This document shows, in pieces, positions 1 through 38,735 of a DNA stretch of 38,735 bases (the stretch's first letter is position 1; each line of letters begins with the position of its first letter). The position numbers were made by a program, and so were the translations under genes. This stretch comes from an uncultured Eubacteriales bacterium (GTDB taxonomy: Bacteria > Bacillota > Clostridia > Peptostreptococcales > Anaerovoracaceae). The stretch is from contig CADAEH010000023.1 of NCBI GenBank assembly GCA_902786855.1, forward strand, positions 1-38,735, given 5' to 3'. A model generated the notes under the pieces. It saw only the letters and a list, made by a program, of their open reading frames with translations, did no database searches and was not told where the DNA came from.

Positions 1-96
1 GCAGAGAAAAATCTGCCTACCGCACGAAGAAAAATCTGCTTACCGGCTGGAGAAAAAACTCCTTACCGCATGATGGCAAATTCATCTTACCATGCA
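1..96 (-). repeat. Array of four short hairpin repeats, probable IS end
   Basis: Four imperfect units of about 23-25 bp lie head to tail (1-23, 24-47, 48-70, 71-96). Read on the minus strand each unit is GGTA(A/G)G, then a 3-5 bp stem around a T-rich loop, then a 3-4 base spacer. The stem sequence differs between units while base pairing is kept (GCAGA/TCTGC, GGAG/CTCC, GATG/CATC on the plus strand); unit 2 keeps only three pairs. IS21-family elements are known to carry multiple terminal repeats that bind transposase, and an IS21-like fragment ends inside unit 4, so a transposon end is the best guess. The array may continue beyond the left edge of the window. Confidence 0.55.
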
Positions 97-354
97 TAAA
101 TCATCCTTGAGCCGTTTGTACAGAAGCGTGTTGTTCATCTGCGGCGTGATCTTCAGCTGTTCAATGAAATACTGACGGTAATTGTCCAGGACGAATTCAT
201 GCCTGCTCTCAAAGGCATGGAAGTCATCCTCCGTCAGATTCCACCATTTGTAGACGGTGTTATACGACAGTCCCATGATCTGTGAAGTCCGGAGCATGCT
301 CGCTCCATAGGCTTTGTGCTCTTGGATCTTCTGGTAAGTTTGGAATGATATCAT
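82..354 (-). pseudogene. IS21-like transposase (IstA) N-terminal fragment
   Basis: This 90-residue frame starts at an ATG preceded by GGGAGG with 9-nt spacing; an upstream in-frame TTG at 363 is less likely. Residues about 4-35 form a helix-turn-helix with the pattern YQKIQEHKAYGAS...SQIMGLSYNTVYKWW, as at the N terminus of IS21 IstA proteins. The segment DNYRQYFIEQLK...LLYKRLKDD matches the linker that follows in that family. A full IstA is several hundred residues and has a DDE catalytic core; here the frame stops before it, inside the hairpin repeats. No istB is visible. It is best read as a dead remnant, perhaps an internal-deletion derivative in which a transposase start is joined to an element end. 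The family call rests on the HTH and linker pattern only. Confidence 0.6.
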
Positions 355-471
355 GATTATCAACCTCCCTTTCGTTATTCAGTTTTTACGGTTTAACGAT
401 TCTGGCGCCGGCAGTTACCTACGCAGCGCCGCCAGCCAGATCATAGGCATCACTCCCTCCTATATGACAAA

Positions 472-495
472 TCCCACAGACCGGAGCCTGTGGGA
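472..495. terminator. Hairpin downstream of the island operon
   Basis: A perfect 8-bp stem (TCCCACAG / CTGTGGGA) with an 8-nt loop sits about 50 nt after the stop of the three-helix membrane gene. The flanks are T-rich but lack a clean T-run on either strand, so terminator activity for the minus-strand operon is plausible rather than shown. The rest of 355-544 holds nothing else I can identify. Confidence 0.45.
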
Positions 496-544
496 ATGTT
501 ATTATTTGTCCTTGCCATCCTCGCCACGATAAGCAAGGACTCGC

Positions 545-1177
545 TTATACTGTTGGAATAATCCAAGCCACAAAGACTACGATGATTAAAACGATAGAAT
601 TTCTCATCAATATATACGATGTTGATATTTCATTGTTTCTCAGTGTATTCTGAAGCTGATTCTTGACGATTACTGCATTATAAGCTTTTCTTTTATCTTC
701 CTCACTTTGTTCCAAAAAATTGTTAGGAAGATAAAAGAAAACATTTTTATTGATAAGCATATTTATTGCATTTAGGCCCGCAGAAAACATGTATATTACA
801 CTAAGAAGCAATATTGCAAAAGCTACCCATTTAAGGCATGCAGAATCATGAGCGATATCTTTCAAATTCCCTGCCACACCAAAAATGATTGAGATTGCAA
901 TAGTGATGCCTGCAATCTGCACTTTTGCTTTATCTTCCATCCTTTCCATGCGATGCCTATTATCTTCCAACAAGCCTTTCAGCATATCTAAATCAGCTTT
1001 CTCTGGTGCCTTAAATTCTCTAAGAACGGACTTATCATCTTCATATGGCAACAAATCTCCAATAGCATCTATCTTTTTTTGTATGCTCTTTCTTGCCTTA
1101 TTTTTCCTTATAGAAGGGAATAAAGAATAGATAACAGCCATTGCAAGATTTCTTTTTTGTTTATCCGTCGTATCCAT
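545..1177 (-). CDS. Three-helix membrane protein of unknown function
   Basis: The protein has 210 residues. The ATG at 1177 lies 1 nt after the stop of the ATP-grasp gene with GAGG 6 nt upstream, so it is chosen over an in-frame start at 1213 that would overlap the ligase gene. A basic N terminus (about 1-40) and a charged helix rich in D, E, R and K (about 60-85) precede hydrophobic spans at about 86-104, 117-137 and 189-209; the last one ends the protein. A charged stretch, LEQSEEDKRK, lies between spans 2 and 3. I do not recognise the family. The layout is like small effector-type membrane proteins in conflict systems such as SLATT-domain proteins, but that is only a resemblance. Position and one-nucleotide spacing tie it to the ligase gene. 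Confidence 0.75.
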   Translation of the reverse strand: MDTTDKQKRNLAMAVIYSLFPSIRKNKARKSIQKKIDAIGDLLPYEDDKSVLREFKAPEKADLDMLKGLLEDNRHRMERMEDKAKVQIAGITIAISIIFGVAGNLKDIAHDSACLKWVAFAILLLSVIYMFSAGLNAINMLINKNVFFYLPNNFLEQSEEDKRKAYNAVIVKNQLQNTLRNNEISTSYILMRNSIVLIIVVFVAWIIPTV

Positions 1178-1178
1178 A

Positions 1179-2114
1179 TCATACCTCGAATGAATCGACG
1201 ATTGCTTCGTCAATTGGACATCCGGTCAGCTTTTTAAGCCAACCCCATTCTCCTGTAGGATTTGTCTCAATGAAGTAATACTTATCATTAGATAGAGCCA
1301 AATCTATGCCCCCCAAACTCAATTCCATTTCCTCCATTAAGAGGCAAAGCTTTTTCTGAACATCTTCGGGAATCGATATCAACGAATACCGTAAAGTCTC
1401 CTTTGGAGTTTTTCTCCAATCCCCAGTAATACCGCCTGTATTATCTTTTATAGAAATTGGGAACATACGACCGTCAACAAATGTCACCCTGATATCAATT
1501 TTGTCTCGAACAAATTGCTGGATGATAACTGGTGCATCCTGAATTTGAACTGTCTTCAACTCATCTCGGCAGACAATTGAGGAATATGTAAACATCTCAC
1601 TTCCATTGTCATAAAACAAAGCTGTATCTAGTGATTTTACTACATATTTCTCATCTGGCAACTCTTCAGGAGCAACATTTCCACACCAGGTATATGGGAC
1701 TTCCAGTCCTACGTCAGCAGCAACTCGTAATTGAAAAAGTTTATTTTCAGCTCGATACGTTTTTACGGGATGATTTATCCATTTTGCCTTGTCAAATATG
1801 ATTAAATTGCGTATGAATGAAGACCACTGTCCTCGCTCAAGCTGTTCGTTGACCGAATATGGCTTTGAATTCCTTAAAAACACTGGTGCTCTAAAATACA
1901 CAGCCTCAAGTATATCATCCGAAATAAGATATGTTAAATCATTGACGACTATAGTCATTTGCTTGCACTGGAGATCAACTAATATCTCATAACTATCAAA
2001 CATATCCCTGTTTATTCGAAGATATGGAATATCCCGCTTTTCAAGTTCAATGCATATATAATCAGTCGAATAATCATATTTATTTGACAAAACTAAAACT
2101 ATTGGCTTATTCAC
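1179..2114 (-). CDS. MvdD-type ATP-grasp ligase (graspetide synthetase family)
   Basis: The N-terminal part (VLVLSNKYDYSTDYI) matches the pre-ATP-grasp domain of MvdC/MvdD-type ligases, which form omega-ester or omega-amide bonds between side chains of a ribosomal peptide. Further family marks are KWINHPVKTYRAENKLFQL, the basic DIRVTFVDGRMF strand, and the C-terminal metal and ATP site GGIDLAL...YYFIETNPTGEWGWL with its E-x-N triad. The GTG at 2114 is preceded by GGCGAGG and puts the family's usual N terminus at residue 5, so I prefer it to the in-frame GTG at 2144. This gives 311 residues, close to the family norm of about 320. It overlaps the 66-residue peptide gene by 8 nt, the usual place of a precursor. 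The substrate is inferred, not shown. Confidence 0.85.
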   Translation of the reverse strand: MNKPIVLVLSNKYDYSTDYICIELEKRDIPYLRINRDMFDSYEILVDLQCKQMTIVVNDLTYLISDDILEAVYFRAPVFLRNSKPYSVNEQLERGQWSSFIRNLIIFDKAKWINHPVKTYRAENKLFQLRVAADVGLEVPYTWCGNVAPEELPDEKYVVKSLDTALFYDNGSEMFTYSSIVCRDELKTVQIQDAPVIIQQFVRDKIDIRVTFVDGRMFPISIKDNTGGITGDWRKTPKETLRYSLISIPEDVQKKLCLLMEEMELSLGGIDLALSNDKYYFIETNPTGEWGWLKKLTGCPIDEAIVDSFEV

Positions 2115-2307
2115 CTTTTTGGTCCTCGCCTGTTTCGATATCACATTTTTTTGTTTCTCCTGCGCGAAATGATTCGCACATTATTGCCGCATTCCCGTCA
2201 TGAGTTCTCCAGTATCCACTAACCTCGTCATAGTTACAATTGTCTGGTTCTCTTAATGTCAAAGGTTCCGGATATGTAAATGCTTTTTCTAACAATATAT
2301 GTCCCAT
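2107..2307 (-). CDS. 66-residue peptide, candidate graspetide precursor
   Basis: The short gene lies directly before the ATP-grasp gene, which starts inside its last codons. It starts with ATG, with AGGAG 12 nt upstream, a longer spacing than usual. The N-terminal half (LLEKAFTYPEPLTLREPD) could be a leader. The C-terminal part has many possible donors and acceptors for side-chain ester or amide links: S, T and K beside D and E, ending in GETKKCDIETGEDQKGE. Two cysteines fall in the same region. There is no PFFARFL-type microviridin leader motif, so it would belong to another graspetide group or be a different kind of small partner. The evidence is gene position, size and residue make-up; the product is not proven. 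Confidence 0.6.
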   Translation of the reverse strand: MGHILLEKAFTYPEPLTLREPDNCNYDEVSGYWRTHDGNAAIMCESFRAGETKKCDIETGEDQKGE

Positions 2308-2337
2308 ATTATATTTTTACTCCTATCACAAGTTGCC

Positions 2338-2733
2338 TCAATAACCCCTTATAGCTTTTACAATCGAATCCGTATTCCATCCAACTATTACATCAGCTGC
2401 ATTTTTCACGACAGAAGATGTTCTTTCTACACCCCAAGGTTGCACAGCAATGATCTTTTTGCCCATTGACCTAGCAAGTTCTATTTCGATATTAATCCAT
2501 TTGCTATAAGTGGCATAGACTCCCGCGAGAATAAGGATACAGCTTGCTGGTTGCATCTGTTTTCTTATTGCTTCCTTTAATTGATAGTCATAACGAGCAT
2601 TATGGATGGGATCATTCTTCGGAACAGAATAGTTCCTATATGAAAAATATGGTTTTGCATCCAATAGTGCAATCAAGCTTTCGTAGGCATCCGAGTAAGT
2701 CCACGAATGACTAATAAATAAGTTGTACGCCAT
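2338..2733 (-). CDS. TIR-like (MTH538/DUF1863, ThsB-like) domain protein
   Basis: The protein has 131 residues. The ATG at 2733 follows a very strong GAGGAGGAG site with 3-nt spacing; an upstream start at 2754 would overlap the preceding gene and is less likely. The sequence opens with YNLFISHSW, followed by SYRNYSVPKNDPIHN, LKEAIRKQMQPASCILILAG and YSKWINIEIELARSMGKKIIAVQPWG, which is the MTH538 TIR-like fold pattern. Relatives include ThsB of Thoeris, where the TIR protein makes a nucleotide signal after phage infection. In TIR enzymes a conserved Glu takes part in catalysis; the E in WINIEIELAR is a candidate. It sits 10 nt after a RipA-like membrane gene, a pairing seen elsewhere, so a joint defence role is inferred. 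Confidence 0.85.
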   Translation of the reverse strand: MAYNLFISHSWTYSDAYESLIALLDAKPYFSYRNYSVPKNDPIHNARYDYQLKEAIRKQMQPASCILILAGVYATYSKWINIEIELARSMGKKIIAVQPWGVERTSSVVKNAADVIVGWNTDSIVKAIRGY

Positions 2734-2743
2734 TTTCTCCTCC

Positions 2744-3178
2744 TCAATGTACAAATTTGATAATCACTGCAACAATCACATAGATACAAATAAATGTAAT
2801 CGGTATGATCCTCTCAAGTTTTGTGCCATCGTAATACTTTTTTGTCTTTTGTAGAATCTCCCATTCATCTCTAAATGGGGCTGTGGGCAATTCTCTCTCT
2901 AGAGAATCTATAACCTCGAATTTTGCAGAATTTAACAATTTGAAATTTCTTATAAAGCAGAGCCACAGCCCACATATAATAGCGCCGGCACACAACAGAA
3001 GAATAGATTTCGGACTCCAAACAAAAGAAACTGTCGCTAGAATACCAAGGTTTAAAGTCACAAAAATATTATTCATCATATCCCTTCTTTGGCTCGTTGC
3101 ATTTGCCATTTCTATACAAGTCTGCCACTGAGCAAGAACACTTTTTACATCTGTTACATCTTTCTTATCATTCTGCAT
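2744..3178 (-). CDS. RipA-like small integral membrane protein
   Basis: The protein has 144 residues from the ATG at 3178; GAGTG lies upstream and a TTG at 3217 is a weaker option. The pattern QWQTCIEMANATSQRRDMMNNIF runs into hydrophobic spans at about 36-53 and 58-78. A soluble stretch, NSAKFEVIDSLERELPTAPFRDEW, follows, then a last span at about 125-142. This layout, with the conserved LP..PF..EW element, matches proteins annotated as the RipA family of octameric membrane proteins. Such genes are often beside TIR-like genes. A role as membrane effector or scaffold for the TIR protein is inference. Confidence 0.75.
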   Translation of the reverse strand: MQNDKKDVTDVKSVLAQWQTCIEMANATSQRRDMMNNIFVTLNLGILATVSFVWSPKSILLLCAGAIICGLWLCFIRNFKLLNSAKFEVIDSLERELPTAPFRDEWEILQKTKKYYDGTKLERIIPITFICIYVIVAVIIKFVH

Positions 3179-3218
3179 AGTAATCACTCTATGTCCATAT
3201 CTTACACTTGCATACAAA

Positions 3219-4271
3219 CTATACTGCTATCATGTACTGTTCTTTTAAATTATTCAGCATGCTGTACTTAATCATGCCTTCTCTTTGCATTCTTCCAACC
3301 ACAATACCAGGTGCGATTTGTTGCTCTTTTGCAAACCTAATAACACTTTTTTCCGAATAATCATTCTTCTCCCTGAAAGAATTGAAATCGTCTTCACTTA
3401 TAAGTGTATCACCAGACCATTTGTCAGCATTCTTCTCATCTTCTTCTGTTGTTCCATTCAGCTGACCAATATGGCCTAAAACAATATGTGCTAGTTCGTG
3501 GAACAAACTGAACCAGAACCTATCTGCATCCTTACCTCTAGCCGTAAGTCCCATGACTATCTTGTTGCCGTCAATAAAAGTTGCTCCCTGCAGAAATGAA
3601 CCTTTTAGATGTGGAAGAAACACCAATGCTATACCACAATCCGCTAGGCATTTCATAATAAGTGGACAAAACTCTTTTGGCTTCAAAACTGTCATTTTTC
3701 TGATTTCAGGAAGTGCTGCAATCAATCCTTTAATATTAATTGGCGCAGTTTGGATGTCCCGAGCTTTTATTTTTGCTTCCTGCGCCCACGCTATCAATGC
3801 CAAATCGCTTTTCTCGGTAATGGCTAGCCTTCTACATGCAATTCTTGTGATTTGTTCATTTCCAAGAAGAGATAGTTCGACAACTTCAAAGTATTTTCTC
3901 AGATAGACCACTTTTTCTTTTGCATTTCTTGTTTGAGAAACCCATCCATATTTTGCCATTTCGCTATATGGAAACTGCTTAGCTATTTCTGTATCAGCAT
4001 CCATTGCGTTTTCTGCCTTGACCTTTACAATCTTCTCCCTATAAACTGCCTCAAGATTATTCCAAAACTTAGCCGGAACTCCGAGTACCATTTCTAATCT
4101 TAAAGCAGTTTCAGGAGTGAGCTGTACCTCTCCGTTAATGAGCTTACTTATGTGTTTTTCTGACATATCCATTCTGGCAGCAAACTCTTTCTGGCTCATT
4201 CCCCGGTCTATTAACTGTTCTTTTATTGTCGCTCCCGGTGGTGTAGCAACAAAACTGCGACTCCTCATCAT
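3219..4271 (-). CDS. HigA-type antitoxin fused to an ImmA/IrrE-like metalloprotease
   Basis: The protein has 350 residues. Residues about 14-70 are an Xre/HigA-type helix-turn-helix (ATIKEQLIDRGMSQKEFA...SEKHISKLINGE). The C-terminal half has the zinc protease motif FHELAHIVLGH with HEXXH at 258-262, as in ImmA/IrrE proteins, which cut repressors or antitoxins when activated. It starts with ATG after AAGGAGG and follows the HigB-like gene by 32 nt, the usual toxin-first higBA order. It probably binds the palindrome at 4670-4704 through its HTH. Having repressor and protease in one chain suggests derepression by self- or trans-cleavage; this is inferred from the family. Confidence 0.88.
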   Translation of the reverse strand: MMRSRSFVATPPGATIKEQLIDRGMSQKEFAARMDMSEKHISKLINGEVQLTPETALRLEMVLGVPAKFWNNLEAVYREKIVKVKAENAMDADTEIAKQFPYSEMAKYGWVSQTRNAKEKVVYLRKYFEVVELSLLGNEQITRIACRRLAITEKSDLALIAWAQEAKIKARDIQTAPINIKGLIAALPEIRKMTVLKPKEFCPLIMKCLADCGIALVFLPHLKGSFLQGATFIDGNKIVMGLTARGKDADRFWFSLFHELAHIVLGHIGQLNGTTEEDEKNADKWSGDTLISEDDFNSFREKNDYSEKSVIRFAKEQQIAPGIVVGRMQREGMIKYSMLNNLKEQYMIAV

Positions 4272-4303
4272 ACTAATTCCTCCTTGCTTCTATCTTTCCA
4301 TCA

Positions 4304-4600
4304 TTAATGATAATCAACGATTTCCAAAACAATAGCAATTTGGATCTCGTCTCCTTTCTTCTCGAAAACCAATCTATATGGATGAACCAAATCCACAGCA
4401 TATTGTCCTTTTCTATTTTGCTTAAGCGGATGGCATCGACCAATATGAAATTCTATCAACATTTCAACGGAATCTGCTGCTGTAATCTGATCAATACGTT
4501 GCTGTATTTTTTCGGCCATTTTTCTGCCGTACATTTTCTCTGCGGCATTGGCATCTGTACAAACTTTTTTAATTTTCTTATTCTTGTACGTGATATCCAA
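4304..4600 (-). CDS. HigB-like RelE/ParE-superfamily toxin
   Basis: The protein has about 98 residues. The sequence ITYKNKKIKKVCTDANAAEKMYG, with RIDQITAADSVEMLIEF, GRCHPLKQNRKGQYAVDL and YRLVFE, fits HigB-type toxins of the RelE/ParE fold, many of which cut mRNA on the ribosome. The start is set by the promoter. A strong minus-strand promoter (-35 at 4665-4670, -10 at 4642-4647) puts transcription start near 4635, downstream of a possible GTG at 4651. The TTG at 4600 follows AGAGGTG with good spacing and gives a normal HigB length. The gene heads the seven-gene run of the island. Confidence 0.8.
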   Translation of the reverse strand: MDITYKNKKIKKVCTDANAAEKMYGRKMAEKIQQRIDQITAADSVEMLIEFHIGRCHPLKQNRKGQYAVDLVHPYRLVFEKKGDEIQIAIVLEIVDYH

Positions 4601-4641
4601 TTCTTCACCTCTAATTTCAAATTTACCTATGAGGTTAATTG

Positions 4642-4670
4642 ATGATAACACATTGCCTGAATATAGTCAA
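4642..4670 (-). promoter_or_regulatory. Promoter of the island operon
   Basis: TTGACT (4665-4670), a 17-bp spacer and TATCAT (4642-4647) make a near-consensus housekeeping promoter. It reads into the HigB-like gene and is the only strong promoter I see for the seven genes down to 545. The -35 box touches the edge of the palindrome at 4670-4704. Confidence 0.75.
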
Positions 4671-4704
4671 CAACGCAATTTACCTTAAAGGTAAATTGCG
4701 TTGT
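4670..4704. promoter_or_regulatory. 35-bp perfect palindrome, probable HigA operator
   Basis: The 17-bp arms ACAACGCAATTTACCTT and their exact complement flank a single central A. The site adjoins the -35 box of the toxin-antitoxin operon, where HigA-type repressors normally bind. It is longer than a typical operator, so binding by two dimers or a second role as a hairpin is possible. Confidence 0.6.
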
Positions 4705-4715
4705 ATCCTTTCTGC

Positions 4716-4808
4716 CTATTGTCTCCTGTATTTCGGCGCGAATACTATGTGGTAATGACATCGCCATTTTGAATGTGATAAACTGTTTATGTCATCATTT
4801 TTATTCAT
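4716..4808 (-). pseudogene. IS200/IS605 TnpA transposase, N-terminal remnant
   Basis: The frame starts with ATG after AAAGGAGG and encodes 30 residues ending at TAG. It contains SLSHSKWRCHYHIVFAPKYR, which is the hallmark start of IS200/IS605 TnpA (Y1) transposases. The catalytic HUH motif and tyrosine would lie further on and are absent, so the element is dead. A 7-bp hairpin upstream at 4902-4918 fits the subterminal left-end hairpin of this family. The remnant is cut off about 12 nt before the palindrome of the toxin-antitoxin locus and marks the right border of the island. Confidence 0.85.
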
Positions 4809-4901
4809 TGTTTATTACCTCCTTTGCTCTGAGATGCGGTTGGTAGCCACTCTCATGTTAGCATTGGAGGTATTTTTCTTGAAGCTAAAGCCTCTTATTC
4901 T

Positions 4902-4918
4902 CACCGGCATAGCCGGTG
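4902..4918. mobile_element. Subterminal hairpin of the IS200/IS605 remnant
   Basis: CACCGGC and GCCGGTG pair around a 3-nt loop, about 95 nt upstream of the truncated tnpA. IS200/IS605 ends carry such hairpins as TnpA binding sites. The rest of 4809-4941 has no convincing gene. Confidence 0.5.
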
Positions 4919-4941
4919 GATTTATCACGCTGAAGCTACAT

Positions 4942-4971
4942 AAAAAGAATTCCCGGAACGAATCCGGGAAT
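4942..4971 (-). terminator. Rho-independent terminator after the rRNA methyltransferase gene
   Basis: A 9-bp stem (ATTCCCGGA / TCCGGGAAT) with a 5-nt loop is followed on the minus strand by TTCTTTTTAT. It lies 19 nt after the stop at 4990 and probably ends the ruvC-ruvA-ruvB-queA-tgt transcript. Confidence 0.8.
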
Positions 4972-4989
4972 CCACTGTTTTCAACGCTT

Positions 4990-7310
<2,321 letters not shown>

Positions 7311-8447
7311 CTAACAGATAAGCATCGCATCTCCGTAGCTGAAGAATCTGTATCTCTCATCCACTGCGATCCTGTATGCTTTAAGGATCTCATTTCTGTC
7401 ATAAAGTGCTGAAACCAGCATAAGGAGTGTGGACTTAGGAAGGTGGAAGTTGGTTATCAGAGCATCCACTATCCTGAATCCATAACCGGGATATATGAAT
7501 ATGCCCGTAGATGTTTTCCCCGCCTGTATCCTGTAGCCTTTATCATACGGTGCAGCAGTCTTCTCCGCCCTGACAGCCATGCTCTCAAGTGTCCTTGTAG
7601 ATGTCGTGCCGACTGAGATGATCCTGCCGCCTTCTTCTATTGTGCGGTTGATGATATCTGCGTTGGTCTCATCGATCGAACACTCCTCGAAATGCATTTT
7701 ATGCTCTTCTATAACATCTACCTTGACCGGTCTGAAAGTGCCGATACCGACATGCAGCGTAACATATGCGATGCGAACACCCTTTTCAGCTGCTGCTTTC
7801 AGCAGATCATCCGTAAAGTGCAGCCCGGCAGTCGGAGCGGCGACAGATCCGTCGATGCGGCTGTAGACAGTCTGGTACATCTCTTTATCAGAGTCTTCTG
7901 CCGGTCTTGTTATATAAGGAGGAAGCGGCATTGAACCAATCTCTTCAAGCCTTTCCATGAATATACCATCATATTCAAACCTTACCAGCCTGGTACCGTT
8001 CTCTTTATCATGATACCCCAGGATATGTGCCTTGAACGGCTGGCTGACATTGTTCACAAGATAGCCACTGCTCATATCTCCGTCGTATCCTGAAGGGACT
8101 GTATCTGTCACGCCTGCAAGTATCACGGTGTCCCCTTCATGGAGCCTTTTGCCCGGTCTTACCATGCATTCCCAATTGTCGCCTTCTATTCGCTTTATTA
8201 AAAGCAGCTCGATATGGGCTCCAGTGCCTTCCTTTATGCCATACATTCTGGCAGGGATTACACGTGAATCGTTAAGCACCAGACAGTCGCCCGGGTTTAC
8301 ATAATCCAGTATATCGTAAAAATGACGGTGTTCCACCGTCTTTTTACTTCTGTCAAGTACCATCAGTCTGCAGCTGTCTCTCTGTTCCAGAGGGACCTGT
8401 GCTATCAGCTCTTCAGGCAGTTCATAATCAAAATCATCTATTCTCAT
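7311..8447 (-). CDS. queA: S-adenosylmethionine:tRNA ribosyltransferase-isomerase
   Basis: QueA moves the ribosyl part of S-adenosylmethionine onto preQ1 in tRNA, giving epoxyqueuosine. From the ATG at 8447 the protein has 378 residues and opens with the typical [13 protein letters not shown]. Family motifs include [36 protein letters not shown] and [20 protein letters not shown] at 8486 would add 13 residues that do not match the family. It lies 48 nt after ruvB and 9 nt before tgt in the same operon. Confidence 0.97.
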
Positions 8448-8495
8448 ATCATTCTCAAAACACTGTTTCCGATAACAGTCAGTCAAGCGAGTATA

Positions 8496-9593
8496 TCATA
8501 TATCATCAAGTGTGAGCTGTCCGCCATTCTTATTCCCCCCGGCAGCTCTCCCCTGAACTTTTTCAGTCACTTCCTTACCGGAATCATCCGGTTCTGTATA
8601 GTATCCCATCAATCCCATATGTTCATACGCTGATTTGGATGCAACACGGCCCTTTTGTGTCCTATAGAGCAATCCTGCCTGGATAAGATACGGCTCGTTA
8701 GCGTCTTCGATAGTCACTCTTTCTTCCCCGATAGCAGAAGCTATTGTTTCTATGCCTACCGGACCGCCGTTGAATCCTTTTATGATCGTAGACAGTATGT
8801 CTCTGTCAAGTTTTTCAAGACCAAGCTTATCTACACCAAGTGCATCCAGAGCTTTACGGGTGATGTCTATGTTGATCTGCCCGTCTGATATTACCTCTGA
8901 GAAGTCCCTGACTCTCTTGATAAGCCTGTTTCCTATACGCGGTGTCCCGCGAGATCTTCTGGCCAGTTCATCGAGAGACTCTTCGTCTATGCCTGTATTG
9001 AGTACATTTGCCGTACGTCTCAATATCTCACGGATCTCTTCCGGTGTGTAAAATTCGAATTTTTCGACGATTCCAAATCGATCTCTGAGAGGTCCGGAAA
9101 GGCTTCCGGCTCTCGTCGTAGCACCGATCAGAGTAAATCTGGCGATGTCTATCCGAAGAGATCTGGCTGCAGGTCCCTTACCGATGATGATATCAAGGGC
9201 AAAGTCTTCCATCGCAGAATACAGGACTTCCTCGACCGCGCGACTCATCCTGTGGATCTCATCAATGAACAGAACATCATTCTCATTCAGATTGGTCAGT
9301 ATTGCCGCGAGATCACCGGCTCTTCCTATTGCAGGCCCGGAGGTGATCTTGATATCCACGCCGAGCTCATTGGCTATGATACCTGCAAGTGTCGTCTTGC
9401 CGAGTCCCGGCGGCCCGTAGAAAAGCACATGATCAAGAGGCTCACCTCTCATTTTGGCAGCCTCTATATATATTGACAGATTGTCCTTTGCGGCTGACTG
9501 GCCGCAGTACTCACTCAGGTACTGAGGCCTCAGCGTCATCTCTCCGCTGAGTTCTCCCGGAGTAGCCTTGGTCTGTGTCACTCTTTCTTTCAT
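8496..9593 (-). CDS. ruvB: Holliday junction branch migration helicase RuvB
   Basis: RuvB is the AAA+ motor that, with RuvA, moves Holliday junctions during recombination and repair. The chain has 365 residues. It shows Walker [10 protein letters not shown], Walker B LFIDEIHR, sensor 1 IGATTRAG and the arginine-finger region LRDRFG. The C-terminal winged-helix ends in GYYTEP, after which a polar tail of about 30 residues rich in G, K and E ends in QLTLDDI; this tail is longer than in the shortest RuvB proteins. The gene follows ruvA with an 18-nt gap. Confidence 0.98.
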
Positions 9594-9611
9594 TATCTGA
9601 TGATACTTCCT

Positions 9612-10214
9612 TTACAGCAGGAACTTTAACGATTTCTTGACATATTCTTCTGCGCTGAGGCCTTCGTCAGGAACTGATCCGACAGCCGCCTCTGCTTCTT
9701 TCTTGGTGTATCCGAGTGTAGTAAGTGCAACTACAGCCTCGCCTCTTTCTCCTGTACCCGGTACTGCAGCAGGTGCGATCCCTTCCGGCTCAACACCATC
9801 AAACGGAAGTGCACTCACTTTATCCTTGAGTTCAAGAATTACTCTCTCTGCAGTTTTCTTTCCCACTCCCTGAGCCATAGAAATAGATGCAGCATCTCCT
9901 GCCGCGATCACACCTTTTATCTGATTAGGTGTGCCCAGAGACATGATGGCAAGTCCAGCCTTAGGTCCGACGCCCTTGACAGTGATCAGCTGCTCAAACA
10001 AAGCAAGGCCCTCACTGTCTGCAAATCCGTACAGGGACATACCGTCTTCCTTGACCTGCAGATATGTATATATTGCTATTTCATCGCCCTCTCTTGCCGT
10101 CAGAAGGCTGCTTGTATCTGATATGAATATCCGGAATCCTATTCCGCCGCGCGTCTCTACGACTATCGCGCCGGATTCATAATATAAATATTCGCCTTTT
10201 ATGAACCTTATCAT
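9612..10214 (-). CDS. ruvA: Holliday junction DNA helicase subunit RuvA
   Basis: RuvA binds the four-way junction as a tetramer and loads RuvB. The chain has 200 residues with an N-terminal OB-type domain (MIRFIKGEYLYYESGAIVVE...), two helix-hairpin-helix elements (LITVKGVGPKAGLAIMS and SMAQGVGKKTAERVILELKDK) and a C-terminal RuvB-binding domain (ALTTLGYTKKEAEAAV). An AGGAG site precedes the ATG. It lies 3 nt after ruvC. Confidence 0.97.
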   Translation of the reverse strand: MIRFIKGEYLYYESGAIVVETRGGIGFRIFISDTSSLLTAREGDEIAIYTYLQVKEDGMSLYGFADSEGLALFEQLITVKGVGPKAGLAIMSLGTPNQIKGVIAAGDAASISMAQGVGKKTAERVILELKDKVSALPFDGVEPEGIAPAAVPGTGERGEAVVALTTLGYTKKEAEAAVGSVPDEGLSAEEYVKKSLKFLL

Positions 10215-10217
10215 AGA

Positions 10218-10706
10218 CTATCTCCTGGGTATCCTGCTTCCTGCATGGTGAGCATGGCATATTGCAGCCGCCAATGCATCAGCTGTATCATCCGGCTTCG
10301 GCACCTCAGAAAGCCCGAGTATCATTTTGACCATAGTCTGGACCTGTTTTTTGTCTGCTCTCCCATAGCCTGTAAGTGAAGACTTGATCTGGAGAGGAGT
10401 ATATTCAGAGATCCTGACGCCGTTCTGAGCGCATGCAAGGAGAGCCATGCCTCTTGCTTCGCCTACCATTATAGCAGTAGTTGCATTGGTGTTGTAGAAA
10501 AGCTCCTCAACTGCTGCCTCGTCAGGCTTGAACTCCTCTATTATGCGTGTCAGTTCACTGTACAGTGTCAGGAGTCTCTCCTCATTAGGCGTATGTGCTT
10601 CAGTTGTTATCGATCCATACTCGACAGGTGTGAACTTGTTGCCCTTGTAGTCGAGTATCCCGTATCCCATGATAGCATATCCTGGATCTATACCCAAAAT
10701 TCTCAT
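10218..10706 (-). CDS. ruvC: Crossover junction endodeoxyribonuclease RuvC
   Basis: RuvC resolves Holliday junctions by paired nicks. The chain has 162 residues. Acidic catalytic residues are in place: D7 in GIDPGYA, E67 in VEELF, and D140 and D143 in DDTADALA. The basic [10 protein letters not shown] motif is also present. AAGGTG lies upstream of the ATG. It is the first gene of the ruvC-ruvA-ruvB-queA-tgt operon and is read from the promoter at 10741-10769. Confidence 0.97.
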
Positions 10707-10740
10707 TTTTTCACCTTTTTCCGGATGTTTATTGCCTGCA

Positions 10741-10769
10741 ATTTTATCACTATGCAGTCACGTTGTCTA
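10741..10769 (-). promoter_or_regulatory. Promoter of the ruvC-ruvA-ruvB-queA-tgt operon
   Basis: TAGACA (10764-10769), a 17-bp spacer and TAAAAT (10741-10746) form a near-consensus promoter facing ruvC, with a short leader of about 30 nt. No LexA-type box is evident nearby. Confidence 0.7.
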
Positions 10770-10813
10770 TGTTCGTTTTTTGTTCTTTTTTCTTCTGCCC
10801 CTCTCTTCGAATC

Positions 10814-10843
10814 TTGAGGCTCCATATCTGCATATGATAGAAT
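10814..10843 (+). promoter_or_regulatory. holA promoter, probably giving a leaderless mRNA
   Basis: TTGAGG (10814-10819), an 18-bp spacer and TAGAAT (10838-10843) face holA. The -10 box ends 6 nt before the ATG, so transcription should start at or next to the A of the start codon. No Shine-Dalgarno sequence is present. Confidence 0.5.
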
Positions 10844-10849
10844 ACAGCC

Positions 10850-11881
10850 ATGGCTTATAAAGAATTTGCAAACGATTTCAGAAAAGGAATACTGCGTGAT
10901 GTCCTCTTCTTTTATGGAGCAGAGGATTTTCTGATGGAATGGGCTGTCAGGCAGATAATAGAAAAGAATGTGGATGATGCATGGCGCAGCCTTGATGTCA
11001 GGTACATAGATGGTGACAGTGCCGGTGCTCATGAGATCATGGGAGAAGCCAGAGCATATTCTATGTTTTCGGACAAAAGAGTCATCATAGTCCGCAACTA
11101 TCTGCCACTATACAGGAAGAGTTCTGATGCCGGTTCGAACGATCTTTTGCAGTTCGCAACTGAAAAGCAGGAAACGTCTGTCCTTATCTTCCTTCTTGAG
11201 AGTCGCTATGCATCAGACCTGACTGCTTTTGGAAAAAAGTTCATCAAAGCAGCAGGTTCATATGAGTTTGCCCGCCTTGAACGTGCCGATCTCAAAGCAT
11301 TTATCAGCAAAAGGATCCGTGAAAGCGGCAAAATGATCGCACGCAGAGAAATGGATTTTCTGATCGACATATCAGGCTATTATAACCGTGAGAGCACTTA
11401 CAGCCTTACTCAGCTCGATGCGGATACACGCAAAATTGTAAAAGCCTGCAGCGGTGATCAGATCACTATGGATGTGATCGAAGATCTTCTTACCGGGGAC
11501 AGTGACCGTTATGTTTTCAATCTTGTAGACGCCCTTGTAGCCGGAAACCGCGCGCGTGCTCTTGAGATCGCTGAAACGATCATCAGAGAAGAAGACGGTG
11601 CCATTCAGGTCACTTCTCTGCTTACTAAACAATTTGAGATAATGTACGACGCCCTCGAATTGTCTTCCCGCGGTATGAGTCTCTCTCAGATGGCAAAAGC
11701 TACCGGAGTAAACGAGTTCAGATTCAAAAAAGCATATCAGGCTGCCAATGCCTACTCTTTAAGCCGCATAAGAAAAATCCTCACCGGTCTCTATAACATT
11801 GACAGAGATATCAAGCGAGGAGATATAGATAAAAATGTCGCCCTCGAATTGCTGGTCATGTCAGCAGTTCCCGGACGCTGA
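10850..11881 (+). CDS. holA: DNA polymerase III delta subunit
   Basis: HolA opens the beta clamp within the clamp loader. The chain has 343 residues, normal for the family. Matching segments are DVLFFYGAEDFLMEWAV at the N terminus, SMFSDKRVIIVRN, a long degenerate AAA+ core (LTQLDADTRKIVKACSGDQITMDVIEDLL) and the C-terminal LLTKQFEIMYDALELSSRGMSLSQMAKATGV...FRFKKAYQAA. In many Firmicutes it follows comEC; here the two are split by recN-argR and lie on opposite strands. It is divergent from ruvC and convergent with recN (21-nt gap), so it is a single-gene unit. It lacks a ribosome binding site. Confidence 0.93.
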   Translation: MAYKEFANDFRKGILRDVLFFYGAEDFLMEWAVRQIIEKNVDDAWRSLDVRYIDGDSAGAHEIMGEARAYSMFSDKRVIIVRNYLPLYRKSSDAGSNDLLQFATEKQETSVLIFLLESRYASDLTAFGKKFIKAAGSYEFARLERADLKAFISKRIRESGKMIARREMDFLIDISGYYNRESTYSLTQLDADTRKIVKACSGDQITMDVIEDLLTGDSDRYVFNLVDALVAGNRARALEIAETIIREEDGAIQVTSLLTKQFEIMYDALELSSRGMSLSQMAKATGVNEFRFKKAYQAANAYSLSRIRKILTGLYNIDRDIKRGDIDKNVALELLVMSAVPGR

Positions 11882-11902
11882 TTTCGGGAAGAAAATATTC
11901 AA

Positions 11903-13534
11903 TCATACTAAAGTTTTAACAGTGCCTGCGATCAGCTCTTTAGCTGCTTCAAGGGCACTTTCACTATCTGATGAACCGCTGAAGAGAGTGGCTACCATGC
12001 CTATTTTACCCTCTGCATCCAGATGCTGGATATCGGTACGCGATTTTTCATCCTCAAGCGACTTGGTTATAAGGAAGTTATCTTCACCGTATGCCGCGAT
12101 CTGAGGCAGGTGTGTGACAGCGATTATCTGATGGTGTTCTGCGATCTCTCTCATCTTGCGTCCGACAACAAGAGCTGTCCTGCCGCTGATACCTGTATCG
12201 ATCTCATCAAATATCATCGTGCTGACCTTGTCGCTGTCTCCTATAATATGCTTGAAAGCAAGCATGATTCTGGAGATCTCGCCTCCGGAAGCTATACGGA
12301 TAAGAGGCATCAATGGTTCCCCTGGGTTAGTGGATATAAGGAATTCCACTTTATCATATCCCAAAGGACCTGTCTCATCAGCCTTCTCAATATTTACCCT
12401 GAACTCGGAATTGGAGAATTCAAGGTCTTTTAATTCTTTTATCATGGCAGATTCAAGCCTTGCAGCAATTATGTGCCTCAGCTCACTCACATGTGCTGCC
12501 TGATCTTCAAGTATATCCTGTCTGCGGCGGACGATATCATGCAAGCGTTTTTTTTCGTCATCAAAGTTTTCTATCAGTTCAAGTTTCTGCTCAAGTTCTT
12601 TCTGATAGTCCAGTATTTCTTCCACGCTTCTGCGATATTTTCTGACTGCATCCTCAATGACCGCCAGTCTCTCTGATATGCTGTCAAGGTCCTCATCAGA
12701 ATAGTTGAATGAATCTGTCAGTTCTCTGAGTCCATCGGATATATCTTCAAGCTCGTAATATGCGTTTTGTGCACGTTCAGCAAGAGAAGAGATCTTTTCG
12801 CTGTATGATCTGACATTAGTCAACTCATCCGATACCCTGTTCAATGCAGCAAGAACTGACATATCAGACTCATGCAGGAGATCATATGCTGAATGGACCG
12901 AAGATGAAATACGAGCGCTGTTTCTTGCAATGCTAAGCTGCTCTCTGAGCTCATCGTCCTCTCCCGGATGCAGTCTCAGATTCTTTATGAAGTTATATTC
13001 AAATCTGTAAAAATCCTGCTGCCTCAGTGCTTCTGCCTCTGATCTCAGCAGACCTTCATATTCTCTTTTTGCTGTGCTGTACTCTTCGTACAAGGCAGCC
13101 ATTTTATCAAGTTCAGGTTGCAGTATCTCACTGTGAAAACTATCCGTGATGTGGATATGATTATCCGGATCGAGTATCTGCTGATTGTCATACTGGCCAT
13201 GAATGTCGACCCAGTCAGAGCAGAATCTCCGTATCTGTGCAAGTGTGGTCATCTCTCCGTTGATCTTGGACACGGTCTTTCCTGAGGCAAGTATCTCTCT
13301 TGAAATGATCACATCTTCGCCGTTCTTTTCACCTGCTATCTGAATAAGTGCACGGTCAGAGCCTGTCCTGACCATGGAAGTATCAGCACGGTCACCAAGA
13401 ACAGTGCTGATTGCTGTAACGAGCACAGACTTACCGGCGCCTGTCTCTCCTGTAATGATATTAAGCCCTTCTCCAGGATCAAAAGAGAGGTGCTGTATAG
13501 TTGCAAAATTGTCTATTATTATGCGGTCTATCAT
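11903..13534 (-). CDS. recN: DNA repair protein RecN
   Basis: RecN is an SMC-like ATPase acting at double-strand breaks. The chain has 543 residues. The N terminus has IDNFATIQHLSFDPGEGLNIITGETGAGKS with Walker A. The coiled-coil arms run from about 150 to 370. The C terminus holds the ABC signature RIASGGEISRIMLA, Walker B STMIFDEIDTGISG and the H-loop IIAVTHLPQIAAYG. It follows argR closely, as is common in Firmicutes. Confidence 0.97.
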   Translation of the reverse strand: MIDRIIIDNFATIQHLSFDPGEGLNIITGETGAGKSVLVTAISTVLGDRADTSMVRTGSDRALIQIAGEKNGEDVIISREILASGKTVSKINGEMTTLAQIRRFCSDWVDIHGQYDNQQILDPDNHIHITDSFHSEILQPELDKMAALYEEYSTAKREYEGLLRSEAEALRQQDFYRFEYNFIKNLRLHPGEDDELREQLSIARNSARISSSVHSAYDLLHESDMSVLAALNRVSDELTNVRSYSEKISSLAERAQNAYYELEDISDGLRELTDSFNYSDEDLDSISERLAVIEDAVRKYRRSVEEILDYQKELEQKLELIENFDDEKKRLHDIVRRRQDILEDQAAHVSELRHIIAARLESAMIKELKDLEFSNSEFRVNIEKADETGPLGYDKVEFLISTNPGEPLMPLIRIASGGEISRIMLAFKHIIGDSDKVSTMIFDEIDTGISGRTALVVGRKMREIAEHHQIIAVTHLPQIAAYGEDNFLITKSLEDEKSRTDIQHLDAEGKIGMVATLFSGSSDSESALEAAKELIAGTVKTLV

Positions 13535-13545
13535 GATAAGAAATA

Positions 13546-14004
13546 CTATTCTCCGGCATTCATGAGTTTTTCGAACATATCTGTAACTTGCTTTACATTT
13601 TCTTCTGTATCTACGATCACAAGCAGAGTATTATCGCCTGATATGGATCCTACTACATGCTCAAGGCTAAGGCAATCGATTGCTTCCCCTGCCGCTCCGG
13701 AACACCCGGACAGAGTTTTGACAACAAGAAGATTCTGCGCTGATTGCCACGAGATAACGGTCTCCTTGAAAATGCGTATAAAGCGGTCAGAGATAGGTCG
13801 ATTATCGTAGTTTCCGGAGATATACTTGTACCTGCCGTCTCTGGTCTGTCCTTTGACAAGCTGCAGTTCCCTGATATCTCTTGAAACTGTTGCCTGAGTC
13901 ACATTATAGCCTGCATTTCTCAAAAGGTTAAGAAGCTGATCCTGTGTCTCAACCTCATTGGTTTTTATTATCTCTAATATCTTGTTCTGTCTGGAAAGTC
14001 TCAT
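13546..14004 (-). CDS. argR: Arginine repressor
   Basis: ArgR controls arginine synthesis and breakdown and binds DNA as a hexamer when arginine is present. The ATG at 14004 follows GGAGGAG and starts the family's MRLSRQNKILEII; an in-frame start at 14019 is less likely. The chain has 152 residues. The winged-helix includes YNVTQATVSRDIRELQLVK. The C-terminal domain has SGAAGEAIDCL (arginine-contact region) and GSISGDNTLLVIV. An operator-like palindrome lies over its promoter, so autoregulation is likely. Confidence 0.96.
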   Translation of the reverse strand: MRLSRQNKILEIIKTNEVETQDQLLNLLRNAGYNVTQATVSRDIRELQLVKGQTRDGRYKYISGNYDNRPISDRFIRIFKETVISWQSAQNLLVVKTLSGCSGAAGEAIDCLSLEHVVGSISGDNTLLVIVDTEENVKQVTDMFEKLMNAGE

Positions 14005-14057
14005 TGGTCTCCTCCGCATCCTGATCAGCGGTCTGTTACTATTATTAAGGCTGCATT

Positions 14058-14084
14058 ATTATAGCATAAAAATACGTTTTTATG
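14058..14084 (-). promoter_or_regulatory. argR promoter with overlapping palindrome
   Basis: An extended -10 (TGCTATAAT, hexamer 14058-14063) lies upstream of argR. The palindrome CATAAAAA-TACG-TTTTTATG (14065-14084) fills the spacer and reaches the -35 position. The AT-rich inverted repeat is like ARG boxes in general form but is not a close match to the B. subtilis consensus. Confidence 0.55.
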
Positions 14085-14097
14085 TATAAAAATTTGC

Positions 14098-16521
14098 TCA
14101 CGAGCCAAAAGATCCCTTCATCACATCGACTTTTATGCCTGTGCCATGCAGGTCAAGACCTACAGCTCCGTTTATATCTGTTCTGTAGACATCTATGTTC
14201 CTTTCCTGAAGACGTTGCAGAGTCTGGTCATGCGGATGTCCATAGAAATTGTTCTTCCCCACCTGTATCACAGCTACCTTTGGGTTTACTGTATCCAGAA
14301 AAACTTCACTTGAACTTGACTTGCTGCCATGATGAGCCACCTTCAGGACATCGCACCTGAGAATGTCTGTACCCCTGTAGTGCCTGACCATTTCAAGTTC
14401 ATCTTCTTCAAGAAGGTCCCCGGTCACCATTATTTTTGTTCCCTTGTAGCTAACGATAAACACCATATTGTTCTCATTTTCATCTTCGATGCCATGATCT
14501 GCTTTCCGACTGCTGATCGGCCACACAGGGTCAATGAAAACATCATCCGTGATGTATATGCGTGATCCGGGCGATACTATCCGGATGTTATCGCATTCAG
14601 CGATGAGTGAATTGATAGAATCATATTCTCCGTTATCAGTTGTCCTTCCTCTATGATCTGATCGCGATCTGATTTCTTTGACGGCTTTTTCATAATCGGA
14701 TGGAATTCCGATCATCCCGACAGGATACTCCTGCTGCAGCTCAAGTATTCCGAGGCAGTGATCTGTGTGCAGATGTGTCACCAAAGCGATTTCAAGCCTT
14801 TCTGCACCGTTGGCAAGCAGATAAGGCATCAGGGTATCTTTGCCTATATTTCTATCAGTGTTTCCTCCGCCGTCTATCAGTACATTCTTCCCTTCTGTCC
14901 TTATATGTGAGCAGTCTCCCTGTCCTACAGAAACAAATACTATCTCATCATCAGTAAAATAATTGAATGTCAGTATCCCGAAGCCGAAAGATACGATCAG
15001 GACACAGAAAGCGGCTGACAGAACAATTTTTTTATTTTTACGGATAAGCATCACCCTGCACCATTCTGAAGCAAACATAAATACAAGCATATATAAACCG
15101 ATTATGAAGCCCGCATTACATGATGTTACAAGGTCTGAGAAATAGCCCCCGTGCGAAGCCAGACTGTTGATCCTTATCAGGATCTCGCTCATACCTTCAA
15201 TGACTGCTCTCAGCAATTCTGTCTCATGCCCAGTCAATGTGCTTATTAAAAGTGAGGTCATGCATACTGGTACAAGAATTGAAGCCAGTAGTATTATCGG
15301 TATGTTTATTAAAACGGAAAGAACATTGATCCTATGAAAAGCGAATCCGGTCAGAGGTGCCACACCGATCTGGACCGCTATCGGCACAGCAAATGATTCG
15401 CCGACGAATACTGAAAGTGGACCGCAGAGAAAGCTGATTCCCATAAGGGCTGCAAATGACAGCTGGAAACTGCTGCAAAACAGCTGATAAGGCTCGTACA
15501 GTAAAAGAAGAAACGCGGATGCGCTTACTGAGCTCAACAGATCGAATGGCCTCTCTGCAAATATTGAAAGCATGCTCATGCTCAGTACGATAATGGCCCT
15601 CACAGTTGGAGTGCTCCACATGGTCATCTCGCCATACATAAACAGAACGCCGATGGTCATTGCAGTGGCAGTCATTGACTTTTTTCGTCCCGTAAGCAAC
15701 CTGAGCAGAGCATAGAGAAAGCTTGTATGAAGGCCGCTTACTGCGAGGATATGGCCGGTTCCGTTACTGCTGAAATCTTCCTTTATTGCTTCATCGATAT
15801 CAGTCTTATCACCGAACACAATGCCTTTTATAAATGCCCGTATGTCCGGATCATCAAACTGTCCCAGGAATCTTTCTCTAATCAGATAAATATGCCTTAT
15901 ATAACGTCCTTTTAGAGAACGCCCTGTATCCTCACTGTTCAGACTGATACTGCGTGCACTGAAAGTACATGCGATGCCTTTACTTCTGAGATAGGTCCTG
16001 TAGTCAAAACACCCGGGATTGTCAGCCGCCTGTGGTTCCCTGAAACTGCCGATCGCAAGGATCTTTCTGCCGATCATGTCTTTTGTAGAAGGGTGATTGT
16101 CACCATAGCAGCTGATCAGCACTTTATGCTGATGATCATCTGTTATAACTGTCAGTTTCATACCGCTTTCAGTCTGAACAGCAGACACTGCCAGTCCGTT
16201 TATTTCTTCGCTTTTTGTTTTCTCTTCATTCACCGGACTGACCGCTGCATCCATCATCATTTCATAATGGATATATCTGCAGGTAAAGATCATGAACCCT
16301 AAGGCCATTACGAATATCATTCTGTAAGCACAGGTAACAGTTCCCTGTGCTTCACTCCGGCCGCTTGTTTCGGAGATGCTGAATAAATACACCAGCAAGG
16401 CAATGGCAATCATAAAGAGAGTACCGCCGCCTATCCTGCCTTTTTCGAAAATAAAAAAGCCGGTTGAGATACCGGCTGTGAACATTATCGTATATGCAAA
16501 CAAAAGTCTTCGAACGATCAC
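14098..16521 (-). CDS. comEC: ComEC-type DNA uptake channel
   Basis: ComEC carries single-stranded DNA across the membrane during natural transformation. The chain has 807 residues from a GTG start with AGGAGG 8 nt upstream. Several hydrophobic spans open the protein, followed by the ComEC core (FSSNGTGHILAVSGLHTSF and the multi-span region up to about 500). The C-terminal metallo-beta-lactamase domain (about 520-800) has VGQGDCSHIR, THLHTDHCLGI and VAHHGSKSSSSE. The full three-part layout suggests a working protein, but no other competence genes are in this window. Confidence 0.95.
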   Translation of the reverse strand: MIVRRLLFAYTIMFTAGISTGFFIFEKGRIGGGTLFMIAIALLVYLFSISETSGRSEAQGTVTCAYRMIFVMALGFMIFTCRYIHYEMMMDAAVSPVNEEKTKSEEINGLAVSAVQTESGMKLTVITDDHQHKVLISCYGDNHPSTKDMIGRKILAIGSFREPQAADNPGCFDYRTYLRSKGIACTFSARSISLNSEDTGRSLKGRYIRHIYLIRERFLGQFDDPDIRAFIKGIVFGDKTDIDEAIKEDFSSNGTGHILAVSGLHTSFLYALLRLLTGRKKSMTATAMTIGVLFMYGEMTMWSTPTVRAIIVLSMSMLSIFAERPFDLLSSVSASAFLLLLYEPYQLFCSSFQLSFAALMGISFLCGPLSVFVGESFAVPIAVQIGVAPLTGFAFHRINVLSVLINIPIILLASILVPVCMTSLLISTLTGHETELLRAVIEGMSEILIRINSLASHGGYFSDLVTSCNAGFIIGLYMLVFMFASEWCRVMLIRKNKKIVLSAAFCVLIVSFGFGILTFNYFTDDEIVFVSVGQGDCSHIRTEGKNVLIDGGGNTDRNIGKDTLMPYLLANGAERLEIALVTHLHTDHCLGILELQQEYPVGMIGIPSDYEKAVKEIRSRSDHRGRTTDNGEYDSINSLIAECDNIRIVSPGSRIYITDDVFIDPVWPISSRKADHGIEDENENNMVFIVSYKGTKIMVTGDLLEEDELEMVRHYRGTDILRCDVLKVAHHGSKSSSSEVFLDTVNPKVAVIQVGKNNFYGHPHDQTLQRLQERNIDVYRTDINGAVGLDLHGTGIKVDVMKGSFGS

Positions 16522-16682
16522 AGCATATGCCTCCTGCTGTGATTGTACAGTATATAATCACTACAGATGCATAGCAGATAAGTTATCAGATTCTTGTCTG
16601 TTTTTATGTTATTCTCGCAGAAAACAGGTAGGAACAGGCATGTCAGTGTCAGAAAATACCTGAACCGGATCAGATGCCAGGA

Positions 16683-17336
16683 TCACTCACCTTTAATGGC
16701 TCTTATAGCTTCTGTACGGTCTGAAGCTTTGAATACAGCTGAACCAGCTACTATGAGTTCTACCCCGGCATCTCTCACAACGTGAGCATTTGCCGGTCCG
16801 ATCCCTCCGTCGACCTCTATCAGGTATTTGTACCCCTTTTCAGACTTCCTGTCGCTGTAATATTTTATCTTAGGAAGAGAATTTTCCATAAATTTCTGCC
16901 CACCGAATCCCGGCTCTACAGACATTACAAGGATCAGATCTATATTCTCAAGATAATCATCAAGCACTTCCGGCTCAGTTCCCGGCTTGATAGATACACC
17001 GGCCTTTATCCCCAGGCTGTGTATATGATCCAGAGTAGATGCAAGGTCGCTGCATGCCTCATAGTGCACAGTAATAAACTCTGTGTTGTCAGTCACAAAC
17101 TTTTCAATATACCTGTCAGGATCCTCGATCATCAGATGGACATCGTAAGGAACAGAAGCAGTACTGTTCAGACTCTTCATAACATCCGGACCAAAACTGA
17201 TATTAGGTACGAATGCTCCATCCATTACATCGATATGAAGATAGTCGATCCCCCTGGCCTGGACATCTGCGACATCTTCTGCCAGCCTTGCAAAATCGGC
17301 GGCAAGTATTGAAGGTGATATCATAGCTTTTTCCAT
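16683..17336 (-). CDS. rpe: Ribulose-phosphate 3-epimerase
   Basis: The enzyme converts ribulose 5-phosphate and xylulose 5-phosphate in the pentose phosphate pathway. The chain has 217 residues in a TIM barrel. Marks are SPSILAADFARL, HIDVMDGAFVPNISFGP with metal-binding His and Asp, VHLMIEDP, SVEPGFGGQKF and EVDGGIGPANA. Its start overlaps the end of rsgA by 16 nt. It closes the priA-to-rpe operon. The gap to comEC (16522-16682) has no gene. Confidence 0.97.
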   Translation of the reverse strand: MEKAMISPSILAADFARLAEDVADVQARGIDYLHIDVMDGAFVPNISFGPDVMKSLNSTASVPYDVHLMIEDPDRYIEKFVTDNTEFITVHYEACSDLASTLDHIHSLGIKAGVSIKPGTEPEVLDDYLENIDLILVMSVEPGFGGQKFMENSLPKIKYYSDRKSEKGYKYLIEVDGGIGPANAHVVRDAGVELIVAGSAVFKASDRTEAIRAIKGE

Positions 17337-18238
17337 TTTTTTACCTCTTCTATCATCATTAAATATGAGTTATATCTTGACTTGTGTATAAGTCCCTCGT
17401 CCAGCGCTTCCTTCACAGCGCAATCAGGTTCATTTACATGAATGCAGTCCCTGTATCTGCATTTCATGGCTGCCTGTCTCATTTCAGGGAAAAGGTCCCT
17501 GACATCAGAGATTTCCATGTCCGGCGTATCCAGAGATGTAAATCCCGGTGTATCATAGAGATACGTGCCATTCTCCAAAGCAAAGATCTCAACATGTCTG
17601 GTAGTATGCCTGCCTCTGCCCGTCCTGTCTGAAATGGTCCCTGTCTGAGCAGGTTTTAAGGATCCACCCATCGTGTCATCAGCTGAAGAATGCTCTGCAT
17701 CTCCATGGAGCAGATTGGTGATCGTTGACTTTCCGACACCTGATGGACCTGCAAGAGCAGCGCTTCTGCCCTGTATCAGCTCTCTTAGTTCATCGATACC
17801 CTCTCCGGTGCAGCCGTTCACTGCAGTCACCGGATAGATGTTTTTATAAACATCTATCGCATTTCTCAGTTCTTCCCCGGAAACCAGGTCTTTTTTTGTG
17901 ATGCAGACAACCGGATCTATCCCTTTCAGTTCACATCCGGCAAGCAGCTTGTCAATTACAGGATAATTGACAGCAGGATCCTTTAATGAAAATACGACCA
18001 CCAGCATATCAAGATTAGATACGGGTGGTCTGGTCAGATAGTTCCGTCGCTCAATGACCCGGTTGATAACACATTCATTATCACAGTCGTTTTCATCAAT
18101 ATCGAAGTCAACGATGTCACCGACGTAAATAATCTCTTTATTTCTCTTCAGGCTGCCTCTTGCCTTGCCCATGACAGTATTGCTGCCGTCATGGACAAAG
18201 TAGAAACCGCCTATACCTTTTATTACTCTTCCGATCAT
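17321..18238 (-). CDS. rsgA: Small ribosomal subunit biogenesis GTPase RsgA
   Basis: RsgA checks late 30S assembly and leaves after GTP hydrolysis. The chain has 305 residues. It has an N-terminal OB domain, then a circularly permuted GTPase with G4 (VCITKKDL) before G1 (GPSGVGKSTITNLL) and G3 (LYDTPGFTSL). A zinc knuckle follows (CRYRDCIHVNEPDCAVKEAL). It lies 12 nt after prkC, and together with rpe, prpC and prkC forms a standard Firmicute cluster. Confidence 0.96.
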   Translation of the reverse strand: MIGRVIKGIGGFYFVHDGSNTVMGKARGSLKRNKEIIYVGDIVDFDIDENDCDNECVINRVIERRNYLTRPPVSNLDMLVVVFSLKDPAVNYPVIDKLLAGCELKGIDPVVCITKKDLVSGEELRNAIDVYKNIYPVTAVNGCTGEGIDELRELIQGRSAALAGPSGVGKSTITNLLHGDAEHSSADDTMGGSLKPAQTGTISDRTGRGRHTTRHVEIFALENGTYLYDTPGFTSLDTPDMEISDVRDLFPEMRQAAMKCRYRDCIHVNEPDCAVKEALDEGLIHKSRYNSYLMMIEEVKKWKKL

Positions 18239-18250
18239 GGTCTGTAGTCT

Positions 18251-20002
18251 CTAGCCTACAGGCTGCGGCTCTTCAGGCTGATCAGTCTGCTCTTGCTGCT
18301 GATCATCAGCCGGAGGCGTCTCCTCTGCAGGAGGTGTCTCCGGTACAGGTTCCGGACCGGAACTGACCTGAATGTCTATGCTCGTTCCCTTATCGAGAAG
18401 GGAATTAGCCTGGTACTGCTGATAGATGACATAGCCCTTATCAACTGAATTGTCATAATCATAGTCGACTCTTCCGACCTTAAAGCCTTCTTCTTTTATG
18501 CGCTTTTTGGCCTGTTCAAGGGTCAACCCTGTAACGGACGGAACTGTTCCTTTTTCTGTTCCCTTGCCATCAGAGACTACTATATTGACCTTGCTTTCCT
18601 TATCGAGCGGAGTGCCTGCTACAGGATCCTGCTCAAGCACCTTACCCTCTTCAGCCGGGTCAGTGATTGTTTTGACGTTTCCAAGCTGGTATCCGTACTC
18701 CTGAAGGAATGCTTCTACCTGATCCTGTTGCATCCCTACGATATTAGGCACCATGCCTTCTTTGCTTCCCTTGGAAACATGTACTGTAATAGTGCCTTCC
18801 TTAGGGGCATCAGCTCCCGGTTCAGGATCCTGGGTGCATATCTTTCCTTCCGGATAATCATTGGAATATATATCTTTGCCCTGTTTAAGCGTGAACCCCT
18901 CTTCCTGTGCCAGTGCCAGAGCTTCTTCCATGCTTTTACCCAGAAAATCAGGCGCAGGCTTCGTTGATGAAAATACTCCCAGCTTCCATGCAACAACATA
19001 TCCACCGGCTGCAGCAAACAGCAATAAGATAATCACTATGGCTGCGATTTTCTTACCTCTGCCGCCTTTTCCGCCCTTGCCTCTGCCTCTGTTTTCTTCT
19101 TCTTCAGCTTCTTCGATAGCTTTGCGCTTTTTGCTCTTTTCAATGACATCTGAGGAAGCGAATATCCTGTCCCCTGCTACGTTGGTAACAAACGAGATAT
19201 TGTTAAGCTCTTCTATCAGTTCATCAGCATTGGAATATCTGTTAGTCTGATATTTACTCGTTGCCTTCATGACGCATCTCTCAAGCGCCGGAGGAATGCC
19301 GCTCACAAGTTCTGATGGCGGAGTGATTTCCTCGTTTATGTGCTTGAGCGCAACTGTTACAGGATTTTCACCATCGAAAGGTACTTTACCTGTGAGCATC
19401 TCGTACATTACGATACCAAGAGAGTAGATATCAGATCTTTCGTCTACATAATTTCCCCGTGCCTGTTCAGGTGAGAAATAATGAACGGATCCGACTATTT
19501 TGCTGCCTGTTGACAGAGTCGCATCATTAACCGCTCTCGCAATACCGAAGTCAGCAAGTTTGACCACGCCATCATTTGTTATCATGATGTTGTGAGGCTT
19601 GACATCTCTATGGATTATCTTGTTTTTATGGGCGACCCTAAGTGCAGAAGCGACCTGCTTACTGATATCGATCACCTTTCTGTAATCCATCGGAGCTTCT
19701 TCCTCAATGATATCGTTGAGAGTCTGTCCCTCAATGAGCTCCATGACTATGTAATTGATATTGCCTTCCCTTCCTACATCATAAACTCCTACGATGTTAG
19801 GATGTGAAAGTCCGGCAGCCGCCTGGGATTCTCTCTTGAAATTTTCCACAAAAGTAGCATCCTTAGTGAACTCCGGCCTGAGGATCTTGACTGCAATAAA
19901 TCTGTTAAGTAGTCTATCTCTTCCCTTATATACTACAGCCATACCGCCGTCGCCGATCTTCTCCAGAAGTTCATATCGGCCTGAAAGTAATCTGCTGCTC
20001 AT
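18251..20002 (-). CDS. prkC: PASTA-domain Ser/Thr protein kinase (PrkC/StkP type)
   Basis: This membrane kinase senses peptidoglycan fragments or lipid II and controls cell wall growth, division and spore or dormancy exit in relatives. The chain has 583 residues. The kinase domain (about 10-265) has the GDGGMA loop, K39, HRDVKPHN with D133 and DFG at 151. One transmembrane span lies near 320-345 after a run of K, R and G. Three PASTA repeats follow (about 350-555), then a tail rich in P, E and Q. GGAGG precedes the ATG. The phosphatase gene lies 4 nt upstream. Confidence 0.96.
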   Translation of the reverse strand: MSSRLLSGRYELLEKIGDGGMAVVYKGRDRLLNRFIAVKILRPEFTKDATFVENFKRESQAAAGLSHPNIVGVYDVGREGNINYIVMELIEGQTLNDIIEEEAPMDYRKVIDISKQVASALRVAHKNKIIHRDVKPHNIMITNDGVVKLADFGIARAVNDATLSTGSKIVGSVHYFSPEQARGNYVDERSDIYSLGIVMYEMLTGKVPFDGENPVTVALKHINEEITPPSELVSGIPPALERCVMKATSKYQTNRYSNADELIEELNNISFVTNVAGDRIFASSDVIEKSKKRKAIEEAEEEENRGRGKGGKGGRGKKIAAIVIILLLFAAAGGYVVAWKLGVFSSTKPAPDFLGKSMEEALALAQEEGFTLKQGKDIYSNDYPEGKICTQDPEPGADAPKEGTITVHVSKGSKEGMVPNIVGMQQDQVEAFLQEYGYQLGNVKTITDPAEEGKVLEQDPVAGTPLDKESKVNIVVSDGKGTEKGTVPSVTGLTLEQAKKRIKEEGFKVGRVDYDYDNSVDKGYVIYQQYQANSLLDKGTSIDIQVSSGPEPVPETPPAEETPPADDQQQEQTDQPEEPQPVG

Positions 20003-20006
20003 ATAA

Positions 20007-20741
20007 TCAGTCCTCCAGTAAATTTATGCAGATAACGGAGATGTTATCATTTCCTCCGTTGTCGTTCGCCAACGAGATAAGGTCTTCAGCGCAGATCATC
20101 ATGTCATCAAATCTGCATATGGAATACAGGATCGTCTCATCATCCACTTCGTCATAAAGTCCATCACTGCACAGGAGTATCCTGTCTCCTTTTGCTACAG
20201 GAACGCTGAAGCAGTCAGGTTCATTATTTGCATTGGCTCCGATGGCTCTTGTAATGACATTTTTTCTTGCATGGTGATGGGCTTCTTCTTTTGAGATCGC
20301 TCCCATCTTGACCAGATCATTGACATATGTATGATCATCAGTAATCTGCTGTATAAGCCCGTCATGGATCAGGTATACTCTGCTGTCGCCTACGTTGGCA
20401 ACGTACATCTCATTGTCCCTGATATAAGCAAACACAAGAGTTGTTGCCATTCCGCTGTATTGAGGCTTTGACTCCGACAGCTTTATAATGAACTGATTGA
20501 CGTATCTGACAGCAGCTCTGAGGTATCTGAATATCTCATTCCTGCCTTCAAGCCATTCAGGTGGATTGTGTCTTATGAATTTCTCGAGAGCGTCAAGTGC
20601 AGACTGACTGGCGATCTCTCCTGACCGGTTGCCGCCTACACCGTCAGCAAGCATGTAGAAATTGACATCCTCCATTACTTTGACTGCATCCTCGTTGATC
20701 GGCCTTCTTCTGCCGCCATCAGTCATATAACCAATTCTCAT
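20007..20741 (-). CDS. prpC: PP2C-type Ser/Thr protein phosphatase
   Basis: The phosphatase removes phosphates placed by PrkC. The chain has 244 residues and no membrane span. PP2C metal-site motifs are present: NEDAVKV, LADGVGGNRSGEIAS, VANVGDSRVYL, ILLCSDGLYDEV and GGNDNISVI. The gene is in the canonical place between rsmB and prkC. Confidence 0.95.
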   Translation of the reverse strand: MRIGYMTDGGRRRPINEDAVKVMEDVNFYMLADGVGGNRSGEIASQSALDALEKFIRHNPPEWLEGRNEIFRYLRAAVRYVNQFIIKLSESKPQYSGMATTLVFAYIRDNEMYVANVGDSRVYLIHDGLIQQITDDHTYVNDLVKMGAISKEEAHHHARKNVITRAIGANANNEPDCFSVPVAKGDRILLCSDGLYDEVDDETILYSICRFDDMMICAEDLISLANDNGGNDNISVICINLLED

Positions 20742-20791
20742 AAAAAACCTTCTCCGTTTGCTTTTGTAGTGTGTTCAGGATCATATGCGTA

Positions 20792-22108
20792 TCAGCGCAT
20801 ATTTTTATCAATTATACAATAGTAAAAACCTATCGTGTTATTATATGGCAAAATCGTATTCATTTCAACAATACAGCCAAAAGTAGGGTCTTCAGCAGCA
20901 AGTGCTGCTATCACTTCCTCGTTTTCCGCTTTGTTCAGCGTGCATGTTGAGTAGCAGATCCTGCCTCCCGGCTTTGCATATCTCACGGCATTCCTGAGGA
21001 TACTGAGCTGCAGTTCCGGAAGCTTTTTTATGTTATCCATATCAGTTCTGAGGCTTATTTCAGGCTTAGTACTCATAACTCCGAGGCCCGAGCAAGGAAC
21101 GTCAGCAAGCACGAAGTCATACTGATCTTCCAGTTCACTGTTATATCGTGCCGCATCCATCAGATGAGTCTCAATGATGTCTGTACCGATCCGCTTAGCA
21201 TAAGCTTTGATCAGATCAAGTCTATGTTCATGGATATCACAGGCCATAATGCTGCCGGTGTTTTCCATTAACTCGGCCATCATTGCAGACTTGCCTCCGG
21301 GGGCGGCACACAGATCCAGAACAGTGCTCCCGGCAACCGGTGCAAGAGCTTCGACTGCCATCATGGACGAAAGGCTCTGGACAGAGTAATAACCCTTTCT
21401 GAACAGATCCGAGCTTATGATACCACTGCCTTCAGCTGAGACTGCCATCTCTGAGTCAGAGATGGATTCAGCTCTTATGCCCTCCTTTGCAAGTGACTCG
21501 ATAAGATCATCTCTGGAGGTCTTCAGCGTATTGACCCTGAGGATTACAGGCGGCGGGTTATTCAGACCTTCAAGGATCCTTTCAGCCTGATCTCCGTACT
21601 GACTGCAAATGAGTCTTATGATATCAACAGGAAATGAATACATCACAGAAAGCCTTTCAAAATCATCTTCGATTTCTCTTAGAAAAGCCGGCATTTGAAC
21701 GTCGAGTCCCTGACGTACTTCGTATTCATCTCTGCTGCGTATATATGATCTCAGTACTGCGTTAATGAATTTATCTGTTCCCTTTGCAGTTTTGCGCGCA
21801 AGTGAAACAGCTTCGTTTACAGCTGCATGATCAGGGACAGAATCCATCTCCCTGAGAGCATACAGACCCATCCGGAGAATTATCAGAGTTCTCAGCCTGA
21901 TGCCTTTGAGACCATTATCTGCAAGTCTGCTGATAATATGATCCAGAGTTATTGTATGACGTATCGTGCCCTTGACCATAGACCTGACGAAGCTATCCCG
22001 GCACCCATGATGGTGCGGGATAGCTTCATTAAGTGCCATATTTGAATATGCCCCGTCTGAATATACACTTTTAAGGGCTTCGAAAGATGCGATCCAGTCC
22101 TGAGACAA
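20792..22108 (-). CDS. rsmB: 16S rRNA (cytosine-967-C5) methyltransferase
   Basis: RsmB methylates C967 of 16S rRNA. The chain has 438 residues. The N-terminal NusB-like domain (about 1-140, YSDGAYSNMALNEAI, MVKGTIRHTITLDHII, VPDHAAVNEAVSLAR) is followed by a Rossmann methyltransferase with VLDLCAAPGGKSAMMAEL, the PCSGLGV cysteine motif and the catalytic CYSTCTLNKAENE. The start is TTG with AAGGAG 7 nt upstream, 3 nt after the preceding stop codon. Confidence 0.95.
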   Translation of the reverse strand: MSQDWIASFEALKSVYSDGAYSNMALNEAIPHHHGCRDSFVRSMVKGTIRHTITLDHIISRLADNGLKGIRLRTLIILRMGLYALREMDSVPDHAAVNEAVSLARKTAKGTDKFINAVLRSYIRSRDEYEVRQGLDVQMPAFLREIEDDFERLSVMYSFPVDIIRLICSQYGDQAERILEGLNNPPPVILRVNTLKTSRDDLIESLAKEGIRAESISDSEMAVSAEGSGIISSDLFRKGYYSVQSLSSMMAVEALAPVAGSTVLDLCAAPGGKSAMMAELMENTGSIMACDIHEHRLDLIKAYAKRIGTDIIETHLMDAARYNSELEDQYDFVLADVPCSGLGVMSTKPEISLRTDMDNIKKLPELQLSILRNAVRYAKPGGRICYSTCTLNKAENEEVIAALAAEDPTFGCIVEMNTILPYNNTIGFYYCIIDKNMR

Positions 22109-22111
22109 CTC

Positions 22112-22816
22112 TTAACTCCTTCTTCCAGCAATAAGCAGCACTCTGAGCAGACTTGCAACAGCTGTAGCAAGCGCTGCGACATAAGTCATTGCTGCAGCCC
22201 GCAGAACAGCTCTGGATCCTACATAATCGTCTTCATTGACCATGCCGAGAACTCTCATCTGCTCAAGTGCCCTGTTTGAAGCATTGAACTCAACAGGAAG
22301 TGTCACAAGATGGAAAAGTATTACGAACAGGAAACATCCTACTCCAATGAGGAACAAAAGACTTCCGTAAGGTGACATGGTCGACACGATAAGCCCGAAA
22401 AAGATCAGCGGCCATGAAGCCATCTGAGTAAGATTGACAGCCGGAACTATGCCGTTGCGAAAAGCAAGCGGTGCATAGTGAGTTGCATCCTGAATAGCAT
22501 GACCCACTTCGTGGCAGGCTATGCAGACAGAAGCAACAGAATTTGAGCCGTACACTTCCCTGGACAGATTAAGGCTCTTGGTCTTTGGATCATAGAAGTT
22601 TACAAGTGAATTAGCTCCGTTAAGAACATTGACTGATACGTCTGTAAGCCCATTAGCGTCCATCATTCTTCTTGCAGCTTCATAACCTGATATTCCGGTG
22701 CTGATCCTTACATTTGAATAGTTTCTGTATGCACTGTTTATCCTTGCCTGTGTTATAAACGTAAACAGGATCGCAGGCAAAAGTACTATCCAGGAATAAT
22801 CATAGTAATAATACAT
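22112..22816 (-). CDS. YugP-like membrane zinc metallopeptidase
   Basis: The chain has 234 residues and fits the putative neutral zinc metallopeptidase family (PF04298). It has an N-terminal membrane segment (YYYDYSWIVLLPAILFTFI), the zinc motif ACHEVGHAIQDA, a hydrophobic block at about 140-180 and a last span near the C terminus (AAAMTYVAALATAVASLLRVLL). The substrate is unknown. The gene is commonly found between fmt and rsmB in Clostridia, as here. AAGGAGG precedes the ATG. Confidence 0.9.
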   Translation of the reverse strand: MYYYYDYSWIVLLPAILFTFITQARINSAYRNYSNVRISTGISGYEAARRMMDANGLTDVSVNVLNGANSLVNFYDPKTKSLNLSREVYGSNSVASVCIACHEVGHAIQDATHYAPLAFRNGIVPAVNLTQMASWPLIFFGLIVSTMSPYGSLLFLIGVGCFLFVILFHLVTLPVEFNASNRALEQMRVLGMVNEDDYVGSRAVLRAAAMTYVAALATAVASLLRVLLIAGRRS

Positions 22817-22831
22817 AGTTTTTCCTCCTTA

Positions 22832-23782
22832 CTACTGCTCGCTCACAGTAAAGCGGTCCCCTTTATTAAGCCGGTGTCCTCTCATGAAGTCTCCGGCGCC
22901 CATTCTCTTTTTGCCCTGAAGCTGTTGCTCATAAACTTTGAGCTTTCCTTCTCCGCAATTTATGATATAAAAGTCTTTGCCTGTCTCGCTGATCGTACCC
23001 GGCTCTCCATCCGGCTGCTGATCCATAAGAGCCTCTGCTCTGAAGAATTTTATCTGCAATCCCTCAAGATAGCTGTAGCACGTCGGCCAGTCCAGATATG
23101 CTCTTATCATTCTTTCTATCTCTTCTGCTGAACCGGTGAAGTCGGTCATTCCGTCTTTCTTGTTTATCATTTTAGCATAACTGGACAGACTGTCATCCTG
23201 TTTTTCATAAACAGCTGTGCCGTCAGCTATGTGCGGAATGGTCTCAATCAGCAGTTTTGATCCTGCATCTGCCAGTATCTGAGATACCTCAACTATATCT
23301 TTACCCCTGATATCGCATCTGACCTTGCTGATCATATCTCCAGTGTCGAGGCCTTCTTCCATTCGCATTATGGTAACGCCGGACTCGTCAAGGCCTTTAA
23401 GGATCGCGCCTTGCATTGGAGAAGCGCCTCTCAGGTCAGGGAGCAGCGATCCATGAACATTGATACACCCGAGCCTTGGTATTTCAAGTACTGAGCGTGG
23501 CAGGATCTGGCCGAATGCTGCAACAACTATCATATCAGGACTGACAGATCTTAACCTTTCAATGAGCTCCTTGTCCCTGCGCAGCCTGATTGGCTGAGCT
23601 GTTTCAATTCCGCAGTCCAAAGCAAGCTGTCTGACAGGGGATAGGATCATTTTGTTCCTGTTACCTTTCCTGTCAGGCTGCGTGATCACAAGCGGGATCT
23701 CATATCCGGCATCTATTAAAGCTTTGAGAGAACAAGCCGCAAACTCCGGTGTTCCCATAAAAACGATTTTAAGATTCTGCAT
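22832..23782 (-). CDS. fmt: Methionyl-tRNA formyltransferase
   Basis: Fmt formylates initiator Met-tRNA with 10-formyl-tetrahydrofolate. The chain has 316 residues. Marks are IVFMGTPEFAACSLKAL, the folate and catalytic region CINVHGSLLPDLRGASPMQ with Asn and His, and LDTGDMI. The C-terminal OB-like tRNA-binding domain is present. The start overlaps the end of def by 14 nt. Confidence 0.97.
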   Translation of the reverse strand: MQNLKIVFMGTPEFAACSLKALIDAGYEIPLVITQPDRKGNRNKMILSPVRQLALDCGIETAQPIRLRRDKELIERLRSVSPDMIVVAAFGQILPRSVLEIPRLGCINVHGSLLPDLRGASPMQGAILKGLDESGVTIMRMEEGLDTGDMISKVRCDIRGKDIVEVSQILADAGSKLLIETIPHIADGTAVYEKQDDSLSSYAKMINKKDGMTDFTGSAEEIERMIRAYLDWPTCYSYLEGLQIKFFRAEALMDQQPDGEPGTISETGKDFYIINCGEGKLKVYEQQLQGKKRMGAGDFMRGHRLNKGDRFTVSEQ

Positions 23783-24299
23783 GTTCCTCCTTGACCTCTT
23801 CGAGTCTCTCAGCGTACTCCTCGGCAGTCATCATCTCTTTTGCTATATCAGGATATAAAATTCCATCAAGGTGATCATATTCATGGCAGAAAACAGTTGC
23901 CTCAAATCCTTCAAATTCATATTCCTGCTCATTGCCATCGAGATCAGTTGCTTTTATCCTTATCTTCTGAGGTCTGTCTACCAGTCCCATATATCCGGGA
24001 ACAGACAGACATCCTTCGCTGGACTCCTGTGTCCCTTCAGTGTATGTGATCTCCGGATTGATCATGCAGTAGACCTTATTTCTGATTTCCTCATCCTCTG
24101 ACTCGACGTGAGGCATAGCAATAAAAACTCTTTTCATCACGCCGACCTGCGGGGCAGCTATCCCGACTCCGTCTGCAGCGAGCATGGTCTCTGTCATGTC
24201 TTCTACCAGAACGCGGATCCTCGGTGTAATAGCTTTGACAGGCTTACATTTTTTTGCGAGGATCTCATCTCCTCTGACTGTAATATTCCTAAGTGCCAT
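23769..24299 (-). CDS. def: Peptide deformylase
   Basis: Def removes the formyl group from new proteins using a metal ion. The chain has 176 residues. All three motifs are intact: GVGIAAPQVGV, EGCLSVPG with the metal-binding Cys, and HEYDHLDG with two metal-binding His and the catalytic Glu. A tail rich in E and A extends beyond the core. AAGGAG precedes the ATG. priA lies 49 nt upstream. Confidence 0.97.
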   Translation of the reverse strand: MALRNITVRGDEILAKKCKPVKAITPRIRVLVEDMTETMLAADGVGIAAPQVGVMKRVFIAMPHVESEDEEIRNKVYCMINPEITYTEGTQESSEGCLSVPGYMGLVDRPQKIRIKATDLDGNEQEYEFEGFEATVFCHEYDHLDGILYPDIAKEMMTAEEYAERLEEVKEEHAES

Positions 24300-24348
24300 A
24301 TGATCTCCTTATATCTATCAGTGGAAGTGACTGTCTTGTCATTTCTCA

Positions 24349-26331
24349 CTAGTACGGATTGATATCTATCTCAATGAAGCAGTCTGACTTTGAGGCAGTC
24401 ATCCTGTCTCTGTATTCTATGAATTCTGTAACATATCCGGATCTGCTGCCCGGAGGAGCTTTGATGATGAATTCTGCCCGGTATCTTCCGTCGGTTTTTC
24501 GCTCATCTACCCTTGTCCGCAGTATCTGCACTCCTTTAGGTTGTTCTTTCAGCCCCAGCAATCTCTTTCTGAATGATTCAGCATATTCTGAAGCTTCTTC
24601 AGGAGAATCGGATATAAAACCGACAGCTATTATATCAGAGTACGGGGGATAATTCATAATATTTCTGTGAAGTAATTCTGCTTCGTAAAAAGACTCATAA
24701 TCTCCCGATGCAGCTTCCCGGATCACGTCACTGTCAGGCTCGTACGTCTGAATGAGCACACGACTCTCGCCGCCTGCTCTTCCTGCTCTTCCTGCTACCT
24801 GTGTAATCAGCTGATACGTCCTTTCTGATGACCTGAAATCAGGTATATTGAGACTTACATCAGCATTTATGATGCCTACCAGACTGACATTCCGGAAATC
24901 AAGACCTTTTGCAAGTATCTGAGTACCGACCAGTATATCAGTCTTACCCGCTTGAAAATCATTGATAACCTTTCCGGCATCATCTGTTTTCATAGCAGTG
25001 TCAAGATCAAATCTTGCTGTTTTTGCATCAGGCCACAGACTTCTGACAGTTTCTTCAACTTTTTCTGTGCCTGTCCCGGTATATCTTATGAACCGGTTAC
25101 CGCAGTCAGGGCATTTTTCCGGCAAAACGAACTTTCTGCCACAGTAGTGGCAAACTGCCGCGTTAACAGATTTATGGTATGTCAGTGATATGCCACAGTC
25201 AGGGCATGACATCCTGAACCCACAGTCAGGACACAGTATCTGCGTCGAAAAGCCTCTCCTGTTGAGAAACAGTATGACCTGTTCTCCTCTTTTAAGGGCC
25301 TTTTCAGTCTCAGTGGCAAGCTGTCTTGAGATCACACTTGTATTACCGGCTCTTATCTCTGCCCTCATATCGACAGTCTCGATAAGCGGCATGACACTGC
25401 TCCCGATCCGCTCTTTCATTTCAAGAAGTTCATAGACTCCTGACATTGCCCGGCTGTATGAAGTGACGGAAGGTGTTGCACTACCCAGCACAAGCACTGC
25501 GTCATGTGCAGCAGCTCTCTTGTATGCGATATCTACTGTCTCATATTTAGGGTTATGGTCCGATTTGTATGTCGATTCATGCTCTTCATCAATAATAATG
25601 GCTCCAATATTATCAAGGGGGGCAAATACAGACGTCCTGGCGCCGATCACGATCTTAGCTTCCCCCCTCCTTATTCGCATCCATTCACCAAGTTTCGCAC
25701 TTGTGGTCAGTCTGCTGTGAAGAGTAGCTACTTTACTCTCTCCAAACCTTTCAATGAATCTTTTCTCAACCTGCTGAGACAGAGCTATCTCAGGGAGAAG
25801 CACAATAACAGAGCGACCCATACTGAGAGCCTCTTCAGTCGCTCTCATATATACTTCGGTTTTGCCGCTGTTGGTCACACCCTTGATAAGAAATGCTCCA
25901 AACTCACCAGATCTGACTGATGAACATATCCTGTCAGCCACATGCTTCTGATCATCTGAGAGCTCATATCCGGGATCGCTCCCTGATATGGTGTAATTCT
26001 TCTTTTTAGGCTCTTTCCTGCCTCCGACTGTGAACATTTTGATCGCATCTATATATTTTACGCCGTATCTCTTTCTCATCCACAGAGCAGTATCTATCAT
26101 TTCTGCTGAAAGAGATCTTTCAGGATCATAGGTGCTGATCATTTTGATCTTATTTTTATCAAAAGCCGGGTTGGGATTGATCCTGACACAGTATGCATCG
26201 ACTGGTTTCTTCACTCTGGCAAAAGGCACTGTAATACGTGCCCCCGGTTTTACTTCATCAGGAGCAGAATAAGTAAAGAAGTTATCAGTATTATTGCTTT
26301 TGTTATCAATAACTACATCAATATAATGCAC
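24349..26331 (-). CDS. priA: Primosomal protein N' (replication restart helicase PriA)
   Basis: PriA reloads the replisome at stalled forks. The chain has 660 residues from a GTG start with GGAG six nt upstream. An N-terminal DNA-binding domain (YIDVVIDN...FFTYSAPDEVKPGARITVPF) precedes the helicase with Walker A GVTNSGKTEVY, DEEHESTYK and GSATPSVTSY. Four CxxC pairs between the helicase lobes bind zinc (CPDCGFRMSCPDCG, CHYCGRK, CPDCG). The C-terminal helicase motifs include QVAGRAGRAGG. It appears to be the first gene of the operon running to rpe. Confidence 0.96.
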   Translation of the reverse strand: MHYIDVVIDNKSNNTDNFFTYSAPDEVKPGARITVPFARVKKPVDAYCVRINPNPAFDKNKIKMISTYDPERSLSAEMIDTALWMRKRYGVKYIDAIKMFTVGGRKEPKKKNYTISGSDPGYELSDDQKHVADRICSSVRSGEFGAFLIKGVTNSGKTEVYMRATEEALSMGRSVIVLLPEIALSQQVEKRFIERFGESKVATLHSRLTTSAKLGEWMRIRRGEAKIVIGARTSVFAPLDNIGAIIIDEEHESTYKSDHNPKYETVDIAYKRAAAHDAVLVLGSATPSVTSYSRAMSGVYELLEMKERIGSSVMPLIETVDMRAEIRAGNTSVISRQLATETEKALKRGEQVILFLNRRGFSTQILCPDCGFRMSCPDCGISLTYHKSVNAAVCHYCGRKFVLPEKCPDCGNRFIRYTGTGTEKVEETVRSLWPDAKTARFDLDTAMKTDDAGKVINDFQAGKTDILVGTQILAKGLDFRNVSLVGIINADVSLNIPDFRSSERTYQLITQVAGRAGRAGGESRVLIQTYEPDSDVIREAASGDYESFYEAELLHRNIMNYPPYSDIIAVGFISDSPEEASEYAESFRKRLLGLKEQPKGVQILRTRVDERKTDGRYRAEFIIKAPPGSRSGYVTEFIEYRDRMTASKSDCFIEIDINPY

Positions 26332-26395
26332 ATCAGTCTCCGTCTTAGCAGTGCGTCAGATCATAACTGTCCGGGTCGATTTATCCCGGAGAACT

Positions 26396-26428
26396 GCGAA
26401 AAACTGCTGCCCGCCAGCGGGCAGCAGT
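26396..26428 (-). terminator. Strong terminator after asnA
   Basis: A perfect 12-bp inverted repeat (ACTGCTGCCCGC and its complement) around CA is followed on the minus strand by TTTTTCG. It ends the queH-asnA transcript 18 nt after the asnA stop. A second, weaker hairpin (CCGGG / CCCGG) lies next to it at about 26373-26391. Confidence 0.88.
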
Positions 26429-26446
26429 AAGTTTACGATAAATCGA

Positions 26447-27457
26447 TTACAGTAAGAAGATTCTGTTTTCTGCACATTCCTCATACATGTCTTGCGGCCA
26501 TACAGACACCTGTACTTCGCCTATATGCGCTTTTTTCAGGAAATACATGCACAGTCTGCTCTGTCCTATTCCTCCGCCGATGGTCAGCGGGAGTTCATTT
26601 TTAATTACGCCCTGATGGAACGGCATATCCTTTCTTTCGAGTTTATCTCCGAGTTCGAGCTGTCTGAGCATTGACTCGGAATCAACACGGATGCCCATCG
26701 AGCTGATTTCGAAAGCATCTTCAAGTACAGGGTTCCATAGAATGATATCACCGTTCAGTTCCCAGTCATCATAGTCAGGTGCTCTTCCGTCATGAGGTTT
26801 TCCTGAACTCAGCTTGCAGCCTATTCTCTTGATGAAGATAGCACCATATTCTCTGGCTGCCAGTTTTTCTCTTTCCTTGCTGGTTTTATCAGGATACTGG
26901 TCCTCAAGTTCCTGGGAATCTATGAATGTGATACTGTCAGGCAGTTCATTTTTGATATCCGGATACAGATCGTCAACATAATCTGCAAGATCCTTCAGAC
27001 ATCTGTATATGTTCCTGACAGTCTGCTCTAAATACTCATCGGTTCTCTGATCAGCAGTAATGACTTTTTCCCAGTCCCACTGGTCTACATAGATAGAATG
27101 GATGTTATCGAGTTCCTCATCTCTTCTTATAGCATTCATATCTGTATAAAGACCGCGTCCCGGCTTGACTCCATATCTTCCGAGAGCCATTCTCTTCCAC
27201 TTTGCCAGAGACTGGACTACTTCTACTTTGCACTCATCCATATCTTTGATGGTGAATTCCACTCTCCGCTCATATCCGTTAAGATTATCATTGAGGCCGG
27301 ACTCAGGAATGACGAACAGCGGAGCGCTTACTCTTCCGAGATTGAGTTTGTCAGCCAGCTCTCTCTGAAAATGGTCTTTGATTCGCTTGATTGCTCTCTG
27401 GGTCTCAGTAGGACCGAGAATCGGATAATAATCTTTAGGAACGAATAACTTGCTCAT
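26447..27457 (-). CDS. asnA: Aspartate-ammonia ligase
   Basis: AsnA makes asparagine from aspartate and ammonia with ATP. The chain has 336 residues and a class II aminoacyl-tRNA synthetase-like fold. Typical segments are DNLNGYERRVEFTIKD, EVVQSLAKWKRMALGRY, GLYTDMNAIRRDEELDNIHSIYVDQWDWEKVI and GGGIGQSRLCMYFLKKAHIGEVQ. AAGGAG precedes the ATG. It follows queH with a gap of about 50 nt and probably shares its promoter. Confidence 0.97.
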   Translation of the reverse strand: MSKLFVPKDYYPILGPTETQRAIKRIKDHFQRELADKLNLGRVSAPLFVIPESGLNDNLNGYERRVEFTIKDMDECKVEVVQSLAKWKRMALGRYGVKPGRGLYTDMNAIRRDEELDNIHSIYVDQWDWEKVITADQRTDEYLEQTVRNIYRCLKDLADYVDDLYPDIKNELPDSITFIDSQELEDQYPDKTSKEREKLAAREYGAIFIKRIGCKLSSGKPHDGRAPDYDDWELNGDIILWNPVLEDAFEISSMGIRVDSESMLRQLELGDKLERKDMPFHQGVIKNELPLTIGGGIGQSRLCMYFLKKAHIGEVQVSVWPQDMYEECAENRIFLL

Positions 27458-27507
27458 ATTGTTCTCCTTTTCTATACCCTTTATATGTCCTTGTTTCTTC
27501 TATATAC

Positions 27508-28170
27508 CTATTTAGCCGGGTATCTAGCGTACTCGCATCCACAGAAATTCTGTCTGTACAGACCATACTGCCTGCTCATCTGCACGCTTCGCCCAAAACC
27601 GTTCTTTTTCTTGAAATCAACATCCAGAAATCTCGAACTTGTCTCCTGTTCAAGTGACAGGCCAAGAGTTCTGATCTTGTCGTAATTTTTATGCGGACTG
27701 ACTGACATTGTGGTCGTAAAATAGCTGATGCCCAGTTCCCCGGCTTTTCGTGCTGTCTCGGCAAGTCTCATGGCAAAGCACAGATCACACCGCGCGCCGC
27801 CTTCAGGTTCGCCGGCAAGCGGACCGCATTTTGCGATATAGCGCTCCGGATCATATTCTCCTTCAAGATAACTGACGTGATAAGTGTCTTTGTGCTCCTC
27901 ATTAAAAGCCCTTATGAACTGGAGCAGTGTGTCACGTCTCAGATAGTATTCTTCCCTGTCAGTTATGTTTGGATTATAATAGTAAACGGTGATAGAGTAA
28001 TCAGGAGCAAGCCGTTCTACGCAGGCAGTTGCGCATGGCCCGCAGCACGCATGGAGAAGTATAGAAGGCTTACGCTGCTCAGCAGTTATTCCGAACAGCT
28101 CGGCTTCATTTGTACCTCCGAAAGCTGATCCTGTATTAATAAGAACCGCACCTGACGTTTCTTCTTTCAT
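27508..28170 (-). CDS. queH: Epoxyqueuosine reductase QueH
   Basis: QueH performs the last step of queuosine synthesis, reducing epoxyqueuosine in tRNA, and replaces QueG in many anaerobes. The chain has 220 residues. The N-terminal HACCGPCATACVERL and later GGARCDLCFAMRL supply the cysteines expected for the metal and iron-sulfur sites, and QNFCGCEYAR closes the protein. The first 35 residues before the core are not conserved in my memory of the family, so the start could be later. With queA and tgt this gives the late pathway; no queC, queD, queE or queF is here. Confidence 0.93.
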   Translation of the reverse strand: MKEETSGAVLINTGSAFGGTNEAELFGITAEQRKPSILLHACCGPCATACVERLAPDYSITVYYYNPNITDREEYYLRRDTLLQFIRAFNEEHKDTYHVSYLEGEYDPERYIAKCGPLAGEPEGGARCDLCFAMRLAETARKAGELGISYFTTTMSVSPHKNYDKIRTLGLSLEQETSSRFLDVDFKKKNGFGRSVQMSRQYGLYRQNFCGCEYARYPAK

Positions 28171-28209
28171 ATATCACCGTTTATCCTGTTTTTAACAAAA
28201 TACTGAACT

Positions 28210-28237
28210 ATTATAGCACAACAACTGTTCTATTCAA
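28210..28237 (-). promoter_or_regulatory. Promoter of queH-asnA
   Basis: TTGAAT (28232-28237), a 16-bp spacer and TATAAT (28210-28215) with an upstream TG (extended -10) face queH, leaving a leader of about 35 nt. Confidence 0.65.
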
Positions 28238-28277
28238 ACAAAAAGCCACTTGTTTCGGCAATTCAATATCATACAAT

Positions 28278-29228
28278 ATGCAAGGCGGAATCAGATTTAA
28301 CTCAATAGGCTCTGAACTGCGCAAACAGTTCGGTCGCAGAACAGTCAAACTCAGTATTGACGCAGGTTTTACATGTCCCAACAGAGACGGTACCTGCGGA
28401 TACGGCGGTTGCGCATTCTGTTCAGGCGACGGGTCCGGAGAGCTCGCCAGCCATATTGAATCAGACAGCCTTATGCTGAGGCAGTCCGTCTCAGAATCCA
28501 TATCTGAACAGATATCCCTTCTCTCGGACAAATGGCCCGATGCTGCTTATATTGCTTATTTCCAGTCACACACCAATACATATGCCCCTGTTCCTGTGCT
28601 CCGCAGGCTGTATTATGAAGCTCTGGATGATCCGCGCATCTCAGGGATCGCGATAGCTACCAGACCTGACTGTCTCGGTCCTGAAGTCCTTGACCTGCTT
28701 GAAGAGGTGAATCGGGATCATTTTATGTGGGTCGAACTCGGGCTCCAGACCATCCACCCTGATACGTCTGAAGCTATGGGTATCGGCTACACTCTCGATG
28801 TCTATGATCGTGCTGTAAATGACCTGATTTCCAGAGGCATCCGTGTCGTAACTCACCTTATTCTGGGGCTTCCCGGAGAAACTCAGGATATGATGCTGGA
28901 GTCAGTGAGATACGTCTGCAGCCAGCCTATATATGGCATCAAGCTCCACCTTATGAATGTAGTCAAAACATCACGATTGAGTGAAATAATGCCGGATTAT
29001 GTGCCTTTTGCCAGCATCGAAGATTACGTCAGCCTTGTCATCAGATGCCTTGAGATAATACCTGAAAATATCACCATCCATCGCCTTACAGGTGATGTTC
29101 CCCGGCGGCTGCTGATTGCTCCGGAATGGAGCTATCGCAAACGGACCATACTTAACATGATCAACAGCGAGCTGGCACGCATGGATACACATCAGGGTGC
29201 CGCCCTCAGAAGTGATCCCGCTTTGTAA
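28278..29228 (+). CDS. YhcC-like radical SAM protein (TIGR01212 family)
   Basis: The chain has 316 residues. The radical SAM cluster motif is FTCPNRDGTCGYGGCAFC, the long-spaced cysteine form (CxxxxxxxxxCxxC) typical of YhcC and Elp3-like proteins. Other family marks are YIAYFQSHTNTYAPV, ATRPDCLGPEVLDLL, WVELGLQTIHPDTSEAM and VTHLILGLPGET. The substrate is uncertain; relatives have been linked to tRNA or sulfur chemistry without settled function. The gene stands alone on the plus strand, divergent from queH, with no clear ribosome binding site. Confidence 0.9.
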   Translation: MQGGIRFNSIGSELRKQFGRRTVKLSIDAGFTCPNRDGTCGYGGCAFCSGDGSGELASHIESDSLMLRQSVSESISEQISLLSDKWPDAAYIAYFQSHTNTYAPVPVLRRLYYEALDDPRISGIAIATRPDCLGPEVLDLLEEVNRDHFMWVELGLQTIHPDTSEAMGIGYTLDVYDRAVNDLISRGIRVVTHLILGLPGETQDMMLESVRYVCSQPIYGIKLHLMNVVKTSRLSEIMPDYVPFASIEDYVSLVIRCLEIIPENITIHRLTGDVPRRLLIAPEWSYRKRTILNMINSELARMDTHQGAALRSDPAL

Positions 29229-29237
29229 CAATGTGCT

Positions 29238-30032
29238 TTAGCCCAGAAGAGCTTTCAGCCCTCTGTTTATATATTCATTCCAGAATGTCCAGTTGTGTTT
29301 GCCCGGACCTTCTTCATAGATATGGTCTGCTTTTTCCCTTTTGAGGAAATCCCTGAAATCCCTGTTATCTTCCAGCAACGCATCTTCCGTTCCTATCGCC
29401 ATATATATGCGCGGGATAGTTTTGCCTGCTGACTTCAGTTTTGCAAACTGTGCCTCAGGATCTTTATCTGATCCGATCAGCTCCGATGTATCGCCGAAGA
29501 CATCCTTTCTCATTTCAGGCGGTGTCACGCTGTTTACCGCATTGTCCTCCCCTCCTGCGAGACTTCTGATGATCAGAGCAGATGACAGAGCGATACACCC
29601 TGAGAACCTGTCCGGATAAGCCAGCGCGGTGTGTATGGCTCCATAGCCTCCCATAGAGAGCCCGCCAATAAGGGTATTTTCTCTTGTGAATTTGATCCCG
29701 AAAGTCTGATGTATGTATTCGATCAGTTCCTCGCCGACAAACTCTGAATAGTTCGCGCCAACATATCCCCGGTCAAGATAAAATGAGTTGCCTGTGGTCG
29801 GCATGAAAACATTCAGATTATATTGTATCGCCATCTCCTGGGCGACGCCGCCATAGAGCCAGTCTGTATCTGTTCCTGTCAATCCATGGAGCAGGATCAG
29901 ATTCATCGGATCCCTCTCGTAATACTTTTTATCAAAAACTTCCTCCATCTCGACATCATTAGGCAACACGAATGTAAAATTCGCATGCTGCATTATCGAT
30001 CTGGCATGAAACTCCATCCTTCCGCTGGCCAT
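29238..30032 (-). CDS. Alpha/beta-hydrolase esterase (esterase D/tributyrin esterase type)
   Basis: The chain has 264 residues from the ATG at 30032, which follows AAAGGAGG; an upstream start at 30065 is not supported. The N-terminal strand (ARSIMQHANFTFVLP) leads to LILLHGLTGTDTDW with the oxyanion-hole HG. The nucleophile elbow is GGLSMGGYGA, the Asp is probably in AIGTEDALL and the His in GKHNWTFW. Family members cleave short acyl esters, including acetylated sugars. No signal peptide is seen. It lies downstream of the CofE-like gene but is separated from it by a hairpin. Confidence 0.88.
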   Translation of the reverse strand: MASGRMEFHARSIMQHANFTFVLPNDVEMEEVFDKKYYERDPMNLILLHGLTGTDTDWLYGGVAQEMAIQYNLNVFMPTTGNSFYLDRGYVGANYSEFVGEELIEYIHQTFGIKFTRENTLIGGLSMGGYGAIHTALAYPDRFSGCIALSSALIIRSLAGGEDNAVNSVTPPEMRKDVFGDTSELIGSDKDPEAQFAKLKSAGKTIPRIYMAIGTEDALLEDNRDFRDFLKREKADHIYEEGPGKHNWTFWNEYINRGLKALLG

Positions 30033-30078
30033 GTCCGGCCTCCTTTCTGTAAAAGCAAAACACAAGTCTTAAATAACT

Positions 30079-30104
30079 GACGGCCTGCTTCGATGCAGGC
30101 CGTC
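30079..30104 (-). terminator. Hairpin after the CofE-like gene
   Basis: A perfect 10-bp stem (GACGGCCTGC / GCAGGCCGTC) with a 6-nt loop is followed on the minus strand by AGTTATTTAAG. The stem is strong but the T-run is poor, so it may only attenuate transcription into the esterase gene. Confidence 0.5.
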
Positions 30105-30167
30105 TCAGTCATTCGGTCTATAGACACAGATATCTGCCTTGTCCGGTGATCTTTCTGTACTACATTA

Positions 30168-31367
30168 TTATCTGCCTGTTGTGTAGTTATCAAAATAGCC
30201 TTGAATAAGCACTACAGGAGTACCCTTGTCACCTGAACCCGAAGTAAGGTCGCAGAGTGATCCTATAAGATCGGTCAGGCGTCTTGGTGTCGTTCCTTCT
30301 GAAGCCATATTTCCAACCAGATCCGACTCTTTCTCAAGTATCGCTCTGGAGATCGCTTCTTTGAGCTCCTCGCCTGAGAGATTGGAATAATCGTTATCTG
30401 CCAGGTATTTGAGTTTAAGCTCATTAGGTGTGCCTTCAAGTCCTGATGTATAAGCAGGAGATACGACCGGGTCAGCAAGCTCCCAGATCTTTCCTACAGG
30501 ATCTTTGAACGCGCCGTCGCCGTAAACCATGACTTCTACATCCTTGCCGGTCTTTTCTTTTATCTCGTCTTGTATTCCGTCTACAAGATCCTGACAATCC
30601 CTCGGGAACAGCTTAACGGTATCCTCTGTTGCTTTATTTGATCCCAGCAGTCCGTACTTCTCGTTATAGCCGCTGCCGTTAACAGGTGCATTGAGGATCT
30701 CATCCATTCCGAAGACTTTCGCACCTTTGCTGCGAAGTATTCTCTTGGTACGTGCTCTTGTATGGATATCACATGCTATGACACGGTCTGTATAATTGAG
30801 GATCTCTTCAGCGTGATTAGCGAAGATGATCTCTACTTCTGCACCCGCCTCTTTGATGATGTCACCATAATAGCTGACATAATCTACACCTGTGAACTGA
30901 TGCTTGTTCTCACCGAACAACTCTCTGTATCTGGCAAGAGTGAGTACATCACTGTATGGATTGACTCCTGCATTGTCTACCTGATCAAGGGTAAGAAGAG
31001 CATTTCCTACTTCGTCTGAAGGATAGCTGAGCATCAGTACTACTTTTTTTGCTCCTTTAGCCATTCCTCTGAGGCATATCGCAAACCTGTTTCTGGAAAG
31101 AATAGGCCAGATGATACCGATGGTCTCTCCTCCGAGTTTTGTTCTTACATCCTCTGCAATCGCATCTATGCTGGCATAGTTGCCCTGGCATCTGGCAACT
31201 ACGGACTCCGTAATGCATATAACATCCCTGTCCCTGAGTTCGAAACCTTCTGCCTCTGCTGCCTCAAGTACGCTGTCTACTACCTGACTGCCGAGGTCAT
31301 CCCCCTCACGGAATATCGGGCATCTGATACCGCGTGATACTGTTCCTACTCTTCTCTCTGTGCTCAT
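30168..31367 (-). CDS. CofE-like gamma-glutamyl ligase domain protein
   Basis: The chain has 399 residues from the ATG at 31367, preceded by CAGGAGG. Segments such as VGTVSRGIRCPIFREGDDLGSQV, DRDVICITESVVARCQGNY, IGIIWPILSRNRFA and the KDPVGKIWELADPVVSPAY region place it in the F420-0:gamma-glutamyl ligase family (PF01996). Archaeal and actinobacterial CofE adds glutamates to F420. Clostridia are not known to make F420, and no other F420 gene is in the window, so the acceptor here is probably different, perhaps a folate or another carboxylate. It seems to be transcribed alone, upstream of the esterase. Confidence 0.85.
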   Translation of the reverse strand: MSTERRVGTVSRGIRCPIFREGDDLGSQVVDSVLEAAEAEGFELRDRDVICITESVVARCQGNYASIDAIAEDVRTKLGGETIGIIWPILSRNRFAICLRGMAKGAKKVVLMLSYPSDEVGNALLTLDQVDNAGVNPYSDVLTLARYRELFGENKHQFTGVDYVSYYGDIIKEAGAEVEIIFANHAEEILNYTDRVIACDIHTRARTKRILRSKGAKVFGMDEILNAPVNGSGYNEKYGLLGSNKATEDTVKLFPRDCQDLVDGIQDEIKEKTGKDVEVMVYGDGAFKDPVGKIWELADPVVSPAYTSGLEGTPNELKLKYLADNDYSNLSGEELKEAISRAILEKESDLVGNMASEGTTPRRLTDLIGSLCDLTSGSGDKGTPVVLIQGYFDNYTTGR

Positions 31368-31412
31368 ATTTATTCCTCCTGTCTGTCGGAGCTCCCGCCC
31401 TTTTTGCTTAAC

Positions 31413-31444
31413 ACAGCATATCATTTATGATGCTGTATTGTCAG
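31413..31444 (-). promoter_or_regulatory. Candidate promoter and operator of the CofE-like gene
   Basis: CTGACA (31439-31444), 18 bp and TATGCT (31415-31420) could form the promoter. An imperfect palindrome (ACAGCAT..CAT / ATGATGCTGT, 31413-31436, with a 2-nt bulge) covers the spacer and -10 box, as an operator would. Both calls are tentative. Confidence 0.4.
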
Positions 31445-31595
31445 AATTACAGTTAATTTTAACACCGCATGCAAATTTCCTGCAATATCATTTAGTTATT
31501 AATTGCTATACTTTAATAATATGCGCGTCTTTAAAACTGTTATCCCGCTAACGCAATAGGCGAAACGACAACTGCTTTATTTATCATGTCTGCAT

Positions 31596-31661
31596 GCGGA
31601 TTGTTTATCCGCCACCGACGGTCGAAAGTGGACCCCGCCGCCTACTTCGTTGAGGCCGGGG
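31596..31661. other. Two stem-loops between the beta-helix gene and the CofE-like gene
   Basis: GCGGAT/ATCCGC around 5 nt (31596-31612), and a GC-rich stem with a 2-nt bulge (31633-31661, CCCCG at one end, CGGGG at the other). The second lies 14 nt after the stop of the beta-helix gene and may be its terminator, but no T-run follows it. I recognise no riboswitch. Confidence 0.4.
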
Positions 31662-31675
31662 ACATCAGGTATCTG

Positions 31676-32335
31676 TTATTCCTTAGCAGTAATAACACCT
31701 GAGTTCTTGTAGATGCTGTTTTCAGGGACTACGCCTCTGACACATGAAGTCGGATAGACATTGCTGTTCCTTCCGATAACAGTCCCCGGATTGCAGACTG
31801 AATTACATCCTACCTCGACATGGTCTCCGAGCATGGCGCCGAATTTCTTGATACCTGTCTCGATATTCTCATCACCGTTATGAACCACTACAAGCTTTTT
31901 ATCAGACTTGACGTTTGAAGTGATGGATCCTGCACCCATATGGCTGTAATATCCGAGAATAGAGTCCCCGACATAATTATAGTGCGGCGTCTGCACGTGA
32001 TCGAACAGAATGACATTTTTAAGCTCTACGGAATTGCCTACGACACAGTCAGCTCCGACAAGAGCTGAACCTCTGACAAAAGCACAGTGCCTTACTTCAG
32101 TATTAGGTCCGATGATGCACGGTGCACCCAGATATGCTGTAGGGAAAACCTTTGCTGTTTTGTGCACCCAGACATTTTCGCTCACTTCATCGTATTCCTC
32201 CGGATCAAGGCTCTTTCCGGTCTCGATTATCATGTCTTTGATACCCTTGAGAGCTTCCCATGGATAAGTGAACTGTTCAAGGTAATCCTTAGCCAGAGTA
32301 TGGTCAAGATCAAACAAGTCTTTGATTGTATACAT
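31676..32335 (-). CDS. Left-handed beta-helix (GlmU-like) sugar acyl/nucleotidyltransferase
   Basis: The chain has 219 residues. After an N-terminal helix (TIKDLFDLDHTLAKDYLEQFTYPWEALKGIKDMI) comes a hexapeptide-repeat left-handed beta-helix: VWVHKTAKVFPTAYLGAPCIIGPNTEVRHCAF and so on through GSALVGADCVVGNSVELKN and GDHVEVGCNSVCNPGTVIGRN. The HYNYVGDSILGYYSHMGAGS element matches the GlmU C-terminal acetyltransferase region, but the uridylyltransferase domain is missing. It lies just after glmM, so a role in amino-sugar activation is inferred. AGGAG precedes the ATG. Confidence 0.82.
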   Translation of the reverse strand: MYTIKDLFDLDHTLAKDYLEQFTYPWEALKGIKDMIIETGKSLDPEEYDEVSENVWVHKTAKVFPTAYLGAPCIIGPNTEVRHCAFVRGSALVGADCVVGNSVELKNVILFDHVQTPHYNYVGDSILGYYSHMGAGSITSNVKSDKKLVVVHNGDENIETGIKKFGAMLGDHVEVGCNSVCNPGTVIGRNSNVYPTSCVRGVVPENSIYKNSGVITAKE

Positions 32336-32344
32336 GTGAGTCTC

Positions 32345-33694
32345 CTATTCTACTATATGTCCCTTTTTCCTGATCACCTCAATGATCTCATCTACGTACT
32401 TCTCGCACTCTTCCTCAGTAGTTGCCTCGGCCATTACTCTGACCACAGGCTCTGTACCGGATTCTCTGAGAAGAGTACGGCCGGTATCACCGAGTGCTGC
32501 CTTAGCTGCCTTATCTGCTGCCAGCACATCAGGGTCATTCATACACTCTTCTTTGCTTCTGACTTTTACGTTCTTGAGAACCTGCGGGTAGAATACAACA
32601 GGCGCAGCAAGCTCACTCATAGGCTTTTTCTTTGCCAGCATTACTTCCATAAGCTTGAGAGAAGTCAGGATTCCATCACCTGTGGTAGCATACTTTGTAA
32701 AAATAATGTGTCCGCTCTGCTCGCCGCCGATGCGGTTCCCGGTCTGCACCATGTCTTCATATACATACTTGTCTCCGACCAGAGTCTGATCGTAATCGAT
32801 CCCGGCTGCTTTAAGAGCTTTGTAAAGACCGAAATTGGACATTACCGTAGTAACTACCTTATTGTTAAGCAGTTTGCCTCTCTCTTTCATATAGAGTCCA
32901 TAGATATAGAGGATGTGGTCACCTGTTACTATATTGCCTTTTTCATCTACGCAAAGGCATCTGTCAGCATCGCCATCATATGCAAAGCCGATATCAAGTC
33001 CGTTGTCTACGACAAATTTCTGCAGATGCTCTATATGTGTCGATCCGCAGTTAGTGTTGATATTGTAGCCATCCGGATTGTCGTTGATAACATAGACTTT
33101 GGCACCGAGAGCATCGAACACGCCCCTTGCGATCTGCCATGCAGCTCCGTTCGCGACATCGAGTCCTACCTTGACATCCTTGAAGCTGTATTTTGACATA
33201 GAAATAAGGTATCCGATGTAGCGGTTACGTCCGCTTACATAGTCTACAGTCCGTCCGATCTCCTCGCGCTCTGCGAAAGGAAGTTCCATCTTTCCATCGA
33301 TGAACGCTTCTATACGCAGAAGAGTTTCCTCTTCCATCTTTTCGCCATTGTTATTGACGATCTTGATCCCGTTGTCATAGAACGGATTATGCGAAGCGCT
33401 GATCATGATGCCGCAGTCAAAATCATCGACTCTGGCGATGTATGAAACAGAAGGTGTTGTTGTAACATGCATGATATAAGCATCAGCTCCGCTTGCCATA
33501 AGGCCAGTGCACAGTGCGTACTCAAACATGTAGCTTGAACATCTTGTGTCCTTACCTATAACGACTTTTGCCTTTTTATCAAGCCTCTTGCCGTAATACC
33601 AGCCGAGGAATCTTCCGATCTTGATTGCGTGTTCAAATGTCAGGGTCTTGTTGGCCTCGCCTCTGAAGCCGTCAGTTCCGAAATATTTGCCCAT
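32345..33694 (-). CDS. glmM: Phosphoglucosamine mutase or related hexose-phosphate mutase
   Basis: The chain has 449 residues from the ATG at 33694, preceded by AAAGGAG; the in-frame upstream start at 33742 is unlikely. The N terminus GKYFGTDGFRGEAN and the active-site ISASHNP with phosphoserine S101 are as in GlmM, which interconverts glucosamine 6- and 1-phosphate for UDP-GlcNAc. The metal loop DGDADRC and the phosphate-binding RESGTEPVVRVMAE are present. Neighbours nagB and a GlmU-like protein support an amino-sugar role. Confidence 0.92.
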   Translation of the reverse strand: MGKYFGTDGFRGEANKTLTFEHAIKIGRFLGWYYGKRLDKKAKVVIGKDTRCSSYMFEYALCTGLMASGADAYIMHVTTTPSVSYIARVDDFDCGIMISASHNPFYDNGIKIVNNNGEKMEEETLLRIEAFIDGKMELPFAEREEIGRTVDYVSGRNRYIGYLISMSKYSFKDVKVGLDVANGAAWQIARGVFDALGAKVYVINDNPDGYNINTNCGSTHIEHLQKFVVDNGLDIGFAYDGDADRCLCVDEKGNIVTGDHILYIYGLYMKERGKLLNNKVVTTVMSNFGLYKALKAAGIDYDQTLVGDKYVYEDMVQTGNRIGGEQSGHIIFTKYATTGDGILTSLKLMEVMLAKKKPMSELAAPVVFYPQVLKNVKVRSKEECMNDPDVLAADKAAKAALGDTGRTLLRESGTEPVVRVMAEATTEEECEKYVDEIIEVIRKKGHIVE

Positions 33695-33744
33695 ATGTTT
33701 CTCCTTTATATATCTATATATCTGAGAATCGTTTTCATCCACTC

Positions 33745-34548
33745 TTAGAGTCTCTGATCTCTCTCAATGTCGAGGAAATACTTATATGTATCAACAGTCA
33801 GTTCGCCGCAGGCTTCCTCGTCGCATGCGATGATAGCTCCATTGTGCATCTGCAGTGCTGAACATGTCCACTTCTGTGAAACTCCGCCCTCAACAACAGC
33901 AGCCATTGCTCTTGCCTTGTTGTGTCCGCTGATCAGTACCAGTACTTCTTTGCTGTCTGTGACTGTACCGATTCCTACTGACAGTGCCTGTGCAGGAACT
34001 GCTTCAGGATCGTTTCCGAAGAATCTGGAATTGACGATTCTGGTATCTGTTGTCAGATCGCGAAGCCCCGTACGTGATGTCAGTGATGTGAACGGCTCAT
34101 TGAATGCAAGATGTCCGTCTACGCCGATGCCACCCATGAAAAGATCTATGCCGCCATAGCTTGCTATCTTTTCTTCATAGCGTGCACATTCTCCTTCCGG
34201 ATCATCTGTCATGCCGTTGAGAATGTTTATATTCTCAGGCTTCATGTCAACGAGATGGTCGAAGAAATTGTCGTGCATGAAATACCAGTAACTCTGATCG
34301 TGTTCATGAGGGAGCCCGAGATATTCGTCCATATTAAATGTAACGACATTGCTGAAAGAGATCTCTCCTGATTTATTTTTTGCTATGAGCTCTTTATAAA
34401 CTCCGATCGGGGAACTTCCAGTAGGAAGGCCAAGTACAAAAGGTCTGTCTGCCTCAGGTCCTGCCTGATGAGCTTTGATCTTACCTGCGATATAATCTGC
34501 AGCCCATTTACACATCTTGCTGTAATCATCCTGAATAACTACTCTCAT
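33745..34548 (-). CDS. nagB: Glucosamine-6-phosphate deaminase
   Basis: NagB turns glucosamine 6-phosphate into fructose 6-phosphate and ammonia. The chain has 267 residues. Marks are LGLPTGSSPIGVYKELI, TFNMDEYLGL, DLFMGGIGVDGHLAFNEP with the catalytic Asp and His, and ISGHNKARAM. AAGGAG precedes the ATG. It heads the nagB-glmM-beta-helix set, linking amino-sugar breakdown with cell-wall precursor supply. Confidence 0.97.
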   Translation of the reverse strand: MRVVIQDDYSKMCKWAADYIAGKIKAHQAGPEADRPFVLGLPTGSSPIGVYKELIAKNKSGEISFSNVVTFNMDEYLGLPHEHDQSYWYFMHDNFFDHLVDMKPENINILNGMTDDPEGECARYEEKIASYGGIDLFMGGIGVDGHLAFNEPFTSLTSRTGLRDLTTDTRIVNSRFFGNDPEAVPAQALSVGIGTVTDSKEVLVLISGHNKARAMAAVVEGGVSQKWTCSALQMHNGAIIACDEEACGELTVDTYKYFLDIERDQRL

Positions 34549-34630
34549 GATTTTCTCCTTTTTAATTACTGTTTATCATTTAAATTGCCTGATTTTGAGC
34601 AAAAAAGAGGATTCGCTCTAGTCCACACGC

Positions 34631-34660
34631 AGTATAGCATCAGCAAATCCCGTCCGTAAA
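34631..34660 (-). promoter_or_regulatory. Candidate nagB promoter
   Basis: TATACT (34631-34636) with an upstream TG (extended -10) and TTTACG 18 bp further upstream face nagB. The leader is about 75 nt. Confidence 0.5.
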
Positions 34661-34679
34661 CCAGTTCTGAGCAATTTCA

Positions 34680-34708
34680 TTGATTTTATACTCCCATAGG
34701 AGTATAGT
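34680..34708 (+). promoter_or_regulatory. Promoter with operator palindrome for the DUF3990 operon
   Basis: TTGATT (34680-34685), 17 bp and TATAGT (34703-34708) form a good promoter. The perfect 8-bp inverted repeat TATACTCC-CATA-GGAGTATA (34687-34706) fills the spacer and enters the -10 box, an ideal place for a repressor. The HTH protein of the same operon is the obvious candidate. Confidence 0.7.
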
Positions 34709-34780
34709 GAGATATGTTAACTGTATTATGTAATTATCTCCCCGCCTTCCCAGCTAAAACTTATACGAAAGGTTGTCAGA

Positions 34781-35458
34781 ATGCTGAGAAATCTCTATTA
34801 CGGATCAACCAAAATATTACGTACTCCAAGATACGGTTATAAAAATGACTGGAACGATTTCGGACCTGGTTTCTATTGCACTGACAGCTATGATCATGCT
34901 GCACTTTGGGCAGCCGGCCATGACCGCGATGGTTTTGTCAATTCCTATAGACTTGATGACAGCGGTCTTCGCACAATTGATCTCGGCAGCCCGAGATACT
35001 GCATTCTGCACTGGCTTGCAGTACTGCTTAATTACAGAGAATTCGACACTCTCACCCCTATGGCATATCAGGCCAGAGATTATATCCGAACAGCATTTGC
35101 AGTAGATCACCGTGATTGTGACTGTATTATCGGCTGGCGGGCAGACAATATCCATTTTACCTTTGCGCAGGATTTTCTGAACGAAGACATTTCTTATCAG
35201 CAGCTGAGGGATGCCGTACGCCTGAGCGGTCTCGGCAGACAGACCGTGCTGAAAAGCAATCGTGCAATGGACCGTATGCTGTTCACAGGATATGAGTCTG
35301 TTAAGAGCAATACACAATATCCTGCCCGGATATCGGGAGAAAAAAACGCATTATTATCATACAGCAGAGATGTTTACAGAAAAAAAGACCCTTCCGGGCT
35401 GTACATCTCCACCATTATGCTTGAAAATATACAAGAATACGATTCGAGGCTGAAATAA
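34781..35458 (+). CDS. DUF3990 protein, ADP-ribosyltransferase-like toxin candidate
   Basis: The chain has 225 residues, starting with ATG after GAAAGG. The N-terminal block LYYGSTKILRTPRYG, NDWNDFGPGFYCTDSYDHAALWA is the pattern of DUF3990, which looks like an ADP-ribosyltransferase fold (YHGS-like first strand and a GFY.T second motif). Other marks are CDCIIGWRADNIHFTFAQDFL and QTVLKSNRAMDRMLF. The catalytic residues cannot be assigned by eye. Its stop overlaps the next start (TAATG), as in many toxin-antitoxin pairs. A toxin role is inferred from fold and context. Confidence 0.75.
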   Translation: MLRNLYYGSTKILRTPRYGYKNDWNDFGPGFYCTDSYDHAALWAAGHDRDGFVNSYRLDDSGLRTIDLGSPRYCILHWLAVLLNYREFDTLTPMAYQARDYIRTAFAVDHRDCDCIIGWRADNIHFTFAQDFLNEDISYQQLRDAVRLSGLGRQTVLKSNRAMDRMLFTGYESVKSNTQYPARISGEKNALLSYSRDVYRKKDPSGLYISTIMLENIQEYDSRLK

Positions 35459-36183
35459 TGAGTATATTTAACGATAATGTTTTCCTTGTAAATAAGGCTT
35501 GCATATCGGTCGGAAAAATGCTTGATCACGCAGTTTACAGTCTGCATCAGAATGCTGATACTTTCTTTGCGCTTTTTATCACTTCCGGACTCGCTGCAAA
35601 GCTGCAGAAAGCTGATATAAATATCATTTCAGGCAACTCCGGCATAGAACTTTCATATGAAGTCATGAAAAGATGCGGCATTTCATATGAACGTACAACA
35701 CCGCGTCATACTACTGGCTTAAGTAAGGAGTTTTATGCGGCACATGCATTGGCACACATACAGTACGACACCGGTATCTCTTATAATGAATTGATACATA
35801 TAATATCTGTATCCGATATCATCCGTCTCTATGACAGCTATCACAGCCGGGCAGTGAGCCTCCTGCCATGGCAGATGAGTGACTCCGACAGGGCTGAAGC
35901 AATAGAAGAAATCAAATCCGGTTTTACGGATGAACTTAGAAGTGCTTTTGAAGCAGCAGGCATAAATTCGCTTCATATAAAAAAAGAGACCCACCTCAAA
36001 GAGATGCGTCTCAGAAACGGACTCAGTCAGAGCAGACTTGCTGCTGCAAGCGGCATACCCGTACGTACCATTCAGCAGTATGAGCAACGACGCAAAGACA
36101 TCAATAAAGCATCAGCAGACAGTATAATCAGGCTCGCTTATGTTCTCAATTGTGAACCTTCTTCATTGCTGGAGCACCACTGA
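35458..36183 (+). CDS. DUF3791-like protein with C-terminal Xre helix-turn-helix, antitoxin/regulator candidate
   Basis: The chain has 241 residues. The N-terminal part (about 25-75, TFFALFITSGLAAKLQ...SGIELSYEVM) resembles DUF3791, often next to DUF3990. The middle part (KEFYAAHALAHIQYDTGISYNELIHII...IIRLYDSYH) matches a domain seen in the same neighbourhoods. Residues about 180-236 are an HTH_3 domain (LKEMRLRNGLSQSRLAAASGIPVRTIQQYEQ). The gene is translationally coupled to the DUF3990 gene and probably autoregulates through the palindrome at 34687-34706. Three parts in one chain look like a fused antitoxin-repressor; this is inference. Confidence 0.75.
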   Translation: MSIFNDNVFLVNKACISVGKMLDHAVYSLHQNADTFFALFITSGLAAKLQKADINIISGNSGIELSYEVMKRCGISYERTTPRHTTGLSKEFYAAHALAHIQYDTGISYNELIHIISVSDIIRLYDSYHSRAVSLLPWQMSDSDRAEAIEEIKSGFTDELRSAFEAAGINSLHIKKETHLKEMRLRNGLSQSRLAAASGIPVRTIQQYEQRRKDINKASADSIIRLAYVLNCEPSSLLEHH

Positions 36184-36224
36184 TTGGAAGACTTATAAGC
36201 ACGCCCAGCAGCATTTTTCAGCAG

Positions 36225-36770
36225 CTAAAATCTGTAGCAGATCGCCTTTTTTATATCATGCACTTTTTCCTCTCCCACCAATATTCTCACTAATTCAAAA
36301 GCGAAGTCAAAAGATGCTCCAAGACCCTGCCCGGTTATGATATTACCGGCTTTTTCAACACTGTTTCCTGTGAGAACAGCCCCTTTCATTTTGTCTTCAA
36401 AGTCAGGATGACAAGTTGCATTCTTTCCATCAAGCAGACCCAGCTCTGCAAGCAGGCTAGGAGCAGCACATATTGCTGCAACATACTTATCAGTTGCAAA
36501 AGACTTGCATTGACCTCTGACTGTTTCAGATGCAGATAGGTTTTCAGTCCCTGTCCTTCCGCCTGGGAGAATTACCATATCAACAGAATCAAAGTCTACA
36601 TCCTTTACAAGCACATCAGCCTGCAGCCGGATACCACGGGAAGAAACTATTTCAAGTCTGCCCATTACAGAAGCCATGACAGTTTCTACTCCTGCTCTTC
36701 TTAAAATGTCTACTACTATAAGTCCCTCACATTCTTCAAAACCATCTGCCAGAAAAACTATAGCTTTCAT
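36225..36770 (-). CDS. DJ-1/PfpI family protein
   Basis: The chain has 181 residues. The DJ-1 marks are E15 in FEECEGLIVVDILRRAG and the reactive cysteine C101 in AAICAAPSLLAELG, with DMVILPGG and GNIITGQGLGASFDFAFELV. Family members act in deglycation, redox or stress responses, and this subtype's substrate is not clear. GGAGG precedes the ATG. It follows the FN3 protein gene with 57 nt between them and is convergent with the DUF3990 operon. Confidence 0.92.
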   Translation of the reverse strand: MKAIVFLADGFEECEGLIVVDILRRAGVETVMASVMGRLEIVSSRGIRLQADVLVKDVDFDSVDMVILPGGRTGTENLSASETVRGQCKSFATDKYVAAICAAPSLLAELGLLDGKNATCHPDFEDKMKGAVLTGNSVEKAGNIITGQGLGASFDFAFELVRILVGEEKVHDIKKAICYRF

Positions 36771-36827
36771 TCCTTTAACCTCCGTTTTATCTAGTTTTCA
36801 GCCGAACTCATCATGCCACACGTTATG

Positions 36828-37925
36828 TTACCCCATTTTTATATGAATCATCTCTTCGATTACTGTGTCTTTATAATACAGCTTTATCCACAGTGCATCT
36901 GCCTCCCCCTTTGCTTCCGGTACATTACAGCTTTCGGTTGTTGAGCCGTGGATCCGTATAGTAGCTCCTTTTGTCCATGTTCCGAATGGATAATCGGATG
37001 CGCTTATGCCTTTGTCAGCCTGATTGTACTGAGGCTCTGTTCCGTCTAAAGTCCACACTGCTTTCATATCAGGAGCATTTATGTATATGTTAAGTTCCGA
37101 AGGCTTGGCCAAGTTATCAACGGATCCGCCATATGAAATATATCCATATTTCTTCCAATCATCCCGAGTAATGAACTTTTGGCGGTACCAATTGAAGTAT
37201 ATATCCGGGTAGTAGCTATAACCCGCATAGTATCCGGATGGATCCTTACCGTTTATTATTACCCAGCCGTCATCAAAATATATATCATTATATCCATCAT
37301 TTCCCGGGATTATATCAAAAGTTTTTTTCTGTATCTGTAAAAGTTTACCTTCAAATATACCTTTAAAAATCGGAGCCGGAAGTGTTACCTTCTGTCCCTG
37401 AGTGATAACGAAAGGCTTTCCGTTTATTATCATCCTTTCAGACATCGGTCCGGTCTTTCGTGTTACCAGTTTCCAGGCGCTATGCTTCTTGCCGTTGACC
37501 GACCTGACAGCAAAAGTATAATTCGTATTTCCGGTCAGAGCATTGAGCGTGACGCGCCTCTTCTTACTGGATAGCTGTGTACGAATAGAGTAAGAATAAT
37601 CGTACTTGTATACGATATACTTCTTTCCCTTGGCCTTTACCTTGTATTTGTTGACCTTAGTGAATTTCTTCTTATTCTTCTTGGTTTTCTTTACGGTCTT
37701 GTACTTTACCCAGGTCTTCTCATTGAAACGCTCCGCAACCTCATACTTCTTCGCGTTTTTCGCCTTTTTCCAGGTGATCGTGATACTATTGCCACTTACA
37801 GTCGCTGATGTGATCTTAGGTGCCGCAGGCTTCTTGGATGAAGCAGCATAAGTCGGCTGGATCATGCTGAATGAGAGCATGATTGCAAGAAGCAAAGCTG
37901 ATATTACTGTTAATTTTCTACGCAT
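36828..37925 (-). CDS. Secreted FN3-domain protein of unknown function
   Basis: The chain has 365 residues. A signal peptide (residues about 1-27, basic start, hydrophobic core, PTYAA cleavage region) is followed by a fibronectin type III-like domain (about 34-160, PAAPKITSATVSGNSITITW...VRSVNGKKHSAWKLVTRKT) rich in lysine. The middle is rich in Tyr, Asp and Gly. Near 285-340 the segment AVWTLDGTEPQYN looks like a chitobiase C-terminal-type beta-sandwich repeat. No anchor or sortase motif is visible. AAAGGGAG precedes the ATG. A role on the cell surface is likely but nothing more can be said. Confidence 0.82.
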   Translation of the reverse strand: MRRKLTVISALLLAIMLSFSMIQPTYAASSKKPAAPKITSATVSGNSITITWKKAKNAKKYEVAERFNEKTWVKYKTVKKTKKNKKKFTKVNKYKVKAKGKKYIVYKYDYSYSIRTQLSSKKRRVTLNALTGNTNYTFAVRSVNGKKHSAWKLVTRKTGPMSERMIINGKPFVITQGQKVTLPAPIFKGIFEGKLLQIQKKTFDIIPGNDGYNDIYFDDGWVIINGKDPSGYYAGYSYYPDIYFNWYRQKFITRDDWKKYGYISYGGSVDNLAKPSELNIYINAPDMKAVWTLDGTEPQYNQADKGISASDYPFGTWTKGATIRIHGSTTESCNVPEAKGEADALWIKLYYKDTVIEEMIHIKMG

Positions 37926-37953
37926 TGTTTCTTCTCCCTTTCTATTTCACGTT

Positions 37954-37998
37954 TACGGTCTTGACTTTGGACTACTTGCCATAGTACTTCAGACCGTA
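37954..37998 (-). promoter_or_regulatory. Long-loop stem in the 5' leader of the FN3 gene
   Basis: TACGGTCT (37954-37961) pairs exactly with AGACCGTA (37991-37998) across a 29-nt loop that has its own partial pairing. It lies in the leader of roughly 110 nt between the promoter and the gene, about 28 nt before the ATG. Confidence 0.4.
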
Positions 37999-38041
37999 CT
38001 TTGTATTGAAAGAATCGTAGACCTATTACGCTTCACATTGT

Positions 38042-38070
38042 ACTATATTGAGTGCAGAAAAAGTTAACAA
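38042..38070 (-). promoter_or_regulatory. Promoter of the FN3-domain gene
   Basis: TTGTTA (38065-38070), 17 bp and TATAGT (38042-38047) face the gene. No other gene is seen between here and tRNA-Leu. Confidence 0.6.
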
Positions 38071-38097
38071 AAAATTGGACATTTCCAAAAGTGAAAA

Positions 38098-38207
38098 ATA
38101 CACGACCGATTGCTGTCAGTCGTGCATGATGGTGCGGACGAAAGGACTCCGACGTGCGCAGCGCTAGTCCTCGCAGAGGGGAACCGTAGGTGAGAGTCCT
38201 TTCGTCC
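38098..38207. repeat. Partial copy of the tRNA-Leu 3' end and terminator, with a 14-bp inverted repeat
   Basis: Positions 38098-38149 repeat, with few changes, the tRNA-Leu 3' end and following terminator at 38220-38271. The copied tRNA end then continues into unrelated sequence and meets an inverted copy: GGACGAAAGGACTC (38136-38149) and its exact complement at 38194-38207. The loop between them has a further CCTC/GAGG hairpin. It does not fold as a tRNA. Confidence 0.7.
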
Positions 38208-38210
38208 TAC

Positions 38211-38245
38211 AAAATAAAAAACACGGCTGATTGCTATCAGTCGTG
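38211..38245 (-). terminator. Terminator after tRNA-Leu
   Basis: A 10-bp stem with one mismatch (CACGACTGAT / ATCAGCCGTG) and a tetraloop is followed on the minus strand by TTTTTTATTTTG, a few nt after the tRNA-Leu CCA end. Confidence 0.8.
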
Positions 38246-38252
38246 CATATGA

Positions 38253-38336
<84 letters not shown>

Positions 38337-38340
38337 ATTT

Positions 38341-38370
38341 ATTAAAAAAAGAGGAATCTGGTGATTCCCC
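38341..38370 (-). terminator. Terminator between tRNA-Glu and tRNA-Leu
   Basis: A 9-bp stem with one G-U pair (AGGGGAATC / GATTCCTCT) and loop ACCA is followed by a T-run on the minus strand. It should end the rRNA-tRNA-Glu transcript before tRNA-Leu, only a few nt away. Confidence 0.75.
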
Positions 38371-38378
38371 TTACTTTG

Positions 38379-38453
38379 TGGTGACCCCACCGGGACTCGA
38401 ACCCGGGTTACCGCCGTGAAAGGGCGATGTCTTAACCGCTTGACCATGGGGCC
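38379..38453 (-). tRNA. tRNA-Glu (anticodon UUC)
   Basis: The 75-nt gene has acceptor GGCCCCA, D-loop with AAGCGGTTAAGAC, anticodon loop CTTTCAC with UUC, T-loop GTTCGAGTC and an encoded CCA. It follows the 5S gene by 10 nt as part of the rRNA operon. Confidence 0.96.
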
Positions 38454-38463
38454 TAAAGAAAAA

Positions 38464-38577
<114 letters not shown>

Positions 38578-38649
38578 AAGTGGCTGAGAGTGCAGCCTTC
38601 ACTGTACCCTCAAAATTGAATAACATCACCAAGCTTTTCAAAACCATCT

Positions 38650-38735
38650 GGTCAAGTTATCGACCTATTAGTATCAATCAGCTGAACACGTTACCGTGCT
38701 TACACCTTTGACCTATCAACGTGGTAGTCTCCCAC
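38650..38735 (-). rRNA. rrl: 23S ribosomal RNA, 3' end (cut by the window)
   Basis: The last ~86 nt of 23S rRNA are present, with GTGGGAGACTACCACGTTGA, GTGTAAGCACGGTAACGTG and the terminal GATACTAATAGGTCGATAAC. The rest lies outside the window. The exact 3' end is approximate. Confidence 0.9.

Follow-up and report, generated by a model that had tools for sequence, protein, structure and literature searches.

The window analysed here is the whole 38,735-nucleotide stretch of DNA; it begins at contig base 1, and the island is visible up to that edge only. An ORF check of the window found seven consecutive minus-strand ORFs between positions 545 and 4704 (Table 1), in a patch of low GC content (0.37-0.39, compared with 0.46-0.50). 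Checking of the codons gave more likely ATG starts for three of them (8xMP at 3178, TIR at 2733 and the membrane protein at 1177), with which the intergene spacing ranges from a 40-nt gap down to a 38-nt overlap. The run of close-spaced minus-strand genes reported in a preliminary description is present, and the families assigned there were right, with profile matches to Xre plus ImmA/IrrE, 8xMP, ThsB_TIR and ATP-grasp. What had been called a ligase pair does contain a graspetide-type ligase, but should be read as one ligase and its precursor. The transposon remnants said to flank the genes gave matches at both edges, but these are weak and both below cut-off.

Table 1. Features of the island and its edges, in window positions.
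Feature	Position	Strand	Basis
IS200-like transposase fragment (TnpA start), upstream edge	4719..4808	-	PF01797 E 0.0014, below cut-off
Perfect 17+17 palindrome, probable HigA operator	4670..4704	.	Like arms 5′ of higB in relatives
Promoter-like site, extended -10	4642..4670	-	Between two operator-like copies
HigB/RelE-like toxin gene, start uncertain	4304..4651	-	Below cut-off; precedes HigA in 26/30 loci
HigA-like Xre domain fused to ImmA/IrrE peptidase	3219..4271	-	HTH_3 2.6e-12, Peptidase_M78 6e-6; PADLOC PD-Lambda-2_B 1e-38
8xMP (RipA-like) membrane protein; ORF open to 3217	2744..3178	-	PF24838 2.6e-32, 111.9 bits vs cut-off 30
ThsB/MTH538-type TIR protein; ORF open to 2754	2338..2733	-	PF08937 (ThsB_TIR) 2.6e-17; PADLOC ThsB 1.9e-17; MTH538 structure 1eiw
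66-aa graspetide-type precursor	2107..2307	-	Fixed core = last 15 codons, 2110-2154
Graspetide-type ATP-grasp ligase; GTG start overlaps precursor, start uncertain	1179..2144	-	TIGR04187 1e-49; AMdnB 7m4s 5e-46
Three-TM helical protein, partner of precursor and ligase; ORF open to 1213	545..1177	-	Family profile; structure model
IS21-like HTH fragment, downstream edge	82..363	-	NF033546 E 0.0015, below cut-off

The first two genes, HigB and HigA-ImmA, are a common toxin-antitoxin pair. The toxin is RelE/HigB-like (Pfam HigB-like, E 0.0016, below cut-off), and no PADLOC model matched it at E up to 0.1. The window is one of the 26 loci in which HigB comes before HigA, and HigA-ImmA was found in 44 of 398 same-phylum genomes. 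As in type II HigBA systems, the toxin gene lies 5′ of the Xre antitoxin, with a putative palindromic operator upstream. This palindrome, repeated in weaker form at 4620-4641, is best taken as the operator of HigBA itself, with arms of the TTTACCT..AGGTAAA type occurring upstream of higB in 4 of the 7 relatives examined. The strong promoter and palindrome of the preliminary description were recovered as a promoter-like site and a perfect 17+17 palindrome, but promoter-like sites are no more frequent over positions 1-7000 than in shuffles (17 against 19.2, sd 4.3). A single transcript thus stays a candidate only, and transcription from the HigBA promoter may run on into the other modules. Among 30 HigA-ImmA loci no gene recurs behind the fusion, no two ORFs from different loci matching at 1e-5 within 0.5-1.5 kb downstream.

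The 8xMP and TIR genes, which had been described as a pair, do recur together elsewhere, in either gene order and with archaea (haloarchaea) included. A same-strand TIR adjoins 8xMP in 6 of the 13 plasmid loci inspected and in one of 10 genome loci outside the window; in the other 7 plasmid loci, 8xMP stands without one.

The remaining three genes encode the precursor, the ATP-grasp ligase and the three-TM protein. The ligase also matched MvdC (TIGR04185, 2e-46), but scores well below the cut-offs of these named NCBIfam subfamilies (169 bits against 350 for TIGR04187, 159 against 425 for MvdC). The precursor has the features of its class, being an adjacent small gene whose C-terminal core conserves Thr/Ser/Lys and Asp/Glu residues, and its product is small and probably cross-linked. 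Neither the precursor nor the three-TM protein matched any curated family, and a model of the latter (pLDDT 86.5, pTM 0.80) had no confident structural match. That peptide, ligase and membrane protein form a unit was borne out in 42 loci, collected by ligase patterns only and not by precursor: a precursor with the strict core was present in 39 and the membrane protein, by its family profile, in 41. In several loci (L005, L013, L044, L107, L108) the gene for the membrane protein is split or truncated. No more than these three genes make up the recurring unit, which is spread over six bacterial phyla (some via metagenome bins), plasmids and phage DNA; on one viral contig (L104) it sits between neck and head-protease genes. 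Its distribution is sporadic, the ligase being present in 1 genome out of 148 from the family and 8 out of 398 from the phylum, the window's own included.

In each of those 39 loci the precursor ends in [ST]KKxDxETGEDxKGx. Mean identity is 0.81 over this core (the last 15 residues), against 0.32 for the rest of the precursor, 0.45 for the ligase and 0.29 for the membrane protein, and where ligases are less than 42% identical (105 pairs) core identity is still 0.78. At the fixed residues there is synonymous codon variation. Thr or Ser stands at position -15 in all 45 of the 45 cases, although neither filter required it, and the core is nearly unchanged from Bacillota to Alphaproteobacteria and Bacteroidota. 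There is one core per precursor, and 5 of the 39 loci carry two tandem precursor genes. A fixed core and a membrane protein are linked across these loci.

According to the preliminary description, the run would be a chance stacking of modules if the TIR/8xMP pair and the trio were found mostly apart and never together elsewhere. We found 8xMP in none of the 50 non-window loci carrying the trio's membrane protein, where flanks reached at most 7 kb, less near contig ends and about 1.5 kb in three loci; nor did that membrane protein occur in any of 15 8xMP loci outside the window, with flanks mostly of 1.5-4 kb. This measure speaks against a seven-gene unit. Given the absence of 8xMP from the 50 other trio loci and of a recurring gene behind HigA, the seven genes are three separate cassettes side by side: HigBA-ImmA, 8xMP-TIR and the graspetide trio. 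A TIR does lie near the trio in 2 of the 50 loci (L015, L026) and a HigBA-like pair near another (L048), showing that the modules share surroundings.

Defence genes abound in the flanks of the trio, though the control is imperfect. Near 40 loci, 149 genes matched 210 PADLOC families at 1e-8 and 42 at 1e-40, these counts being of families and not proteins; one protein may match several. The 102 control genes matched 8 families at 1e-8 (best 7.7e-39); this control is small and comes from arbitrary places in a single phylum. The gene caller was crude and picked a wrong frame at least once (L026:5665-6228, which gave no match).

Taken together, we see about an even chance that the island stacks three independent conflict modules acting as follows. 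HigBA-ImmA would serve as a toxin-antitoxin pair with its own operator. The TIR and 8xMP would probably be Thoeris-like, a nucleotide signal made by the TIR passing to a membrane effector. In the trio, the ligase would most likely cross-link the core [ST]KKxDxETGEDxKG via its Thr/Ser/Lys and Asp/Glu side chains; the modified peptide, kept in the cell, would serve the three-TM protein as cognate ligand, either antitoxin or trigger, and this protein would act on the membrane, with the result that phage infection or superinfection is stopped. That a near-invariant core lies beside a membrane protein, and often in defence-gene surroundings, suggests that the partner is within the cell that makes the peptide; an exported peptide with a single conserved target would fit a fixed core just as well. 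Only tentatively, and at somewhat less than an even chance, do we propose that an ATP-grasp-cross-linked ribosomal peptide with a near-universal core gates the three-TM protein in the cell, i.e. a RiPP-controlled membrane effector for phage defence or superinfection exclusion.

Graspetides are generally taken for natural products whose cores are diverse, and amidoligases were reportedly the subject of a 2009 study by Iyer. We consider it rather unlikely that the product of the trio is a graspetide for export (as antimicrobial, protease inhibitor or signal), with the three-TM protein as its exporter or as immunity for the producer. Peptide transport is proposed for the cluster 18 membrane proteins of thuringinin loci by Makarova 2022 (PMC8939145), and repeat-type precursors and likely membrane proteins accompany related ligases of L110-L113 and of phage DNA (L052, L053). 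However, the same study reports diverse cores even with closely similar ligases, whereas the trio's core hardly varies, and beside the three-gene unit no peptidase or transporter recurs among the 25 most frequent of the 141 Pfam families from the 149 flanking genes. It is more doubtful still that the trio is a mobile cassette of stress or envelope physiology, unrelated to phage and found among defence genes since islands gather cargo; the weakness of the flank control and the metabolic genes also present in the flanks speak for this, the sporadic distribution and the trios in plasmids and a phage gene block against it. Very improbable is one seven-gene system in which, as the preliminary description had it, the HigA-ImmA protease-repressor acts as the switch, here releasing the TIR, 8xMP and graspetide genes upon infection: the tight one-strand spacing behind a single promoter-like site favours it, but the modules recur apart, albeit within short searched flanks, and HigBA relatives lack a fixed downstream gene, leaving such a switch unsupported.

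If the intracellular-partner reading is true, it joins RiPP chemistry to bacterial immunity, and the trio cassettes, at three genes, are small enough for direct testing. On the basis of co-expression, PMC11118758 suggests a possible link of RiPPs as a whole to phage interactions. Graspetide clusters fall into numbered groups in PMC13097080. In the open-licence literature, supplements apart, neither this core nor a defence module joining a graspetide to a membrane protein came up, and the core strings gave no match; a group listed in supplements but left undescribed may exist.

Each cassette resembles a known system in part. HigBA-ImmA resembles PD-lambda-2 in its order, a candidate HigB-like gene followed by an Xre-peptidase fusion, and in the fusion itself, which matches the B component (PDLC03982) at 1e-38 over residues 12-345 of 350. 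PD-lambda-2 (Vassallo 2022, PMC9519451) has a third (C) component related to a P4 antitoxin; this is absent here, the next gene being 8xMP. The TIR is of the ThsB/MTH538 type, as in Thoeris. In contrast to Thoeris, none of the 8 window proteins scanned with PADLOC is a ThsA, and the partner of the TIR is the 8xMP membrane protein, matched by no model in PADLOC-DB 2.0.0. TIR-8xMP is a second candidate immune pair. This 8xMP is a member of the octameric membrane family PF24838, well above its gathering cut-off, but that family is broad and TIR-linked members are only one part of it. The trio's membrane protein was compared with those of thuringinin-type loci via L052, L053 and L112 rather than via cluster 18 sequences; on such repeat-type loci its profile listed L053 only, at 0.0043, with L052 and L112 unlisted and none at 1e-5. 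The trio is like graspetide clusters in its MvdC/MvdD/AMdnB-kind ATP-grasp ligase, adjacent precursor and uncharacterised membrane protein, and unlike thuringinin-type loci, with their tandem variable cores, in carrying one fixed C-terminal core.

The preliminary description had proposed that the seven genes of the island form one system with a protease-repressor switch. However, the RipA-like membrane protein (8xMP, PF24838) was found in none of the 50 non-window loci carrying the membrane protein of the graspetide trio, and the trio membrane protein in none of the 15 non-window 8xMP loci, within flanks that were often shorter than the maximum of 7 kb, so that pairings which are rare or lie further apart may have escaped notice. 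By the refutation test of the preliminary description itself, the seven-gene unit is not supported, whilst both of the sub-blocks that it had noticed, the TIR/RipA-like pair and the ATP-grasp/peptide/membrane trio, proved to be real. A TIR gene was near the trio at two of the 50 loci (L015 and L026), and a HigBA-like pair was seen near the ligase locus L048.

The island patch has a GC content of 0.37-0.39 vs 0.46-0.50 in the adjoining chromosomal genes, and is flanked by weakly matching IS fragments, IS200-like on one side and IS21-like on the other. It lies at the start of contig C23, where the tandem repeats at the contig edge may mark the terminus of an insertion element. The RNA uracil-5 methyltransferase-like chromosomal gene adjoining the island is split by a frameshift or sequencing error.

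Positions of features at the island and its edges, in window coordinates
Feature	Position	Strand	Remark
Island ORFs (n = 7)	4651 to 545	minus	
Palindrome	4670-4704		arms of TTTACCT..AGGTAAA kind
Weaker palindrome copy	4620-4641		across promoter-like site from main palindrome
23-nt tandem repeats (n = 3)	5-73		contig edge
Methyltransferase-like gene, split	4993-6187	minus	
Its main ORF	5129-6187		without profile end
Its profile end	4993-5187		different frame

Genome contigs were searched with a profile from an alignment of five ligases, all search patterns being ligase-derived. This yielded 42 loci; in 39 a small ORF ending [ST]KKxDxETGEDxKGx stands just upstream of the ligase, and 41 carry the trio membrane protein family. 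Of the remaining three, L044 has a reading frame that is interrupted after TKK, L048 matches the ligase only partially and L049 does not belong to the group. Tandem precursor genes, two per ligase, occur in 5 of the 39 (L012, L025, L028, L038 and L039), which gives 44 peptides for the 39 loci; the two genes of a tandem share the core but differ in their leaders. Split or shortened membrane genes were seen at L005, L013, L044, L107 and L108. Searching with the window ligase (tblastn) returned 72 plasmid records, and the same trio was present in all four inspected, which are alphaproteobacterial and among the best matches (membrane gene split in one). The core itself led to two viral contigs. 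Counting the window's own, 8 of 398 same-phylum genomes contain the ligase. Among the others, the precursor has the trio core at three loci (L107-L109), where one peptide is the same as that of L013 and another ends in Thr, and is of the repeat type at four (L110-L113). The window ligase clusters with Bacillota, which makes a host of that phylum probable. The ligase tree also contains very close pairs across genera, that of Sagittula and Roseovarius being identical, which suggests transfer, although bins can hold stray contigs.

The core, the last 15 precursor residues, has a mean identity of 0.81 vs 0.32 for the rest of the precursor (39 loci, 741 pairs each); the values are 0.45 for the ligase (200 pairs) and 0.29 for the membrane protein (192 pairs). 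Where ligases are <42% identical (105 pairs), the core still reaches 0.78 and the rest of the precursor 0.26. Ten of the 15 core positions are identical across 45 sequences, exactly the residues that the strict search expression itself imposes, and a looser expression found the same 39 loci; Thr/Ser at core position -15 is imposed by neither. Since synonymous codons vary at the ten invariant positions, selection acts on the peptide. Such constancy is unusual among graspetides, because Makarova 2022 (PMC8939145) describes cores that are diverse even where the neighbouring ligases closely resemble each other.

We took at most the two closest genes on either side of 40 trio loci (149 genes) and, as a control, 102 genes from 14 stretches chosen arbitrarily in the same phylum. 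With PADLOC, the trio flanks matched 210 families at 1e-8, and 42 families at 1e-40, vs 8 at 1e-8 (best 7.7e-39) for the control; these are families, not proteins, from crude ORF calling with at least one wrong frame (L026:5665-6228) and a small, single-phylum control. The families matched in the trio flanks include HamB, PtuA, an oligonucleotide cyclase, a 2TM effector, a type IIG restriction enzyme, ThsB, AbiLi, PD-Lambda-3_B and PD-T7-4. Pfam matches of the same 149 genes include integrases, transposases and TIR, and metabolic families too. The trio of the viral contig L104 is flanked by genes for a neck protein and for a head maturation protease. In a Leptospira phage and in a phage scaffold, repeat-type precursors go with a related ligase and a likely membrane protein. 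At L110-L113, L052 and L053 (one locus in the Leptospira phage) the precursors contain T..EDDD-like repeats, and their neighbours are a related ligase and a likely membrane protein of ~207 to 383 aa, a candidate counterpart of that of the trio.

Hydropathy gives the trio membrane protein three spans, and its AlphaFold2 model has long helices (pLDDT 86.5, pTM 0.80). Lys95 is invariant and Asn189, Arg204 and Asn205 nearly so among 38 aligned proteins. Among the 25 of 36 Pfam families listed for these 38, the best E was 0.0011, and the commonest family was weakly matched by 5; PDB sequence searching returned nothing, and structural searching with the model no convincing match. NCBIfam gave two matches for 49 precursors (best E 0.15), and Pfam none for the window precursor. 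The main rival reading is that the peptide is exported, the membrane protein being a putative exporter or immunity protein. Because of the core constancy and genomic setting, we prefer intracellular control: the modified peptide would remain inside the cell and control the three-TM protein, which would serve defence or exclusion. A putative cassette of this kind fits best given the three-gene unit, fixed core and three-TM partner. We found no literature on the trio in the main text of the open-licence papers searched; an entry for it may already exist among the cluster 18 or cluster 40 loci of PMC8939145 or in one of the 43 numbered groups of PMC13097080.

A tblastn search with the window 8xMP returned 17 plasmid records, of which 13 were inspected (three Leptolyngbya boryana and one Natronosalvus were left). 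A same-strand TIR gene abuts 8xMP in six (Paenarthrobacter, Polaromonas, Synechococcus, Novosphingobium, Natronorubrum and Haladaptatus), TIR is absent beside it in another six, and in one, the 8 kb Helicobacter pylori plasmid AP026445 (L073), 8xMP-like and ThsB-like TIR ORFs face each other on opposite strands. One of the six without TIR, the Rhizobium leguminosarum plasmid locus L068, has another partner, an NB-ARC protein gene directly before 8xMP. The haloarchaeal TIR-8xMP pairs are L070 and L072, one with a TIR protein >300 aa. The window and Synechococcus plasmid TIRs share 57% identity. PF24838 is present in 11 of 398 same-phylum genomes, and one of the 10 non-window loci, L055, has 8xMP then TIR, as in the window. 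Neither the window 8xMP nor any of six relatives was matched by a PADLOC model. With Thoeris as the model, the pair would most naturally be read as a membrane effector that responds to a signal made by the TIR protein.

Lastly, HigA-ImmA has relatives (E 1e-40 or better) in 44 of 398 same-phylum genomes, counting the window's own. A HigB-like ORF lies upstream in 26 of 30 loci from this search (window included); of the other four, two begin right at a contig edge or close to it, and a third has a stop. Downstream, no ORF matched between loci at 1e-5 (30 loci, 0.5-1.5 kb available). Arms like those of the main palindrome precede higB in 4 of 7 relatives examined, and the palindrome is best read as a putative HigBA operator. 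The window HigA-ImmA matches PADLOC PD-Lambda-2_B at 1e-38 over nearly its full length; however, the third gene of PD-lambda-2 is P4-antitoxin-like according to PMC9519451, whereas that of the window is not.
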